64,000 bases of DNA from Balneolaceae bacterium (GTDB lineage: Bacteria; Bacteroidota; Rhodothermia; Balneolales; Balneolaceae), in the NCBI GenBank assembly GCA_017640665.1, contig JAEPQE010000002.1, positions 62,001 to 126,000 on the forward strand. The letters run 5' to 3'. The notes under the pieces were generated by a model, which was not told where the DNA came from, did no database searches, and was given only the letters and a program-made list of their open reading frames with translations. Positions 1 to 64,000 of the stretch are shown here, one piece after another. The position numbers were made by a program, and so were the translations under genes. Positions within the stretch are counted from its first letter, which is position 1. The number at the start of each line of letters is the position of its first letter.

Positions 1-3000
1 CTTTTCAATAACTCTACTGCTAGAGGCCTTTCAATAAATATGATAAACTATTCAAACGGGAGTTTGAGCTTAATAGATGCTTCTAATAATGCTGATGCAG
101 TTTATAATTCGATAAACACATCTATGATTAATGATACATATCCTTTGTTAAAATCAAATTTTTCTACGCTTAATTTAAAGATAGAAGGAGGCACCTACAC
201 AAAATGGAATACAAATGGAGATGGTTTTTTGAGACCCCGATCAGTTTGGAATTATGAATCTCCAAATTTGTCGAGAACTACATCAGGGAGCTTAACATTG
301 CCAACAACTAGTAATGCATTAGAAACTCTTACTTATGAACATTACGACGGTTTTGGGCATCCTCTTGAAGTAAAGAACGCCGCTGGAATTTATACAAGCT
401 ATGACTGGACCGAAGATGGGGTACAATCAACTGGTATTTTCCAAAATGCACAAAAGGAAAAAATCTATGCGCATAGCTTTGCTTATGATGGTTTAGGGGA
501 TTGGGTATTTAAAAATCGGTTAGATCCAGGTGGAACAATTATTGATGTTACGGATGGTAAATTACGCATTTCTGACGATGGTGCGGTAAATGGGGAAAGA
601 GACAGAGTAGTATATAAGCACCCATCTGAGATATCAGGAACGGTAGTCTGGGAATTTGATGTCCAGATTGCTAACTCAGATAACTGGGGATTACTTTTTG
701 GGAGCGGGGGGAGTAGTTGGAATGATTGGTCCGCCGGAGGTACTGAAGCTGCGGTTTGGGCAGCAATTAAGGATGAAGATTTTCTCTATTACGACCGAAA
801 CCTGAGCCAATATGTAGAGGCGAAAAGTAATCTGGAGATTGGAAAAACGTATAGCTTTAAAATAGTTATGAACTCTTCGACTGACAGAGTTGATTATTAT
901 ATTGATGGGGAGCTTGTAGGAGATGATATAATTTACGCCAAGTACTCTTCTTCAGGTATACAAGAATTAATGTTTGCTAATTTTGGTCATACTACATTAT
1001 CAGATTCATGGTATATAGATAATGTTCGGTTTTATCCTGAATACGCTCAGGCTCAAACTCAGGAAGTAGATAAATCAGCATTAAAAGCTGTAGCAATTAA
1101 AAATGTTGCTGGTATAACTACTAGATATGATTACGATGGTTTTAACAGACCCTCAGAAATACATAATGCGAACGATTATAAAACTAATTCTTTCGATTAT
1201 AACTATACAAAGTCCCAATCTGGGTTCTCTAGTTCAAATCCAAATAGCATTATAACTACATCTCATTATTCAGGTGGTGATTTAATTAACAAACTATTTT
1301 ATGATGGAGTAGGACGTGATATACAATCGCATGTAGTTGGTGGAAATAAAACCATAATAACCGAAAACCGATACAATGAAAAAGGCGAATTAGAGGTAAC
1401 CTCAAGACCAATTGAATTATCTAGTCAGAATACATATAAAACAAATCTTCTTGAAGGAACAGGTACTTTTTCAGCTCCTGGACAGTTGTACTCGAATTCA
1501 GCAGTCCAGGACTACTGGGACAGCCAAAGCGGCATAACGACAAATGACGCAAACTATGGATACTCTTTCTCTAGTTACGACAATTTGTCAAGGCCTATAA
1601 AAACAACACTACCTGGTTACAACTGGAGGCATGGTCAAGGAAATGAAATAGAGTATTTATATGATTTCAATTCTTCTTATGAAGGTATTGCAACTCAAAA
1701 TATGTCATGGTCTTCTGGAAAACTTACACGTAAGGTTACTACCGATCCAAGTGAGAAAAAGAAAGTAGAATATGTAGATTATTTAGGAAGAGTAATCGCA
1801 TCAGGAACAGATATCAATTCGGATGGCAGATTAAAACGATCTGATGATGATCTGGTTACTGAGTTTGAGTATGATCTTCGGGGGAACCTGATAAGAACAG
1901 AAGACCCAAGAGATCTTGCAACTACGTATACATATAACACTCTTGGCCAGTTAGTCGAAAAAAAGCTTCCGGATCAGGAGTACTCAAATAAATATTGCTA
2001 TGATGATATGGGAAGGTTAAGGTTTCATCTAGATCCAAATGATACGGCAGATCCATTCTTATACTACGAAAATCACTACGACTATATTTATTATAAATAT
2101 GATGATTTTGGAAGAGTAATAGAAGTTGGACAACAACAAGGTTTTAACACTTCTAATCCAACTGAAACCTCTTTTAATTGGGCATGCAATTCTTCAACTT
2201 TCTTAAATGATCAGAATGAACCAAACTCTTCAATAAAAGTTCGTGCAGAATACTTTTATGATGGAGATGGGGCGTATTCAGGAGCCAGAAACCTGACAGC
2301 AAAACTTACTAAGGTAAGGTATAATGAGTACGATGAGTATTACGTCTCAACAACATATGGATATACCTATTACTCGTACAATGAATTAGGATTAGTGGAA
2401 TGGGTAGTTCAGGATATTCCCGGGCTTTCTAATGATATAAAAATCACCTACACCTACGATGAACTAGGGAGACTCACCCAGATGGGATACAATGTGACCA
2501 ATTCAACAGATGATCATTATTATTGGTATGAGTATGATGGTTTCGGAAGATTAAGATACGTTTATTCAGATACGGACTCTAATCCTTCTGGTCGAATTAA
2601 AGAAGCAGAATACAGTAGTTATCTCGCTGATGGAAATGTTGTGCAGACCAAGCTAGGGAATTCAAATGTACAGACTATTGATAATACCTATACCATCCAA
2701 GGATGGATTAATACTATAAACTCAGAATACATTTTATATTCAACAGATAAGTTTGGACTCAACCTTGATTATGAGTTGAATGGTAATATCTCTCTTCAGA
2801 AATGGGCGCAAGCAGGTAAAGATGCTTCTAAGATAGTTCAATATGCGTATACCTACGATTCGGCAAACCGTCTTACAGCTGCAAATTATACCAATACCTA
2901 TGGAGCAGCAACAGATGATGATAATAACGGGTACGACGTAACTTATACTTATGATGACAATGGCAATATGTTAACCGCTGTTAGAAAAAGCGCGGGCTAT

Positions 3001-4380
3001 TATTCCTATCCGCAGCAAAGTTTGACTTCAAGTACCATAAGCGGGTCGAGTAACCGATTAAGTACATATAGCGTACAAAATGGACCTACTTCCCCGGTTA
3101 GCTATTCCGTAGTTTATGATGCCAATGGAAATATGAAAAATAACCGATACACCAATGCAGTATTCGATTGGCGTAACCTGATGACAAAAGTAACAAAAGG
3201 TGGAACTACGATTCGCTTTGGGTACGATATGGATGGGAACAGAACCATGAAAGAAGTGGTTGGAGGAGTTAAAACAAACTATATAAGAGGGGCAAACGGA
3301 GAAACTCTGGCTATTTACGAAAATGGTTCCAGAAAATTTGTAAACCTGATAAATCCGAGTGGCGAAATCCTTGGTACGTACGATGGAAGTGAGAGAAGAT
3401 ACTTCTTAAAAGATCACTTAGGTACGGTTCGGGCTACCGTAGACCAAAGCGGTAATATTGACGGCTATGATGACTACTACCCATTTGGGCAAGTAATGCC
3501 GGGCCGTTCTTCTAATTCTTCCAATCCTACCGATAATTATAAATATACCGGGCATGAAAGAGATGACGAGGGGAGTTTAGGTCTGGATTATGCTGGTGCA
3601 AGAAATTATGATTCAATTCTTGGGAAATGGACAGGAATAGATCCTTTAAATCATCAAGTAGACCCTAATGAATATCTTTATCATTCAGTTTCACCTTATA
3701 ATTATACATTAAATAACCCAATTTCGAACTTTGATCCAAATGGGCTTTGGGTTATTACAATACAGTATCAGGTGAGAGGTCAGTTTTTTGGGAGTTTATC
3801 AGGAACAATTGGTATAGCTCTAGATGATGATTATAACGTTGCACTTTTTTATACAGTAGGTGGAGGTGGAGGATTAGGAGCAGGAGTTTCCGCTGGAATT
3901 GAAGGTACCCTATTCCCTGGGATGGATACCATTGATGAACTGAAGGGTGGTGGAGTTTCCTTTGCTGCATATGCTGGAATTTATGGAGGTATTGGAATAG
4001 AGTTTAATACCACATTTGGCTGGTGGAATGGATCAGGAGGCTTTGGATCGCCAGATTGGGATCAAGCTGGAGGATCAATTAGTCTATATGGAATACCATC
4101 AACAGCAGCTTTGGGAGCTGGTTCTACAGTTGAAATATCATACACTGGTTTTCTTTTCGAAGGAAACGTAGCAAAGGGTTGGGATGAATTTATTAAAAGG
4201 TTGAAAGATATCTACGGGTTTGAAGAAGAAGAAGCAAATGCTTTTGTTGAACAATTAAAATTTATTCAAAATGAAGCAAATCGAGCTGAAAGGCGAAATA
4301 ATTGGTATCATAACCTTCAAAGAAATGTAAATAATGGATGTAAGGATAGTGATGGATTATACACTGCTAGTTGTAATTAA
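1..4380 (+). CDS. RHS/YD-repeat protein with variable C-terminal module (5' end outside window)
   Basis: The reading frame is open from base 1, so the true start lies upstream and the first visible ATG at 40 is probably internal. Numbering from that ATG, many YD repeats (such as YDGFGRL, YDDMGRLRF, YTYDELGRL) fill most of the 1446 residues. A region at about 155-337 (GDWVFKNRL to WYIDNVRFYP) looks like a concanavalin/LamG-type insertion. The RHS core is at about 1124-1237 (DHLGTVRATVD, YYPFGQ, YKYTGHERD, LDYAGARNYD, then DPNGLW). Residues after 1237 form a 209-residue non-repeat module: a glycine-rich beta-like stretch, a charged helix, and a tip with two cysteines (CKDSDGLYTASC). RHS proteins usually encase a C-terminal toxin released at the core, so a contact-dependent or secreted effector is inferred. 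I do not recognise the toxin family. The small membrane protein overlapping the 3' end is the likely immunity gene. Confidence 0.9.
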   Translation, partial: LFNNSTARGLSINMINYSNGSLSLIDASNNADAVYNSINTSMINDTYPLLKSNFSTLNLKIEGGTYTKWNTNGDGFLRPRSVWNYESPNLSRTTSGSLTLPTTSNALETLTYEHYDGFGHPLEVKNAAGIYTSYDWTEDGVQSTGIFQNAQKEKIYAHSFAYDGLGDWVFKNRLDPGGTIIDVTDGKLRISDDGAVNGERDRVVYKHPSEISGTVVWEFDVQIANSDNWGLLFGSGGSSWNDWSAGGTEAAVWAAIKDEDFLYYDRNLSQYVEAKSNLEIGKTYSFKIVMNSSTDRVDYYIDGELVGDDIIYAKYSSSGIQELMFANFGHTTLSDSWYIDNVRFYPEYAQAQTQEVDKSALKAVAIKNVAGITTRYDYDGFNRPSEIHNANDYKTNSFDYNYTKSQSGFSSSNPNSIITTSHYSGGDLINKLFYDGVGRDIQSHVVGGNKTIITENRYNEKGELEVTSRPIELSSQNTYKTNLLEGTGTFSAPGQLYSNSAVQDYWDSQSGITTNDANYGYSFSSYDNLSRPIKTTLPGYNWRHGQGNEIEYLYDFNSSYEGIATQNMSWSSGKLTRKVTTDPSEKKKVEYVDYLGRVIASGTDINSDGRLKRSDDDLVTEFEYDLRGNLIRTEDPRDLATTYTYNTLGQLVEKKLPDQEYSNKYCYDDMGRLRFHLDPNDTADPFLYYENHYDYIYYKYDDFGRVIEVGQQQGFNTSNPTETSFNWACNSSTFLNDQNEPNSSIKVRAEYFYDGDGAYSGARNLTAKLTKVRYNEYDEYYVSTTYGYTYYSYNELGLVEWVVQDIPGLSNDIKITYTYDELGRLTQMGYNVTNSTDDHYYWYEYDGFGRLRYVYSDTDSNPSGRIKEAEYSSYLADGNVVQTKLGNSNVQTIDNTYTIQGWINTINSEYILYSTDKFGLNLDYELNGNISLQKWAQAGKDASKIVQYAYTYDSANRLTAANYTNTYGAATDDDNNGYDVTYTYDDNGNMLTAVRKSAGYYSYPQQSLTSSTISGSSNRLSTYSVQNGPTSPVSYSVVYDANGNMKNNRYTNAVFDWRNLMTKVTKGGTTIRFGYDMDGNRTMKEVVGGVKTNYIRGANGETLAIYENGSRKFVNLINPSGEILGTYDGSERRYFLKDHLGTVRATVDQSGNIDGYDDYYPFGQVMPGRSSNSSNPTDNYKYTGHERDDEGSLGLDYAGARNYDSILGKWTGIDPLNHQVDPNEYLYHSVSPYNYTLNNPISNFDPNGLWVITIQYQVRGQFFGSLSGTIGIALDDDYNVALFYTVGGGGGLGAGVSAGIEGTLFPGMDTIDELKGGGVSFAAYAGIYGGIGIEFNTTFGWWNGSGGFGSPDWDQAGGSISLYGIPSTAALGAGSTVEISYTGFLFEGNVAKGWDEFIKRLKDIYGFEEEEANAFVEQLKFIQNEANRAERRNNWYHNLQRNVNNGCKDSDGLYTASCN

Positions 4381-4612
4381 GTTAATAGATTTAACGCCTG
4401 TACTATTCGTAATAGGAATGGTATTACTCGGTATTTGGTCATTTAATCTTATGTATAATTTGGTCGGTCTTGAAAAAAAAGAAGCACTAGAACTTAAGAA
4501 TAAGATCAATGATGGGAGTTATAAACCATATTTAAAAAAGATAAAAATTTTAGGTTATACAGCTCTATTACTAGCAGTATTTTTTTATTTATTTTCAGCG
4601 ATTTTGGAATAA
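4352..4612 (+). CDS. Small two-helix membrane protein, probable immunity protein of the RHS module
   Basis: This 86-residue protein has a hydrophobic segment near the N-terminus, a Lys/Glu-rich loop (KKEALELKNKI) and a second hydrophobic segment at the C-terminus. It overlaps the RHS 3' end in another frame. An earlier ATG at 4334 exists, but 4352 is preferred. It has an AAGGA six bases upstream and gives MDY at the N-terminus. It also gives exactly the length of the paralogue at 5155-5415, whose start sits at the same relative place in a homologous toxin tip. Overlap with an RHS C-terminus, small size and membrane location suggest immunity against a membrane-acting toxin; that role is inference. 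Confidence 0.8.
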   Translation: MDYTLLVVIKLIDLTPVLFVIGMVLLGIWSFNLMYNLVGLEKKEALELKNKINDGSYKPYLKKIKILGYTALLLAVFFYLFSAILE

Positions 4613-4697
4613 TTTCTATTATAATAGATCTACTTTATAAAAAGATTCAGTAGAATATAGACTAAAATTAAAGTATGGAGAGTAGTAACAATGGTAA

Positions 4698-4775
4698 GAA
4701 GTTTTAATAATAGGTGGAAGGAATAGCTACTCATCGAATACTTGGTGGGGTGAATATGACGGGAGTAGGCAATGA
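4698..4775 (+). pseudogene. Possible remnant of a second toxin tip (orphan C-terminus)
   Basis: A 25-codon open stretch follows a TAA. It encodes GGRNSYSSNTWWGEYDGSRQ-like sequence and ends in a TGA that overlaps the next ATG as ATGA. The preceding bases in neighbouring frames encode fragments such as SSNNGKKF and NNRWKE, as expected of a frameshifted ancestor. It does not resemble the tip of the present RHS protein. The ATGA coupling to a small membrane gene suggests a displaced toxin-immunity junction. The stretch is very short and the call rests on context. Confidence 0.4.
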
Positions 4776-4984
4776 GAATAATTTTTAGTCTAATTTTAAT
4801 TTTGATAATTATAAATCTTTATAGTGCATATAGGGATGGGAAAATATTTGCAATATATGGAATGGAGGTTGTCAATAAGGAGGAAGATATTAATTCTTTT
4901 AGAGCAGTAGTTGTTGGATATATCTTTGCTCTTATTATGGGTGTTTTTGCACTTATTTATAATCTATTAGGGTTAAACCAATAG
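4772..4984 (+). CDS. Small membrane protein, putative orphan immunity protein (different type)
   Basis: A 70-residue protein with an N-terminal hydrophobic helix (about residues 1-18), a short polar loop (KEEDINSFRA) and a second helix (about 47-66). Its order and loop differ from the two 86-residue neighbours, so it is not an obvious paralogue. The start codon overlaps the TGA of the upstream remnant (ATGA), which suggests former translational coupling to a toxin end. Small Imm-type membrane proteins are common next to RHS genes, but no family can be named from sequence alone. Confidence 0.6.
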   Translation: MRIIFSLILILIIINLYSAYRDGKIFAIYGMEVVNKEEDINSFRAVVVGYIFALIMGVFALIYNLLGLNQ

Positions 4985-5045
4985 TATTTGTTAGCCCTTA
5001 GATTTTTTGGATCTTAACTAGTACTTGCAGTTATTCTTTAAGTAA

Positions 5046-5183
5046 GCTGACGAAATAATTGGTTTGTTGCAAAAGGGTCAAACTAAAGCCGATAAAGATC
5101 TGAATCATGGCCCGCTTCTTCGTCGAAATTTAAACACATCCTGCAAGGACTCATATGGACTATATACAGCAGAATGCAGATAA
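5046..5183 (+). pseudogene. Orphan RHS toxin-tip remnant homologous to the active tip
   Basis: A 45-codon stretch after a TAA, with no plausible start or RHS core upstream. Its end, CKDSYGLYTAEC plus one residue, matches the end of the RHS protein (CKDSDGLYTASC plus one residue). Upstream residues align more loosely (RRNLNTSC against QRNVNNGC). The stop lies inside the downstream small membrane gene, as in the RHS/4352 pair. It is best read as the residue of a displaced RHS C-terminal module kept with its immunity gene. Confidence 0.75.
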
Positions 5184-5415
5184 AATAATTTATTATACAG
5201 GGTATTTATTTGGACTAGGTGTAATAAATTTAATCCTTTGGAATATAATTACTATTACAAGAGGTCTAGGTCTTACTAAAGAAGAACTGGAAGAATATAA
5301 GCTGAAATTAAAGCAAGGAAAGCAGGAGCGATGGCTAAGAAACTTGAAAAAAAGTGTATTTCTTTTAATTGGAAGTGGTTTGATAATATACTTTTTTGGG
5401 CTAATAATTAGATAA
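5155..5415 (+). CDS. Small two-helix membrane protein, paralogue of the probable RHS immunity protein
   Basis: This 86-residue protein has the same length and layout as the product of 4352-4612: an MDY start, a first hydrophobic helix, a GL-x-KEELEEYKLKLKQGK loop and a second hydrophobic helix near the end. The shared positions include the GL before the charged loop and the closing hydrophobic run. AAGGA lies six bases before the ATG, supplied by the CKD codons of the orphan tip. It is probably an orphan immunity gene retained after its toxin was lost, or one protecting against siblings that carry that toxin. Confidence 0.75.
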   Translation: MDYIQQNADKIIYYTGYLFGLGVINLILWNIITITRGLGLTKEELEEYKLKLKQGKQERWLRNLKKSVFLLIGSGLIIYFFGLIIR

Positions 5416-5531
5416 TGTCCTGTGGTTAAATTTGGGTTTAATCAGTAGTGTATGAATTAATTGTGTTAAAGAATCTAAAATATATAAATATTAATTTACA
5501 CCTAAGTATAAATTATCTAATACTTTTTCTT

Positions 5532-6073
5532 ATGAAAAAACATAAAAGATATGCTACACTATTTATTATTATAGCATCCTTTTTTTGATGGGGTGTGATT
5601 TGTTGAGTAGTAAAAATGGAAGAGATAAATGTACTCCGAATTCGAATAGTAATGGTCTTATCAGAGCGAGTTTGGCCCTCATCGAGGTCTTTTCAAGACC
5701 ATCAGTTCAACTTTATACTATTGATTTTCGTGGTGCCAACAGAACGGTTACTCATAAAGATTCAATCTTTTTTTCTCTTCCTCAATTAAGCCCCGATTCA
5801 AGCAAAGTATTAGTGTTGGTCGATCCTGGGTTTACAGATGTAGGATTTGAATTGTATTTAATGAATTCAAATGGGGCAGATTTTGAACTGGCGGATGATG
5901 TTTCCGATGCTTCTACGATCATTGCAGCAGGCGGTATTGTGACCGCCCCATTTACGGGTGGTAGTTCCCTTACCGTTACTGGGTATGCGTTGGCTGTGGG
6001 CACGGCTGCAGATGCAACATCTACCGTTGTAAAAGGAGTTGATGCGATGGCCTTGATGGTTCTTCTGAAGTAG
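5532..6073 (+). pseudogene. Lipoprotein gene interrupted by a one-base frameshift in a poly-T tract
   Basis: An ATG at 5532 opens a typical signal peptide (MKKHKRYATLFIIIASFF) that stops at TGA 5586-5588, directly after seven T at 5580-5586. Adding one T would continue in frame as FFLMGC followed by DLLSSKNG, a clean lipobox with Cys as +1. The downstream frame runs to 6073 with about 160 residues, Thr/Ser/Ala-rich at the C-terminal end. No family is recognised. The break could be a sequencing error, a real null mutation or slipped-strand phase variation. A TTG or ATG start at 5585/5588 would give a version without the signal peptide, which seems unlikely to be useful. Confidence 0.7.
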
Positions 6074-6084
6074 CTCTTAATCAA

Positions 6085-6385
6085 CTTAACCTCGTTCCAT
6101 AGCTTGGCTATGGAATGCCAACCTGAGGCTCTGCCACAACTAAGAAAGAGAGGATAAAATACAGGACGAGCCTTTGCACTAGGTTCCACTGCAAAGCTAC
6201 GGAACTAGAAGGAAAGCGGACGCAGTAAAACTTTTTACAAGATAAAGTATGAACTAACTTTAATTGGTTGAGGCAGAGCCTCAACGTCGGATTCCGCAGC
6301 AGAGCTACGGAACCAGATTAAAATTTAACCTCGTTCCGAAGGTCCACCTTCGGAATGAAGTACTTGAAGCTCCAGCTTCTAATTA
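6085..6385. repeat. Hairpin-rich intergenic spacer (palindromic-unit cluster)
   Basis: This roughly 370-base gap has no convincing gene but at least five short inverted repeats. They are TTCCATAGC/GCTATGGAA (6095-6115), GTTCC/GGAAC (6183-6205), GTTGAGGC/GCCTCAAC (6267-6285), TTCCG-AGC/GCT-CGGAA (6292-6312) and TTCCGAAGGT/ACCTTCGGAA (6334-6355). GAAGCT/AGCTTC at 6366-6379 adds a sixth. TGAGGCTCTGCC (6124-6135) is perfectly complementary to 6272-6283, giving a long-range stem. The phrase TTAACCTCGTTCC precedes two of the hairpins. This looks like degenerate REP-like units rather than a single terminator. Confidence 0.6.
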
Positions 6386-6441
6386 CAAAATAAACAGTCA
6401 TCATCCCTTCAATAACTCTATGAATTGTAGTATCATAGAGT

Positions 6442-7806
6442 GTGAAATGGTTCAAAGATATACTCCAGAAAGAAGAAGGTTCGGCATTGGCAACAGTGTT
6501 AATAATTTCTGTGATTATTTCATTATTTATTAGTTCAATTTTATCAGGGATACTTCTTCAGTCCCGGTTTATTCAGAGAGAAGTGAATAGCTTTAATGCC
6601 TTATATGCTGCCGAGGAAGGAGTGTATCGATTTCTTAATAAATATTCTTTCACAGAGAACTTTCAAAATAACCAGAAAGTCATTGTATCAAATGGAACAG
6701 AAGTCGATATAGCAGCCTCTCCATTTGGCGGTTTTATAGATATTCAGTCTAAAGCCACGGTGTCAGGTCAATCCAGAACGATTCGTGTATTGGCAGGAAG
6801 CCAAAATCTAAGTCTATCGGAACAAGCCATTGCATTGGGAGATAGTACTTCTGCATTAAAAGTTACGGGCACTACTACCATTGAAGGTTCCATTATAACG
6901 TATGGTCGAGGAATCCAAACAGAGAGTTTCAGAGGGATTCTTTTCAGTGGTAATCTAACTGGAGACCGGCATTATTTTAATAAAGAAATAGCTTTTCCTG
7001 CTTTTGATCTATCTCTATTCGAACTTCAGCAAGATCACTTTAGGTTGTTAGTTGAAGACCAACGCTTAAGAAAGTTCTCGAGTGAGTATAACGGTAGGAA
7101 TAATGATCAGGCTATGCAAGGAGATACCTTATACTTTGATGGAAATACCGAGTGGGTTACCAATCAAAGGGTTCAATTTCCTACAGACTTATACATAATT
7201 GTAAACGGTAATTTCACGATAAACGGTGATTATCAATTTAGTCCGTTTTCAAAGCTTATCGTACGTGATACATTGCTAGTAGGGGGAACAGTCTCTGGAA
7301 AGAATATACTAATGTATGCAGGGAAATCTCTTCAGATCGGAGGTGGGGCTTCTTTAAGTGCTCAGCTAATGTCTGAAGGAAATATCATTATTCGGGATGA
7401 AGCCTATCTTCAATATCCTAGCCTTGTTTATTCTTCCAAAGAGTTTTATGAAGGAGGCACGGAACAGGTCATCAATATCAAAGACCAATCGGTAGTAGAC
7501 GGTACAGTAATTTATCCTATTCAAACGAATAGCTTTACCCGGGATTTATTTCGGGTTAAAATTGATACCAATGCTACGGTGAGAGGTAGTATTTATACTC
7601 AGGGCCAAACAGAATTGTTAGGAACCGTTTTAGGAAGTGTGAATACTCATCAGTTTTATTTTTATTATGATGGAACCAGCTATATTAACTGGTTGAAGGA
7701 TATAACTGTTGATGTTAAGCAACGACCGGAAAACTTTGTGCTTCCGATAGGTTTTTCAGATTCAACCAGATATGAGCTATTGGATTGGTATGAAATGGAT
7801 AAGTGA
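6442..7806 (+). CDS. PilX/GspK-like minor pilin with beta-solenoid-like body
   Basis: A GTG start gives a short positive leader ending EEG, then a hydrophobic helix (SALATVLIISVI...) and the AAEEG segment typical of PilX N-termini. The residue five after the Gly is Thr, not Glu, as in GspK/PilX-type tip pilins. From about residue 125 on, the 454-residue chain is rich in short beta repeats (VTGTTTIEGSI, VGGTVSGKNI, VDGTVIY, VRGSIYTQG, LLGTVLGSV), resembling a bactofilin-like or beta-helical fold. It heads a set with two prepilins and PilC, overlapping the next gene. The role as initiating or tip subunit of a type IV pilus or type II-like pseudopilus is inferred. Confidence 0.7.
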   Translation: MKWFKDILQKEEGSALATVLIISVIISLFISSILSGILLQSRFIQREVNSFNALYAAEEGVYRFLNKYSFTENFQNNQKVIVSNGTEVDIAASPFGGFIDIQSKATVSGQSRTIRVLAGSQNLSLSEQAIALGDSTSALKVTGTTTIEGSIITYGRGIQTESFRGILFSGNLTGDRHYFNKEIAFPAFDLSLFELQQDHFRLLVEDQRLRKFSSEYNGRNNDQAMQGDTLYFDGNTEWVTNQRVQFPTDLYIIVNGNFTINGDYQFSPFSKLIVRDTLLVGGTVSGKNILMYAGKSLQIGGGASLSAQLMSEGNIIIRDEAYLQYPSLVYSSKEFYEGGTEQVINIKDQSVVDGTVIYPIQTNSFTRDLFRVKIDTNATVRGSIYTQGQTELLGTVLGSVNTHQFYFYYDGTSYINWLKDITVDVKQRPENFVLPIGFSDSTRYELLDWYEMDK

Positions 7807-8158
7807 CATCGTTAGAAACGAAGAAGGTTATAGCTTGGTAGAGTCATTAGTAGCAATGGCTATTTTGCTTACTGTTCTGGTGCCATCAACCATGTTTCTC
7901 ACCTACATTGGTAATAATGTGCTGGCAAAAGATAAGATTACCAGTTTTAATCATGCCCGAAATCAGATGGAATATATACTTGCAACCCAAAATGACTCAA
8001 CATTAACAAAACAGATAGATTCAAATTGGTGGGTGAAGCAAAGCGTAGTAAAAGAAAGGAACTTGCGAGAAATTAAAGTCGAAGTTTTTAAAAATGATAC
8101 CCTTTCAGACCCGATGATTACCCTACAAACTGCACGGTTATGGTACTCAGAGAATTAA
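7790..8158 (+). CDS. Type IV prepilin / PilV-GspI-like minor pilin
   Basis: The start at 7790 gives MKWISDIVRNEEG, then YSLVESLVAMAILL. This is a class III signal with peptidase cleavage after Gly, Glu at +5 and a long hydrophobic helix. A start at 7772 would add only six residues; the shorter form parallels the MKW start of the preceding protein. The mature protein is about 110 residues, with one helix and a small soluble domain. It overlaps the preceding gene by 17 bases and the following one by 19, indicating translational coupling within the pilin operon. Confidence 0.75.
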   Translation: MKWISDIVRNEEGYSLVESLVAMAILLTVLVPSTMFLTYIGNNVLAKDKITSFNHARNQMEYILATQNDSTLTKQIDSNWWVKQSVVKERNLREIKVEVFKNDTLSDPMITLQTARLWYSEN

Positions 8159-8634
8159 AAAAAGAGGATGGATTTACCTTAGCCGAGCTTTTAATGGCTT
8201 TGACGATAGTTTCCATCGTATTGGCGATAGTGAGTTCTGTCTTCCTGTTTGTAAATAGACAAATGAATGCCTGGGATTCAAATATGAGTTTCTACAATAA
8301 TTACGAAGTAGTTCAGAATAAAATGTACAACGATTTGCTTGCAGCAGAATCAATTATGATTTCTGACACTTCGCTAGCAATTAATGATCTAAAAGGGACT
8401 AAGATTTATAGCTGGAACGGAAAAGTAATCCGATTAAATGATGCAGAATTAGCAATTTCAGAAGTAGATAGTTTGTCCTTAAAATTAAATAATGATCCTC
8501 TTAAGCAAGAGATGTATCAATGGTCAATAAGGCAAAAAAATGCCACCAAAATTTTTGAACAGGACTTCGTACTTCATCTTAGAAAGCCGATACTATGGGA
8601 GCCTATCAGGTCAATTAATTCGGGAGGAAATTAA
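8140..8634 (+). CDS. Type IV prepilin / PilW-GspJ-like minor pilin
   Basis: Residues 1-10 form a short leader ending KEDG, followed by FTLAELLMALTIVSI: Phe +1, Glu +5, and a hydrophobic N-terminal helix. The rest (about 150 residues) is a soluble domain without recognised motifs. Size and order after a GspI-like and a GspK-like gene suit the GspJ/PilW position in the minor-pilin complex. The start overlaps the previous gene and its stop overlaps the ATG of the pilC-like gene. Confidence 0.75.
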   Translation: MVLRELKKEDGFTLAELLMALTIVSIVLAIVSSVFLFVNRQMNAWDSNMSFYNNYEVVQNKMYNDLLAAESIMISDTSLAINDLKGTKIYSWNGKVIRLNDAELAISEVDSLSLKLNNDPLKQEMYQWSIRQKNATKIFEQDFVLHLRKPILWEPIRSINSGGN

Positions 8635-9764
8635 TGGCTGGCTTACCTCCAACCATAGCGAAAAAACAAGCCTCTTCTAAAAGCAATGGAAGTTTACTAT
8701 CCAAAGAAATAAAGATACCATTTCTCCCGGAAGTACCTGAAAAGCAGGCTATTGAGTTCACCCGAAACCTAGCTGTGATGCTGAAGGCTAAACTTCCCTT
8801 AGTAAAAGCTCTTGATACCAGCATTGAGCAAATTACTCATAAACGACTCAAAGAAATAGTAACTCAAATTCGCAAGGATGTAAGAAAAGGGAAAAGCCTT
8901 TCTAAAGCTCTGGCTGCTTTTCCGGATATTTTTGATACTATTTATGTTCAATTGACCGAAGTTGGAGAAGTTTCAGGAGTATTAGATGAAGTGTTATTGC
9001 GACTTTCCATGTATAAGGAGAAGGCATTTAAGCTGAAGCAAAAAGTAAAAATGGCCTTGGTGTATCCGTCCATTATCATCACTGTGGCTATAGCCGCAGT
9101 AAGTTTCTTGCTCATATTTGTAGTTCCAACATTTGTGGATATGTATCAGGATTTCGAAGCAGATCTTCCGGGTCCAACGTTAGTAATTCTAAGTATTAGT
9201 GAATTCCTTACTTCAAACATCCTATTTATTCTTGGAATATTACTTCTGCTTTTCTTTGGGATAAGATTTTCCATTCAAACCAAAAAAGGAAGAGAGGTGG
9301 TTGATACTCTAAAATTAAAAATCCCATACTTTGGCGAGATGTACTCCAAAGGATTAGTGAGTCAGTTTACCAGCACATTATCAACGCTCCTTAACAGCGG
9401 GGTAATTTTATCTGAGTCACTGGGAGTTTTAAAGAACTCATCTAACAATGTTATTCTGGAAAATGAAATCAGTAAAATGCTTTCATCAATAAAAAAAGGA
9501 AGAAGCCTCAACCGCTCGCTTTCAAAAAGTAAAATATTCCCAATTATGGTAATTCAAATGATCAGTGTCGGAGAAGAAACTGCCAGCCTCGATGAAATGT
9601 TGAATCAGGTTGCAACGCTCTATGAAGATGAAGTAGATCTTATGGTAGAAGGATTAACTTCAGTTATCGAACCAATTTTGATTGTCTTTATTGGACTGAT
9701 CCTGGGAGTGATAATCGTAGCACTCTATCTTCCGATCTTTGAGATGGTAAATGTGGTGGGGTAG
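8634..9764 (+). CDS. Type II secretion / type IV pilus inner-membrane platform protein (GspF/PilC family)
   Basis: 376 residues with two T2SSF repeats. The first (about 40-165) has FTRNLAVMLKAKLPLVKAL and ends in a helix (YPSIIITVAIAAVSFLL). The second (about 240-370) has FTSTLSTLLNSGVILSESL, then VGEETASLDEML and a C-terminal helix pair. This is the canonical GspF/PilC layout, where the protein couples the assembly ATPase to pilin extraction. A GGGAGG ribosome-binding site precedes the ATG, which overlaps the upstream stop. No GspE/PilB ATPase, secretin or prepilin peptidase is present here, so these must be encoded elsewhere. Confidence 0.92.
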   Translation: MAGLPPTIAKKQASSKSNGSLLSKEIKIPFLPEVPEKQAIEFTRNLAVMLKAKLPLVKALDTSIEQITHKRLKEIVTQIRKDVRKGKSLSKALAAFPDIFDTIYVQLTEVGEVSGVLDEVLLRLSMYKEKAFKLKQKVKMALVYPSIIITVAIAAVSFLLIFVVPTFVDMYQDFEADLPGPTLVILSISEFLTSNILFILGILLLLFFGIRFSIQTKKGREVVDTLKLKIPYFGEMYSKGLVSQFTSTLSTLLNSGVILSESLGVLKNSSNNVILENEISKMLSSIKKGRSLNRSLSKSKIFPIMVIQMISVGEETASLDEMLNQVATLYEDEVDLMVEGLTSVIEPILIVFIGLILGVIIVALYLPIFEMVNVVG

Positions 9765-9864
9765 ATGAAATTTTGGTAAAATCATTTCTTGATGTCTTTG
9801 AGTAAAATTGGTTTATTTTGAAATTGTAATTAATTCCTGCCAAATTTTAAGCTATCTAAAAAAT

Positions 9865-10368
9865 ATGTCTAGATTGATAGTATTTGTTCTGTTATTCCTA
9901 CAATTTTCATTTATTTCTTGTGATAAAAGTGAGGATGAAGCAACCTTGATATTTGTTCGTCATACCGAACGCGCTGATGACGGAACTAATGATCCTCCGA
10001 TAAGTCAGCAGGGTATTGACCGTGCAGTTAACTTGTACCATGTTTTAAGAGATAACGGATACAAAATTTCTGCTGTGTACAGCACAGATTGGCTGAGAAC
10101 CAGAATGACAGGACAACCTACTGCAGACTCACTAAATTTAACTATTGAGTTATATGATCAGGAAGATCCTGAAACATTTGTTAATTCAATGATCCAAAGA
10201 CACAAAGGAGAATCCGCATTAATCGTTGGTCATTTTGATTCAACCCCTTTTTTCATCAATCTTATTTTAGGAGAAGAGCGAATTACTGAACCAACGGAAT
10301 ATGGAGAACTATTTATCGTGAATACGAGTGAAATAGGGTCTGCAGAAGTGGAAGTGAAACTTTTTTGA
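9865..10368 (+). CDS. Histidine phosphatase superfamily lipoprotein
   Basis: The start at 9865 gives a signal peptide MSRLIVFVLLFLQFSFISC with Cys as lipid anchor; the frame extends 19 codons further upstream without useful sequence. The RHTERADD motif is the RHG catalytic block of the phosphoglycerate-mutase-like family. STDWLRTRMTGQPTA is the second Arg-containing block and VGHFDS carries the second catalytic His. About 167 residues is a normal length for a SixA- or AcpA-like branch. The substrate cannot be told. It abuts a convergent gene with no spacer. Confidence 0.82.
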   Translation: MSRLIVFVLLFLQFSFISCDKSEDEATLIFVRHTERADDGTNDPPISQQGIDRAVNLYHVLRDNGYKISAVYSTDWLRTRMTGQPTADSLNLTIELYDQEDPETFVNSMIQRHKGESALIVGHFDSTPFFINLILGEERITEPTEYGELFIVNTSEIGSAEVEVKLF

Positions 10369-12474
10369 TCAAGGTAAAGAGTAATACTTACGTCCAATCC
10401 ATTCCGTTCCTAGTAAAAAGATTACCAACACAAACCAGAAAAGCGATCGCACAGGAAAGGTGTACGCTTCAATAACGTCTTCTTTTTGCCCAAGTATATC
10501 ATCTGAATTAAGAGTAGTCCAAAAATCTTCCAACCTGGTGTATTCAAAGAAACTACCCCCGGTTCCGTTTGCTATGGTTAGAAGAAGCTCATCATTTCTA
10601 AGAGTGTTGACAAGTTCTGAATTAGAATCCTGAACCAGGAACTCTCCCGTTTGAGAATCAATTTCTCTTCCGCCTTTTCGGGCGGTTGCTGTAAATGAAT
10701 ACAGGCCAGAGCTAAGGGATTGGCTTTCAAATTTGTAGTTACCATTCCCTTCATTACTCATGTTCGATGTTCTTTCTTCACCATTCTCGGGAATCAGAGT
10801 GAATTCAATAGTGGCCTCAGCCTCAGGTTCGCCACTTTCATTATTCAGATTTCCATTGATGATGACCTGTTCAGAAATATTGAAAACCGGCTTTGAAGGA
10901 GTGACTCTTAATCGTCGCTCATCCGGATCATTAGCTGTCCAGGTAGTCAGATTTGAAAATAATTGAGTAACAAAAGCTCTCTCATTTTCGATGGGTGACT
11001 GATACATTCGATACCAACCCCATGCGGAAACTGTAGCTCTCCGCATTGAACCTCTTTCGTTTACATTGATAATGGTGTTGGGAGTTTCAATTCCCTGAAA
11101 ACCACTCTTGAATAGTTCGATTCCATCAGGAATGGTGGAGACAGACCTGAGTGAGCTTATTATTGGCGAAACGTTCTGAAAACCAATTTCAGGCAACTCC
11201 ATAACTGGATGATCGGTGCTTTCAGTAGCTGGAAATAAGGTTAATTCGAATAGTTGGTTTCCTGTATTGTGTATCAGATTTAGTTCCGATAAAGGTCCTG
11301 TACGCAAAGCCCTTGTCTTTGGTAACTGAAAGTATAAAGTAGGAATAAGATTGAAATCATCAAGTAAATCAGTATCAAAACCTGGGCGGGGGAGTCCATG
11401 AAAAATTAAAAGGTCTTGTTCTTCCAATTCAGGTAAATCATCTTCTACAAAACGAGAACCACCAAGCCAGGTTAGGGTTAAAAGTTCAATATTCTGGTCT
11501 TCAGATAATAGAGACCGAAGCATTTTTACATCGGGGTGGATTTCAAAAGCAAGATGCAGAATTTTAGTTTTACTTTCGGAAACATCAATAGAAATAGTTC
11601 CTGTGTTATTTTCTGTACTCCATTCACCTTCTGTTTCGCTTATTTCAATAGTAAACTGCTTTAAACCAGGCTCCGTTAAATCAATCTCAAAAGTTGTACT
11701 CTGTATGGATTCAGAGGAATTAAATTGAATCTCATTCGAATCGATCAACTCTCCGGAGGAGTTTCTTAATTCAAGAGTAACGGATTCTCCTAAAAAGCCA
11801 TTTTGAATTACCTCAACTTCTACCAAGTGACGAGTATCGGTAAAACCATTTGGATTCGAAACAATATTACTGATAGTAATATCTCTTACTTTAGAAGTAT
11901 CACCTAAAGCTATGCTGTATAAAGGAATAGACAGGTTAGCTGCTTGTATGGATGGGTTTCTGCCGAAAGTAATAATCCCGTCACTAAGTATAATTGAGGC
12001 GTCGAAATCATCCTCTAATTCCTGAATCTGAGAAATAGCATTCGAAAAATTGCTTTCGCTTTCGTTGAATTGTAACGAGTCGGGAGAGGGTATTTGCTTT
12101 GATGATGAGCCAATAGTAAAAAACTCAAAGTCTATGGTTTCCTTATTTTCAAAGTCGAGTTGATTAATTACCTCGGAATAAGACTCTAACCCATTATACG
12201 TTCCTTTCTGAATACGCATACTTTCAGAGTCATCAAGGAGAACTAATATTCTGGGATTTTTTAATATGGTTTCCGAGGAAAAAAAATATGGATTAAGAAA
12301 GAGGAGAAGGATTGTGAGAAAAGCTAACGAGCGTAAGCTTATGAGTCCGGTTCGGGGAAGGAGTGGAATGCTCTTTAAATTTCGATAAGAAAAAACTGCT
12401 ACAGCCACTAACATGGCTGCTATCAGAATTATTACAAAGGTTGGAATGCTATTTTGAAATCCCTGAAACTCCAC
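10369..12474 (-). CDS. Membrane protein with vWA domain (BatA-like, MoxR-associated)
   Basis: Two transmembrane helices near the N-terminus (about 13-30 and 47-64) precede a vWA domain with the MIDAS motif DDSES. Long beta-rich, Ig-like regions follow, and a final helix (FPVRSLFWFVLVIFLL) lies near the C-terminus. 701 residues fits the large periplasmic BatA/vWA proteins of Bacteroidota. The gene directly follows a MoxR ATPase (20-base gap), the classic MoxR-vWA pairing thought to act in metal-dependent maturation or envelope stress. It is the last gene of a six-gene minus-strand run with three periplasmic foldases. Confidence 0.75.
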   Translation of the reverse strand: MEFQGFQNSIPTFVIILIAAMLVAVAVFSYRNLKSIPLLPRTGLISLRSLAFLTILLLFLNPYFFSSETILKNPRILVLLDDSESMRIQKGTYNGLESYSEVINQLDFENKETIDFEFFTIGSSSKQIPSPDSLQFNESESNFSNAISQIQELEDDFDASIILSDGIITFGRNPSIQAANLSIPLYSIALGDTSKVRDITISNIVSNPNGFTDTRHLVEVEVIQNGFLGESVTLELRNSSGELIDSNEIQFNSSESIQSTTFEIDLTEPGLKQFTIEISETEGEWSTENNTGTISIDVSESKTKILHLAFEIHPDVKMLRSLLSEDQNIELLTLTWLGGSRFVEDDLPELEEQDLLIFHGLPRPGFDTDLLDDFNLIPTLYFQLPKTRALRTGPLSELNLIHNTGNQLFELTLFPATESTDHPVMELPEIGFQNVSPIISSLRSVSTIPDGIELFKSGFQGIETPNTIINVNERGSMRRATVSAWGWYRMYQSPIENERAFVTQLFSNLTTWTANDPDERRLRVTPSKPVFNISEQVIINGNLNNESGEPEAEATIEFTLIPENGEERTSNMSNEGNGNYKFESQSLSSGLYSFTATARKGGREIDSQTGEFLVQDSNSELVNTLRNDELLLTIANGTGGSFFEYTRLEDFWTTLNSDDILGQKEDVIEAYTFPVRSLFWFVLVIFLLGTEWIGRKYYSLP

Positions 12475-12494
12475 ATCAATCCGTTTCTTTTGTT

Positions 12495-13490
12495 CTAATG
12501 AACATCATCGAGTAATCTTTCGATGAGTTTAACGGTTGTAAATCCCTCAGCTTCAGCAGCGTAATTGTTTACGATTCTGTGCCTTAAAACAGGGATGGCC
12601 AACGTCCTGATATCATCTTCAGTAACATTATAACGACCTTGTGAAAGCGCACGTGCTTTTCCACCCAAAATAAGGTATTGAGATGCTCTGGGTCCTGCAC
12701 CCCAGCTCATATATTTCTTGATATAATCAGGAGCCATCTCTGAATCGGGGCGGGTCATCCCCACTAATTTAACGGTGTATTCTAACACGCTTTCAGGAAC
12801 AGGTACTTCCCGAACCAACGATTGAAGTTCCTTAATTTTGGATTTTTCGAGAATCGAGTTAAGCTTGTAATTTTGTTTCGCAGTGGTTTTGCTTACTATT
12901 TCTTTCTCTTCCTCAAAACTTGGGTAATCTACCCAGATATTAAACATGAATCGATCCAGTTGTGCTTCAGGGAGGGGGTAGGTTCCTTCCTGCTCAATGG
13001 GGTTTTGAGTAGCCAACACGAAAAAAGGGGTATCAAGATTGTAAGTAGTACCGGAAGCTGTTACGTGATATTCCTGCATGCCCTCAAGAAGCGCAGCCTG
13101 TGTTTTTGGAGGAGTACGGTTGATTTCATCAGCCAATACAATGTTTGCAAAAATGGGACCTTTGATAAACTTAAACTCTTTAGTGCCTTTGTCTTTGTTT
13201 TCTTCAATTACCTCAGTACCAGTTATATCTCCGGGCATTAAATCCGGAGTAAACTGAATTCGGTTAAAAGAGAGCCCCAGAGTATCAGCAAGGGTGCGAA
13301 TGAGTAGAGTTTTAGCAAGTCCTGGTACTCCAACAAGAACACAATGTCCTTTTGAGAACAAGCTAATCAAGAGTAAATCAATAATATCTTCCTGACCAAT
13401 TACTGCTTTATGGATTTCGTTTTTAATATCTTTGAATGCTTGTTCGAAATCTCCCGCTAATTGAACCGGATCCTTAACCTCGCCTTCCAT
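12495..13490 (-). CDS. MoxR family AAA+ ATPase
   Basis: 331 residues with Walker A GVPGLAKT (about 54-61), Walker B VLADEIN (about 118-124), the NRTPPKTQAALLEGMQE segment and the ATQNP sensor region that define MoxR ATPases, then a C-terminal lid domain. Its start overlaps the stop of the SurA-like gene as TAATG. It pairs with the vWA protein downstream. MoxR/vWA pairs act as chaperone-like systems; here association with foldases suggests envelope protein maturation, which is inference. Confidence 0.92.
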   Translation of the reverse strand: MEGEVKDPVQLAGDFEQAFKDIKNEIHKAVIGQEDIIDLLLISLFSKGHCVLVGVPGLAKTLLIRTLADTLGLSFNRIQFTPDLMPGDITGTEVIEENKDKGTKEFKFIKGPIFANIVLADEINRTPPKTQAALLEGMQEYHVTASGTTYNLDTPFFVLATQNPIEQEGTYPLPEAQLDRFMFNIWVDYPSFEEEKEIVSKTTAKQNYKLNSILEKSKIKELQSLVREVPVPESVLEYTVKLVGMTRPDSEMAPDYIKKYMSWGAGPRASQYLILGGKARALSQGRYNVTEDDIRTLAIPVLRHRIVNNYAAEAEGFTTVKLIERLLDDVH

Positions 13491-14851
13491 TAGTTAACCT
13501 CCATATTTGGAACCGGGATTCTATACTCTATGTAAAAATCATCTTTTAGTTTTTCAATCCACTCCGAATATACCTTAAATTGTTTCTGTTGTAGGGCAAT
13601 TGATTTTAATCGTTCGTAATCCTGATCGAAATTGGCTACGTGTTCAGGGATCTGGCGATCCAGGCGAACAATACGAAATGCTTTTCCTGCATTGGCATTA
13701 TTTGGGTTGAAAGGTCTTGGATCAGAAATAGCACCAACTTCATCCATTACTAATACTATACGATACAATGCCGGATCTAACCTATTCAAAGGAATCAGGC
13801 GTTCACCGGTTTGCGGATCTTGGATTTTTCCTCCCGAAATTTTTGTTGCAGGATCTTCGCTCACACGTTGTGCAAAAGCAGAGAAACTTAGTTCAGGGTT
13901 ACTTTCGAGGCTGTCTTTAATTCCTTCCAATCGTTCAATAGCAAAATCATCGTCTAGCTCCGACGCGTCTACAGAGATCAAGATATGACGGGTTTCAATC
14001 TGATCACCAACTCGTCGAATTAACTGAATCACATGAAAACCAAATTCTGTCTCAACTACATTTGAAATTTGTCCTGGTTGAAGGGCAGATGCAGCCGCTG
14101 AATATTCGGATACTAAATCACCCAACGCCATCATAGGGAGTAACCCGCCTCTGGGGCCGGATGGACCGTCACTATGTCTCCGGGCTAGTTCTTCTATACT
14201 TTTACCATGATTAAGCGCTGAATCCCGTAATGATTCAGCAAGTTCTCGTGCAGATTCCCGGGCATCTTCTTTAGCCGGAGGTAATATTACGATTTGCGAG
14301 AGTGCAACCTGCTCAGGAATAGTTGGGAGAGAATCTACAGGGATAGAATTAAAAAACTCACGAACTTCAGGTCGTGTAATTTTTATGGTTTGAAATTTAT
14401 TCTGACGAACCATCTCTGTAAGCATTTGCTCTCTGAAATCATCTCTGAACTCATCTTTAAGCTGGATGATTGACTTCCCGAAAGCCTGTTCCAATGCGCG
14501 TTCGCTACCCGCTTGTTGTATCAATTGACTAACACGCTGATCCATTTGTCGTGTAATTCGCTCTTCAGGAACTACAATGGAATCAACTCTGGCCTTTTCA
14601 ATAAGAATGTAATTTTCAATTGATGCTTCCAAAAACTGATACCATAGTTCAGTACTAAAGGAGACAGGCTGACCATAGCTCTGGCTTTGGCGGATATAAT
14701 TCGCTACATCAGCGTCAATATCAGACTTTAGAATTACATGGTTATTTACGAGAGCAATAATTTGGTCTGCCGGTTGAGGGCTTTGTGCTTTTAAATTTGA
14801 CGATATAAGTCCTAATACAATTAGGAGGGGCAAGAAATAAATTTTCTTCAT
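13490..14851 (-). CDS. surA: SurA-like periplasmic peptidyl-prolyl isomerase/chaperone
   Basis: The start at 14851 gives a signal peptide MKKIYFLPLLIVLGLISSNLKA; the longer frame to 14923 adds a charged run unlike a signal. Mature residues begin with the SurA N-domain (DQIIALVNNHVILKSDID). Two parvulin-type regions follow: one with LSQIVILPP, SDGPSGPRGG and VVETEFGFHVIQL, and a less conserved second with ETRHILI, SEDPATKISGG and GAISDP. SurA escorts unfolded outer-membrane proteins through the periplasm. It lies between another SurA-like lipoprotein and MoxR, with overlapping or short junctions. Confidence 0.85.
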   Translation of the reverse strand: MKKIYFLPLLIVLGLISSNLKAQSPQPADQIIALVNNHVILKSDIDADVANYIRQSQSYGQPVSFSTELWYQFLEASIENYILIEKARVDSIVVPEERITRQMDQRVSQLIQQAGSERALEQAFGKSIIQLKDEFRDDFREQMLTEMVRQNKFQTIKITRPEVREFFNSIPVDSLPTIPEQVALSQIVILPPAKEDARESARELAESLRDSALNHGKSIEELARRHSDGPSGPRGGLLPMMALGDLVSEYSAAASALQPGQISNVVETEFGFHVIQLIRRVGDQIETRHILISVDASELDDDFAIERLEGIKDSLESNPELSFSAFAQRVSEDPATKISGGKIQDPQTGERLIPLNRLDPALYRIVLVMDEVGAISDPRPFNPNNANAGKAFRIVRLDRQIPEHVANFDQDYERLKSIALQQKQFKVYSEWIEKLKDDFYIEYRIPVPNMEVN

Positions 14852-14885
14852 TAGTAATCTTTCGTGGGTAAGTATTTTTCTGTAT

Positions 14886-15740
14886 TTAATTTTCTTGTAG
14901 AACGTTGAAAGTTTCAATTTCATTATTCGCCTGTGCCTGAAGATAAAGATTCTTTACATAGGTATTGAAGGCTCGGCGTCTTTTTTCAAGGATTAACCAT
15001 TCTTTTATTTGATCAATTAGCCATTCAAGGTCAGGGTGATCTCCTTTTGCTCGTTCTTCCATAAGCTGAACAAAGTGATATCGGGTGCCAACACGTTCAA
15101 TCACAGTAATTTCAGAAAGGCCTATAACCTGTAAGTAACGATTCAGGATGTTTACATCATTTGCAGCGATAGATTCCGGCCAGAATCTGTCGGATTCCCT
15201 TAGTGCTACTTCAGGATTAGTAGAATATTCATTGGCTACGGTTATCCAATCTATTCCTCGTAATAAATCCTGTCTGGCATTCTGTGCATCACTTAACGAT
15301 GAGGCAATAAGATGTCTGTACCTTATGTAGCGTTCTTCAAGTACAAAACTTGCTTTATTCTCTTGATAATAGGCTCGGGCTTCTTCATCAGTTACCTGAA
15401 TTTCCATTTCTAATTCTCCTAAAATGTATTCCTGAGCAGCTTTTGCAAGAAAATCATCCTGAATTTTATCCAGACGATTCTGGACTTCCTGCTGCCTGTG
15501 TATCCGTAATCGGTATGCATCCTGAAGGATAATCTGTTGCTCAATCCAGTCATCTCTGTAGTTAGTGTAAGCCTTAACACTATCTTCATTAAAAATGTGT
15601 CTGGGTATTGCATTCCTGGCCTCAGAAACGGTTAAAACAGCAGAGCCAACTCGTGCAAGAGCAGGCTCTGTATTTTGAGATTTTCGAGTACAACTAACCA
15701 GCAGTAGCACGATAAATAATGGAATGAAATGGTTTCTCAT
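14886..15740 (-). CDS. SurA-N/PpiC-like foldase lipoprotein
   Basis: A lipoprotein signal (MRNHFIPLFIVLLLVSC) precedes a helical SurA-N-like region. A single divergent parvulin-like domain follows at about 115-240, with the YYQENKASF, RYRHLI, ATNPEV-like and VGTRYHFVQL elements. The usual Gly-Gly loop and catalytic positions are poorly conserved, so chaperone rather than isomerase activity is likely. Its ATG overlaps the preceding TGA as ATGA, and the surA-like gene follows after 34 bases. The family assignment rests on the pattern and the neighbours. Confidence 0.7.
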   Translation of the reverse strand: MRNHFIPLFIVLLLVSCTRKSQNTEPALARVGSAVLTVSEARNAIPRHIFNEDSVKAYTNYRDDWIEQQIILQDAYRLRIHRQQEVQNRLDKIQDDFLAKAAQEYILGELEMEIQVTDEEARAYYQENKASFVLEERYIRYRHLIASSLSDAQNARQDLLRGIDWITVANEYSTNPEVALRESDRFWPESIAANDVNILNRYLQVIGLSEITVIERVGTRYHFVQLMEERAKGDHPDLEWLIDQIKEWLILEKRRRAFNTYVKNLYLQAQANNEIETFNVLQEN

Positions 15741-17683
15741 TCAGGACTCTGTTCTTCTTCGAATGCTTTTTTCAGATTCTCGGTATAGAGCTTAACGTTA
15801 TATGTAGAACGAAGATCATTAAGCCATTCCTGCTCCCGCACAGGCTGGAAATCTGCAAGTAACTTATTGAAGGATTCTTCAAAGGTCATTTTTCGTGGCT
15901 CAAAAATCTCATTCAGGTAGAAAAATGCTTTCCGGTTATTATAATCGAATACTTCTGAAAGCGATTGCTCTTCCATTGATTCCAATTTTGTAAATGGATC
16001 TCCTCGGAAAGCACCCGTGGAATCAGACACAACTCCAACATTGATATTGAAGGAGCGGAGACTATCGGGATGGTTACCGGAATTAATAAAATCTATAGCC
16101 TTTTGTAGTGAAGTGTCTCTGCTGGAAGTAATTAAGTGGTAGTAATACCTTGTGTCATAAGAATATTCATCAGGATTCTCGGAATACATTTCCATTAGTC
16201 TTGAAGTATCAACAGTAGCTGCGCTCCAGATATAATCTTCATTGATTTGATACACAGCCAAACCATTTTTGTAATTCTCAAGTTGACTGGAAAAATCAGG
16301 GAATTCTTCAACTGCCATATCTGTAAGACGGGAATCTATAATAAATTCTTTGAAGTCATTATACCAGGTGGTGCTGTAGCCATTGGTTAGTGGGAGTTTG
16401 CCGGAGCTTACTAAATAGTCGTAATACTCTTGTGAAGAATAATCATCACCATTAAATGAGTAGATTGGCTTTGATGCTAGATCAGCAGACATATCAATAT
16501 CTGTAAGTGCTACAGAATCGGTATCTTCCAAAAAGCGTATTATTTCAGTTAGGGTGGATTGATGTTCGGTTTCTCTATAGTTATCTGAAAGCCAGTCTAC
16601 AATAAATGAATTGCTTTTTCTGAAGCTTCTGGATTTTTCAAGTTCACTCATAATAAACTCATCCCGGGCCTTTTCATCTTCAAACGTTTGTATGGAATCC
16701 AGTTTTACGATATGGTAGCCATAAACTGAACTAAATGGTTTTGAGTACTTAATTTCAGGATTGAGGTTCATTACAGAGTCAATAAAAGCTCCGTCATATC
16801 TTGCTCCATAATTCACCCAGCCAATTTTTCCACCGTTGGAAGCGGATGGAGTATCTTCAGTATACTCTTTCACTACTTCACTCCACAAAGCCCCATGTTC
16901 AAGTTCTTTAAAGGCAGAATCGAGTGCTGCAGGACTGCTATCTCTACGAATGAAAATGTGAGATACCTCTCTTCCTGGCTGCTTTTCGCGTTTATCTTCT
17001 AAAAGCACAATATGATATCCAAACTGTGTACGGAAAGGCATTGAGATTTCACCAATTTCAAGACTGTACAATACATCTTCAAACGGCTTTACGGTTGTTC
17101 CAATTCCAAACCAGGGAAGCTCTCCGCCCATTTTACGACCCTGAGTAGTAGATGAGTATTCTTCATTTAATTCAGCCATAGTTGATGTGCCTGCCAGGTA
17201 TTTATCCCGGGCTTCAATCATTTTTGTGTAGACATCCATAGTATCAGCAGCATCGGTTCTGTCAGCCATGGACATCAGCACATGAGAAGATTTCAACTCA
17301 TAAATATAACGGGATTTAAATTCTTCAAATAGGGTAGGGCGAATCTTGTTTTCCAACCAGTAAGAGTAAGCAGCTTGTTTGGCATACACTTCAAATTCGC
17401 TAAGTATTCGCTCATCCTCGTAATAACCATCTTCTTTAGCAGCCATCAATTTTGCTTTATAGTCTAAATAGATAGGAAGAAAATCCCGCAATTCGTCAAG
17501 ATTTAATTCATTTTCTAAGCTACCATTCGCAAAGTTTTCGGTTAATTCTTTATAAGAAACTTGCTGAGAGCCGACTTCTCCAACAATTTGATAAGGAGGA
17601 GTACCAGAAGGGCTAGTTGTCGTTGTACTACTTCCTGCACAGGAAACAAGAACAATACTACTTAAAACGCATACTATTCTCAT
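15737..17683 (-). CDS. PpiC/PrsA-type peptidyl-prolyl isomerase lipoprotein, two parvulin domains
   Basis: From 17683 the product starts MRIVCVLSSIVLVSC with a lipobox; an ATG six codons upstream is also possible. A helical N-domain is followed by two parvulin domains at about 130-230 (SSHVLMSMADR, GGELPWFGIG, FGYHIVLLED) and 240-340 (VSHIFIRRD, NGGKIGWVNYG, YGYHIVKLD). About 300 more residues contain a further degenerate repeat. It is the first gene of the foldase-MoxR-vWA run. A role in folding exported or outer-membrane proteins is inferred from family. Confidence 0.83.
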   Translation of the reverse strand: MRIVCVLSSIVLVSCAGSSTTTTSPSGTPPYQIVGEVGSQQVSYKELTENFANGSLENELNLDELRDFLPIYLDYKAKLMAAKEDGYYEDERILSEFEVYAKQAAYSYWLENKIRPTLFEEFKSRYIYELKSSHVLMSMADRTDAADTMDVYTKMIEARDKYLAGTSTMAELNEEYSSTTQGRKMGGELPWFGIGTTVKPFEDVLYSLEIGEISMPFRTQFGYHIVLLEDKREKQPGREVSHIFIRRDSSPAALDSAFKELEHGALWSEVVKEYTEDTPSASNGGKIGWVNYGARYDGAFIDSVMNLNPEIKYSKPFSSVYGYHIVKLDSIQTFEDEKARDEFIMSELEKSRSFRKSNSFIVDWLSDNYRETEHQSTLTEIIRFLEDTDSVALTDIDMSADLASKPIYSFNGDDYSSQEYYDYLVSSGKLPLTNGYSTTWYNDFKEFIIDSRLTDMAVEEFPDFSSQLENYKNGLAVYQINEDYIWSAATVDTSRLMEMYSENPDEYSYDTRYYYHLITSSRDTSLQKAIDFINSGNHPDSLRSFNINVGVVSDSTGAFRGDPFTKLESMEEQSLSEVFDYNNRKAFFYLNEIFEPRKMTFEESFNKLLADFQPVREQEWLNDLRSTYNVKLYTENLKKAFEEEQSPE

Positions 17684-17741
17684 AAATCCAAAGTTTTCCA
17701 TAGTTGATGAATAATTTTATCGTTGTTCGATTTATTGTTTA

Positions 17742-19073
17742 TTAAAAAAGCATTCCTGCTATTGTAGCAGTCATTAAATTAGCTAAAGTCCCGGCAAAAA
17801 CAGCCTTTAATCCAAATTTGGCCAATTCTGATTTCCTGCTCGGTGCTAAACCTCCTATACCTCCAATTTGTATGGCTATAGAAGAGAAGTTAGCAAAACC
17901 ACACAAAGCAAATGTTGCCATTGCTACTGTTTTTGGTGATAAAGCGGTAGCTGCTACTTCTTCAGCTAACATTAAATAGGCTACAAACTCATTTAAAACG
18001 ATTTTAGTGCCCAGTAATGAACCCATTGAGGTAGCATCTGCCCAAGGAATCCCAATCAACCAAACTAAAGGGGCAAGAACCCAACCCAAGACCATTTCTA
18101 TAGTAAGAGGAGCACCTATCACGCCAGTAAGCCCGGTAGCATTACTAGCCCACCCAAAAAAACCGTTGAACATTGCAAGTAATGCAATGAACGCCAATAA
18201 CATAGCGCCGACATTTGCCGCTAATTTTAATCCAACTCCTGCACCAGTTGCTGCAGCATCAATTCCGTTTGCATCGGTTTTTTCGACCACCATTTGAATA
18301 TCACCTGCAGTGACAGATTCTTCTGTTTCAGGATATAGAATCTTTGCGATTACCAGTGCTGCTGGTGCTGCCATCAAACTGGCACCGAGTAAACGTTCTG
18401 CAAATAACTGTTGCGCAACTTGGATTTCTAAACCGTTTGCAGCTGCAAAAGAGATACCTAACATAGCCACATAAGCTGCCATTACACCACCTGCAATTGT
18501 TGCCATTCCACCTGTCATTACTGCTAACAGCTCAGATTTCGTCATTTTCTCTATAAACGGTTTAATAACTAGAGGAGCTTCGGTTTGCCCTACAAAAATA
18601 TTAGAGATCACTGAAAGAGTTTCCGCTCCTGAAGTCCCTAAAAGCTTCTGCATACCTTTAGACATAATTTTCACGACAAACTGTAAGACACCATAGTGGT
18701 ACAAAATCGCAGTAAGAGAAGCGAAAAAGATGATCGTAGGAAGCACCTGGAAAGCAAAAATAACTCCCATACTATCTTCGTATTCAGGTCCATGCCCAAG
18801 GAACCCGAAAAGAAATTCGGCCCCGGCAGTTGTGTATTTCAGTACTACAACAAAGAAGCTGGCAACTACTTCAAAAAGCAGCATAGGCCAACCTAGAGGG
18901 CTCCAGAAATCAGCTAAAACATCTGCTTTAAGAATAAAAATAGCTAAAATGAATTGGATTCCAAGCCCTGTTGCTACGAGTCTCCAATTGATGTTTTTCC
19001 GATCCTTACTTAAAAGATAGGTTCCGGCAATTATTACGGCCATCCCCAACAGGCCTCGTAGAATATTTTCCAT
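17742..19073 (-). CDS. Concentrative nucleoside transporter (CNT/NupC family)
   Basis: 443 residues, highly hydrophobic, with the CNT order of helices and conserved blocks GQTEAPLVIKPFI, GGMATIAGGVMAAYV, FVAYLMLAEE and ALCGFANFSSIAIQIGG. CNT proteins import nucleosides with Na+ or H+. It starts eight bases after the thymidine kinase stop, so uptake and phosphorylation of thymidine or related nucleosides are probably co-expressed. Confidence 0.93.
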   Translation of the reverse strand: MENILRGLLGMAVIIAGTYLLSKDRKNINWRLVATGLGIQFILAIFILKADVLADFWSPLGWPMLLFEVVASFFVVVLKYTTAGAEFLFGFLGHGPEYEDSMGVIFAFQVLPTIIFFASLTAILYHYGVLQFVVKIMSKGMQKLLGTSGAETLSVISNIFVGQTEAPLVIKPFIEKMTKSELLAVMTGGMATIAGGVMAAYVAMLGISFAAANGLEIQVAQQLFAERLLGASLMAAPAALVIAKILYPETEESVTAGDIQMVVEKTDANGIDAAATGAGVGLKLAANVGAMLLAFIALLAMFNGFFGWASNATGLTGVIGAPLTIEMVLGWVLAPLVWLIGIPWADATSMGSLLGTKIVLNEFVAYLMLAEEVAATALSPKTVAMATFALCGFANFSSIAIQIGGIGGLAPSRKSELAKFGLKAVFAGTLANLMTATIAGMLF

Positions 19074-19081
19074 TAGTTATA

Positions 19082-19726
19082 CTATTCGTTTGTGGTTTCT
19101 TCTTCCGGTTGATTTTTTGGAGCTTTGAATGGGCGTATAGGTTTTCCCCGACGCATATCTACGCTCGGCCTGAAGCAATGTCTAGCCCGAGGCTCATAGG
19201 CATCATATTCGCCTACAAGTACGGTATTTTGATTATCGACCACCCGTTGTGAAAAATTTGCTAGGACACCGCTTTCAGAACAGATGGCATGAAGTTTGGT
19301 TACAAATTCTGCAATTGCCAGCAGGTAGGGCATAGGGCCAAATGGTTTTCCATTGAAATCCATGTCAAGCCCGGCTACAATTACTCTTTTTTTATCGTTG
19401 GCAAGTGTGTTTGCTACATCAATAATCCGATCGTCAAAGAATTGAGCTTCATCAATACATACAACTTTGGCGTTTCCTGTGAGCAAAATAATCTGATCAG
19501 CTGTATCCACAAGAATACTTGGTAATGCAGTTTCATTATGGGAAACTACTTCAGTATCACTGTATCTTTTATCTATTGCAGGTTTAACTACTACTACATC
19601 CTGACCAGCAATGTGAGCTCTTCGGGCTCTGCGAATAAGTTCTTCCGTTTTTCCACTGAACATACCTCCGCAGATAACTTCAATCCATCCAAAATCTTTA
19701 GGTGCTAACGAGGGTTCGTTGATCAT
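19082..19726 (-). CDS. tdk: Thymidine kinase (type II)
   Basis: 214 residues; P-loop GGMFSGKT at 20-27, DEAQFF near 95-100, and the lasso-side sequence near 150-175 place it in the TK1/type II family, which converts thymidine to dTMP. The C-terminal zinc site seems incomplete. The usual two CxxC pairs are reduced to one Cys each (AICSESG and ARHCFRP), a loss also remembered from Bacteroides-type enzymes. Operon partner: the CNT transporter. It is divergent from the helicase gene across a 139-base spacer. Confidence 0.93.
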   Translation of the reverse strand: MINEPSLAPKDFGWIEVICGGMFSGKTEELIRRARRAHIAGQDVVVVKPAIDKRYSDTEVVSHNETALPSILVDTADQIILLTGNAKVVCIDEAQFFDDRIIDVANTLANDKKRVIVAGLDMDFNGKPFGPMPYLLAIAEFVTKLHAICSESGVLANFSQRVVDNQNTVLVGEYDAYEPRARHCFRPSVDMRRGKPIRPFKAPKNQPEEETTNE

Positions 19727-19865
19727 TAATTCTTAGTCTAAACATTGAGCCAAAAAGTAAGCATGGAATATATTGGGGTATCAACGAAATGAAAAGAAAG
19801 AATTAAATAAATCATTAGTGCGCACATAATTTTTACATACAGTAAGTTTTTAGTACTTTTTGTAG

Positions 19866-21881
19866 ATGAAAAAATTCGTTTTAAAAAGAGAAGAAGCCAG
19901 GCTAAGGCCCGAAGATTATTCCATTCGTTATGCTGATTTATTGAATAAACGGCAGTTAGAAGCTGTTTTTCACGATCAAGGTCCTGCCCTTGTAGTTGCT
20001 GGTGCAGGAACAGGGAAGACCCGAACGCTAGTACACCGTGTAGCCAGGTTGGTAGAGAGCGGGGTAGATCCGGCTGGAATCCTGCTCCTCACATTTACAA
20101 GAAGGGCTGCAAAAGAGATGTTAAATCGAGCGAGCTTCATTCTTGATGAGCGTTGCAGGAGAGTGAAGGGAGGAACATTTCATTTCTATTGCAGTCAGAT
20201 TCTTCATCGTTACGCCGAGTATATTAGCTTCCCTAATAACTTCACTATTATCGATACTCCTGATGCTCTGGAAATCATTCAATTGGTAAGAACACAACTG
20301 AACCTTCACAAAAAGAATAAACGCTTTCCGAATAAAAATACCTTGTACTCGATAATAAGTACCTGCAAGAATAAACACCTTGATCTCAGAGTAGCTTTGA
20401 TGGAGTCTTATCCTCAGTTTCTTAATTATCAGGAAAAGATCGAAGAAGTGGCCAAGAGCTATGAAGAGTATAAATCCGGAAACTTTGTAATGGACTTCGA
20501 TGACTTACTTATAAAAACAGCGGAACTACTTGAACAACATGATGATATTCGGATTAAAGTTGCAGGTTCTCATCGATTTGTTATGGTAGATGAATACCAG
20601 GATACCAACAAGTTACAGGCTAAACTTACTTCCTTATTTTCAAGTGTATATGGTAATGTGATGGGGGTTGGGGATGATGCTCAGAGTATTTATTCATTTC
20701 GTGGAGCCGATCATCAAAACATTATGGAATTCCCTAATCTTTTTGAGCATACTAAAGTGATTAAGCTAGAAGAAAATTATCGTTCTACTCCCGAAATATT
20801 AAATGCAGCCAATGAATTACTAGCACAAGCGAGTTTTAAGTTTGATAAACGTCTCTACTCTAAAAAGCCGGAAGGAGATAAGCCGGCCTTGGTTAAAGCA
20901 GCATCAGAACACGATCAAAGTCGTTTTGTAGCTCAGGCAGTTATTCAGCTTAGAGAGCAGGAAATCCCACTTAATGAAATGGCAGTATTGTTTAGAAATG
21001 GGAGGGACTCCTTTGATCTGGAGGTAGAGCTCAATCGTAAGAACATACCATTTGTAAAGTATGGCGGACAAAAGTTTACCGAAGCTGCCCATATAAAAGA
21101 TGTACTCGCTCATGTACGCGTATTGGTAAACCCTATGGATACCATTGCCTGGAACAGAGTGCTCATGCTGATTGAAGGTATTGGTCCAAAAACTGCACAA
21201 GATCTGTTTGAGTGGATCAGATTAGCGAATAACCCATATCAGTTGGATATGTCTGATTCTGTAAGTAAATCGTATTTAACTCAGGTTAAGAGTTTAAGTA
21301 AGCTGTTGCTTCAAGCTAAAGAATCAGAGCTATCTGTTTCTGAAACTGTTGAGCTTATTGTAGAATATTACCGGGCTTTTTGTGAAAAGAGATACGATGA
21401 TTACCCAAAGAGGCTTAAAGATTTAGAAGCGTTTGTAAACATATCTGCAGGGTTTATTTCTCTGGGTAAAATGCTCGAAGAATTAGCCCTGGATCCTATC
21501 ACTGCTACTGCTGTAGATACCGAGGAAAATCAAAAAGATGAGCCGCCTTTGGTTCTGAGTACCATCCATTCTGCAAAAGGACTGGAGTGGGAACATGTAT
21601 TTATCATTCAATGCCTCGATGGAATATTGCCATCTGCTTATTCTGTTGATGATCACGAACAGCTGGACGAAGAGTTAAGGCTTTTGTATGTTGCTACTAC
21701 GCGCGCAAAACAAATGCTTTACTATAGTTATCCTGCTTTGGCGCAATCTGTTTACGGGGATTATTTTACCCAACCAAGCCGTTTTCTTGAATCACTTGAA
21801 AATAAATATTTGGAAACATGGCAGCTTATAGAGGAAGGTCAGACTCAGTTAGAAGAAGGGGGAGATAAGCTATTAGATTGA
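19866..21881 (+). CDS. UvrD/Rep/PcrA-type superfamily 1A DNA helicase
   Basis: 671 residues with the SF1A motifs in order: Q motif LNKRQLEAV, Walker A GAGTGKT (46-52), Ia LLTFTRRAAKEM, DEYQDT (about 242-247), GDDAQSIYSFRGA, ENYRST, STIHSAKGLEWEHVF and LLYVATTRAK. It is shorter than E. coli UvrD and lacks a long C-terminal tail. Some elements, such as cysteine-containing TFHFYCSQ in domain 1, recall the RecQ-like/PcrA branch often annotated just as ATP-dependent helicase. A role in DNA repair or replication restart is known for the family. The substrate is not specified. Confidence 0.92.
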   Translation: MKKFVLKREEARLRPEDYSIRYADLLNKRQLEAVFHDQGPALVVAGAGTGKTRTLVHRVARLVESGVDPAGILLLTFTRRAAKEMLNRASFILDERCRRVKGGTFHFYCSQILHRYAEYISFPNNFTIIDTPDALEIIQLVRTQLNLHKKNKRFPNKNTLYSIISTCKNKHLDLRVALMESYPQFLNYQEKIEEVAKSYEEYKSGNFVMDFDDLLIKTAELLEQHDDIRIKVAGSHRFVMVDEYQDTNKLQAKLTSLFSSVYGNVMGVGDDAQSIYSFRGADHQNIMEFPNLFEHTKVIKLEENYRSTPEILNAANELLAQASFKFDKRLYSKKPEGDKPALVKAASEHDQSRFVAQAVIQLREQEIPLNEMAVLFRNGRDSFDLEVELNRKNIPFVKYGGQKFTEAAHIKDVLAHVRVLVNPMDTIAWNRVLMLIEGIGPKTAQDLFEWIRLANNPYQLDMSDSVSKSYLTQVKSLSKLLLQAKESELSVSETVELIVEYYRAFCEKRYDDYPKRLKDLEAFVNISAGFISLGKMLEELALDPITATAVDTEENQKDEPPLVLSTIHSAKGLEWEHVFIIQCLDGILPSAYSVDDHEQLDEELRLLYVATTRAKQMLYYSYPALAQSVYGDYFTQPSRFLESLENKYLETWQLIEEGQTQLEEGGDKLLD

Positions 21882-22121
21882 TTAGTTATTCTTCATAAAT
21901 CTATGCTGTGCAACAATATCTGTTATTAACCAAAATACTGGATAAAGCGGAATAAGAATGGCTATTAAAACTTGCCATTTATTGAACTTGGCTTTTCCAC
22001 CATCAACAGGTAAGGTTATTCCCGCTAATCCTGCAATCCAAAAAACAAAAAAAAGGAACAGAAATAATGATAGAAACAGCGATCCAAAGAACCCGATATG
22101 TTCATAAAAGCTTTTAAGCAT
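21882..22121 (-). CDS. Small hypothetical membrane protein
   Basis: A 79-residue protein with two hydrophobic helices (about 11-33 and 49-68) separated by a Gly/Lys loop (PVDGGKAKFNKW). It ends directly against the helicase gene on the other strand and is divergent from der with a 69-base spacer. No family recognised. The regular two-helix composition and the intact frame filling the gap support a real gene. Confidence 0.6.
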   Translation of the reverse strand: MLKSFYEHIGFFGSLFLSLFLFLFFVFWIAGLAGITLPVDGGKAKFNKWQVLIAILIPLYPVFWLITDIVAQHRFMKNN

Positions 22122-22190
22122 GGGCGGTCTTTAAGTGATAAAATTTCCGTAACTTTAATCTCTGTTTAAACTACTAATTCAATTTATAAA

Positions 22191-23498
22191 ATGCTTCCTG
22201 TTGTTTCTATTGTTGGTCGACCAAATGTTGGAAAGTCGACCATTTTTAATCGGTTAATCGGAGAGAGAAAAGCTATTGTTCATGATGAGTATGGAGTAAC
22301 CCGTGATCGACATTATGGAGAATCTTATTGGAATGGGAGGGACTTTACTGTTATTGATACAGGGGGTTATCTTCCTGATGAAATGGATGTAATGGTAGTT
22401 GGAATTCGGGAGCAAGTACATATCGCCCTTGAAGAATCAGATGTAGTACTTTTTGTGGTTGATGCGGATACGGGCATGAATACCCTGGATAAGTCAGTTG
22501 CAAACCTTTTGAGACAGCAGGAAAAACCTGTTCTCGTAGTCTCAAACAAAGCGGATAATGATGCACGAAGATTCAATTCTACAGAGTTTTATGAGTTGGG
22601 ATTTGAAGATCTTTTCCCAATATCTGCCATTAGTGGTACCGGAACCGGAGAATTGTTGGACAGAGTAGTGGAGCTGTTACCCGAAACAACTCCTGAAGAA
22701 GATGATCCCGCACCAAAATTAGCGTTTGTAGGCCGTCCAAATGTGGGTAAAAGTAGTCTTCTTAACGCCCTGTTAAACGATGAAAGATCAATCGTAACCG
22801 ATATAGCCGGGACAACCAGAGATACCATCAATAGTAAATTCAGCTTTAACGGAAAAGACTACATTTTGGTAGATACAGCTGGTTTGAGGAAACGAGTTAA
22901 AGTAAAAGAAAACATTGAGTTTTACAGTACAGTAAGAACTGAAAGAGCAATCCGTGAATGTGATGTTGCTGTGCTTATTCTGGATGCTGTCAGAGGCTTT
23001 GAAGATCAGGATAAAAGAGTTCTTCGGGAAGCTGAAAAATTTAATAAGGGACTTATCATTGTATTGAACAAATGGGACTTAATAGAAGATAAAGACACAA
23101 ATACAGTTAAAGAGTTCGAAAACTATATTAAAGAAAGTGTACCTCAGCTTGATTATGTGCCCATTCTTACAATATCAGCACTCAACAAGAAGCGAATTCA
23201 CAAGGTAATTGAACTGTCAGATAAAGTTATAGAAGAACGAAGCAAGCAGATAAGTACTTCAGAGTTAAATAATTTCCTTGAAAGTATACTTAGAGATCGA
23301 CCTTTACCAATGAAAAGAGGGAGGCAATTGAAAATCCAATATATGACCCAGGTAAAGAATGATCCGCCTGTATTTAAATTCTTTATGAATAATCCGCAGG
23401 ATATGCCACCTAATTACCGGAGATACATCGAAAATAAAATCAGGGATCAATATCAGTTTACTGGTGTACCTATAACCATGGTATTCAGGCAAAAGTAA
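22191..23498 (+). CDS. der: Ribosome-assembly GTPase Der (EngA)
   Basis: 435 residues with two tandem G domains, each with a GRPNVGKS P-loop (about 8-15 and near 180) and DTGG/DTAG switch II. NKAD and NKWD base-specificity motifs are also present. A KH-like C-terminal domain ends near PITMVFRQK. Der is needed for 50S subunit maturation. Length and order match the bacterial family. It is followed 19 bases later by a membrane protein gene. Confidence 0.97.
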
Positions 23499-23517
23499 AG
23501 GAAGTTCTTAGTAGTTT

Positions 23518-24120
23518 ATGGAAAACCTGAACTGGATTTATATTTTATATCTTTCTGTGGGAGTCCCGGCTTCAATAAATCTGTTTATTATAGCCAGAAA
23601 GGATAAATCGTTACCTGTTTTAGCCTTTGGGACCTCACTGACAACCTTTTTGTGCGGAGTACTATTAGATTATGGTTTTGGAGATGACTTAAGCCTGGCG
23701 AGAGAGTGGGGAGATCTTATTGCTATTACTACGGCTCTATGTGGGTTGTTTATTGAAATAAGAGAATCAAAGCCGGTTTTTGCAAGATTCCCTATCTATT
23801 TAACCCTACTGCCTTTTTTATCAGTTCTATTTTATCCTTTAGTTATCGATTCTGTGGTAATCAAAAACCTTCTTCAATTGATATATCAAGGTGGTGCTAT
23901 TCTTGTAGCGGTTTTAGTGATATCAATAAATCAGTTTCTTCATAAAAAGAGGGAATACCTTCTTACTGCAACAATCATCTTTTTGCTAGCTTACATTTCT
24001 TTTTGGTTTTTTGGAGACTTTGAATCATTCCCTGGCAAAGATGTTGCTAAAATAGTTTTCTCAATAGGAATTATTATTGCATCTATTGGATTTAAGAAAG
24101 CCTCTGAATCATTTAATTAA
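23518..24120 (+). CDS. Hypothetical polytopic membrane protein
   Basis: 200 residues with about seven hydrophobic segments; charged residues (ARKDKS, HKKRE, KKASE) lie in short loops. It has no family motif I can name. It follows der closely and precedes the peroxiredoxin gene by seven bases, so it is probably co-transcribed with both. It could be a small YhhN-like protein, but this is not demonstrated. Confidence 0.65.
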   Translation: MENLNWIYILYLSVGVPASINLFIIARKDKSLPVLAFGTSLTTFLCGVLLDYGFGDDLSLAREWGDLIAITTALCGLFIEIRESKPVFARFPIYLTLLPFLSVLFYPLVIDSVVIKNLLQLIYQGGAILVAVLVISINQFLHKKREYLLTATIIFLLAYISFWFFGDFESFPGKDVAKIVFSIGIIIASIGFKKASESFN

Positions 24121-24127
24121 TAAACCT

Positions 24128-24598
24128 ATGCCAATATCAGAAAACGATAAAGCCCCGGACTTCAATCTACAGAACACAAAAAGAGAATTTGTTAAACTTT
24201 CAGACTATGAAGGGGATAGGAATGTAGTTTTACTTTTTTATCCGCTAGCCTTTTCAGGAGTTTGTACTACAGAACTGTGCTCTATAAGAGATAACCTAAA
24301 GATATATGAGGCTTTTGACGCTGAGGTTATTGGAATAAGCATAGACAGTTTCTTTGTACAGAAAGCATTTAAAGATTCTCAGAACCTTAATTTTCAATTA
24401 TTAAGTGACTTTAATAAAGAAGCTGCCAAAAGTTATGGCGTTCTTTACGAAGATTTTTTTGGAATGAAAGGTGTAGCTAAACGATCTGCTTTTGTAATTG
24501 ATAAAAGTGGTGTCATTAGATACGCCGAGATACTAGAAGACTCATCAGATATTCCTGATTTCGAAGCTATCCAACTAACACTTTCTGAGCTAAATTAA
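24128..24598 (+). CDS. Peroxiredoxin (AhpC/TSA, AhpE/Prx-like)
   Basis: The 24128 start (MPISENDKAPDF) gives a 156-residue thioredoxin-fold protein; the open frame extends 17 codons upstream into the membrane gene. The peroxidatic Cys lies in SGVCTTELC (C46), with a second Cys at 51 that could be resolving. The Pro-Leu-Ala-Phe segment before it and an Arg near 120 complete the active site. It reduces H2O2 or organic peroxides in the cytosol. No dedicated reductase is nearby. Confidence 0.9.
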   Translation: MPISENDKAPDFNLQNTKREFVKLSDYEGDRNVVLLFYPLAFSGVCTTELCSIRDNLKIYEAFDAEVIGISIDSFFVQKAFKDSQNLNFQLLSDFNKEAAKSYGVLYEDFFGMKGVAKRSAFVIDKSGVIRYAEILEDSSDIPDFEAIQLTLSELN

Positions 24599-24959
24599 TT
24601 TAGAGATTAGCCACAAAGGAGAGATACTGTAGTTGAAATATTGAGAAAGCCTAGTGCAGGAATATATACTACTTTACATAATATAAATTATAGGAAATAA
24701 ATAATACCTATAACAACCGATTAACTCTGTTTATGAGAATTGATGTATTGATTTAGAAACTGTTATACCCTTTGTAAGCAAATGAACCTAACTCTTCGAA
24801 TGAAGGAAAAACGTAACTTAATTTTTAGGTCAGATGACTTACCTTCATACTATCCGACTTGATTTAATGCTCATTATTTATAACTAGCTATTAATTAAAT
24901 AAGAGTTCTATATAGGCTATTATTTTTTTACCTTCATAAAAAATCCGAACGGCTCATTA
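24599..24959. other. AT-rich intergenic region without a recognised gene
   Basis: About 360 bases with no credible open frame. A short palindrome (CTAAA-TTAA-TTTAG) overlaps the end of the peroxiredoxin gene at 24590-24603. No strong terminator or riboswitch was recognised. A promoter for the response regulator presumably lies here, but I could not place it with confidence. Confidence 0.4.
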
Positions 24960-25316
24960 ATGAATGTTTTAATTGTTGAAGACGATAAAGTTTTATCGCT
25001 GCTTCTTTCTAAAATGGTGGATAAAATCGGGGCTAATGTTATAGGAACTTGCGTTAAAGGTCAGGATGCAATTTCCAAAGCTAAAACCCTTTCTCCCGAT
25101 CTAATTTTGATGGATATTATGCTCGAAGATGATATTGATGGAATTGACGCAATGTTGGCGCTTCGAAGAGAAAGTATTGATGTTCCGGTTATTTTTATTA
25201 CCGGTAATTCAGATACTTATAATCGGGAAAGAGCAAAACAAACAAATTATATCGACTACCTCGTTAAACCGATAAGTTTCGACCTTCTCAAAGAAACGAT
25301 TGAAAAGGTCGAATAA
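24960..25316 (+). CDS. Receiver-only (CheY-like) response regulator
   Basis: 118 residues, the length of a single REC domain. Acidic pair D8/D9, phospho-acceptor D52 (in LILMDIM), T81 (FITGNSD) and K103 (LVKPIS) are all present. No output domain follows. A stand-alone receiver may act in phosphorelay, chemotaxis-like or diguanylate control by protein contacts. No histidine kinase is adjacent, so its partner is unknown. It converges with the tonB-like gene. Confidence 0.92.
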   Translation: MNVLIVEDDKVLSLLLSKMVDKIGANVIGTCVKGQDAISKAKTLSPDLILMDIMLEDDIDGIDAMLALRRESIDVPVIFITGNSDTYNRERAKQTNYIDYLVKPISFDLLKETIEKVE

Positions 25317-25324
25317 CTTTTTAA

Positions 25325-26005
25325 TTAACCTTGGATAGGGTTTTTTAACCTGAATGTAATTGGCAATGTATATCGTACCTGAACTGCTCGTCCTCTTTGC
25401 ATTCCTGGTTTGAATTTAGCTTCTTTTACCGCTCTAAGAGCTTCTTCATCACAGCCACCTCCAATCCCTCGTACTATAAATGGATTAGTTACATTTCCAT
25501 TTTTATCAATAACGAACTGTACAATTACTTTACCTTCGATACCGGCTTTCATTGCCATTTCAGGATAAACAATAGTTTTTTGAACAGCACTAATACCTCC
25601 AATTAGAATCGGTGGTTGTTCTACTACTACAAAGATTTCGGATTCAAATTCATCTTCATCATTTGTTGGTTTTGGTGGTGGTGGCACATCCAATACTTCA
25701 CCGAAATCTAACTCGGCATCTATATCAATAATCTCATCTTCTATGATTTCGTTGTTAGGTACTTCAATTGGAACTACTGGTCGTGGCGGTGCCGGAGCTT
25801 TTAGTTCTTGCTTTGTCTGAACTATTTCTTCAATAAAGATTTCTTCCTGGGTCTCTACCCTGGCTATTTCTTTTTCAGGTGCAGGATTGAAATCCAATCG
25901 AACAATTAACAGGCTAATTGTTAATGAAAGAATTAGCCCGAGTTCCATAGTAATACGATAGCTTTTTTGGAGAGTCTGGCGGGTGATTTTAATTGGAACT
26001 TTCAT
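25325..26005 (-). CDS. TonB family energy-transducing protein (paralogue 1)
   Basis: The start at 26005 follows a strong AGGAGG and gives MKVPIKITRQ, with a transmembrane helix at about 18-38. A periplasmic proline-rich spacer follows (PPRPVVPIEVP, PPPPKP). The TonB C-terminal domain at about 135-222 contains YPEMAMKAGIEG, GGGCDEEALRAV, FKPGMQRG and VRYTLPITF. TonB delivers proton-motive energy to outer-membrane transporters; no exbB/exbD lies in the window. Sequence and layout match the neighbour at 26129, so the two are tandem duplicates separated by a terminator. Confidence 0.9.
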   Translation of the reverse strand: MKVPIKITRQTLQKSYRITMELGLILSLTISLLIVRLDFNPAPEKEIARVETQEEIFIEEIVQTKQELKAPAPPRPVVPIEVPNNEIIEDEIIDIDAELDFGEVLDVPPPPKPTNDEDEFESEIFVVVEQPPILIGGISAVQKTIVYPEMAMKAGIEGKVIVQFVIDKNGNVTNPFIVRGIGGGCDEEALRAVKEAKFKPGMQRGRAVQVRYTLPITFRLKNPIQG

Positions 26006-26010
26006 GATAT

Positions 26011-26017
26011 ACCTCCT
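26011..26017 (-). promoter_or_regulatory. Strong Shine-Dalgarno site fixing the tonB paralogue 1 start
   Basis: AGGAGGT on the minus strand lies five bases before the ATG at 26005. It favours this start over the ATG nine codons upstream. Such strong sites are scarce among the genes here; pilC has a similar one. Confidence 0.7.
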
Positions 26018-26081
26018 ATTAACTTTGTTCACCCAAAAGTACTTTCCAATTATGAAGGATTTATGAAACCGTGTTCAAAAC

Positions 26082-26104
26082 AATAGCCTCAATCAGAGGC
26101 TATT
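26082..26104 (-). terminator. Hairpin between the two tonB paralogues, probable terminator
   Basis: AATAGCCTC and GAGGCTATT form a perfect nine-base stem with a five-base loop. On the minus strand it is followed by a T-rich run (TTGTTTTG). It sits 25 bases after the stop of paralogue 2 and well before the start of paralogue 1, suggesting separate transcription units. Confidence 0.65.
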
Positions 26105-26128
26105 TAAATTATCAGAAATAATAAATTA

Positions 26129-26791
26129 CTAAGATTTTAGACTGAACGTAATTGGGATACTATAACTAACATTTACAGGAACACCGCGTTGTCTTCCAGG
26201 CTTAAATTTAGCTTCTTTTAAAGCTTCCAGAGCAGCTTCATCACAACCTCCACCAATACCTCTTATAACTTGTGGATTGATGATATTACCTTCTTTATCA
26301 ACTACAAATTTAATAGTGACTCTGCCTTCTATACCAGCTTTTCGGGCCATTTCAGGATATTTAATTCTTTTCTGGACTCCCGCAATTCCTCCAATTAATT
26401 CCGGTGGGTTTTCTACGACAACAAAGATTTCATCCTCTACATCGTCAGATGGCGGTGGTGGCGGGGGAAGATCAAGTGGTCCGTCTAAATCTAATTCCGC
26501 ATCCAGATCGAGAATTTCATCCTCGATTACTTCATCATTTGGAACTTCTACTGGTACAGGCGGTCTTGGTGGAGGTGGTGGTGTTTCAACTTGTTTAGTT
26601 TGAATCACTTCTTCCATTACAACTTCTTCCTGAATTTCAATCGGGATTATTTCCGGTGGTTCAGACTCCAGAGTGATTTTAAAAGCGATTAAAAAAATGG
26701 CTAAACTTGAAATAAGCCCTATTTGCAAATGAAGACTATAATTCTTCCTGTGATCTTTGATTCTTTTCATTCTTTTGGTTGGTTCTCTCAT
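26129..26791 (-). CDS. TonB family energy-transducing protein (paralogue 2)
   Basis: 220 residues: basic N-terminus (MREPTKRMKRIKDHRK), helix at about 22-42, proline-rich periplasmic linker (TPPPPPRPPVPVEVP; PPPPPPSDD), and TonB C-domain at about 130-218 with YPEMARKAGIEG, GGGCDEAALEAL, FKPGRQRG and YSIPITF. AAGGAG lies six bases before the ATG. Residue order and motifs parallel the adjacent paralogue, with divergent linker length. It may serve a different set of TonB-dependent receptors; that division is not visible here. Confidence 0.9.
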   Translation of the reverse strand: MREPTKRMKRIKDHRKNYSLHLQIGLISSLAIFLIAFKITLESEPPEIIPIEIQEEVVMEEVIQTKQVETPPPPPRPPVPVEVPNDEVIEDEILDLDAELDLDGPLDLPPPPPPSDDVEDEIFVVVENPPELIGGIAGVQKRIKYPEMARKAGIEGRVTIKFVVDKEGNIINPQVIRGIGGGCDEAALEALKEAKFKPGRQRGVPVNVSYSIPITFSLKS

Positions 26792-26877
26792 TTGTGCTCC
26801 TTGTGTGATGATTTTTTAAACCGGGCACGTTATCCGAAAAGCAAATAAAATTGTTACGTTCTAAATATGAAGAAATG

Positions 26878-27765
26878 TTAAAGGTTTTTGCAGATCACCT
26901 TTAGCTGTTTTGCTTCTACTCCAATTTCGAATTTGGTTTCTTGAGATTCAACCTCTCCATCTGCGTGCACTAAAACCGGCTTTGAAGTTCTTATAGTTAC
27001 TTTATTAGCTTTAAAAGTAGATTGAATTTCATCGGATAAACTATGGCCAAAGGACAACCGGATAAATTCAATGGCCAACCGGAATTTGGAAATGTCATTA
27101 ATGATTATGATTTCAAAAAACCCATCATTAAGCACTGATTCGGGTGAAATAAAATAGCGTCCTCCCTCCCATTTCCCATTTGCAATCAAAGTCATTACGG
27201 TATTGAAGGAATAAGTTTCGTCGTTTATTTGAATTGTGGAGGTAAATGATTTACTGGTAATCAGAGATTGTAATCCTGCAACAACGTATTTAGCAGTGCC
27301 CTTTAAAAAAGTAAGTTTTGAAGCATACAAGTTAGTTCTTCCATCAAACCCAAGGCCAAGTGTATTTATGAAATACGAATCATTAAATTGGATAAGATCC
27401 AGTTTTTTCGTTTTTAATGAAGCCAGAGTGTCCAGGTTCTCTGAAAAGGAAGAGGTTAAGCCGAGCATTTTTGCAAAGTCATTACCTGTTCCAATAGGAA
27501 GAACACCGAATAACGCTTCCGAGTCTTTTAAACCAATAGCCACTTTACGAGCAGTTCCATCACCTCCACAAGCAACTATAACATCAAAATGTTCACTTTT
27601 TAAAGCAACAACTTTCTCTATGGAATCCTGAGGTTCTACTTCAAAAAGAGTAACCTCAACAAGTTTTTCCAGAATTTGAGCCCAATGGGACTGTATTTCT
27701 TTTAGTGCCCTTCCTGAATTGGAAGCTTTATTTACAATCAAACAAAAGCTTCTGGAAGGCCTCAA
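26878..27765 (-). CDS. Diacylglycerol/lipid kinase family protein (YegS/BmrU/DagK-like)
   Basis: 295 residues; the nucleotide-binding GGDGTARKV (67-75) and PIGTGNDFAKML are hallmarks of the diacylglycerol kinase catalytic domain. A C-terminal beta-rich part ends with HADGEVES. Members phosphorylate diacylglycerol, sphingosine-like lipids or related alcohols at the membrane face. It follows the DUF952 gene with a three-base gap and is the last member of a five-gene run. Confidence 0.88.
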   Translation of the reverse strand: MRPSRSFCLIVNKASNSGRALKEIQSHWAQILEKLVEVTLFEVEPQDSIEKVVALKSEHFDVIVACGGDGTARKVAIGLKDSEALFGVLPIGTGNDFAKMLGLTSSFSENLDTLASLKTKKLDLIQFNDSYFINTLGLGFDGRTNLYASKLTFLKGTAKYVVAGLQSLITSKSFTSTIQINDETYSFNTVMTLIANGKWEGGRYFISPESVLNDGFFEIIIINDISKFRLAIEFIRLSFGHSLSDEIQSTFKANKVTIRTSKPVLVHADGEVESQETKFEIGVEAKQLKVICKNL

Positions 27766-27768
27766 AAT

Positions 27769-28116
27769 TTAATCGAAGTGTTTTACCCTGATTGAGAAAC
27801 TTCCTTTTTTCCCTCTTTTAACTAAGATTCGATCAATAATAGCATCGATAGAAAACGCACCATATAGATTTGGGTATATTTCATCATCAGTTTTCTCATT
27901 TTTGATAGGTACCTGTACCCGAAGAGGATCAATTACAATCAAAAACAGTTCATCATCTTCAGAGAAAAAATTATTAGCAGCATACTCAACCTGAGACCCA
28001 CTGTAACACTGGATGTAGCCTTTCTCGGCTAACGAATTAGGTTCAAAACTTCCTGAGGAAGAATATATTTTCCATTCAGGCTTTGTAATCAGAGTAAATA
28101 AAAGATCGTATTCCAA
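27769..28116 (-). CDS. DUF952 family protein
   Basis: 115 residues. The pattern of a TKPEWKIYSSSGSFEP opening, SLAEKGYIQCY, NNFF, LIVIDPLRVQVPIK and YPNLYGAFSIDAI resembles DUF952, with the usual invariant Cys and His positions partly changed (QCY where I-H-C/S is common). Its function is unknown in the family. The gene sits between AstE-like and lipid kinase genes with very short spacers. Confidence 0.72.
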   Translation of the reverse strand: MEYDLLFTLITKPEWKIYSSSGSFEPNSLAEKGYIQCYSGSQVEYAANNFFSEDDELFLIVIDPLRVQVPIKNEKTDDEIYPNLYGAFSIDAIIDRILVKRGKKGSFSIRVKHFD

Positions 28117-28122
28117 GGTATT

Positions 28123-29067
28123 TTAATTATATGCAATGTGAATGAGTGCGTCCCCTTTGTGAACAATTGGTTTATTGTTTTGGCCAATGATGACGCCTTC
28201 TCCTGAAAATACTACTTTTGTTTTAAGTCCACCATAAGGATCATTTATATATCCTAATATACTTTTCTTTCCGACCCTGGCTCCTAGCTTAAATTCCGGA
28301 TTAAATAGACCTGAGTTTTTTGCTCGTATCCAAGATGATTTTTTAAATATCTCGGTTTCTTGTGCTTTTGAAACTTGATTAATCATACCAAGGTGCTGCA
28401 TTAACCTCAATGTTCCTTCAATTCCAATTTGAATCCCATTCTTGTCAAGTCTTAGAGATTCTCCTGTTTCATACACAATAATTTCTTTTCCTTTTTTATG
28501 AGCAGCACTTCGAAAAGATTTATCGATTAGTTTTGAATGAAGGGTTATTGGAGCAGAAAAAGCCTTTGCTAATTCAAGTGCTTCAGGAATATCGAAAGAA
28601 CATCGAATCTGAGGATAATTTGATCTGCTGGCTCCACCAGTGTGCAAATCTATACCATAATCTACTTTAGGAAGAATTTCATTCATCAGGGTGTATGCAA
28701 TCAATCTTGCTAATGAGCCTCCTTTTACCCCGGGAAAACTTCTATTAATATCTTTTCCATCGGGTAATCCTCTTTCGTTAAGAATGAAACCATAAACATT
28801 CACAATTGGGATCGCAATCACTGTACCAACTTCCGGGTGTATTTTCTTCGAGTTGATTAACTCTCTAATAATCTCAATGCCATTAATTTCATCGCCATGT
28901 AAACCACCTGTAACCAGTAAAACCGGTCCATCTTTTTTACCTCTGTAAACATTTACCTGAAGGTCTATATTAGTATAACTAGGTAGTTTTGCTATGCCAA
29001 TATTAACAATTTTATGTTCATCAAGACCAATTGCTTGATCTTTAATTGTAATAATATCAGGCATCAC
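28123..29067 (-). CDS. AstE/AspA-like zinc carboxypeptidase (succinylglutamate desuccinylase/aspartoacylase family)
   Basis: 314 residues with [12 protein letters not shown] (His57, Glu60) and DLHTGG (His141) as zinc ligands, plus NVYGF, the DINRSFPG segment and the C-terminal beta domain of the family. These enzymes hydrolyse N-acyl amino acids or related amides. The start overlaps the RimK gene by 11 bases, and the RimB-like gene is just upstream. This context suggests a substrate linked to RimK products, such as a glutamate-conjugated one, rather than arginine catabolism; no other ast gene is present. Confidence 0.85.
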
Positions 29068-29986
29068 TCTTAATCTTTCTTCTTTTAGATGTCTTAGATT
29101 TCGAGTCTATTACTCCCTCAATTACATATTTAGCTATTGCACCTGCAACATCCTTTCCTGTAGATTTTTCAATCCCCTCTAGCCCTGGAGAAGAATTAAC
29201 CTCAAGAATTAATGGTCCTCTTTCTGATTGAAGTAAGTCAACTCCTGCAATTGGTAATCCCATTGCTTGAGCAGCTGTTAAAGCAGCTTCTCGCTCTGCT
29301 TTTGAAAGTTTAACCAAAGTACCACTTCCACCCTGATGTAGATTCGAGCGAAACTCTCCTTCTTTTCCCTGACGTTTCATTGCACCAACAACTTTTCCAT
29401 TGACAATAAAAGCGCGGATATCGGCTCCTTTTGATTCCGAAATGAACTCCTGAACTATCACTCTGGCTTTCATACTATGAAATGCTTCAATAATAGACTG
29501 AGCAGCCTTTTTTGTAGGCGCAAGCACAACACCATAACCTTGCGTTCCTTCCAGAAGCTTAACTATCAAAGGTGCACCACCTACCGAATCAATTAGCTTG
29601 TCAACTTCTCTGGAATAGTTGGTAAATACTGTTTTTGGTAGTCCTACACCTGCACTAGCAAGAATTTGAAGACTCCTTAGTTTATCTCGCGATCTAACTA
29701 AAGCCTGAGACTGAACAGCAGTAAATTTTTTCATCATTTCAAACTGTCGTACAACCGTTGTGCCATAAAAAGTAACCGATGCACCAATACGTGGTATAAC
29801 AGCATCAATATCACTCAGGCTTTCCCCTTTGTAGTAAATATCGGGCTTGTCCTGCTCAATGATAATATCGCATTTCAGGTGGTCAATAACTTTTGCTTCG
29901 TGCCCTTTTGCTTTTATGGCTTCCACAAGCCTGCGAGTAGAATAGAGTTCAGCGTTTCGGGATAAAATTCCAATTTTTAAATTCAA
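29057..29986 (-). CDS. rimK: RimK family alpha-L-glutamate ligase (ATP-grasp)
   Basis: 309 residues with the RimK N-domain, ATP-grasp segments [28 protein letters not shown], metal-binding RSNLHQGG and [12 protein letters not shown], and a short basic tail. RimK adds glutamates to the C-terminus of ribosomal protein S6 in E. coli and Pseudomonas. Other members modify peptides or make poly-glutamate. It lies between a RimB-like protease and an AstE-like enzyme. The substrate here is inferred only. Confidence 0.9.
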
Positions 29987-29997
29987 GAATACCTCTC

Positions 29998-30435
29998 TTA
30001 TGTTTTGTGTGATAAATTTTTCTTTGAGACGTCAACAACGAACTTATTCTTTAAAAACTTTCTTCCAATTAAAATAGGGTATTTCATCTCAGAGCGATCG
30101 GTTAGAGAAAGCTCTATGTTAAATTCTTCATTAAAAAATTTGATTACGGTTTGAATGAAAAACCGGTATTCACTTACCCCGTTCGAACTTTTTACTTCCC
30201 TCCTGTCGAGAATAGGAAATTCTATTAGTTGATCGTTATATGCGGGGTGTTCGGGATCTAGTAAATTGAACCGGACAAAAGCTTTTCCATCTTGCTCAAA
30301 TTCTTCAATATGATGACAATGAAGGCTGGATGTATAAGCACCGGTATCTATTTTGGCTTCGATGCTTTGAATATCCCACTCTGGAAGTTCGACGAGCTCA
30401 ATGCGCCCAATGGTATGAAGTTTTCGTTTTCTCAT
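29998..30435 (-). CDS. rimB: RimB-like retropepsin-type protease (PF05618 family)
   Basis: 145 residues: [11 protein letters not shown] carries the aspartic-protease DTG signature (30-32), and [10 protein letters not shown] supplies the ILIG segment typical of retropepsin-like folds. The family was once called ATP-dependent zinc protease. In Pseudomonas RimB acts with RimK to control S6 glutamylation. The gene is the first of the minus-strand cluster and divergent from an outer-membrane protein gene across a 98-base spacer. Confidence 0.86.
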
Positions 30436-30533
30436 TGAATTTTTAAAGTATCACTAATTATGCTTACCTCCATACAATTGAACTGATTATATCATGTTTT
30501 AATAAGTGAGGATATTTATACATTTGATATACT

Positions 30534-31070
30534 ATGAAAGTATGGATTTTGCATTTTTTATTGATACTTATTCCCATAACTGGATTTGCTCAACCTTTAG
30601 GTGGACCGCCGGAGTATTCGTCTGATCAAACGATAAGTACCTTTTACTTTGAAGTTGGAGGGAATGCGACATTTGCTTCTTTTAATTATGATCTCACATT
30701 AAATAATAACTATGGAATTAGAATAGGAGCTTCCCCGGGATTATTTTTTGCCGAAGTTGAAGATGATAATTCAGAATCGGATTACAACTATGATTTTGTT
30801 GGCTTGATTGGAGCATTTAAATTGCACAATGTAGGTGCTCACAAATTTGAAACAGGGATTGGAGCAGTTTTTGGGGAATCAATTACCCCTAGAAATGACA
30901 CCTACCCTGCTGTGCCTGCTTTAGTTGTTAACATTGGTTATCGTTTCGTAACCAAAAAACACAGGGGTTTGAGCATTAGAGGAATGTTCACACCTTCGTA
31001 TAGTAAAAATGGGTTTGTTCCTTGGTTTGGGACTTCAATCGGAATTTCATTTCAAAACAAAAATAAATGA
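30534..31070 (+). CDS. Small outer-membrane beta-barrel-like protein
   Basis: A signal peptide (MKVWILHFLLILIPITGFA then Q) is followed by about 155 residues of alternating beta-strand pattern: FYFEVGGNATFASF, YGIRIGASPG, FETGIGAVFG, LVVNIGYRF, SIRGMFTPSY and FGTSIGISFQNK at the end. Such OmpA-like or porin-type eight-strand barrels are common in the phylum. Its stop overlaps the next ATG as ATGA, coupling it to the D-threonine-aldolase-like gene. No specific role can be given. Confidence 0.6.
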   Translation: MKVWILHFLLILIPITGFAQPLGGPPEYSSDQTISTFYFEVGGNATFASFNYDLTLNNNYGIRIGASPGLFFAEVEDDNSESDYNYDFVGLIGAFKLHNVGAHKFETGIGAVFGESITPRNDTYPAVPALVVNIGYRFVTKKHRGLSIRGMFTPSYSKNGFVPWFGTSIGISFQNKNK

Positions 31071-32155
31071 TTACAGATACAACACTGATGCTTGATGTAG
31101 AAAAAGCAAAGAATAATATCAGGAAAATGGCAACTAAAGCCAGAGACCTGAATCTTGAATTAAGACCTCATTTCAAGACACATCAGTCACATGAAATCGG
31201 GAGCTGGTTCAGAGACGAAGGTGTTAAAGGCATAACTGTTTCTTCAATCAAAATGGCCGAATACTTTGCTGATGATGGGTGGCAAAGTATCACTATAGCT
31301 TTTCCTGTTAATATTTTGGAAGTAAACCGCTTAGATGAATTAGCTTCTTCTATAGAGCTGAGAGTTTTAGCTACCGAGATTAAAGTGCTTGAGCAAATAA
31401 ATAGAGAGATATCGAATGAGATCGGTATCTATATAGAACTAGACCCAAACTACCAAAGAAGTGGCATCCCGATTTCTGAATTTGATAGGATTGTAAATGT
31501 GAAGTCATTTATAGAAAATGCAGATAATCTTAGGTTTGAAGGATTCTATGCCCATACCGGTCATACCTACCGTTGCAGATCTAAAGAAGAGATTCGAAAG
31601 TTAGCGACGCCTATCATAGAAGATCTTGCTAAGCTGAAGTCACAGATTAACGCACCAATTTGTTTTGGGGATACTCCCTCCTGCTCTGTATTAGATGATT
31701 TTGGCGTTGTAGATCAAATCAGTCCGGGCAATTTTGTATTCTTTGATTGGACTCAATTTAACATTCAATCCTGTGAGTTTGATGAGATTGCAATCGCTAT
31801 GTACTGCCCTGTTGTAGCAAAATACCCCAAACGGAACGAGTTGGTTATTCATGGAGGTGCAGTACATTTTTCTAAGGATTCATTTAATGATGAAGCTGGA
31901 ACACCTTATTTCGGAGTAATTTCAGAAAAAAAAGAATCTGGTTGGGGAAATGTTGTTGACGGTGTAGTGCTGAAGTCAGTTTCTCAGGAGCACGGAATTG
32001 TGAGTTGTACTCCGGAATATCTTCAAGAAGTTAAAGTTGGTGATTTGATTCCAGTCATTCCTATCCATTCTTGTTTAACTGCAGATGTAATGGGTAAATA
32101 CCAAGCTCTTTCTGGAGAAAAAATCGATCATCTTTGCGAAAAGAAAATCATGTAA
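31067..32155 (+). CDS. D-threonine aldolase / D-serine dehydratase-like PLP enzyme (alanine racemase N-domain fold)
   Basis: 362 residues; the PLP lysine is K37 in RPHFKTHQ, followed by the TIM-barrel segments FYAHTGHTY and FGDTPSCS and the C-terminal beta domain with the metal-binding HSC near 346-348 (IPIHSCL). This is the DSD1/DTA-type family, which cleaves D-threonine or dehydrates D-serine-like beta-hydroxy amino acids with a divalent metal. The exact substrate is not visible. A rho-independent terminator follows. Confidence 0.88.
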   Translation: MITDTTLMLDVEKAKNNIRKMATKARDLNLELRPHFKTHQSHEIGSWFRDEGVKGITVSSIKMAEYFADDGWQSITIAFPVNILEVNRLDELASSIELRVLATEIKVLEQINREISNEIGIYIELDPNYQRSGIPISEFDRIVNVKSFIENADNLRFEGFYAHTGHTYRCRSKEEIRKLATPIIEDLAKLKSQINAPICFGDTPSCSVLDDFGVVDQISPGNFVFFDWTQFNIQSCEFDEIAIAMYCPVVAKYPKRNELVIHGGAVHFSKDSFNDEAGTPYFGVISEKKESGWGNVVDGVVLKSVSQEHGIVSCTPEYLQEVKVGDLIPVIPIHSCLTADVMGKYQALSGEKIDHLCEKKIM

Positions 32156-32160
32156 CAAGA

Positions 32161-32182
32161 AAAGGCTCCCGAAGGAGCCTTT
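32161..32182. terminator. Bidirectional rho-independent terminator
   Basis: AAAGGCTCC-CGAA-GGAGCCTTT gives a perfect nine-base stem with a four-base loop. T-rich sequence follows on the plus side and A-rich sequence precedes it, so it can end both the plus-strand gene at 32155 and the minus-strand gene ending at 32187. Confidence 0.9.
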
Positions 32183-32186
32183 AATT

Positions 32187-35100
32187 TTATTTGTTGCTGC
32201 CAGGTAAGGACATCATATCCGGCCCTGAACTTTCCCAGATAAATGTGCCTGCAGTAACCTGCTGTGGGTATATCTGATCAAGCGAACTTGCATCATACAA
32301 TCTACCATTCTTCATCACAAGAGAAACGGTGTTGGTGTTTCTTAGGTCATCCAACGGATTTTCATCCAGAATTACTAAGTCAGCTAGTTTACCTACTTCA
32401 ATCGATCCAAGGTCTCCATCCAAACCTATTGCTTCTGCACCAATAATAGTTGCAACCCGAATGGCATCCAGGTTATCCATATTGCCTGATGCAACAGCCC
32501 ATAATTCCCAGTGGTAGCCCAGTCCTTCCAGCTGTCCATGACTCCCAACTCCTGCTAAAGCTCCAGCTTCAACCAATTTAGTCATAGTTTCACCATGCTT
32601 CTGGAATACATGTTCGTCATCACGGAACCACCCCGGACGACGACGGGTTTTGTTTGCTAATACTGAGTACGGAGTATACTTACTTAGTTTTTCGTCTTCA
32701 TAGGGATTCTCACGGGAATAGAAATAATTTTCTGCCCAAGGACCACCATAAGAAACTAACAAAGTTGGAGTAACAGCCATTTTAGTTTCGGCTATAGTTT
32801 GAACTACATCACCATAAATCGGATAAATTGGTAACGAATGCTCGTGTCCCGGATATCCATCAATAAGCTGAGTCATGTTCAGTTTCCAGTCCAAAGCACC
32901 TTCAGTTGTAGGCATAATGCTTTGCTCTTTTGCGGCCATCAAAATCCATTGACGCTGTTCTCTGTTACCAGCAAGGTACATTTTGATGGTTTTAGTGTCG
33001 TAGTACTTACTGTACTGCTTCATTACTTCCTGTGCATGCTCCAGGCTCTGAATATTATACGCCCAGAATCCTAATCCTGGTCCTGTTGAGTACACCCGTG
33101 GTCCAGGCATCATACCTGCGTCAACCATATCTGAGTAGGTTAATACATCGGTTGATGCTGTTTGAGGGTCACGGGTTGTGGTAACTCCATAAGCTAAGTT
33201 TGCAGCATAATTGTAGATTTGTTGCTTATGAATACCCCAATTTGGCCACATGTGGGCATGCGTATCTACAAAACCAGGAGTGATTGTTTTCCCAGACATA
33301 TCCATTACTTCTGCACCAGAAGGAGCGGTAATGTTTGTACCTACTTGAAAAATACGATTGTTCTCAATGAGGATGTCTCCCCTTTCGATTACTTCATTGC
33401 CATTGGCGGTGATGATCCTGGCATTGGTAAGTAAAATAGTACCTTCGGGAATATCACGTTCAAACATCACGTCGATAGAAAGTTCTACCGGCATGTATTT
33501 ATCGTTCTTCTTTTCCTCTTCTTTCTTTTCTTCGGGCGATTCTTCTTCACTTTCTTCTTGATCTGAATCCTCGTCACTGTCTTCAGCATCATCTTCGTCA
33601 GCTTCTTCCTTCTTCTTTTCTTCCTCTTTCTTTTTCTCTTCTTCCAGCTTCTTAGCTTCTTTTACGCTGTCTTCAAACGCTTCAGCTGCATTCAGATCAT
33701 AGATAAAGTGACCGTTCCCGATAGACCAGTGTACTTTAGAAGCATCCCAGCTCCAGGCTGGAAACTGGCCACCAATCTCTGTTAGTTTTCGGGAAGGAAA
33801 TTGCGAGCTGGCAGTATTTGCTACAGAGATGGTTGGTGTTGATCCACCTATTATAGGTACCGTAACCACATAGATGTCATTGTTAATCAAAGCTAGTGCC
33901 TGATCACCTTCTGGTGCCATAGTTACAACCGAAGCATTTGAAGGCGGATTACTTTCTTTTGCGAATTCATCCTCAGGATGCAGAATATCCATTGGGGTAA
34001 GATAATTCGGGCTCTCTTTGATATGAGTTTCCAGATCGCCGAAAGCGAAAGGTGAGTAGGTTGTAATTCCAGTCACTTTAACATGCGACTTTTCATCCGT
34101 TCCATCCCATCGGATTGAAGATAATGTACCTCCTCTGCTTAGGTAAATTCTGTCATCTCCATTTACAAAATGTGGGTTTGATCTCCCCTCAGATCGGGCA
34201 ATGAAATTAGTATTTCCTCCATCCGAATCAATCCAGATTATATCTGAACCAAAGCTGGGAGAGCCAGGCCCAAAAGAGTCCTTGTAGCTTTGCTCGGCAT
34301 CTTTATAAGCAACAATTCGGTTACCGTTTGTATTGAATACAGGTAACGTGTAAATACCTCGTTCATTAGTAAGTTTAGTTGAGCGAATACGACGAGCATT
34401 TGGCTCTAATGAATAAATAGCTCCCCCCTCTTCTTCATCCCAGGTTACATAGACTAACGTTTTTCCATCAGGAGACCATGTAGGCATCGCTTCAATACTA
34501 TTAGTTTCCGTTAATCTTTTTGGCTCACCGTCAGGGAGCTCTTGAACGTATAAATCATTAAGTACAGTAAAAGCGAGCCAGTTTCCATCGGGTGAAGGAA
34601 CTGCATCCCGTATTTGGGTTGCAATAACTTCTTTGTCATCACTGATTGGATATTTGAAAAGAACTTCCGGGCCAACTTCTAGTTCGGTTTTAACTGTAAA
34701 TGGTATCTCAGAAGCGTCACCACCGTCAATAGGGATTCTGTTTAATTTACCACCATAAAAAGCAATTAAATGTTGGTTATCTGGAGTGAATGACATCCCT
34801 GGAAGCACGCCCAGAGTAGCCTGAGATTCCATATCATCTCTTTGTACGGGATAGGCTAGCCATCGTTCGTCTCCGGTTTCTAAATCATGTAGAACCAAAC
34901 CTGTTTTGTCTTCATATCTGGAGCCATATACTAACCACTTCCCATTGTTAGAAGTAACAGGTGTGAAAGCTGATCCATATCTGGATATTATAGTTGTTCG
35001 GTCACCGGTTTCCCGATCATAGCGCCCCAATCTGTATTGTGGGAATTGTGCATTGTAGTTCCACGATCCATTTCGTTGAGAGAAATAGATATAACGCCCA

Positions 35101-35699
35101 TTTGCACCAACCGCAGGATCGGTAGTTTTTAGTCCGCTTGGAGATGAAATCAGTGCAGTACCCCGGCCACCGTCTTTATGATACATCCAAAGTTTGGCTG
35201 TTCCTTTTCCTTTTGCGCCAATCAGATAATCGCCATCAGGAGTCCATTCTGCTGCAAAAAAACCGTTCGATTTACCTTTAGTAACCTGAGTTACTTCGGA
35301 TGTATCTTCGAGATTGATGTAATAGATATTATCTGCACCGTGTGCATCCGAGATATATGCGATATATTGCCCATCGGGACTGTATCGCGGTTTCGAATCA
35401 AAGGCCATTCCATCGGTTAACTGAACCGCATCTCCTCCAACACTTGGGATTTCATAAATGTCCCCCATAAAATCGAAGGCTATTTTGGAACCGTCCGGGC
35501 TTACATCTACCGACATCCATGTACCTTCATTACTTTCAATCTCAATCAATCTGCCCGGAGTCATGGGAAGATCTTTACTTTTCTTTTCAATTTTAACCGA
35601 ATCGCTTTCGGATTCAGATTCTTCCTCCTGAGCCTGAACTTGTACAGAACACAGTATTATTAATAAGAGGAAAAATACCCCCTTTTTAAGCTTTATCAT
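32187..35699 (-). CDS. TolB-like propeller-amidohydrolase fusion protein
   Basis: 1170 residues with a signal peptide (MIKLKKGVFFLLLIILCSVQVQAQ). Residues about 45-640 carry PD40/TolB-type propeller repeats (VSPDGSKIAFDFMG, YSPDGQYIAYISD, PSPDGNWLAFT, WSPDGKTLVYV). A highly charged Glu/Lys/Asp linker lies near 675-735. The C-terminal part is an amidohydrolase domain with TPGFVDTHAHMW, YGVTTTRDP, GVGSHGQ and GSIEVGKLADLVILDENP. Such exported propeller-amidohydrolase fusions are known in Bacteroidota and related groups. They may act on dipeptides or N-acyl compounds, but the substrate here is unknown. Confidence 0.9.
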   Translation of the reverse strand: MIKLKKGVFFLLLIILCSVQVQAQEEESESESDSVKIEKKSKDLPMTPGRLIEIESNEGTWMSVDVSPDGSKIAFDFMGDIYEIPSVGGDAVQLTDGMAFDSKPRYSPDGQYIAYISDAHGADNIYYINLEDTSEVTQVTKGKSNGFFAAEWTPDGDYLIGAKGKGTAKLWMYHKDGGRGTALISSPSGLKTTDPAVGANGRYIYFSQRNGSWNYNAQFPQYRLGRYDRETGDRTTIISRYGSAFTPVTSNNGKWLVYGSRYEDKTGLVLHDLETGDERWLAYPVQRDDMESQATLGVLPGMSFTPDNQHLIAFYGGKLNRIPIDGGDASEIPFTVKTELEVGPEVLFKYPISDDKEVIATQIRDAVPSPDGNWLAFTVLNDLYVQELPDGEPKRLTETNSIEAMPTWSPDGKTLVYVTWDEEEGGAIYSLEPNARRIRSTKLTNERGIYTLPVFNTNGNRIVAYKDAEQSYKDSFGPGSPSFGSDIIWIDSDGGNTNFIARSEGRSNPHFVNGDDRIYLSRGGTLSSIRWDGTDEKSHVKVTGITTYSPFAFGDLETHIKESPNYLTPMDILHPEDEFAKESNPPSNASVVTMAPEGDQALALINNDIYVVTVPIIGGSTPTISVANTASSQFPSRKLTEIGGQFPAWSWDASKVHWSIGNGHFIYDLNAAEAFEDSVKEAKKLEEEKKKEEEKKKEEADEDDAEDSDEDSDQEESEEESPEEKKEEEKKNDKYMPVELSIDVMFERDIPEGTILLTNARIITANGNEVIERGDILIENNRIFQVGTNITAPSGAEVMDMSGKTITPGFVDTHAHMWPNWGIHKQQIYNYAANLAYGVTTTRDPQTASTDVLTYSDMVDAGMMPGPRVYSTGPGLGFWAYNIQSLEHAQEVMKQYSKYYDTKTIKMYLAGNREQRQWILMAAKEQSIMPTTEGALDWKLNMTQLIDGYPGHEHSLPIYPIYGDVVQTIAETKMAVTPTLLVSYGGPWAENYFYSRENPYEDEKLSKYTPYSVLANKTRRRPGWFRDDEHVFQKHGETMTKLVEAGALAGVGSHGQLEGLGYHWELWAVASGNMDNLDAIRVATIIGAEAIGLDGDLGSIEVGKLADLVILDENPLDDLRNTNTVSLVMKNGRLYDASSLDQIYPQQVTAGTFIWESSGPDMMSLPGSNK

Positions 35700-35805
35700 T
35701 GTCTACCTCAAAATAATTAATTTTAATAATCAGATGAGAATGTACACAAATAAGTTCTGGGACGAAAAGCAGTCTTTGGCAATTACTTTTTTTAACCCGC
35801 TAAAA

Positions 35806-38217
35806 TCAGAAAAGGATGCTAAGCCCCAGAGAGTTGCCGTAATTACCAACCAGTCTTCGGCTAAATTCTACATACATGAAGCCAAAAATTTTAAATGCAG
35901 CTATACCTAATTCAGCTTGGGTTTCTGCATTTGAATAAGGAAGCAAGGGTTCTAAAGACGGGGTTTGATCTATCACACCAACAGTAAAAAAAGTAGCTAA
36001 ATGAATACCACTTTTTTGAATAAATCGAATAGGTGCTTTCCTGGTTATGGAGCTCCCAAACTTATATTTCACTTTTAATACAGACGAACGATAACCTATA
36101 GGTTCTTTAAAACTCACAGTGTTGAATGGTCTTACCCGAACATAGTCATCTAACACAAAACCATTATATCCAAACAAACGTTGATTAGGCGTTCCCTGAT
36201 CTGAAGCAGCAAAGATTAGTTCACTTTGGATGAAATGAGAGCTGAAAACCGGGAGGTTCGTAGTTATTCCAACACGATATCGATTGTAATCAAAATCGCT
36301 GCCCCAGGATGAAACCCCTTTTTCCAGCTTAGCATCAACCAACCAACCGAAATCCCGGATATTGTAGTCCCTGAGGAATTGAGTTCGGATATACTTTCTC
36401 GTATCGTGATGAAAGTGAATGGAAACTCCTTTCAAATCGCCGTTTTCAGAAGGGAAAAGAACATCATTGTTTGGAAAGAGCACAGGGTCAATCTCCCCGA
36501 ATAACGAAAAGTCAGTTTTGCTCGACAACATGGAATGTGTCTCGTTCAAATAGAGAACTCTGATAAAAGACTCGATATCAAATCTGTAGCGAAAACCTGC
36601 CTGCACACCTTCTCTTAAAAAATAATTATTTGAAACGTTTCCAAAGAGTACTGAGCTGGCAGATTGCCTGAAATCAAAGAAGTCTAGCGGTGTTCGATTG
36701 TATTCGTAATCCTGATACTGAAGACTTGTTTGTTTTTGAATAGTGAGATCAGGCGCAAATGCGGTCCCTGGAATAAAATGATGAGCTTTGATTCTATAAT
36801 TGAATTCTTTGCTTGCAAAACCGTATCCACCGATTAACCGATAGTCATATTCGGAATGAACAGGAGTTCTTAATCCTAATCCCAAATAATGACCTTCCAC
36901 CCTATTGAAATGGTAAATATCGCTCAGATTAGTTAAATAAAACCGTTCTAATTGGTAGGGAAGCCGAAAAAAATTACTCATCATCGACATTCCTAATCGC
37001 AGAGTACGGTTCTTTTCAGTATATGACTGGGCTTCAGAAAGATAGGCGGTATTACTGTTCTCGTTATTAACCGATAAAGAATCCCAGTATACTTTTCTTT
37101 TACGATGTGCTCCGGGAAGAATAACCGAAGTATTCAGGTCGAGATCATCAGCTCTTAAATTAGTTGGATTAATTGTATGGCCTGCCCAGGTCCATTCGTC
37201 TTTATAGAGAATTGCATTGGAAGCCCCAAAGAAGCTCAGTTTAGCAGAGAGTTGTGTTTCATCAGGAAGCCAGAACTCATTAATTTGTTTATAGCTCTGG
37301 ATGTATCGAAGGTCTGAAATGCTAAATAATCCATTACTGGTAGATGCATACTCATTCAGCTTTACATCAATACCAAGAATAGTTGAAGAAAGCTCATCGT
37401 ACCAGATAGACCCAATAAAAAGCGGGCGATTGGTAAGTTTAGGTTCTACATCAATACGTACGGTTCCCTCCGGCCAATTCGAGCCAGCCGGATTGTCTGT
37501 GAGCTCATAAAAGCGCCCCGCACGTTTAGAAATTGGGCCAACTACCGTTATATCTTCAGAGAGAATACTTAACGGCACCAAATCCTGATTGAGGTTTAGT
37601 GGCGGTCCTCCTGTAGAAAAGAAATCGTATTCACTGAAAAAGTTTTTACTTGCTCTGTTCGCGATAATTTCCTCGGTAAACCGCTCGGGACGGATGATAT
37701 GCTTCACCTTTGTAACACGCTCGGAAAAGGCAGTGGCTCTAAATCGATTTGCTGAATCTTTTTGTGCTTCGTTAGAACCAAGAATAGCCAATTTATAAAT
37801 TTCCGCCTGATAGGATTTCAATCCTGCATTTAGTCGCTCTCTGCGAACTGCAAGCTCCTGAACTTTTCGGGTTACTCTGTCTGCACTTACTACGATTTCG
37901 TCCATTAGAAGTAAATCAGGTCTTAAAAAAACATCGAGTTCAGTCACCTGATTTCTTTTGATAGTAACTGTAATAAGTGTATCCAGAAAAGAAAGGCTGC
38001 TAAACTTGATTTCAAAGGTACCCGGAGTAAGCTGAAGTGAATAGAAACCATCATCACTAGTGTAAGTACCGGTTAGCGTCCCTTCTTTGACAATATTAGC
38101 ATAAGGAATAGTTTCTCCAGTGCCCGCTTCATAGATAGTCCCTTTCAACTCTCCTTTTTGAGCTAAAACTATATTCGAACTTAAGAAGATGAAACATACT
38201 AAAAATAGTATCTGCAC
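35806..38217 (-). CDS. DUF5686/carboxypeptidase-regulatory-like outer-membrane protein
   Basis: 803 residues: signal peptide (MQILFLVCFIFLSSNIVLAQ), then a carboxypeptidase-D regulatory domain at about 24-100 (GTIYEAGTGETIPYANIV). A DUF5686-type body follows (DRVTRKVQELAVRRER; ANRASKNFFSEYDFFSTGG; ILGIDVKLNEYA), ending in beta-rich outer-membrane barrel sequence with an Omp85-like tail. DUF5686 proteins are outer-membrane proteins of unknown role in Bacteroidota. The neighbours (foldases further away, LD-carboxypeptidase 92 bases upstream) add no clear function. Confidence 0.8.
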   Translation of the reverse strand: MQILFLVCFIFLSSNIVLAQKGELKGTIYEAGTGETIPYANIVKEGTLTGTYTSDDGFYSLQLTPGTFEIKFSSLSFLDTLITVTIKRNQVTELDVFLRPDLLLMDEIVVSADRVTRKVQELAVRRERLNAGLKSYQAEIYKLAILGSNEAQKDSANRFRATAFSERVTKVKHIIRPERFTEEIIANRASKNFFSEYDFFSTGGPPLNLNQDLVPLSILSEDITVVGPISKRAGRFYELTDNPAGSNWPEGTVRIDVEPKLTNRPLFIGSIWYDELSSTILGIDVKLNEYASTSNGLFSISDLRYIQSYKQINEFWLPDETQLSAKLSFFGASNAILYKDEWTWAGHTINPTNLRADDLDLNTSVILPGAHRKRKVYWDSLSVNNENSNTAYLSEAQSYTEKNRTLRLGMSMMSNFFRLPYQLERFYLTNLSDIYHFNRVEGHYLGLGLRTPVHSEYDYRLIGGYGFASKEFNYRIKAHHFIPGTAFAPDLTIQKQTSLQYQDYEYNRTPLDFFDFRQSASSVLFGNVSNNYFLREGVQAGFRYRFDIESFIRVLYLNETHSMLSSKTDFSLFGEIDPVLFPNNDVLFPSENGDLKGVSIHFHHDTRKYIRTQFLRDYNIRDFGWLVDAKLEKGVSSWGSDFDYNRYRVGITTNLPVFSSHFIQSELIFAASDQGTPNQRLFGYNGFVLDDYVRVRPFNTVSFKEPIGYRSSVLKVKYKFGSSITRKAPIRFIQKSGIHLATFFTVGVIDQTPSLEPLLPYSNAETQAELGIAAFKIFGFMYVEFSRRLVGNYGNSLGLSILF

Positions 38218-38309
38218 CCGGTAATACGATTCCCTGAGGAAACTGAATTTCTCCTGAAAAATAGTCTTTATGATTTAATTAGAAGTTCTACTGAGTTTTA
38301 ATTCAGTAA

Positions 38310-39326
38310 TCAAATCACCCCGGGCTCAAGTAAGCGAATGGATTTGTTTTCAGCATCAATTTCAGCTTCAACACCCACCGGAAGCGTAACATTTTTGTCC
38401 TCGTGGCTTATCATTGCGCCATAGAACGCAGGAATATCCAACAAACCAATATGATGAGCAAATACTTCTTTCATCGAAAGGCTGTTTGTACCTACATCAC
38501 AATTTGTGCATTTCCCAAAAACAAAGCCGTTTATCTGGTCCAAAATACCCGCCAGTTTCAATTGCGTCAGCATTCTGTCAACACGGTACACACTTTCGCC
38601 CACATCTTCCAGAAATAGAATAGCTCCTTCAAAATCAGGCACATATTCAGAACCAATCATAGCTGTAAGTACGGATAAATTTCCCCCAAGTAATCGACCT
38701 TTTGCCTTTCCGGTATTCACAACGAAAGTATCTGTTTCATCTTCCGGAATTGAATACATGGCTTTTTTTCCTTTTAGCAGTACCTCATCCCAGGAATTCA
38801 ATGTAAAGTCATTCCATTCAGATTTCCCAACCGGACCATGAAAGGTGACCAAACCAGTTTTATGCTGAATAGCCAAATGTAGAGAGGTTATGTCACTAAA
38901 CCCGATTAATGGCTTTGGATTGGCTTGAATCACTTTATAATCAAGTAAAGGAAGAATTCGGTTACATCCCCACCCTCCTCGAATGCAAAGAACAGCTTCT
39001 ACATCATCATCCTGAAACATAGCCATTAAGTCACTTGCCCGGTCTTCATCCTTCCCTGCGAGGTATCCGTATTTATCACGAACATGATCGCCCAGTTTTA
39101 AAGAATACCCCAGTTCTTTAAGAGTGTTGAGCATTTCATCAAAATCTGAAGAATCATAAATAGGACTACCCGGAGCAATTAGTCCAAGAGTTGCTCCTTC
39201 TTTTAATCTTTGAGGTTTCAGAAGTTCCGGGCCTGTTTTTTTTGAAACGGAATAAGCTCCTTTCAGCAATCCTGAAGCTGCCCCCAGACCGGTAAGACGA
39301 ACAAAATTTTTACGTGAAATTCCCAT
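38310..39326 (-). CDS. LD-carboxypeptidase (peptidase S66)
   Basis: The ATG at 39326 is preferred over TTG at 39335, which overlaps the nadD stop. The protein is 338 residues with a Tat-like start (MGISRKNFVRLTGLGAASG). The core has APGSPI, RGGWGCNRILPLLDY, IGFSDITSL (catalytic Ser144) and GGNLSVLTAMIGSEY. LEDVGESVYRVDRMLTQL provides the acid-base Glu and His region. These enzymes trim the terminal D-Ala from tetrapeptide muropeptides during cell-wall recycling. An exported form is inferred from the signal. Confidence 0.87.
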   Translation of the reverse strand: MGISRKNFVRLTGLGAASGLLKGAYSVSKKTGPELLKPQRLKEGATLGLIAPGSPIYDSSDFDEMLNTLKELGYSLKLGDHVRDKYGYLAGKDEDRASDLMAMFQDDDVEAVLCIRGGWGCNRILPLLDYKVIQANPKPLIGFSDITSLHLAIQHKTGLVTFHGPVGKSEWNDFTLNSWDEVLLKGKKAMYSIPEDETDTFVVNTGKAKGRLLGGNLSVLTAMIGSEYVPDFEGAILFLEDVGESVYRVDRMLTQLKLAGILDQINGFVFGKCTNCDVGTNSLSMKEVFAHHIGLLDIPAFYGAMISHEDKNVTLPVGVEAEIDAENKSIRLLEPGVI

Positions 39327-39331
39327 AGTGA

Positions 39332-39919
39332 TCAATTTTTGGATGTATATAACGCTTCCTTTCTGATAATGTCCAATACTTTTTCGGGAAGCATGTTTTC
39401 TAGCTCACCCACGCCTAACAGTTCTTTTATTTTAGATGAAGAAACTTCAAGAGGTTCATGGTTAACAAAGGTAGTGCTTTCAAGTATATAGTTCTTTACC
39501 TGGGAGTGATCTGCTCCGGGGCGCTTAGCGACCAATAAATCAGCTTCATCCAATATTTTTTCATGGAACTTCCAGGTATGAAATTTTGCGAGATTATCTT
39601 CTCCTATACAGAAATAGAATTGAAAGTCCGGGTCATTGATCTGTTTAAGGTGCCTGATGGTATTAAAGGAAAAGGAAGGCTTTGGTAGCTCGTTCTCAAT
39701 GGTAAGAATATTGACGTTCTCTTTTCCTTCAAAGGCTTTTTGAAGCATGTGTAACCTGGTACTATAGGAAGCCTGGTTATCTTCTGCTTTATGCGGAGGA
39801 AAAGGCGTGAGCAATACCCAAAGTTGGTCTATTTTTCCGGATTTCAGAAAAGAATCCGCAATGGATAGATGTCCGTTATGAACCGGGTCAAAGGTCCCTC
39901 CAAATAACCCAATCCTCAT
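39332..39919 (-). CDS. nadD: Nicotinate-nucleotide adenylyltransferase
   Basis: 195 residues with GLFGGTFDPVHNGH (nucleotidyltransferase HxGH-type motif), FIGED-like FCIGEDNLAKFHTWK and SSSKIKELL (ISSTxIR-type motif). It makes deamido-NAD in NAD synthesis. It lies five bases after bamD and overlaps the region of the LD-carboxypeptidase start, so all three are co-transcribed. Confidence 0.95.
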   Translation of the reverse strand: MRIGLFGGTFDPVHNGHLSIADSFLKSGKIDQLWVLLTPFPPHKAEDNQASYSTRLHMLQKAFEGKENVNILTIENELPKPSFSFNTIRHLKQINDPDFQFYFCIGEDNLAKFHTWKFHEKILDEADLLVAKRPGADHSQVKNYILESTTFVNHEPLEVSSSKIKELLGVGELENMLPEKVLDIIRKEALYTSKN

Positions 39920-39924
39920 GGCTA

Positions 39925-40752
39925 TTAATTGCTACCTATTGTATCGCCTGAGGCAGGAACATCAACCTGAGCAAGCTTTCGGGTAGCTTCAACATACATT
40001 TCTTCAGCTCTTTCTCTGTTCGCGCTTTGAGGGAACAACTGCAGGAATTTTTCATAAGTTGCTACAGCTGAATTGTACCGCTCAGCTTGTTTAGAGGGAA
40101 TACTTCGATCTGCATAAACAATATAGGTCTCAATCAATTTAACAAGAGCCCTTTCTGCCCAAACCGATTCCGGATATTGATCGATGGTCTGGTCAAAATA
40201 AATAGTAGCAGCCAGAAAGCTTTCAATTCGTAGATAAAACTCTGCTGATTCAAAACTCTTGCGGGCCAGTTTATTTCGTAGTTCATCAATCTTTGCAGCA
40301 GATTCGAGCACGTATTCCGAATTTGGATATCTATTATTAAACAGCTGGAATAGTTCTATCGCCCGCCCGGTAGCACTTTGATCAAGCCGGTATCGGGGAC
40401 TTTGTTCGTAATAGCATAACGCTCTTTTATATTCTACTTCCTGCCTCTTCTCATTCTGAGGATAATAGCTGATAAAGCGCTCGTATTCTGATGCGGCTAA
40501 GATATATTGACCATCCAGGTAATAACTTTCTGCAAGATAAAACTGAGCATCCTGAGAGTAACTCGTTCCCCTGCCCAGTCTTGTAACTAAATCAAATCCA
40601 TAAGCAGCATCTCCATATTTCTCTTTTTCAAAAAGAGCCATGGATTTATCAAATGCTACGTTTACAGGGTCTCCGCGTCGAACAAGCTCATTATTCTTGC
40701 ACGCAGTAAGTAAAAGTATTACCGAGCATAAAGCGATGGTAAGTGTTCTCAT
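39925..40752 (-). CDS. bamD: Outer membrane assembly lipoprotein BamD
   Basis: The 40752 start gives MRTLTIALCSVILLLTAC with a lipobox; the longer frame overlaps the prenyl synthase and lacks a proper signal. The mature 250 residues hold TPR repeats (ALFEKEKYGDAAYGFDLV, AQFYLAESYYLDGQYILAASEYERFI, YPNSEYV, ATYEKFLQLFPQS), as in BamD/YfiO. It is part of the Bam complex that inserts outer-membrane beta-barrels, consistent with the SurA-like genes elsewhere in the window. Confidence 0.88.
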   Translation of the reverse strand: MRTLTIALCSVILLLTACKNNELVRRGDPVNVAFDKSMALFEKEKYGDAAYGFDLVTRLGRGTSYSQDAQFYLAESYYLDGQYILAASEYERFISYYPQNEKRQEVEYKRALCYYEQSPRYRLDQSATGRAIELFQLFNNRYPNSEYVLESAAKIDELRNKLARKSFESAEFYLRIESFLAATIYFDQTIDQYPESVWAERALVKLIETYIVYADRSIPSKQAERYNSAVATYEKFLQLFPQSANRERAEEMYVEATRKLAQVDVPASGDTIGSN

Positions 40753-40771
40753 TGTAGATGTTTTCAATTCT

Positions 40772-41767
40772 TTAGTGATCACGATTTTGTAAGAAGATAA
40801 GGAGATTTTCAAGTTCTTGTTTGTATTCTGAGTCTGGGAAATGTGCAAGTAATTCTTTAGCCTTTTCGTATCGTTTGTTTAGTTCTGCTGCAACGTCTTC
40901 AATCACATTCAATGAGTCTATAATATCCAAGACCTTTTCCACTGATTCCTCAGTAGGGCTTTCATCAAGCAAGGTTTTCTGAATGTGTGTTTTCTGTTCT
41001 TCATTCGCTCGTTCTAACGCAAGTATAGTGAGATATGTTTTCTTTCCTTCAAAAATATCTCCCCCCGGGCGTTTCCCGAACTTTTCTGGATCAGCAATAG
41101 CATCTAATAAATCATCCTGAATTTGAAAAGCGATGCCCAGTTCCATTCCAAGGTCATGCATTTCTTTTCTTTGGATGTCTGAAGCGTGAGCCGCAATGGC
41201 TCCCATTTCAAGTGATCCCGATAACAATGCCGCTGTTTTACCGGAAATCATTTCAATGTATTCGCTCAGTTGAACATCCTGACGGTCTACAAACTCCATG
41301 TCTAAAGCCTGACCTTCACATACTGTCACAGTTGCTTTCAAAAATATATCATAGAGGGCTGCAAACTCATTTTTAGAGAAAGACTCATCCTCTCCATAAA
41401 ATGAAAGTTGTTGCATTGCTCCTGCAAACATAACATCTCCGGAGAGAATTGCGATGTTCTCATCCCATTTTTTGAACACGCTTGGCTTACCCCTTCTTGT
41501 ATCAGCGGAATCCATAATATCATCATGAACCAGCGTGAAGTTATGAAGAATTTCAATAGCTAAAGCAGAGGGCAAAGCATTTTTTGGATCGCCCTCACAT
41601 ATCCCGCAAGAAAGCATGGTTAGAATCGGCCGAATCCTCTTCCCTCCTCCATCGAGAGCGTAGCGGTATGGCTGATATAGAGTTTCCGGTTTGGAAGGAA
41701 GATCAAGTTCTTTTAATGCGGTCTCAATCTGTATATAAAGCTGCTTTTGTAAGTCCGTAGTGTTCAA
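40772..41767 (-). CDS. Polyprenyl (farnesyl/geranylgeranyl-type) diphosphate synthase
   Basis: 331 residues, short-chain trans-prenyltransferase layout: GGGKRIRP, first Asp-rich motif DDIMD (82-86) with DTRRGKP, GQALDMEF, and second Asp-rich motif FQIQDDLLD followed by KTYL. The residues before the first motif (NFTLVH) suggest a C15-C20 product but do not settle it. Next to it lies the type II IPP isomerase, forming an isoprenoid pair. No other isoprenoid gene is in the window. Confidence 0.9.
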   Translation of the reverse strand: MNTTDLQKQLYIQIETALKELDLPSKPETLYQPYRYALDGGGKRIRPILTMLSCGICEGDPKNALPSALAIEILHNFTLVHDDIMDSADTRRGKPSVFKKWDENIAILSGDVMFAGAMQQLSFYGEDESFSKNEFAALYDIFLKATVTVCEGQALDMEFVDRQDVQLSEYIEMISGKTAALLSGSLEMGAIAAHASDIQRKEMHDLGMELGIAFQIQDDLLDAIADPEKFGKRPGGDIFEGKKTYLTILALERANEEQKTHIQKTLLDESPTEESVEKVLDIIDSLNVIEDVAAELNKRYEKAKELLAHFPDSEYKQELENLLIFLQNRDH

Positions 41768-41817
41768 ATCTGTCCGTAGAATTTAAGTGCCAAATATAGG
41801 CAATCTAAAGAGCTTTA

Positions 41818-42846
41818 TCAGGCTGTTTTCTCTAAAAGATGAGAGCTGTTCAATTCTGAAACAGAAGAACAACCCAGTAAGGTGAGAATGATTTTTAAAT
41901 CGTTACTCCATTGATCGAAAAAGTGTTGAACACCTTCCAGCCCCGATTCTGAAATAGCTTTTATAACAGGTTGAGCGCAGGCGGTGAAATTTGCTCCAAG
42001 GCACAGGGCTTTGGCAATATCATGAGCAGACCGAATTCCTCCAGAAGCAATCAACCCAAAACTTCTTTCCCATTGCAACGAACTTATTTGTCTCAGGCAT
42101 TCTACCGTAGAGATTCCCCAATCGTTAAAGCTATGATTCGGGTTTTTATTTGATGACCGGTAGTTCTCCACCTTAGCCCAGCTGGTCCCTCCTGCTCCGG
42201 CAACATCAAGCACTTCAACTCCTGCATTCAATAATCTTTTAGCCACATATTTTGATATTCCGGCTCCGGTTTCTTTAACAATCACCGGAATATCGGAGTC
42301 TTTCACCAACTGCTCGATACCATTCAATACTCCTTTGAAATTACGGTCACCTTCGGGCTGCATCAGTTCTTGCAATGGATTTAAGTGCACGATAACAGCA
42401 TTAGCTTCAATACTGTTTATGAGCACCTTGATTTTATCTTTGGAAAAACCATCGATCAGTTGAACCCCTCCAATATTGGAACAGATAAAGGCGTTCGGGG
42501 CTTTTTCCCGAACTACTGAAAAGGTTTTTGTCAGGCTTTTATCCTCCAGCATTGCGCGCTGACTTCCAACCCCAAATGGTAGGTTATTCGCTTCACAAAA
42601 CTCCGCGATTATCGCATTTACGGGACCGGAATCAGCATAACCACCCGTCATGGATGAAATAAACAATGGAAAGGAAAAGGTTCTCCCTAAAAGAGTAGCT
42701 TCAATAGAAACTTCGTCAATATCTACTTCCGGAAGTGCATTATGATTGAAATAATATCCATCAAATCCCGAGGATAAAGAATACTGAGTACCTTCTGTAA
42801 TGGTTAGTTCAACGTGATCTTTTTTTCGTTGTCTGATGTCTGTCAT
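41818..42846 (-). CDS. fni: Type II isopentenyl-diphosphate delta-isomerase (FMN-dependent)
   Basis: Starting at 42846 (MTDIRQRKKDHVEL) the product has 342 residues. The characteristic RKKDH opening and the FMN/TIM-barrel segments are present: SSMTGG, FGVGSQRA, SNIGGVQLI, HLNPLQELMQPEGD, KETGAGIS, DVAGAGGTSWAKVE, IASGGIRSAHD and ALCLGANF. It interconverts IPP and DMAPP in the cytosol. It lies 50 bases upstream of the prenyl synthase. A repeat of family A lies directly upstream of its start. Confidence 0.93.
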   Translation of the reverse strand: MTDIRQRKKDHVELTITEGTQYSLSSGFDGYYFNHNALPEVDIDEVSIEATLLGRTFSFPLFISSMTGGYADSGPVNAIIAEFCEANNLPFGVGSQRAMLEDKSLTKTFSVVREKAPNAFICSNIGGVQLIDGFSKDKIKVLINSIEANAVIVHLNPLQELMQPEGDRNFKGVLNGIEQLVKDSDIPVIVKETGAGISKYVAKRLLNAGVEVLDVAGAGGTSWAKVENYRSSNKNPNHSFNDWGISTVECLRQISSLQWERSFGLIASGGIRSAHDIAKALCLGANFTACAQPVIKAISESGLEGVQHFFDQWSNDLKIILTLLGCSSVSELNSSHLLEKTA

Positions 42847-42909
42847 AAGGGAAATTGCCACTAAAACTCGAAAACACAAAATGCGTTTTTCTGTTGATGC
42901 TGAAAGACT

Positions 42910-43047
42910 GTCCTTCCTTGGGGAGGGACAGAGCCAAAACTTGTTTTGGTTCAGGGAGAGGAAAGTGGGTTCGTGTTATATAACCTTTACCGTCCTCTCT
43001 CTGATTTCACACAAGTATGAAATCGGTCTCCCTCCAAAGGGAGACAG
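42910..43047 (+). repeat. Family A interspersed repeat, copy 1
   Basis: A 138-base element with clustered hairpins: GTCC-TTCC/GGGAGGGAC, GAGCCAAAAC/GTTTTGG-TC, a 22-base stem with an AA loop at the GATTTC/GAAATC position, and a final GTCTCCCT/AGGGAGAC hairpin. It starts nine bases after the stop of the SDR gene (minus-strand sense). Two further copies lie at 45016 and 47343, all in the same orientation. Confidence 0.8.
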
Positions 43048-43055
43048 GTTACCTT

Positions 43056-43775
43056 TTAAGGCAAATAGCTCCCACTATTCATATGAAAAGTCTGCCCGGT
43101 GGAGTGTTTGAGCTTTCCTTCTGCAAGAAGCAATACAAGATTGGCAAATTCTTCAGGCGGCGCAATGGAATCAAGGAACAATCCCTGAGTGAGATACTCG
43201 GCTCCATACACCTCAATAGAATCTCTGGCCATATCGGTATCCACAAACCCCGGACAGATGGTATAAGCCGTGATCCCATCCTTCCCAAAACTACGGGCAA
43301 TACTTTTGGTCAGAGCAATCATCCCTCCTTTGCTGGCTGCGTAGGAAGCATATTCCTGGGTATCTCCTCGCTGACCTGCTCTACTCGATATGTTGATGAT
43401 TCTTCCTTCTATTCCCCGTTCTTTCCAGGCATTTACCGCCCATTTACAAAGCAACCCAACTGATCTAAGATTCACCTGCATCGTTCTATCCCAATTTTCC
43501 AACCATTCTTCATCTGATATGGAGAAATCAGCATCTTCGAAGATTCCTGCATTATTAATTAATACCTCGGGGATTTGCTCTGCATTGAATACTTCTTTGA
43601 GTTGTTCGACCTCTTCCGGTTTTGAAAGATCACAAGCGATGTGGGTGTATTGGTTATTGGTATAATTGTTAATGGTTTTTCTAGATGTTCCGATCACAGT
43701 AAAACCATTAACCAATAACAATTCACTAATTGCTTTGCCTATTCCACGGGAAGAGCCTGTGAGGAGTGTTTTCAT
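43056..43775 (-). CDS. Short-chain dehydrogenase/reductase
   Basis: 239 residues, classical SDR: TGSSRGIG (about 6-13) for the nucleotide fold, NNAG at 85-90, catalytic Ser in NISSRAG, Tyr and Lys in YASYAASKGG (YxxxK), and PGFVDTDMA. An NAD(P)H-dependent alcohol or ketone reductase, substrate unknown. It is followed by a family A repeat and then the isoprenoid genes. It is divergent from the hypothetical gene at 43807 across 31 bases. Confidence 0.92.
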   Translation of the reverse strand: MKTLLTGSSRGIGKAISELLLVNGFTVIGTSRKTINNYTNNQYTHIACDLSKPEEVEQLKEVFNAEQIPEVLINNAGIFEDADFSISDEEWLENWDRTMQVNLRSVGLLCKWAVNAWKERGIEGRIINISSRAGQRGDTQEYASYAASKGGMIALTKSIARSFGKDGITAYTICPGFVDTDMARDSIEVYGAEYLTQGLFLDSIAPPEEFANLVLLLAEGKLKHSTGQTFHMNSGSYLP

Positions 43776-43806
43776 ATAATTACTAGAATTCTATAAATTT
43801 TCTTCT

Positions 43807-44307
43807 ATGAAATATATCTCTTCAACTTATGAAATCCTTGCCTGGAGATGCATGGATAAAAGTATTGACGAAAACTGGTCGAATTGGGCTATCGAAATGT
43901 TACAGGCTGGATTTGAGACAGAACATTTAGCTCAGATTATTATCTTGGAAAAACCTCTAAATCAATTCGAATTGAAGTGGCTAGCTGATAAGATATTGAA
44001 TGAACTATCACTAAAATTTAATGATTGTAAGAAAGCTTTATTAGACTACGCTTCTTATTTAATGCATCAAGCTTTCGAAAATAAAATTACTTTTATTAAA
44101 GCTTTATCATTAATCAAAGAGTTATATCTTTTTCTTGATTATGAATACGAGCTTTCTGAATTCTATGAATTATATCACGCGAAAATTGATTTAGAAGAAA
44201 ATGGAATTCAGTTTTATCATCAAGAAGCCACAAAAGAAAATATCGATTTTATAATCTTTGAAGAGTTTTCAAGTTGGTTAGAAAAATATCCCATTAATTA
44301 TTGTTGA
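43807..44307 (+). CDS. Hypothetical acidic protein
   Basis: 166 residues, helix-rich, Glu/Leu-rich, without signal peptide or transmembrane segment. Elements such as NWSNWAIEMLQAGFETEHL and FLDYEYELSEFYELYHAK look like packed helical repeats. No family recognised. It is the only plus-strand gene between 33 and 61 kb, and is bounded by a repeat element at 44331. Low G+C wording resembles accessory genes, but no evidence of transfer is decisive. Confidence 0.6.
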   Translation: MKYISSTYEILAWRCMDKSIDENWSNWAIEMLQAGFETEHLAQIIILEKPLNQFELKWLADKILNELSLKFNDCKKALLDYASYLMHQAFENKITFIKALSLIKELYLFLDYEYELSEFYELYHAKIDLEENGIQFYHQEATKENIDFIIFEEFSSWLEKYPINYC

Positions 44308-44330
44308 ACTATTCTTATCTAAAAATAGGC

Positions 44331-44438
44331 GTCACACTGAATTTATTTCAGCATCTGTAGGGAGTAAATATTTTGATTATGTAACGGATTAGGTCAAGGC
44401 TTCTATCCTCACAGATCCCGGATCAAGTCCGGGATGAC
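44331..44438. repeat. Family B interspersed repeat, copy 1
   Basis: A 108-base element starting GTCACACTGAA and ending GGGATGAC. Inner arms ATCTGT and ACAGAT are complementary, and CCGG-atcaagt-CCGG forms a stem at the right. The copy at 49620 shares the CCTGAA-cttga-TTCAG type hairpin and TCCTCACAGAT-CCGGATCA wording. It lies in a convergent gap between the hypothetical gene and DUF2480. Confidence 0.7.
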
Positions 44439-44488
44439 CCAGAAAAGGAAAGCAGGGGTTACAAAATCAACGAATAACGATTCAATAA

Positions 44489-44998
44489 TTAACGAGAACT
44501 AACAGGTACAAAGCTACACGCTTCGCCGTACATGATTTTTTTTGCTGTTCCCAGTAATTTATTGGTAGCCAATAGGTAAATAGAATCGGGAACGTGAATA
44601 TCTCCACAGCCTTTCAGGAGTACAAACTTATCCTGATACTCACTCCAGTCGAAGGCTTCTACCCTTCTTCGGTACAATTCATGGATGACTTCTTTTTTTG
44701 TTAAACGGAAAACTTCTTTGGTGTATTCGTTGGCATGAGAGGTAATCAACATCCAGGCCCAGGGAGCAATGATGGCATCGGTGGAACAGAAAACAGATAA
44801 GTGCTGGCCTTCGTATTGTGACCAGTCGTAGTTCTTTAAATGCTCCCGGAAGTCAGCTTCTTTCAGCAATAATCCCATGTGCAAAAAGTCCTTGATGTCC
44901 AGCTCTGCTATCGGAGTGACATCATGAAACAACTTCGCGAGGTCGATGGTGACCAACTTTGTGTTTGCTTTTACTTTGTTTAGGATTTCTTTGGGCAT
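44489..44998 (-). CDS. DUF2480 family protein
   Basis: The 44998 start (MPKEILNKVKANTKLVTIDLA) excludes upstream codons that derive from a repeat. The 169 residues contain the DUF2480 signature: AELDIKDFLHMGLLLKEADFR, NYDWSQYEG, VFCSTDAIIAPWAWML and LLKGCGD. The biochemical role is unknown. In Bacteroidota DUF2480 is often found close to suf genes, as here (after the A-type carrier). A family A copy separates it from the carrier gene. Confidence 0.85.
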   Translation of the reverse strand: MPKEILNKVKANTKLVTIDLAKLFHDVTPIAELDIKDFLHMGLLLKEADFREHLKNYDWSQYEGQHLSVFCSTDAIIAPWAWMLITSHANEYTKEVFRLTKKEVIHELYRRRVEAFDWSEYQDKFVLLKGCGDIHVPDSIYLLATNKLLGTAKKIMYGEACSFVPVSSR

Positions 44999-45015
44999 GT
45001 CAGTGTCTACATTTT

Positions 45016-45156
45016 GTCCCTCCTTGGGGAGGGACAGAGTCAAAACTTGTTTTGGCTCAGGGAGAGGACGGTGATGCTTCATTCTACATCGCAACCATGG
45101 GTCCTCCCTCTGATTTCACACAAGTGCGAAATCGGTCTCCCTCCTAAGGGAGACAG
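45016..45156 (+). repeat. Family A interspersed repeat, copy 2
   Basis: A 141-base element with GTCCCTCC/GGGAGGGAC, GAGTCAAAAC/GTTTTGGCTC, GGGAGAGGAC/GTCCTCCCTC around a variable centre, a 22-base AA-loop hairpin and GTCTCCCT/AGGGAGAC. It lies 19 bases after the stop of the A-type carrier gene and 18 bases before DUF2480, so it sits almost exactly between adjacent genes of the operon. Confidence 0.85.
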
Positions 45157-45174
45157 TTTGCTAGTCAATAAAAA

Positions 45175-45513
45175 TTAAATGGAAAATGATTCCCCGCACG
45201 AGCAGGTTCGGCTGGCGTTGGGATTATGGAAATGAAATCCCTGGCCGTCCAGTCCATCGGTGTAGTCGAGTTCGGTCCCGGCGAGATACAGAAAGCTTCG
45301 CATATCAATCCAGATCTTTAAACCGTCTTTCTCGAATATCTGATCTTGTTCTCCGGGTTGTTCATCAGAAGCGAAATCAAGATTATAGGTCAGACCGGAA
45401 CATCCGCCACTCTCAACGCCTACTTTTAGAAAAGTGTCGCTGGAAATGCCTTTTTCAGAACGAATTTCATCAATTCGCCGAACGGCTCTGTCGCTGATCG
45501 TGATCTCTCCCAT
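45175..45513 (-). CDS. sufA: A-type iron-sulfur carrier protein (SufA/ErpA/IscA-like)
   Basis: 112 residues with the three conserved cysteines of A-type carriers: C38 in SGGCSG and C104/C106 in the CSCG tail. VGVESGGCSGLTYNLDF is the family core. It transfers Fe-S clusters to apo-targets. It sits at the end of the suf genes, eight bases after nfu. The choice between SufA, ErpA and IscA is not resolved by sequence. Confidence 0.9.
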   Translation of the reverse strand: MGEITISDRAVRRIDEIRSEKGISSDTFLKVGVESGGCSGLTYNLDFASDEQPGEQDQIFEKDGLKIWIDMRSFLYLAGTELDYTDGLDGQGFHFHNPNASRTCSCGESFSI

Positions 45514-45521
45514 AATTAACT

Positions 45522-46073
45522 CTATACTGAGATTACCTGAATTTCAGGATCAATGCGTTTAACCATGCTTTCGATAGCATACAACGTTCCTGTAGAAGCT
45601 GTTGGGCAAGTTCCGCAAGCTCCCTGGTAGTGCACTTTCAAGCGGTTGCTTTCTAGTCCGAGTACTTTCAATCCACCACCATCAGCAAGCAAATAAGGTC
45701 TTACCTGCTCATCCAGCATTCGGTTAATTTCCTGAAGACGAGGATCGTCTGATTCCATCGCTTCTTTGCTAACATGGACTTCAGAATCATCTTCATCAAA
45801 AACCTGAGGCTCTGCTTCACGGATTGGAGGAGCAAGTTTACGAAGTAATTCTGACCATACAGCACTTCCATCCTGAGTAACAGTGATATATTTATCTACA
45901 TAATACACATTAATGACGCTGTCAATCGCGAATAATGCCGAAGCCAGGTTATCACCTTCCGCCTCCTGTGCATTTTCGAACGATCGGGTAGTTCCATTTG
46001 TCAAGGGTTCAGCCAATACAAAGCGCATGGCATCAGGATTTGGAGTGCGTTCTATTTCTTTAATTTTAGCCAT
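45522..46073 (-). CDS. nfuA: Nfu-type iron-sulfur scaffold protein
   Basis: 183 residues: an Nfu_N-like N-domain (ERTPNPDAMRFVL, FAIDSVINVYYV, DKYITV) and a NifU C-terminal domain (LLADGGGLKVLGL) with the cluster-binding CGTC motif. The order after SufS and before the A-type carrier is that of a SUF operon. It delivers clusters to target proteins and may protect them during stress. The start follows the sufS stop closely. Confidence 0.9.
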   Translation of the reverse strand: MAKIKEIERTPNPDAMRFVLAEPLTNGTTRSFENAQEAEGDNLASALFAIDSVINVYYVDKYITVTQDGSAVWSELLRKLAPPIREAEPQVFDEDDSEVHVSKEAMESDDPRLQEINRMLDEQVRPYLLADGGGLKVLGLESNRLKVHYQGACGTCPTASTGTLYAIESMVKRIDPEIQVISV

Positions 46074-46085
46074 TGTAGTCTCTTT

Positions 46086-47333
46086 TTATTCGAAAAATTC
46101 TTTGGTGTATTCAATGCCTTCCACTAAACGATCAATATCGTCTTCATTATTATAAAATGAAATGGAAGCGCGTAAGGTGCCCGGGATGTTAAAGTGATCC
46201 ATCACCGGTTGTGCACAATGGTGTCCGGTCCGAACCGCAATTCCTTCTTTATCCAAAATGGTTCCGGCATCTGTTGGATGAACTCCATCCAGCAAAAACG
46301 ATATTACGGATGCTTTTTTATGAGCAGTTCCAACAATTCGAAGTCCATCAATTTTGCTTAGTTTCCCGGTGGCGTATGTAATCAACTCAGCTTCACGACC
46401 TGCAATATTATCCATTCCGATGGAATTCAGATAATCAATTGCGGTTCCAAGTCCGACCCCTGCTGCTATTGGTGGCGTTCCGGCTTCAAACTTATGAGGA
46501 AGATCATTCCAAGTCGTTTTCTCGAAGGTAACCTTATCGATCATATCTCCTCCTCCACGATATGGAGGCATGGCATCCAGCAATTCTTTCTTGCCATATA
46601 GGATTCCGAATCCGGTTGGTCCACACATTTTATGTGCAGAAAATGCGTAGAAATCAGCATCTAATTCCTGAACATCTACTGTTGAATGAGGTACTGCCTG
46701 AGCACCATCAACTAAAACGGGAATATTCCGATCATGAGCAGCATCAATAATTTCTTTTACCGGGTTGATGGTTCCGAGAGCATTCGAAACATGAATTACA
46801 GATACAAACTTTGTTTTCGCGGAAAGGAGTTCATAGAACTTCTCCATGATTAACTCACCGTTTTCATCCATCGGTATGACTTTGAGCTTTGCTCCGGTTT
46901 GTTCACCAATAATCTGCCATGGAACAATGTTAGCGTGATGTTCCATCTCCGTTACAAGAATCTCATCACCTTCTTTGAAATAAGTCCGCCCATAACTGCT
47001 GGCTACCAAATTGATAGAATCTGTAGTCCCGGTCGTATAAATAACCTCTTCCAGATATCGAGCATTAATGAGTTTCTGAACCTTTTCACGGGTTGATTCG
47101 AAAGCATCTGTGGCGTGCTGACTCAAAGAATGAATTCCTCGATGCACGTTGGCGTGCTCATGCGAATGATAGGCATTAATACGATCCACTACTATCTGAG
47201 GCATCTGACTACTCGCCCCATTATCCAGATATACCAATCTTTTGCCGTTCACTTCCTGATTAAGAACGGGAAACTGAGACCGAATTTCGTTCCAGTTGAT
47301 AGTGCTTGGTATGTCTGTTTTGGTATGGTTCAT
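46086..47333 (-). CDS. sufS: Cysteine desulfurase SufS
   Basis: 415 residues, group II desulfurase: YLDNGASSQMP, TGTTDSINLVA, HHANIVPW, PLP-lysine motif AFSAHKMCGPTG, and active-site Cys in RTGHHCAQP at about residue 372. It supplies persulfide sulfur from cysteine for cluster assembly. A SufE or SufU partner is absent from the window, so the sulfur acceptor must be encoded elsewhere. A repeat of family A separates it from sufD. Confidence 0.95.
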   Translation of the reverse strand: MNHTKTDIPSTINWNEIRSQFPVLNQEVNGKRLVYLDNGASSQMPQIVVDRINAYHSHEHANVHRGIHSLSQHATDAFESTREKVQKLINARYLEEVIYTTGTTDSINLVASSYGRTYFKEGDEILVTEMEHHANIVPWQIIGEQTGAKLKVIPMDENGELIMEKFYELLSAKTKFVSVIHVSNALGTINPVKEIIDAAHDRNIPVLVDGAQAVPHSTVDVQELDADFYAFSAHKMCGPTGFGILYGKKELLDAMPPYRGGGDMIDKVTFEKTTWNDLPHKFEAGTPPIAAGVGLGTAIDYLNSIGMDNIAGREAELITYATGKLSKIDGLRIVGTAHKKASVISFLLDGVHPTDAGTILDKEGIAVRTGHHCAQPVMDHFNIPGTLRASISFYNNEDDIDRLVEGIEYTKEFFE

Positions 47334-47342
47334 TTTTTCGAT

Positions 47343-47477
47343 GTCCCTCTCCGGGGAGGAACAGAGTCAAAACTTGTTTTGGCTCAGGAAGAGGACAATT
47401 AAAGGCAGTTACTACCATTGCGTCCTCCCTCTGATCACCCGCAAGCGGATAATCTGTCTCCCTCCAAAGGGAGACAG
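47343..47477 (+). repeat. Family A interspersed repeat, copy 3
   Basis: A 135-base element lying between the sufD stop (17 bases away) and the sufS start (10 bases). It has the same hairpins as the other copies. The 22-base stem differs in sequence (GATC...GATAATC, centre CCCGC-AA-GCGG) but keeps the fold, indicating compensatory changes. The variable centre between GGAAGAGGAC and GTCCTCCCTC is unrelated to the others. Confidence 0.85.
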
Positions 47478-47493
47478 GGTTTCAAAATTTCAA

Positions 47494-48804
47494 TTACTTT
47501 TCATCTCGATTCGTGTATTGAATTACTTCATTGAGAAGTAATTTTTCCACCGATTCCACTTCCATGCTTTCAACGCTTTCTAAGGCAAAAGCATATACGA
47601 GTAACTCACGGGATTTCTGCTCGGTTAAGCCGCGACTTTGAAGATAAAACACTTCTTCATCCTGTAGCTGTCCAATGGTTGCACCATGTGAACAAAGTAC
47701 ATCATCCGCAAAAATTTCAAGCTGAGGCTTGGTATTAACTTTACCGTCTTCTGATAACAACAAATTTCTGTTTTCCTGAAAAGAGTCAATTTTCTGAGCA
47801 TCTTTTGCAACAAAAATCTTTCCGTTGAAAATAGAATGAGCGCTATCATTCACAACACACTTGTGCAACTGGTGACTTTTCCCATGCGCATGTCGGTGAT
47901 CCATAATGGAATGCGTATCTGCAATCTGATCGCCATCAATAAGTACTAAACCATCTACCGTAAAATCTACTTCCTGATCATTCTGAATCACACGGGGTTC
48001 ATTTCTGAAGAGCTTTGCTCCCAGACAGATCGTGTATGAATGATATTCTGCGTTCTTGTCCAGCATAGCAATCGGTCGCGATACATGAGATGCCTGCTTT
48101 GAATCTCTTTGAATTCTGGCATGATGCACATTGGACCCGGTAAACATCTTGAACTCCGTTACCGGAACGTTCAGATACACATTATCAGCTAGTCCAATGT
48201 GCTCTTCAATGATCGTAGACTTGGAGAACATCTCTCCTACATACAAAAGACGTGGAGTTGCATAGAATGCCTTATCAGCATCGGTAAATACATTCAGAAT
48301 ATGAATAGGAGCTTTAACTACGGTTTCTTCCGGAATATGAATAAAAGTTCCATCAGAGAAAGCAGCATCATTGAAAGGAGCAAACACATCGTTTTCATAA
48401 TTAGTGATGGTCCCTAAATAGGACTTTACCGAATCATGATCAGCGTAATTTGCAAGGTTCCCAACAATGACTCCATTTGGTAAATCAGAGATTGATGATA
48501 ACTCTTCATTGAATTCACCATTCACAAATACCAAACGGGTATTCATTGCCTCCGGGAGAAAGTGATTTGAAATATCACCTACTTCTTTTGTATCTGCTTC
48601 ATCAACCGAAACAAACGTGTTTTTAGTGATCGACTTCAGATCAATAAATCTCCAGTCTTCGTCTTTCCGGGTTGGAAATGCAGTGTTATGGAGTTCTTCC
48701 CTCCCACGTTCATTAATCGCACGGATTGAAATAGATGTGCCTTTAGGCTCTACTTCTCCTCCGATATACGATAACAAGGTTTCCTTTTGTAATACTTCAC
48801 TCAT
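47494..48804 (-). CDS. sufD: SufD Fe-S scaffold subunit
   Basis: 436 residues with the SUF-B/D core: beta-helical repeats in the middle (NVYLNVPVTEFKMFTG, HARIQRDS), SHGATIGQLQDEEVFYLQSRGL in the C-terminal part, and the N-terminal DW-FIDLKSI element. SufD pairs with SufB in the SufBC2D complex. Its start overlaps the sufC stop at 48804, showing translational coupling. Confidence 0.93.
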   Translation of the reverse strand: MSEVLQKETLLSYIGGEVEPKGTSISIRAINERGREELHNTAFPTRKDEDWRFIDLKSITKNTFVSVDEADTKEVGDISNHFLPEAMNTRLVFVNGEFNEELSSISDLPNGVIVGNLANYADHDSVKSYLGTITNYENDVFAPFNDAAFSDGTFIHIPEETVVKAPIHILNVFTDADKAFYATPRLLYVGEMFSKSTIIEEHIGLADNVYLNVPVTEFKMFTGSNVHHARIQRDSKQASHVSRPIAMLDKNAEYHSYTICLGAKLFRNEPRVIQNDQEVDFTVDGLVLIDGDQIADTHSIMDHRHAHGKSHQLHKCVVNDSAHSIFNGKIFVAKDAQKIDSFQENRNLLLSEDGKVNTKPQLEIFADDVLCSHGATIGQLQDEEVFYLQSRGLTEQKSRELLVYAFALESVESMEVESVEKLLLNEVIQYTNRDEK

Positions 48805-49574
48805 TACTGAGCCCCATTTAATGCGAATTCTTTTTGTAGTTCATCATAGCCGTGCGCTTCAAGCTGTTCAGCAAGAGAGAAGTCTCCGGTTTTGATAATC
48901 TTTCCACCCATCATGATATGCACATAATCCGGTTTGATGTAGTTCAATAGTCGCTGATAGTGCGTAATCAGTACCATTGCTTTTTCCGGGCTGGCAATTT
49001 TATTTACACCATCAGATACAATTTTAAGAGCATCAATATCTAAACCGGAATCGGTTTCATCGAGGAAAGAAAGCTTTGGATCGAGTACTGCCATCTGGAA
49101 AATTTCGTTCTTCTTCTTTTCTCCTCCAGAAAATCCAGTGTTTATAGAACGGCTTAGAAACTCATCCTTCATTTCAATTACATCCAATTTGCTTTCTATA
49201 TAATCTTCGAACTCAAGCGGGTCTAATTCTTCACGCTCATTTGCCCGTGCAATGGTATTGTATGCTTCGCGAAGAAGAGTTTTGTTTGTAATTCCAGGAA
49301 CTTCAACCGGGTACTGAAAAGCAAGGAACAAACCTAGATGTGCTCGTTCATCAGCATCCATTTCGGTAATGTCTTCACCTTCAAAAAGGATTTCGCCTTC
49401 AGTTACTTCATATTCCGGGTGACCGGAAACCACTTTTGAAAGAGTACTTTTACCACTTCCATTTGGTCCCATGATCGCATGGATTTCACCGGCGTTTACT
49501 TTAAGGTTTACACCCTTTAAGATTTCAATGTCTTCGCCTTCAACCGAGGCATGTAAATTTTTGATTTCTAACAC
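48804..49574 (-). CDS. sufC: SufC ABC ATPase of the SUF system
   Basis: 256 residues with Walker [10 protein letters not shown], the SufC-type signature ([12 protein letters not shown]) and Walker [13 protein letters not shown], followed by the H-loop region ([13 protein letters not shown]). SufC powers cluster assembly on SufB/D. It overlaps sufD by one base. A family B repeat lies between it and sufB. Confidence 0.96.
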
Positions 49575-49619
49575 GTCTTCTTCTTTTGTCTTTTTTGATA
49601 TTTAATTTCTTTTTTTATC

Positions 49620-49698
49620 GCCATCCTGAACTTGATTCAGGATCTGTAGTGGTACTGATGTCGATTCCTCACAGATTCCGGATCATGCCCGGAATGAC
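49620..49698. repeat. Family B interspersed repeat, copy 2
   Basis: A 79-base element starting GCCATCCTGAA and ending GGAATGAC. It carries CCTGAA-cttga-TTCAGG, then ATCTGT and ACAGAT arms, then CCGG-atcatgc-CCGG. It lies 20 bases after the sufB stop and 45 bases before the sufC start, inside the suf operon. Confidence 0.75.
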
Positions 49699-49718
49699 AA
49701 CACCAGATGATTATTCCT

Positions 49719-51176
49719 CTACCCAACACTACCTTCCAGTTTCACATCAAGAAGCTTATTGGCTTCTACAGCAAACTCAAGCGGCAATTCTTTTAACACG
49801 TCTTTCACAAATCCGTTGATAATCATTGATATTGCATCCTGCTCGCTGATCCCACGCTGCATCAGGTAGAAAATCTGCTCTTCACCAACTCTGGATGTAG
49901 TAGCTTCATGCTCCACACTACTGGTTGGATTCTCTGAAGAGATATACGGAAATGTATGTGCTCCGCATTCCTGTCCAATTAACATAGAATCACACACTGA
50001 ATAATTTTTCGAGCCATGTGCCTTCTTACCGATTTTAACTTCTCCACGATAACTATTGTTTGACTTACCAGCAGAAATACCCTTTGAGATGATAGTACTC
50101 TTGGTATTCTTTCCTAGGTGAATCATTTTTGTTCCGGTATCAGCCTGCTGCCTTTTGGTGGTAACAGCCACTGAGTAAAATTCTCCAATAGAGTTATCTC
50201 CCTGAAGAATAACACTTGGGTATTTCAGCGTTACTGCAGATCCAGTTTCAAGTTGAGTCCAGGAGATTTTAGAATTTCTTCCTTTACAGATACCACGCTT
50301 GGTTACAAAATTGTAGATGCCACCTTTCCCATTTTCATCACCGGAATACCAGTTCTGAATGGTAGAATACTTGATATCAGCATCATCTAAAGCAACTAAT
50401 TCAACAACGGCGGCATGCAACTGATTTTCGTCATACATAGGAGCTGTACAACCTTCAAGATAACTAACGCTTGCACCTTCTTCGGCTACTATCAGTGTTC
50501 TTTCAAACTGACCGGAATCCATATTATTGATACGGAAATAAGTAGAAAGCTCCATCGGGCATTTCACCCCTTTTGGAATAAAGCAGAAAGATCCATCTGA
50601 AAACACCGCTGAATTCAAAGCAGAATAAAAATTATCACGAACAGGAACTACGGAAGCCATGTACTTCTTAACCAATTCAGGATGTTCTTTAATCGCTTCT
50701 GACATCGAGCAAAAAATTACACCTGCTTCGGCTAACTTCTCTTTGAATGAGGTGAAGATAGAGACACTATCAAAGACTGCATCAACAGCTACACCAGCAA
50801 GCATCTTTTGCTCTTCTAGTGGAATCCCCAGTTTTTCGTATGTCTCACGTATATTAGGATCTACATCATCCATGCTGTCCAGCTGAGGCTTCTTCTTAGG
50901 AGCTGAATAGTAAAGCATGTTTTCAAAATCAGGCTTTTTGTACGTAGCATTAAACCAGGTTGGTTCTTCCATTTCTTTCCAAGAATGATATGCTTTCACA
51001 CGGAAATCAGTCATCCATTCCGGTTCTTCTTTGACTCTGGAAAGCTCACGAACTATTTCTTCGCTAATACCTTTTGGAAACTCTTCGTACTCAACATCGG
51101 TGGTGAATCCATACTTATATTCTTCACCGATCATCGATTCCAGAGCTTTTACTTCATCGCTTAATTCTTCGCTCAT
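49719..51176 (-). CDS. sufB: SufB Fe-S scaffold subunit
   Basis: 485 residues with the SufB hallmarks: [17 protein letters not shown] opening, [67 protein letters not shown] and the [18 protein letters not shown] end region. It is the cluster-scaffolding subunit, first in the operon sufB-C-D-S-nfu-A-DUF2480. A 198-base upstream gap with an inverted repeat probably holds the promoter. Confidence 0.96.
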
Positions 51177-51211
51177 TAACGTCTGTTTATTTGTGCTTTA
51201 GATTCTTAGTA

Positions 51212-51249
51212 GTAAACCGTCTTTAATTCCGCTTCGTTCAACGGTTTAC
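51212..51249. promoter_or_regulatory. Inverted repeat upstream of sufB, possible operator or leader stem
   Basis: GTAAACCGT (51212-51220) and ACGGTTTAC (51241-51249) are perfect nine-base arms with a 20-base loop, 36-73 bases upstream of the sufB ATG. The region contains no gene. It could be a repressor site (for example for an Rrf2-type regulator, not seen here) or a 5' leader hairpin. It is not a terminator because no T-run follows. Confidence 0.45.
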
Positions 51250-51374
51250 ATGCTTATTTAGAACAAGTCCAAAGATACGAAATCTCTCTCTCAGAACTAA
51301 ATGAAGAGTTATTGAGAATTTCTATTAACCAGATTTATTTCTTGTTGCCAAAAAAACTGAACAATAGAGAATTA

Positions 51375-52103
51375 TTAGAACAGAAAATAAGAGATGATGC
51401 CAAGAAAAATTGTAAGCAAAAATAGCTCGATAAAAAATATAACGACTACAAGAAAACTGATGATAATGGAGCCAAATTTATCACCTGGAGTACTATAAAA
51501 CCTATAGTAAAGGATCAGAATAAAAGAGTATAGAACATAATTGAAAATAAGTGGTACATGGATTAGAGGAGTCAAAAATGCTGCTAAAAGTGTAGCATGA
51601 CCTATTATAAAGGAAGAAATTGTAACATGTTCAGCATAGTTTTTTGTACTGAATATTAAAGTAGAGGGAAAAGCCAGAATGAATATTGAAATAAACCAAA
51701 AAAACTTAAAGTAATTTGTGATAATTGTTCCCGCTTCGTATCCCACTTTAAAAAAAATAGTGTCCTGAATAGGTTCGGAAGAAATCGGTGGCTTTTCAAC
51801 GGGAAAGAAATTTTCGAACAATAAATACAAAGATATTGAAACTATTAAATAGGAAATTGGATTGAATATCCCTTTTCTCTTTCCTGATAAATAATCCTGT
51901 ATGAATACCTGAGGGTGGAATGTTAGTGCTCTTAAGTTGTATAAATATCCTTTATCCATATTTATGAATGTGGATAAAGCTTCTTCAAGCACTGTTTTAA
52001 AAGAAATTTTACGTAATCCCCCTACTTCCCCACAATTAGGACAAAATTTTTCTTTGTGATTGTAGCCACATGTAATGCAGGCTTTTTGTTTTGTTACTTC
52101 CAT
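51375..52103 (-). CDS. DUF3667 family membrane protein with zinc-ribbon head
   Basis: 242 residues; the N-terminus has two CxxC pairs (CITCGYNHKEKFCPNCG), and about four hydrophobic helices follow. The DUF3667 segment (FHPQVFIQDYLSGKRKGIFNPISYLIVSISL) is clear. Role unknown; a single helix-anchored zinc-ribbon protein found in Bacteroidota. It lies after manA by 29 bases. Confidence 0.85.
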   Translation of the reverse strand: MEVTKQKACITCGYNHKEKFCPNCGEVGGLRKISFKTVLEEALSTFINMDKGYLYNLRALTFHPQVFIQDYLSGKRKGIFNPISYLIVSISLYLLFENFFPVEKPPISSEPIQDTIFFKVGYEAGTIITNYFKFFWFISIFILAFPSTLIFSTKNYAEHVTISSFIIGHATLLAAFLTPLIHVPLIFNYVLYSFILILYYRFYSTPGDKFGSIIISFLVVVIFFIELFLLTIFLGIISYFLF

Positions 52104-52132
52104 CCGTAAATCATAATTAAGGAATCAAATAA

Positions 52133-53107
52133 TCAGGGAATTCTTACCTCAAGAAGCTTTGATGGAAATTCAGCGTTAATTAAAACGGAGCTTATAGAAT
52201 TGGGTACCAAAATAGAATCCCCAAGTTTGTAAGAAACCGACCCTCCATCAAATTTCAAGCTACCTTCTCCTTCCAGAACCATGAGAATTATACAGGAATC
52301 GAATGTAGAATAGTTTCTTTTGATGGATTCTTCAATCAATAACCGATTAGTTATAAAATACTGACTCTCACCAATTTCAGCTTCTTTAGCTGTTTGATCA
52401 TACTGAGTTTTATATTCATCATAATAATTGTAGTCGATAGCATCTACCGCCTCTTCTACGTGTAGCTCTCTTCCAATTCCGTTCGCGTCTACCCTATCAA
52501 AATCATAGATCCGGTAGGTGATATCGGAGGTTTGTTGAATTTCGGCGATTAACAATCCTTTTCCAATGGTATGGACTCTTCCTGCTGGTAAGAAGAATAC
52601 ATCATCATTGTATACATTTTCTCTATTGAGAATATTCATGAGTCTCCCTGATTCAAATACTTCCAGATATTCTTCTTTACTGGTTTGTTTATTGAAGCCG
52701 GAAATCAGCGTCGCTCCTTCTTCGGCATCCACCACATACCACATTTCAGTTTTCCCAAAGGAATTGTGCCGCTTCATCCCCAGCTCATCATCAGGATGCA
52801 CCTGAATGGATAGGTCATCATTGGCATCTATAAATTTTATGAGCAATGGGAATTTTTTTCCGAATTTTTGATAGACGTTATCCCCAACCAGTTCGCCTTT
52901 AAACTGATCGATCAGTTCTACCAGGTTCTTCCCGGCTAATTCTCCTTCAGCTACTACAGAGATATCTCCTTCTACTCCCGAAATCTCCCAGCTCTCACCA
53001 CACGTCTTAGATTCTCCAACCGGTTTATCGAGTACGGTACCGAGTTTTTCCCCACCCCAGATTTTGTCTTTGAGGATAGGTATGAATTTAAATGGGTATA
53101 AGTTCAT
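52133..53107 (-). CDS. manA: Mannose-6-phosphate isomerase, class I (ManA)
   Basis: The 53107 start (MNLYPFKFIPILKDKIWGGEKL) gives 324 residues; the longer frame to 53155 runs into repeat sequence. KIWGG, the zinc ligands in SIQVHPDD (Gln, His) and FGKTEMWYVVDAEEGATLISG, and HTIGKGLLIAEIQQTSDITYRIYDFDRV are all characteristic. It interconverts fructose-6-P and mannose-6-P for GDP-mannose supply. A family B-like element lies just upstream. Confidence 0.93.
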   Translation of the reverse strand: MNLYPFKFIPILKDKIWGGEKLGTVLDKPVGESKTCGESWEISGVEGDISVVAEGELAGKNLVELIDQFKGELVGDNVYQKFGKKFPLLIKFIDANDDLSIQVHPDDELGMKRHNSFGKTEMWYVVDAEEGATLISGFNKQTSKEEYLEVFESGRLMNILNRENVYNDDVFFLPAGRVHTIGKGLLIAEIQQTSDITYRIYDFDRVDANGIGRELHVEEAVDAIDYNYYDEYKTQYDQTAKEAEIGESQYFITNRLLIEESIKRNYSTFDSCIILMVLEGEGSLKFDGGSVSYKLGDSILVPNSISSVLINAEFPSKLLEVRIP

Positions 53108-53122
53108 TTCTTTTTTTGTAAG

Positions 53123-53198
53123 GTCATTCTGAGCGAAAGCGAAGAATCTGCACAATTATTAAGCTATGAAGATTCTTCGAAAGTATCCTCAGGATGAC
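53123..53198. repeat. Family B-like interspersed repeat, copy 3 (variant arms)
   Basis: A 76-base element with ends GTCATTCTGAG and CTCAGGATGAC (10 of 11 bases complementary) and inner arms GAAGAATCT/AGATTCTTC (perfect). It has the same overall layout as the copies at 44331 and 49620 but different internal text. It lies between pta (after its stop) and manA (before its start). Confidence 0.7.
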
Positions 53199-53219
53199 AG
53201 TTGGCATCATTTTTATTTT

Positions 53220-54170
53220 CTATGCTAGTAAAGCCGCTACACAGCTTGTGTTTACAATGTCTTCCCAGCTGCATCCCCGGGATAAATCCATCATTGGTTT
53301 TACAAGACCTTGAATTACCGGGCCGGTTGCTGTTGCTCCCGCAAGCCGTTCAGTGATTTTGTACCCGATGTTTCCGGCGTCCAGGTTCGGGAAGATAAAC
53401 ACATTCGCATTTCCTGCAACTTCTGAACCAGGAGCTTTTCGTTTACCAATAGAATCGATCATAGCTGCATCAAACTGAAGTGTACCATCAATTTTGAGAA
53501 GCGGGTCTTGTTTTTTTGCCAATTCCAAGGCTTCTTCAACCAGATCAACACGCTCGTGCCGCGCGCTTCCCCTTGTCGAAAAAGAAAGCATCGCTACTTT
53601 AGGTTCTTCTGCGGTTAAAGCTTTATGTGAAGCTGCTGAGTCAACTGCAATTATTGCCAGTTGTTCAGCCGTTGGATACGGAACTACCGCACAATCACCA
53701 TAAGAGAATGCTCGACCGTCTTCAAAACTCATCAAAAAGATGCTGGATACTACATTCGAGCCAGGCTTTAACCCAATAGTTTGAATAGCTGCCCTGAGAA
53801 CATCCCCAGTAGTAGAAACTGAGCCGGCTACACAACCATCTGCATCTCCTTCACTAACCATAGAGGCGGAATAAAACAGAGGATCCTGCACTATGGTCAT
53901 TGCCTGTTCTTGGGTAATTCCTTTATGTTTTCTTTTCTCGAAAAAAGAAGCAGCATACTTTTCGAGTTTCTTGTTAGAGGTTGAATCAATAATCTCAATT
54001 TCTTTATTGACCTCTGGTGCCTTCTCATTTTTAATGAGCACTACCCTGCAGATATTTTCTTTCGATAGAAACTCAGCTGCTTTAATAACCCGTTCGTCTG
54101 ATGATCTTGGAAGTACGATTGTCTTTTTAAGTGATGCCGCTTTTTCTCGTATCTCTTCAATTATTTTCAT
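53220..54170 (-). CDS. pta: Phosphate acetyltransferase (short form)
   Basis: 316 residues, PTA_PTB domain only: LPRSSDERVIKAAEFL, VSEGDADGCVAGSVSTTGDVLRA, SSIFLMSFEDG, MLSFSTRGSARHERVD, GELQFDAA-like DGTLQFDAAMIDSI, GNANVFIFPNLDAGNIGYK, LSRGCSWEDIVN. It converts acetyl-CoA to acetyl-phosphate, the partner of AckA. It is the last gene of the greA-to-pta run, separated from ackA by two unrelated genes. Confidence 0.93.
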   Translation of the reverse strand: MKIIEEIREKAASLKKTIVLPRSSDERVIKAAEFLSKENICRVVLIKNEKAPEVNKEIEIIDSTSNKKLEKYAASFFEKRKHKGITQEQAMTIVQDPLFYSASMVSEGDADGCVAGSVSTTGDVLRAAIQTIGLKPGSNVVSSIFLMSFEDGRAFSYGDCAVVPYPTAEQLAIIAVDSAASHKALTAEEPKVAMLSFSTRGSARHERVDLVEEALELAKKQDPLLKIDGTLQFDAAMIDSIGKRKAPGSEVAGNANVFIFPNLDAGNIGYKITERLAGATATGPVIQGLVKPMMDLSRGCSWEDIVNTSCVAALLA

Positions 54171-54174
54171 GTAT

Positions 54175-55026
54175 TTAAATCAGTATCAAAATCGAGGTTA
54201 ATGCAAGGATCAAGCCTGCTTTTTGTTTAGTTGAAAGTTTATCTTTCCAAACCACGAAGCCAATCAAAGCCCCTAGTATAACATTTGCCACATTTGTTAT
54301 AGAAAAAACAAGTGAGCCGAATATTTCGTGCAAGGCTAAAATTAAGAAAAAGGAAGAGTAAAGGTTAGCCACTCCAATAATTATTCCGTTAAGAATTTCT
54401 TTTCGCGAAAAACTTAGCTCTTTTTTATAAGCAAGTACCATCATTCCTAAAACAAAAGAAGAAAAGAATATCATCCCCAGAAAAGTGTATTCAGAAAGGA
54501 TTCCTGCAAATTCACTTTCAAAAACTTTAAGTGAAGTATCGGCTATACCTGTCATTACGAAAAGAAGTATCGGAAAGATAAAATCGACCGATACCTTTGA
54601 TTGATTCACTTTCAATTTAGGGAGCAGGAGATACAATGATATAAAGACAAGTACTATCCCGAAGTATTTAATCCCTGCAATTGATTCTCCATATATGAAT
54701 ATGCTGACGGCAATTGGGATTACCAGCGACATTCGCATGGCAGCGATACTGATTCCCATCCCTATTTTATTTAATGAAGCACTGTAAAGGAAAAGGTTTG
54801 CTATGAATACAACTCCCAAAAAAATGGCCAGTATTAAAACCTGAGGTGGAAGTTCAGGTACGTTTACAAGAGGATCATCAGTAATAAAAAAACTAATACA
54901 GGCTGCAACTAAATAATTGATACAAAGAACATTTAAAACCCTGCTCTTTGACTGTTCTGCTACTTTGAGGAAATGTGCGATAGTAAGCGAACACCCTACG
55001 CTAAGAGAAATATAAAGTATACCCAT
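54175..55026 (-). CDS. EamA/DMT-family transporter
   Basis: 283 residues, about ten hydrophobic helices in two EamA-like halves (for example ISIAAMRMSLVIPIAVSIFIYGE and VFSITNVANVILGALIGFVVWKD). The short loop with Gly-Glu after helix 4 is typical. Substrate unknown. Its ATG overlaps the upstream stop as TGATG, and the pta ATG lies five bases after its stop. Confidence 0.8.
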   Translation of the reverse strand: MGILYISLSVGCSLTIAHFLKVAEQSKSRVLNVLCINYLVAACISFFITDDPLVNVPELPPQVLILAIFLGVVFIANLFLYSASLNKIGMGISIAAMRMSLVIPIAVSIFIYGESIAGIKYFGIVLVFISLYLLLPKLKVNQSKVSVDFIFPILLFVMTGIADTSLKVFESEFAGILSEYTFLGMIFFSSFVLGMMVLAYKKELSFSRKEILNGIIIGVANLYSSFFLILALHEIFGSLVFSITNVANVILGALIGFVVWKDKLSTKQKAGLILALTSILILI

Positions 55027-56738
55027 CAGTCGATTAGACTAATACCTGTATACCCGAAATAAATGACATTCTGAGGACGGTTATGAAGCCTTCGGGAGGT
55101 GTAATCAACATTGCGTTGCAGGTGGTTAATAATACCGGAAACTGTTCCTTCACGGTTTTTAATCGCATCTGCAATGTAGTAGGTGAAAATGCTGTGTCGT
55201 TTCTGATCTCCGTTAGCCACCGAAAAGTCTCTGGAACGTTGATTTTCGGTAGCTCCAAAAATGATTATTGAGTCGCTGTTATTATCTGTTACAACCTTCG
55301 CTAATGATTCATTGAGTCCGCTGCGCTCATTTTCTGAGTTAATGTAATCCAGGTCGTTTATCACTACAATTTCTTCAACGGGTAATCCTGATAATCCCCT
55401 TAGTAAAGAATTGAGATTTATATTTTGGTAGCGGTTTGGCTCAGTTGAAATAACCTCTGTATCTCCCCTTTCATTTCCCACGGCATATCCTGAGACATAT
55501 ACAATTAATCGTTTTTGTGGGCGGCGGAGTTTATTTGCAAAGCGGCCGTATGCCAGACTTAATCTTTGCTGAGAATCGATATTTATCGCTTTATCAATAT
55601 TCTCTTGCGGAATTCCTAAAGCATTTTGAAAGTACTCTTCCATCAATCGGAGATCCCGTTCCGCATACGTTCTCTCTGAGTAACCGCCCTGATACTGCCC
55701 GTTCGATAGCATGAAAACAAAAGTGCTGTCGTTATTTGTTCGAAGTGCAGGGATATTGTTTTCAACATCTACATTACCAAATGGGATATTGGGAATCGCA
55801 ATAATAGAAAGCTGAGAAGCAAATTCTGAGGGTCTCCAGATTGGATACGCATCCGTTTTAGAAATCCAGGTTTCAGAAATACCGTAAAGCACCTTATACC
55901 AAAGACTGTCTTCTTCAACCAGTTTCATTTGGCTACCAAAGGCCAGATCGGTAAGAATGTTTCGTGAGTTCAATTCAGGTTCATCCCTAAGCGCTGTTAC
56001 CTGAGTAGAAACCACTGCAAAACTTTCAAAGATATTCTTTAACAGAATTATCTCTGTATACGTTTTATTGTTGAAATTCACCTCCAGCTCAATGGCGTCG
56101 CTACTATCGTATTCAAAAACTTCCGGGTTTAAATCTTCAATCAAGTTGATGGAATAGGTAGAATTTTCCGGTTGTATTTCTTTTTCACCAATAATGATAT
56201 CACCTTTGTGGAATATGGAATAAGTTGCTCTGGAATCCGATTCAGGTGAAACGGTAATAATTTCTGTCTCCTCTATACTACCGGTTTTACGGAGTAGCCT
56301 GCTCTCCCCAGTGGGAGTAGCTTCTCCAATTGGTTTCATATTCAGGAAAGAACTAAGGGTAATAAAGCCAGCTGTACCAAAAAGAATATTCTGACTAATG
56401 TTGTTATCGGTAACCGTTAGTGCAGAGGTAGTAGCTATACCCGCGCCTGCTAATCCTAATAAAACCGATTTCCAAGTTGGTCGGTACTGTTGAATATAAC
56501 GATCTGTTTTTACTCGTTGGGCGTACTCGAAGGTGTTTTCAGCTTTGAGTTGATAAGTTACAATCGGTGAGTTAGGATTTGTGGTTCCAACTCGTTCAAG
56601 AAATCTTTCTGAACTCAGTAATTCAAAATCGTTCAAATCTGTTTCATATTGATTTTCAACTACCCATTTCGAACTTGAACATGCCGAGCTGATGAGTAGC
56701 AGAAATAATATCAAGGATTTAGTAACGAATAATTTCAT
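55026..56738 (-). CDS. Caspase-fold (C14-like) lipoprotein with SH3-type domain, catalytic dyad apparently lost
   Basis: 570 residues with a lipobox signal (MKLFVTKSLILFLLLISSAC). A middle SH3b-like region (about 245-300) contains VSTQVTALRDEP and LWYKVLYGISETWIS. The C-terminal 270 residues match the caspase/metacaspase pattern: LSIIAIPNIPFGNV, AERDLRLMEEYFQNALGIP, KRLIVYVSGYAV, VEEIVVINDLDYI, SIIIFGATENQRS and SIFTYYIADAI. Where active enzymes have GHG and DxCxS-type motifs, this has SGYAV (about residue 415) and NDLDYI (about 455), so both His and Cys seem absent. A binding or regulatory role is inferred. It is coupled to ackA (TAATG) and to the EamA gene (TGATG). Confidence 0.72.
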   Translation of the reverse strand: MKLFVTKSLILFLLLISSACSSSKWVVENQYETDLNDFELLSSERFLERVGTTNPNSPIVTYQLKAENTFEYAQRVKTDRYIQQYRPTWKSVLLGLAGAGIATTSALTVTDNNISQNILFGTAGFITLSSFLNMKPIGEATPTGESRLLRKTGSIEETEIITVSPESDSRATYSIFHKGDIIIGEKEIQPENSTYSINLIEDLNPEVFEYDSSDAIELEVNFNNKTYTEIILLKNIFESFAVVSTQVTALRDEPELNSRNILTDLAFGSQMKLVEEDSLWYKVLYGISETWISKTDAYPIWRPSEFASQLSIIAIPNIPFGNVDVENNIPALRTNNDSTFVFMLSNGQYQGGYSERTYAERDLRLMEEYFQNALGIPQENIDKAINIDSQQRLSLAYGRFANKLRRPQKRLIVYVSGYAVGNERGDTEVISTEPNRYQNINLNSLLRGLSGLPVEEIVVINDLDYINSENERSGLNESLAKVVTDNNSDSIIIFGATENQRSRDFSVANGDQKRHSIFTYYIADAIKNREGTVSGIINHLQRNVDYTSRRLHNRPQNVIYFGYTGISLID

Positions 56739-57955
56739 TAAGCCCAGGGAGTTTGTTTTGATGCGATAGCAATTTTTGCAGCGTCAATAGCTATTACTAA
56801 TTCTTCGTTCGTTGGGATAACGTAGACTTCGGTATTTGAGTCTTCGGAATGAATTTTTTGGTCATCAGGAAGATTATAATTCCTTATCGAATCAACTTTC
56901 ACACCCAAACCCTCCATTTCGGAAAGAATTTGTTCCCTGATTTTTGGAGCATTCTCCCCTATTCCTCCTGTAAAGATAATGGCATCTACTCCATTTAAAG
57001 CGGCGATATAAGATCCGATATACTTCTTCGCCCGGTAACAGAATACATCAATTGCTTCTTTACAGCGACGGTCTCCGTCCTCTGCTTCCTCAAGTAAATC
57101 ACGCATATCAGCAGCGTAACCACTTAACCCAAGTAATCCGCTATGTTTGTTTAAGAGTGCGTGAACATTAGCCAAAGATAATTCTTCTTTCTCGATGAGG
57201 TAGAATAAGATAGAAGGATCAATATCCCCACTTCGTGTTCCCATTACTAATCCTTCAAGTGGTGTAAAACCCATGCTCGTATCGTAAGAATCACCATCTT
57301 TAATAGCTGTAATTGAACCACCATTTCCCAAATGACAAGTGATAATCTTAGAACCTTCCTTAGGCTTTCCGGAAAGCTTGTAATACTGCCGACTTACATA
57401 ATAGTGGGAAGTCCCATGAAAACCATATTTCCTGATCTTATATCTTCTATAAAGTCGGTTCGGGATTCCATATAGATAAGCATGTTGAGGAATAGAATGG
57501 TGAAACGCTGTATCAAAAACAGCAACATGAGGTACATTTGGTAAATGCTTCTTAGCAGCTCTTATTCCTTGTAAATTCGGTGGATTGTGGAGAGGTGCAA
57601 TATCAAAAGCGTGTTCTATAGCTTCTTCTACATCTTCATCAATTAGAACAGAGTCTTTGAAGGTCTCTCCTCCATGTACTACCCGGTGACCAACGGCCTC
57701 GATTTCATCCAATGAATGCAAATAGCCGTTGTCGGCTTCAAGCAACAACTCCATGATCACTTTAAGTGCTACTGCATGGTTGTCTATAGCCATGGATTTC
57801 TTAACTGCTTTTTCGCCTTTGAACTCCTGCTTAATGATGGAAGTTACAGCACCAATTCTTTCCACTAAACCTTTACAAAGTGTTTTTTTCTTGTCAGAAT
57901 CAATGAGTTGATATTTGATGGATGAACTACCGCAATTTATTACAAGAATCTTCAT
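56738..57955 (-). CDS. ackA: Acetate kinase
   Basis: 405 residues with the family signatures VINCGSSSIKYQLID, VGHRVVHGGE, VFDTAFHHSIP, YGFHGTSHYYVS, ITCHLGNGGSITAIKDG, DTSMGFTPLEG, TRSGDIDPSI and FTGGIGENAP. It makes ATP from acetyl-phosphate (or the reverse). It follows the OMP gene by three bases, and a caspase-fold gene overlaps its stop. Confidence 0.96.
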   Translation of the reverse strand: MKILVINCGSSSIKYQLIDSDKKKTLCKGLVERIGAVTSIIKQEFKGEKAVKKSMAIDNHAVALKVIMELLLEADNGYLHSLDEIEAVGHRVVHGGETFKDSVLIDEDVEEAIEHAFDIAPLHNPPNLQGIRAAKKHLPNVPHVAVFDTAFHHSIPQHAYLYGIPNRLYRRYKIRKYGFHGTSHYYVSRQYYKLSGKPKEGSKIITCHLGNGGSITAIKDGDSYDTSMGFTPLEGLVMGTRSGDIDPSILFYLIEKEELSLANVHALLNKHSGLLGLSGYAADMRDLLEEAEDGDRRCKEAIDVFCYRAKKYIGSYIAALNGVDAIIFTGGIGENAPKIREQILSEMEGLGVKVDSIRNYNLPDDQKIHSEDSNTEVYVIPTNEELVIAIDAAKIAIASKQTPWA

Positions 57956-57958
57956 GAC

Positions 57959-59260
57959 TTAAAAAGAAATTATGGCTCCCAGCCCAATTAACTGACGAAA
58001 TGCAAAATTTGATTCAGAACCGGACGGATCCGATAACCAGAACGGGACATCATAACGAATAAAAAACCCCCGATCCTTACCTAAATAATCCGGAATGTTT
58101 ACAGAAAGTTGGAAACCTATTCCGGCATCCAATAAAAGAGTTCCTTCTGGAATATCAGATACTACAGGAGGCAGTATATCTGGAAAAGCAGCCTGGTCGG
58201 GATCCTGGATTACGGTGAAATCATTACCTATTCCTGCATCAGCAAATAAATATGTCCTTAACTCAGCTAAATCTCCAACGATTGCAACATTTTTAATGGC
58301 CTGATTTATTGGATTAGGAAACTCAATCTCAGTATTAAATGCCAACATCGACTTATAAAGAGGAAATAGAACTCTTACATCAGAATTTTTTACAGAATTA
58401 AGCATGTTAATATCTCTATTCAGATATCCCCTGAGGTTTGCACCTCCTCCAACCTGAAAACTTCCGGCTTCCAGCAAAGGCGTTGGAACAGTTCCTTTTG
58501 CCCTCGAAACTCCTTTATTTAGCCAGTCCTGAGGCGAGCTCATACTTGTCAAAAACAAGTATTCAGGTGCAGTTTTTTCGCTTGCAAGCCCACCAAAAAT
58601 TCGAAGCCTTAATTTAAATTTATCATTCAGTTCAATTTTCTGTAGTAGTTCTAAAGTTCCAACTGTAAAATTTTCAGTCTGGTTATCTATATCTTGATTG
58701 ATTGAAGCTCTCGCAAAAAACTGACCTATTTCTGGAGTAGCGCTCCATTTAAACTCAGCTCCAACTAATGACTTCCATTCACCCTGCCAGAGTATTTTAT
58801 AAGGTCGGTATTCAGAGTCAAACATCTTTTCTTTTGAGAAGAATACACTCAGTTCTCTGTAATTATATTCGTAAAAGCCAGACTGCCAACGCTTATTAAA
58901 CTGGATTCGATGTTGTGAATACCCTGTTCTAATACTACTTATTAGTTGGATGCTCCCTTCATTTCCATAATCCGAAAAAGCTTTGATAGGTTCTGTAAAG
59001 GAAAGAAAGTAGGAAACCGGAAGCTCAGGAAGCCAGGTGCCAATCCATATACCCGCATCTAATCTGTGTGGACCATCTTTAAAAGTCCCTTCCACTTCTC
59101 CTAATGTCCGAACTCCCACACGGATTCCATCTACATCATTGTACCAGAGATCCGGGGCAAAAGTAAATCGATAAGGATCATCCTGTGCAAATAAATCAAG
59201 GGTACTCATCCCCAATAAGAAAAAAAATAAACATGTTTTTAAGGGATGGAAATGCGCCAC
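57959..59260 (-). CDS. Outer-membrane beta-barrel protein (Omp85-like C-terminal barrel)
   Basis: 433 residues with a signal peptide (MAHFHPLKTCLFFFLLGMSTLDLFA then Q). A beta-rich body follows, including VGGGANLRGYL (VRGY/F-like motif of Omp85 barrels), SMLAFNTEIEFPN, FADAGIGNDF, LLDAGIGFQLSVNIP and FIRYDVPFWLSD, ending GLGAIISF. Similar barrels occur as the C-terminal halves of exported M1-peptidase-like proteins in Bacteroidota; here only the barrel is present. The start overlaps the nudix gene by 22 bases. Confidence 0.7.
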   Translation of the reverse strand: MAHFHPLKTCLFFFLLGMSTLDLFAQDDPYRFTFAPDLWYNDVDGIRVGVRTLGEVEGTFKDGPHRLDAGIWIGTWLPELPVSYFLSFTEPIKAFSDYGNEGSIQLISSIRTGYSQHRIQFNKRWQSGFYEYNYRELSVFFSKEKMFDSEYRPYKILWQGEWKSLVGAEFKWSATPEIGQFFARASINQDIDNQTENFTVGTLELLQKIELNDKFKLRLRIFGGLASEKTAPEYLFLTSMSSPQDWLNKGVSRAKGTVPTPLLEAGSFQVGGGANLRGYLNRDINMLNSVKNSDVRVLFPLYKSMLAFNTEIEFPNPINQAIKNVAIVGDLAELRTYLFADAGIGNDFTVIQDPDQAAFPDILPPVVSDIPEGTLLLDAGIGFQLSVNIPDYLGKDRGFFIRYDVPFWLSDPSGSESNFAFRQLIGLGAIISF

Positions 59261-59691
59261 TCAGGTAAAATTTGATCGTTTACAAGCAGATTGTATGTAA
59301 GCCGGATGAGCCGTTTTTGTTCCGGCCATGAAAGGTACGAATCGAGCTCATCAATAGAAATCCAACGATATTCAGTGTGTTCGTCATCCAGTTCAGGGAT
59401 TACCTCATCATCAAGCGAAACGGCAAAGGCCGGGATATGGTGTATTTTATCTGTTTTGGCTTCGTAGAAGGTATTAACGGATGGGATCGTCCAGAATTCG
59501 TGAGGCTGAAGACCGGTTTCTTCCCTCAACTCTCTAAGCGCAGCTTCCCAATATTTCTCTCCCTCTTCTACTTTCCCTCCAATCATCCTCCATTGATGCG
59601 CGTATATTTTTTTTGCTGAACGGAGAAACAGAAGAAACTCAGGTATCCCTCCTTTCATTCGATATGCATACACATCAATGAGCTTTTTCAT
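59239..59691 (-). CDS. NUDIX hydrolase
   Basis: 150 residues; the NUDIX box GKVEEGEKYWEAALRELREETG is nearly canonical (GX5EX7REUXEEXGU), with flanking IGGK and PAFAVSLD strands. Likely a nucleoside diphosphate derivative hydrolase; YDHQDTE-type specificity residues are not decisive. It lies between greA (18-base gap) and the barrel gene. Confidence 0.9.
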   Translation of the reverse strand: MKKLIDVYAYRMKGGIPEFLLFLRSAKKIYAHQWRMIGGKVEEGEKYWEAALRELREETGLQPHEFWTIPSVNTFYEAKTDKIHHIPAFAVSLDDEVIPELDDEHTEYRWISIDELDSYLSWPEQKRLIRLTYNLLVNDQILPEWRISIP

Positions 59692-59709
59692 GAAAGCCTT
59701 GGAGTAGTC

Positions 59710-60183
59710 TTAGATTTCAATCTTTTTGATTTCCAGCTCTAACTTGCCTGCCGGAACCTGAATCTCAGCAACATCCCCAATTTTCTTTCCCAACAGGCCT
59801 TTTCCTATGGGCGAATCAACAGAGATTTTGCCTTTAGCAAAGTCTGCCTCATTTGGAGAAACAAGCGTATAAGCCATTTCTTTACCCATTTTCTTATTCA
59901 GAATGGTAACCTTTGTAAGCACTCTAACCTGGCTCAAATCTAAGTCTTTGGCGTCAAGGATGCGTGCATTCGCCAGAATATCTTCCAGCTTTGTGATGCG
60001 ATCCTCCATGTGTCCCTGAGCTTCTTTTGCTGCATCATATTCTGCATTTTCACTCAAATCCCCTTTTGCCCGTGCTTCAGCAATATCTGCAGCAATTTCT
60101 CTTCGTCCACGGGTTTTTAAATCCTTTAATTCTGCATCCAGCTTGTCGTAGCCTTCTTGTGATAAATATTGGATGTTACTCAT
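59710..60183 (-). CDS. greA: Transcription elongation factor GreA
   Basis: The 60183 start (MSNIQYLSQEGYDKL) gives 157 residues, the standard size. The N-terminal coiled coil carries GDLSENAEYDAAKEAQ (the DxxE catalytic region), and the FKBP-like C-domain has DSPIGKGLLGKKIGDVAEIQVPAG. GreA rescues backtracked RNA polymerase. A terminator-like hairpin lies 36 bases before the ATG. It heads the co-oriented run to pta. Confidence 0.95.
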   Translation of the reverse strand: MSNIQYLSQEGYDKLDAELKDLKTRGRREIAADIAEARAKGDLSENAEYDAAKEAQGHMEDRITKLEDILANARILDAKDLDLSQVRVLTKVTILNKKMGKEMAYTLVSPNEADFAKGKISVDSPIGKGLLGKKIGDVAEIQVPAGKLELEIKKIEI

Positions 60184-60218
60184 CGTACTCTTTGTTTCTT
60201 CAAGTTCTTTAAATAAAA

Positions 60219-60246
60219 AAAGCATTCCGCTAATGTGGGATGCTTT
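60219..60246 (-). terminator. Rho-independent terminator-like hairpin in the greA leader
   Basis: On the minus strand AAAGCATCCC and GGAATGCTTT form a ten-base stem with one wobble pair and an eight-base loop, followed by a run of seven T. It lies 67 bases after the MFS stop and 36 bases before the greA ATG. It can end MFS transcription. If the greA promoter lies upstream of it, it would also act as an attenuator. Confidence 0.75.
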
Positions 60247-60312
60247 ATCTGATCGAAAGAAAATACGGTTATAATGATTGTTTGTCTAATTTTTTGATAA
60301 CCCAAAAAAAGC

Positions 60313-61548
60313 TCAGCCTGCAGATGCCCGTTCAGGTGGTTTAAATCCAAGAATTCTTACAGCAAATATCAATGCGGAGAAGGTTAGTATTGCTCCGGTA
60401 AAAAATGGAACTCCGGGGAATATAAAAGGTGCTGAATCTGAAGTGAAATACCCAAATAGTCCGGTCATTAGAGGTGGTCCGAATATCGCAGTAAAACTAA
60501 TCAAGCTGGTTAATGCGCCCTGCAATTCTCCTTGTTGATTATCATCAACCTCATTGGCAATAATACCCTGGAGTGCAGGCCCCGAAAATCCTCCTAAAGC
60601 AAAAGGGAAAATGATCGCGAGTAAAATGGCCCCTGTTGGAGAAAAGGCAAAACCAATGAATCCGAGTGTACTAAAAACCAATCCCAGATAAACCGATTTA
60701 ACCTCTCCTATTTTTGGAATCACTATCCGAGTTAATCCTCCCTGTACTATCGCTACACAAAAACCAACTATTCCAAGAGATATCCCGACCATTGCTTCAT
60801 CCCAATCAAATTTATCCATAGTGTAGTAAGTCCACGTACTTTGAGTAGCGTGGTGAGATAGATATAAAAGGAAAAATACTGCCACTAAACCTGAGATCGT
60901 TGGGAATTTTCGAATCTGTTTAAGGGAGCCGATTGGATTGGCTCGTTTCCAGTCAAAAGGTCTTCTTTTTTCTTTTGGCAGTGACTCCGGTAGTACAAAG
61001 TATCCATATAAACAGTTAATAAAGGTTAGTCCTGCCGCAGCAAAAAAAGGTACTCGGGAACCTAATTCTCCAAGCAGGCCTCCTATCACCGGACCAATAA
61101 TAAAACCTAAACCAAAAGCGGCTCCGATCAATCCAAAGTTCTGCGATCGTTTCTCTGGTGTCGAAATATCTGCAACATAGGCACTCGCAGTAGTTATACT
61201 TGCGCCCGTTATTCCTGCAACAATACGAGCTCCAAACAACCAATAGATACTCGGAGCAAAACCAGTAACGATATAGTCTATTCCAAATCCTGCGAGTGAT
61301 AAAAGTAAAACTGGTCGGCGTCCGAACCGATCACTCAATCCGCCAATAACAGGTGCAAACATGAACTGCATGAACGCATAGCAAAACATAAGCCAACCAC
61401 CGTATAAAGCAGCTTTACTGATTCCCTCTCCTGTTAATTCCATAATAAGTGCAGGGATTACCGGGATGATGATTCCCAGCCCGGTAACATCAATCAGAAC
61501 GGTAATAAATATAAAGGCGAGCGCGGCTTTGCGGGGTTCTTTCTGCAT
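60313..61548 (-). CDS. MFS exporter of the TetA/drug:H+ antiporter type
   Basis: 411 residues, about 12 helices. The TetA-like blocks are clear: GLGIIIPVIPAL at the start, LSDRFGRRPVLL (motif A, between helices 2 and 3), GARIVAGITGASITTASAYVADIS and FGLGFIIGPVIGG (motif C). These are seen in TetA and TetA-like exporters. The protein is more distant from known tetracycline pumps than a mobile tet gene would be, so a housekeeping drug or metabolite exporter is more likely. Confidence 0.85.
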   Translation of the reverse strand: MQKEPRKAALAFIFITVLIDVTGLGIIIPVIPALIMELTGEGISKAALYGGWLMFCYAFMQFMFAPVIGGLSDRFGRRPVLLLSLAGFGIDYIVTGFAPSIYWLFGARIVAGITGASITTASAYVADISTPEKRSQNFGLIGAAFGLGFIIGPVIGGLLGELGSRVPFFAAAGLTFINCLYGYFVLPESLPKEKRRPFDWKRANPIGSLKQIRKFPTISGLVAVFFLLYLSHHATQSTWTYYTMDKFDWDEAMVGISLGIVGFCVAIVQGGLTRIVIPKIGEVKSVYLGLVFSTLGFIGFAFSPTGAILLAIIFPFALGGFSGPALQGIIANEVDDNQQGELQGALTSLISFTAIFGPPLMTGLFGYFTSDSAPFIFPGVPFFTGAILTFSALIFAVRILGFKPPERASAG

Positions 61549-61619
61549 AAGAAATTTCTTGGAGCGCTATGATAGGAGTATTTAGATGGGATTGAAAGGA
61601 CTTTGTTGGCTCTTATTTC

Positions 61620-61672
61620 TGCCTCCCTTTGGAGGGACAATAAAAATCTTCTCTTGAGAGGGGATTCAAGGG
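61620..61672. repeat. Degenerate hairpin sequence, possible relic of a family A-like element
   Basis: TCCCTTTGGAGGGA and a nearby CTTGAG/GATTCAAG-type text resemble pieces of the hairpin repeats seen around the suf genes, but the other elements are missing. It fills the spacer between the MFS and TrmH genes. The link to family A is weak. Confidence 0.35.
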
Positions 61673-61703
61673 TGCGTACTTTACTGTCAAAGTCAATCAT
61701 AAA

Positions 61704-62234
61704 ATGCACCGAAAACTAACTACCAAAGAAATACTGGAGGAAAATCTTGCTCAATCTCCTCCATCAGGATTAAGCGAGGTGAAGGTGATTCTCCACAACA
61801 TAAGAAGCCTTCATAATGTGGGTTCTACCTTCCGGTCATGTGATGCATTCGGCGTTTCCGAGCTTATATTATCGGGATATACCCCACGCCCACCCAGACC
61901 AGAGATTAACAAGACTGCGATTGGAGCAGAAGAATTTGTGAAATGGAGTAATTGGGATGATGTCTCAGAAATGTGTTCATCCTTTAAAAAAGAAGGATAT
62001 ACATTAGTTGGGTTAGAGCAAACCACAAATAGTATCCAGCTCCCCGATTTTGATGCAAAAGCTTACCCCAAACTCTGTTTAATTATGGGGAATGAGGTTA
62101 CAGGTATTGATGATGACATACTGCCCTTTATTGATGAGTTTATTTCTATTCCCCAGTTTGGTCAAAAACATTCACTTAATGTTTCAGTGGCTGCAGGAGT
62201 AATGCTCTATGCTTTGCTCGAAAAGCTGTGGTGA
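61704..62234 (+). CDS. TrmH/SpoU-family RNA methyltransferase
   Basis: 176 residues with the SPOUT trefoil-knot motifs: VKVILHNIRSLHNVGSTFRSCDAFGV (motif 1), LCLIMGNEVTGID (motif 2) and ISIPQFGQKHSLNVSVAAGVMLYAL (motif 3). It is likely a 2'-O-ribose methyltransferase on tRNA or rRNA; the single-domain form lacks an N-terminal extension. The AdoMet site is formed by the knot. It is divergent from the MFS gene. Confidence 0.92.
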   Translation: MHRKLTTKEILEENLAQSPPSGLSEVKVILHNIRSLHNVGSTFRSCDAFGVSELILSGYTPRPPRPEINKTAIGAEEFVKWSNWDDVSEMCSSFKKEGYTLVGLEQTTNSIQLPDFDAKAYPKLCLIMGNEVTGIDDDILPFIDEFISIPQFGQKHSLNVSVAAGVMLYALLEKLW

Positions 62235-62325
62235 AAATTTTAAAACAGTATTCCTTTCTTTAAAAAGACTATTGCCAAAAGTCAGAATCAGAGTATTTTA
62301 AGCCGGAACTTAAAAAAAGGATATT

Positions 62326-63882
62326 ATGACATCAGGGCAATCTTCGAATTCAATCTTCAATACATTTCTGAACAAAATAGAAAAAGCAGGAAACAAGCTT
62401 CCTGATCCTGCTATTTTGTTCTTTTATCTTATGGTTTTTGTTTGGATACTCTCCGCCATACTCGCTCCCATTGATTTTGGAGAAGTTCATCCACTTACAG
62501 GAGCTGAACTTTCGGTAAACAACTTACTTACTGGAACAGCATTAGCAAATTTCTTTGCTACCATGACAACCACCTTTACCGGTTTTGCACCGCTCGGGAT
62601 TGTTCTAGTAGCCATGCTTGGTGTTGGAGTAGCCGAAAACTCGGGATGGATTGATGCTGGGCTTAAAAAACTATTAAATGTTACTCCAAAATTCCTGCTA
62701 ACTCCTATGCTTGTTCTCATAGCGATTGTTAGTCACACAGCAGCTGATGCGGGTTATATTCTTGTTATCCCTCTGGGCGGAGTTATTTTTTACGCTGCAG
62801 GTCGCCATCCATTAGCGGGTATTGCTGCTGCTTTTGCGGGTGTAAGTGGTGGGTTTGCTGCCAATTTTATTCCTTCTGCTATCGATCCGTTAATCATGAG
62901 TTTTACCCTTGAAGCAGCTCGTATTCTTGATCCTGAAATTGCCTTGAATCCATTGAATAATATTTACTTTACAGGACTCTCTTCTCTTTTGATTGTATCG
63001 GTTGGGTGGTTTGTTACGGATAAAATCGTTGAGCCAAGATTGGCTTCTTCTGTAGTAGATGGGGATGAGGAGGAAATGCCAAAAATGGAGAAGGTTTCAG
63101 ACAAAGAAAGCAAAGCATTCTGGCTAGGTCTTGGAGCTATGCTGATTGGTTTAGTAGGATTAATCATCTGGGCAATCCCGGAAAGTTCTGCTCTTCGCGG
63201 ACCTGATATGATAGATCCAGAGGTTAGTTCATTGACTTCTTTCAATGCTCCATTAATGCAAGCAATTGTTCCTTTGATTTTTGTATTCCTGTTGATTCCG
63301 GGCGTAGTTTACGGGATTGCTTCAGGAAAGTACAGTACCTCTAAAGATATGATCGATAATATGACCAAATCGATGCAAAGCATGGGATACTATATTGTGA
63401 TGGCTTTTTTCTGTGCGCTTTTTATTGATGCATTCTCAAGTTCAAATATCGGATTACTGGTTGCCTTAAAAGGAGCTAATTTCCTTCAGTCACTTGATCT
63501 TCCGGCTCAAATAACTATTGTAGGAATTATCATACTCAGTGGTTCAGTAAACCTCTTAGTTGGCTCTGCTTCCGCTAAATGGGCCTTGATAGCCCCGATC
63601 TTTGTACCAATGTTGATGCAGCTTGGAATCTCTCCTGATTTAACTCAGGCAGCGTACCGGGTCGGCGATTCCGTTTCGAATATCATAACTCCTCTTCTGC
63701 CATACTTCCCGCTTGTGGTCGTATTCTGCCAGCGATATGTGAAGAACACGGGAATTGGAACACTGATATCTATGATGCTCCCTTATTCCATTATTTTTGG
63801 AATAACCTGGACGATCTTCCTGCTCATTTACTGGTGGATTGGAATTCCATTAAGCTTTGAGGCAAGTTATTTCTACCCTTAA
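62326..63882 (+). CDS. AbgT-family transporter
   Basis: 518 residues, hydrophobic throughout, with family blocks LPDPAILFFYLM, MTTTFTGFAPLGIVLVAMLGVGVAE, SHTAADAGYILVIPLGGVIFYAAGRHPLAGIAAAFAGVSGG, SSSNIGLLVALKG and GSASAKWALIAPIFVPML. Some AbgT members import p-aminobenzoyl-glutamate; others, such as MtrF and YdaH, export sulfonamides. The substrate cannot be assigned. A loop with acidic residues (about 240-260) separates the halves. Confidence 0.93.
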   Translation: MTSGQSSNSIFNTFLNKIEKAGNKLPDPAILFFYLMVFVWILSAILAPIDFGEVHPLTGAELSVNNLLTGTALANFFATMTTTFTGFAPLGIVLVAMLGVGVAENSGWIDAGLKKLLNVTPKFLLTPMLVLIAIVSHTAADAGYILVIPLGGVIFYAAGRHPLAGIAAAFAGVSGGFAANFIPSAIDPLIMSFTLEAARILDPEIALNPLNNIYFTGLSSLLIVSVGWFVTDKIVEPRLASSVVDGDEEEMPKMEKVSDKESKAFWLGLGAMLIGLVGLIIWAIPESSALRGPDMIDPEVSSLTSFNAPLMQAIVPLIFVFLLIPGVVYGIASGKYSTSKDMIDNMTKSMQSMGYYIVMAFFCALFIDAFSSSNIGLLVALKGANFLQSLDLPAQITIVGIIILSGSVNLLVGSASAKWALIAPIFVPMLMQLGISPDLTQAAYRVGDSVSNIITPLLPYFPLVVVFCQRYVKNTGIGTLISMMLPYSIIFGITWTIFLLIYWWIGIPLSFEASYFYP

Positions 63883-63909
63883 TCCATTTACGATCCATTG
63901 GGTGGCCGA

Positions 63910-63967
63910 GAAGTGATCTTATTGGGCAGTGCGAGAAATTCCGATTTGCAAAACCTGAGATCACTTC
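63910..63967. repeat. Inverted repeat after the AbgT gene
   Basis: GAAGTGATCT (63910-63919) and AGATCACTTC (63958-63967) are perfect ten-base arms around a 38-base spacer, followed by CGCTACGCTCG. The arrangement resembles the family B-like element at 53123 (GAAGAATCT/AGATTCTTC). The window ends before its full extent is known. Confidence 0.5.
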
Positions 63968-64000
63968 GCTACGCTCGTGAATGGTGAAACTAATTCAAAA

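Follow-up and report, generated by a model that had tools for sequence, protein, structure and literature searches.

The 64,000-nucleotide window that we analyzed, positions 62,001 to 126,000 of contig JAEPQE010000002.1 from a Balneolaceae bacterium, encodes a protein with a caspase-type head in which alignment places other residues at both catalytic positions. The protein, which we call P0001, is probably anchored to the membrane by a lipid, and its orthologues occur across much of the order Balneolales in the same substituted form. Our preferred reading, to which we give better than even credence, is that P0001 is a lipoprotein whose caspase fold is catalytically dead and which serves as a binding scaffold tethered to the envelope. 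The features on which this reading is built are listed in Table 1.

Table 1. Features of the pseudo-caspase gene, its product and its neighbours, in window coordinates.
Feature	Position	Strand	Details
Pseudo-caspase lipoprotein gene (P0001)	55026–56738	-	570 aa, ATG start; Pfam PF00656
Signal peptide and lipobox-type Cys20, residues 1–20	56679–56738	-	Cys invariant, 42/42
Predicted stalk, residues 22–162	56253–56675	-	AlphaFold2, mean pLDDT ~89; conservation
SH3b domain, residues 236–303	55830–56033	-	VIA Z 10.6, rmsd 2.4, 65 residues, to 4r0k_B
Caspase-fold head, residues 333–570	55029–55742	-	PF00656; VIA Z 20.7 (caspases), 20.1 (metacaspase-4)
D362, probable second S1 pocket acid	55653–55655	-	D in 46/66 orthologues
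Y418, catalytic-His position	55485–55487	-	Alignment, columns calibrated by intact relatives
D462, Asp of DxC, probable S1 pocket acid	55353–55355	-	D 64/66, E 2/66
D464, catalytic-Cys position	55347–55349	-	Alignment, columns calibrated by intact relatives
ackA, upstream	56738–57955	-	One-base overlap, TAATG
EamA transporter, downstream	54175–55026	-	One-base overlap, TGATG
pta, next downstream	53220–54170	-	

Caspase fold and catalytic positions

The gene occupies exactly the interval proposed for it in the earlier note and is read from the minus strand; the first-frame plus-strand reading of the same interval contains many stops. The nearest named relative of P0001, also from a Balneolaceae genome, is 79% identical, in agreement with the Balneolota placement assumed in the earlier note. 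Over 550 codons this pair gives a pN of 0.135 against a pS of 0.803; the latter is saturated, and we claim no pN/pS ratio. The gene is under purifying selection. Drift or decay into a pseudogene was considered and rejected, since pN lies far below pS and none of the matches listed for the 58 relatives and for the class contains an inner stop.

Pfam Peptidase_C14 covers residues 344–556 of P0001 (E 9.2e-10; score 39 bits, cut-off 21.4); NCBIfam gave no match. An AlphaFold2 model was built from 42 orthologues (mean pLDDT 89.6, pTM 0.66). Foldseek matched this model to MALT1 at E 9.4e-11. With VIA-align, the head superposed on chain B of 3h11 (caspase-8:c-FLIPL) at Z 20.7 over 203 residues and 2.6 Å, on caspase-7 at the same Z score, and on metacaspase-4 at Z 20.1 over 213 residues and 2.7 Å. 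On the question of a p10 part, model residues 333–570 align with whole caspase chains. In sequence searches of the PDB, P0001 drew a threonine synthase at E 0.59, and the family profile found nothing up to E 1. Residues 333–570 are a caspase p20-type fold, placed by fold in the C14 family. The caspase fold proposed earlier from the letters is thus borne out by the Pfam match and by the overlay of the model on caspases and metacaspase-4, with Z near 20 over some 200 residues.

The catalytic positions were located in an alignment of 42 rows, drawn from the 43 matching genomes with the cut match of G042 excluded. In P0001, the GHG column holds SGYAV and the DxC column holds NDLDYI. Three relatives from the same bacterial family, L099, L100 and L101, calibrate these columns: they match the orthologue profile (E 3.5e-41, 2.5e-38 and 3.7e-38, respectively) and carry SGHG and DACFSG there. 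On this alignment, P0001 lacks the catalytic His-Cys dyad of an active Peptidase C14, with Y418 in place of the His and D464 in place of the Cys, as had been read before. The protein has a single Cys, the lipobox-type Cys20, which leaves it no alternative catalytic Cys; another Cys as nucleophile was accordingly rejected. Four of the 42 members have two Cys inside the caspase domain, none of them in the catalytic column.

Loss of the Cys is general among the orthologues fetched. None of 66 distinct orthologues has a Cys at the catalytic position, where the residues are D (49), E (8), S (4), Q (2), F (1), N (1) and M (1). The His position is more varied, with Y in 38, H in 14, F in 7, S in 3, and K, I, Q and D in one each; the 14 orthologues that retain His all belong to family f3, and all have D at 464. 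These 66 are distinct caspase regions from fetched loci, with identical regions and rows shorter than 180 residues excluded; a contig end truncates two of them (L108, L109). In the order as a whole, 105 genomes had a match. A quick maximum-likelihood tree, computed with the two dyad columns removed and without bootstrap, separates the 66 orthologues from six intact rows (SH-aLRT 96); on it the Cys state needs one change. The 14 His-keeping f3 rows form one group in this tree (support 90); many of its inner forks are uncertain, and the long branches of L045, L044, L037 and L077 leave details unsure. The simplest history would be that the Cys was lost once, in the ancestor, and the His outside f3.

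Anchor, stalk, SH3b domain and distribution

The membrane anchor named in the earlier note is predicted from the alignment: all 42 members have a hydrophobic signal followed by a lipobox-type Cys. The +2 residue after this Cys is S or T in 42/42, and the -3 residue is Leu in 13/42. P0001 is probably anchored to the membrane via a predicted lipid. As to which membrane, a Ser or Thr at +2 of a lipoprotein would, by the E. coli rule, suggest the outer one, whereas the helical hairpin described below would suggest the inner.

The predicted stalk consists of long strands at about residues 20–50, 59–87 and 134–162, with a helical hairpin (89–108/113–132) before the third strand. When the N-terminal part was modeled alone, the same elements were obtained (pLDDT 89.3, pTM 0.64). 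Three invariant residues, R80, Q83 and Y85, lie on the second strand, at the end nearest the hairpin. The hydropathy of the hairpin is moderate (mean 17-residue maxima of 1.48 and 1.41), so its insertion into the membrane is a prediction. No fold is claimed for the stalk: Foldseek gave low-probability matches only (0.04–0.18), to long-stranded pore proteins, and among the best 50 VIA rows no match spanning the stalk scored above Z 6.2. A membrane beta barrel formed by the stalk strands was considered but is unsupported, both strand faces being polar on average or near neutral.

In the model, a beta region lies between the stalk and the SH3b domain. The SH3-like domain recognized earlier is supported by the modeled fold, which matches 4r0k_B, a Bacteroides cell-wall peptidase; Pfam SH3_3 was found in 5/42 members, and no Pfam SH3 match was found in P0001 itself. 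A profile of residues 20–334 gave near full-length matches in 48 of 394 genomes searched across the phylum, every one of them from the order Balneolales; three further genomes matched only inside the SH3 part.

Among 58 relatives, 43 carry the pseudo-caspase, each in a single copy: 29/35 in f1, 1/1 in f2, 9/9 in f3, 4/4 in f5 and 0/9 in f4. Its absence from all nine f4 genomes indicates that the gene is dispensable in the order. Genome G004, in which the pseudo-caspase was not found, gave three other matches to PF00656. Across the class, matches came from 107 of 244 genomes, 105 of them in the order; the remaining two matches (G235, G237) are weak, cover the caspase domain only and have an intact dyad where it is readable. 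Two further origins were looked into and rejected: a PADLOC search of the pseudo-caspase gave no match up to E 1 for a defence origin, and tblastn against 50,697 phage records gave none at E 0.001 for a phage origin.

Likely function and its alternatives

Two acids of the putative substrate pocket bear on function. In the consulted part of PMC6426788, the pocket acids of trypanosome metacaspase 2 are Asp95 and Asp211, and published pseudo-orthocaspases are described as retaining both. Asp462 of P0001 probably corresponds to Asp211 and Asp362 probably to Asp95, the latter by its 'ND' motif; the match of D362 to the 'ND' Asp of metacaspase-9 runs through L100, an intact paralogue whose alignment to metacaspase-9 is weak (E 0.89). 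On that assignment, P0001 would have kept an acidic pocket but not the ability to cut, and the His-keepers of f3 would be without the first acid. D362 and H418 never occur together in the 66 orthologues: 46 have D362 without the His, 14 the His without D362, and 6 neither, a pattern that reflects few evolutionary events rather than 66 independent ones. By comparison, all 10 relatives whose intact dyad is fully readable have both the D362-equivalent acid and the His. With D362 missing in 20/66 orthologues, including all 14 His-keeping rows, D362-dependent binding of a basic peptide cannot be a family-wide property.

Much of the order has retained this dead form, which makes it probable that the protein binds rather than cuts. 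Most likely it serves as a tethered scaffold or receptor, with a head that grips a stretch of basic peptide; the ligand step is one that we infer. The lipid, and perhaps also the hairpin, would fix P0001 in the membrane facing the periplasm. The stalk would raise the head, placed at its far end, off the membrane, and the SH3b domain may touch the cell wall or a protein. The head pocket, with its two probable acids kept, could then hold on to a basic segment of a peptide or protein and leave it uncut; in active relatives the pocket acids hold an Arg or Lys side chain. The pseudo-enzyme proposed in the earlier note agrees well with the presence of Cys20 as the only Cys, the lack of a catalytic Cys in all 66 orthologues, the purifying selection and the intact fold. 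Its second element, that the protein binds partners, fares less clearly: retention of D362 and D462, both probable pocket acids, speaks for it, neither a ligand nor a partner was found, and binding is our inference.

The conservation pattern carries a point against any role centred on the head, since stalk, SH3b domain and linker are on average more conserved. Mean column information is 2.01 bits in the head, compared with 2.28 in the stalk with its hairpin, 2.33 in the SH3 domain and 2.41 in the linker; the beta region at 166–235 has 1.61. Of the 11 invariant residues, the stalk holds five (W25, R80, Q83, Y85, E145) and the head three (D462, R549, Q556). Together with the variable His column, where eight different residues occur, these figures would fit a purely structural head, an inert caspase-fold domain beside the stalk and SH3b domain whose old pocket has no ligand. 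Free drift, however, would hardly keep an acid at 462 in 66/66 orthologues and at the Cys position in 57/66, and we regard an inert head as unlikely, if the strongest competitor to a tethered binding scaffold.

A more far-reaching proposal joins the single ancestral Cys loss to an acidic D-x-D site rebuilt on a stalk that has no match in the rest of the phylum. The product would be an envelope receptor or a non-peptidase enzyme, widespread and in single copy, that reads a basic peptide or a metal; we hold this proposal to be a long shot. Taken by itself, a site rebuilt for other chemistry or for metal binding, via D462-x-D464 and, in f3, His418, draws on the acid at the Cys position in 57/66 orthologues, on D462 in 64/66 and on the D464 of all 14 His-keepers. 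Against it, His418 is missing in 52/66, residue 464 is S, Q, F, N or M in 9/66, and no further conserved set of catalytic or metal-ligand residues was identified, which leaves this rebuilding improbable.

c-FLIP regulates caspase-8 in trans, and P0001 might act in the same manner on an active caspase-like protease. C25 peptidases are caspase-related members of clan CD, and the single C25 match in the source genome would be a candidate partner; beyond the 58 relatives, a few carriers also own an intact C14 protein (G072, G074, G076). The source genome, however, has no other PF00656 match, and among the 43 carriers a further match was found in three (G020, G023, G025) and in none of the other 40. 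This search is not very sensitive, having recovered 17/43 of the pseudo-caspase orthologues themselves, so divergent C14 members may be missed. With so few further PF00656 matches, a c-FLIP-like role towards C14 enzymes is unlikely, and we consider trans-regulation in general very improbable.

Joint work with the operon neighbours in acetate metabolism or transport has a similarly slim chance. The one-base overlaps with ackA and the EamA gene that the earlier note had reported are confirmed; the translational coupling read from them would follow from the overlaps. The next gene upstream was ackA in 36 of 64 loci, an outer-membrane protein (OMP) gene in 19, nudix in 1 and another in 8; downstream, 63 loci had EamA next in 45 cases, pta in 10, manA in 2, sufB in 1 and another in 5. 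This count covers 66 loci, with sufficient sequence upstream in 64 and downstream in 63; genome duplicates, L031–L033, L046, L075–L098 and L099–L107 were excluded, and a gene more than 500 bases away was counted as 'other'. One of the 36 upstream ackA genes (L015) is a 75-residue remnant.

Presence and absence across the 58 genomes, some of which are incomplete, do not follow the pseudo-caspase. No ackA match was found in 12 of the 43 carriers, no pta match in 10 and no OMP match in 6, while 9, 10 and 9 of the 15 non-carriers have ackA, pta and OMP, respectively. An obligate operon partnership is rejected on these grounds for ackA, pta and OMP; for EamA it is weakened at the level of loci, EamA not being the next gene in 18/63. 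In two of six fetched f4 loci, L132 (8804–10954) and L134 (3489–5696), the OMP and EamA genes are adjacent and the pseudo-caspase is missing; in the other four EamA was not seen next to OMP. Presence/absence of ackA, pta and OMP and the variable neighbours thus give no support to any functional linkage with ackA and EamA that the earlier note may hint at. The linkage seems to reflect a conserved order of genes and not a shared role.

Several features of these neighbours were recorded alongside. The OMP gene of the window (57959–59260, minus strand) encodes a beta-barrel-looking protein by sequence reading and was matched in 46/58 relatives; it gave no Pfam match at E 0.01 and no NCBIfam match at E 0.1. 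In L015, positions 1139–1351, between the nudix and pseudo-caspase genes, encode 75 residues like the N-terminus of acetate kinase (37% identity), probably a gene remnant, and the corresponding genome (G033) has no acetate kinase match. On contig C28 of G053 (1294–2153), acetate kinase is found in two adjacent pieces in different frames, either a real break or an assembly error.

Finally, a peptidase active through other residues could call on the intact caspase fold, but with no Cys besides Cys20 in P0001 and a Ser at the Cys position in 4/66 orthologues, we give it next to no credence.

Relation to known pseudo-orthocaspases

A pseudo-orthocaspase is defined, in the part of PMC6426788 used here, by a p20 domain in which one or both dyad residues are substituted, and on its sequences the P0001 family falls within this definition. 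The main text of that survey contains no occurrence of the stem 'balneol'. Its consulted part counts 10 pseudo-forms among 1078 Bacteroidetes sequences and attributes 90% of pseudo-orthocaspases to Alphaproteobacteria and Cyanobacteria. Among titles and opening abstract lines of open-licence literature, we found no account of a Balneolales pseudo-caspase family.

The YS and YN pseudo-orthocaspases of PMC6426788, as that part describes them, share with P0001 the p20 fold, a Tyr at the His position, a replaced Cys and acids at the putative pocket positions. The Balneolales family differs from them in that the Cys is replaced by Asp or Glu (57/66) rather than by Ser or Asn, in its lipoprotein-type start, stalk and SH3b domain, and in belonging to an order of the Balneolota. 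Asp or Glu in place of the Cys is unusual by the count of an older survey, whose part seen here (PMC3501461) gives Ser and Tyr as the commonest replacements of Cys and His.

Closer at hand are the intact C14 proteins L100 and L101, which share with P0001 a head that is close by profile, a lipoprotein-like start and a similar C-terminal RRLHNR-Q stretch; they differ in their intact dyad (SGHG, DACFSG), and their profile match starts only at the caspase domain. L099 (2556–5135, plus strand), the best-scoring intact relative by the family profile, is 859 aa long and, by sequence reading, has propeller-like and CARDB-like repeats followed by an intact C14 head. L102 (4432–6402) and L104 (4009–6018), both of f20, read as intact-dyad C14 domains with PEGA-like repeats behind them and a hydrophobic hairpin at the C-terminus.

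Among more distant systems, MCA4 of Trypanosoma brucei is likewise a membrane-tethered metacaspase homologue and is called a pseudopeptidase in the consulted parts of PMC3499766 and PMC7475262; according to the same parts it is eukaryotic and acylated, with Ser in place of the Cys, and we imply no homology of anchor or function. SyOC of Synechocystis is also a pseudo-orthocaspase, and its knockout is more tolerant of oxidative stress, as given in the part of PMC7889975 drawn on here; it differs in being cyanobacterial.

The best reading is that the P0001 family adds a new lineage, with an architecture of its own, to the known pseudo-orthocaspases. It is an orthologous family of the Balneolales in which the dead form is the rule, the Cys is mostly replaced by an acid and the envelope architecture is distinct, and it offers a clean case for asking what role a caspase fold that is unable to cut may have.
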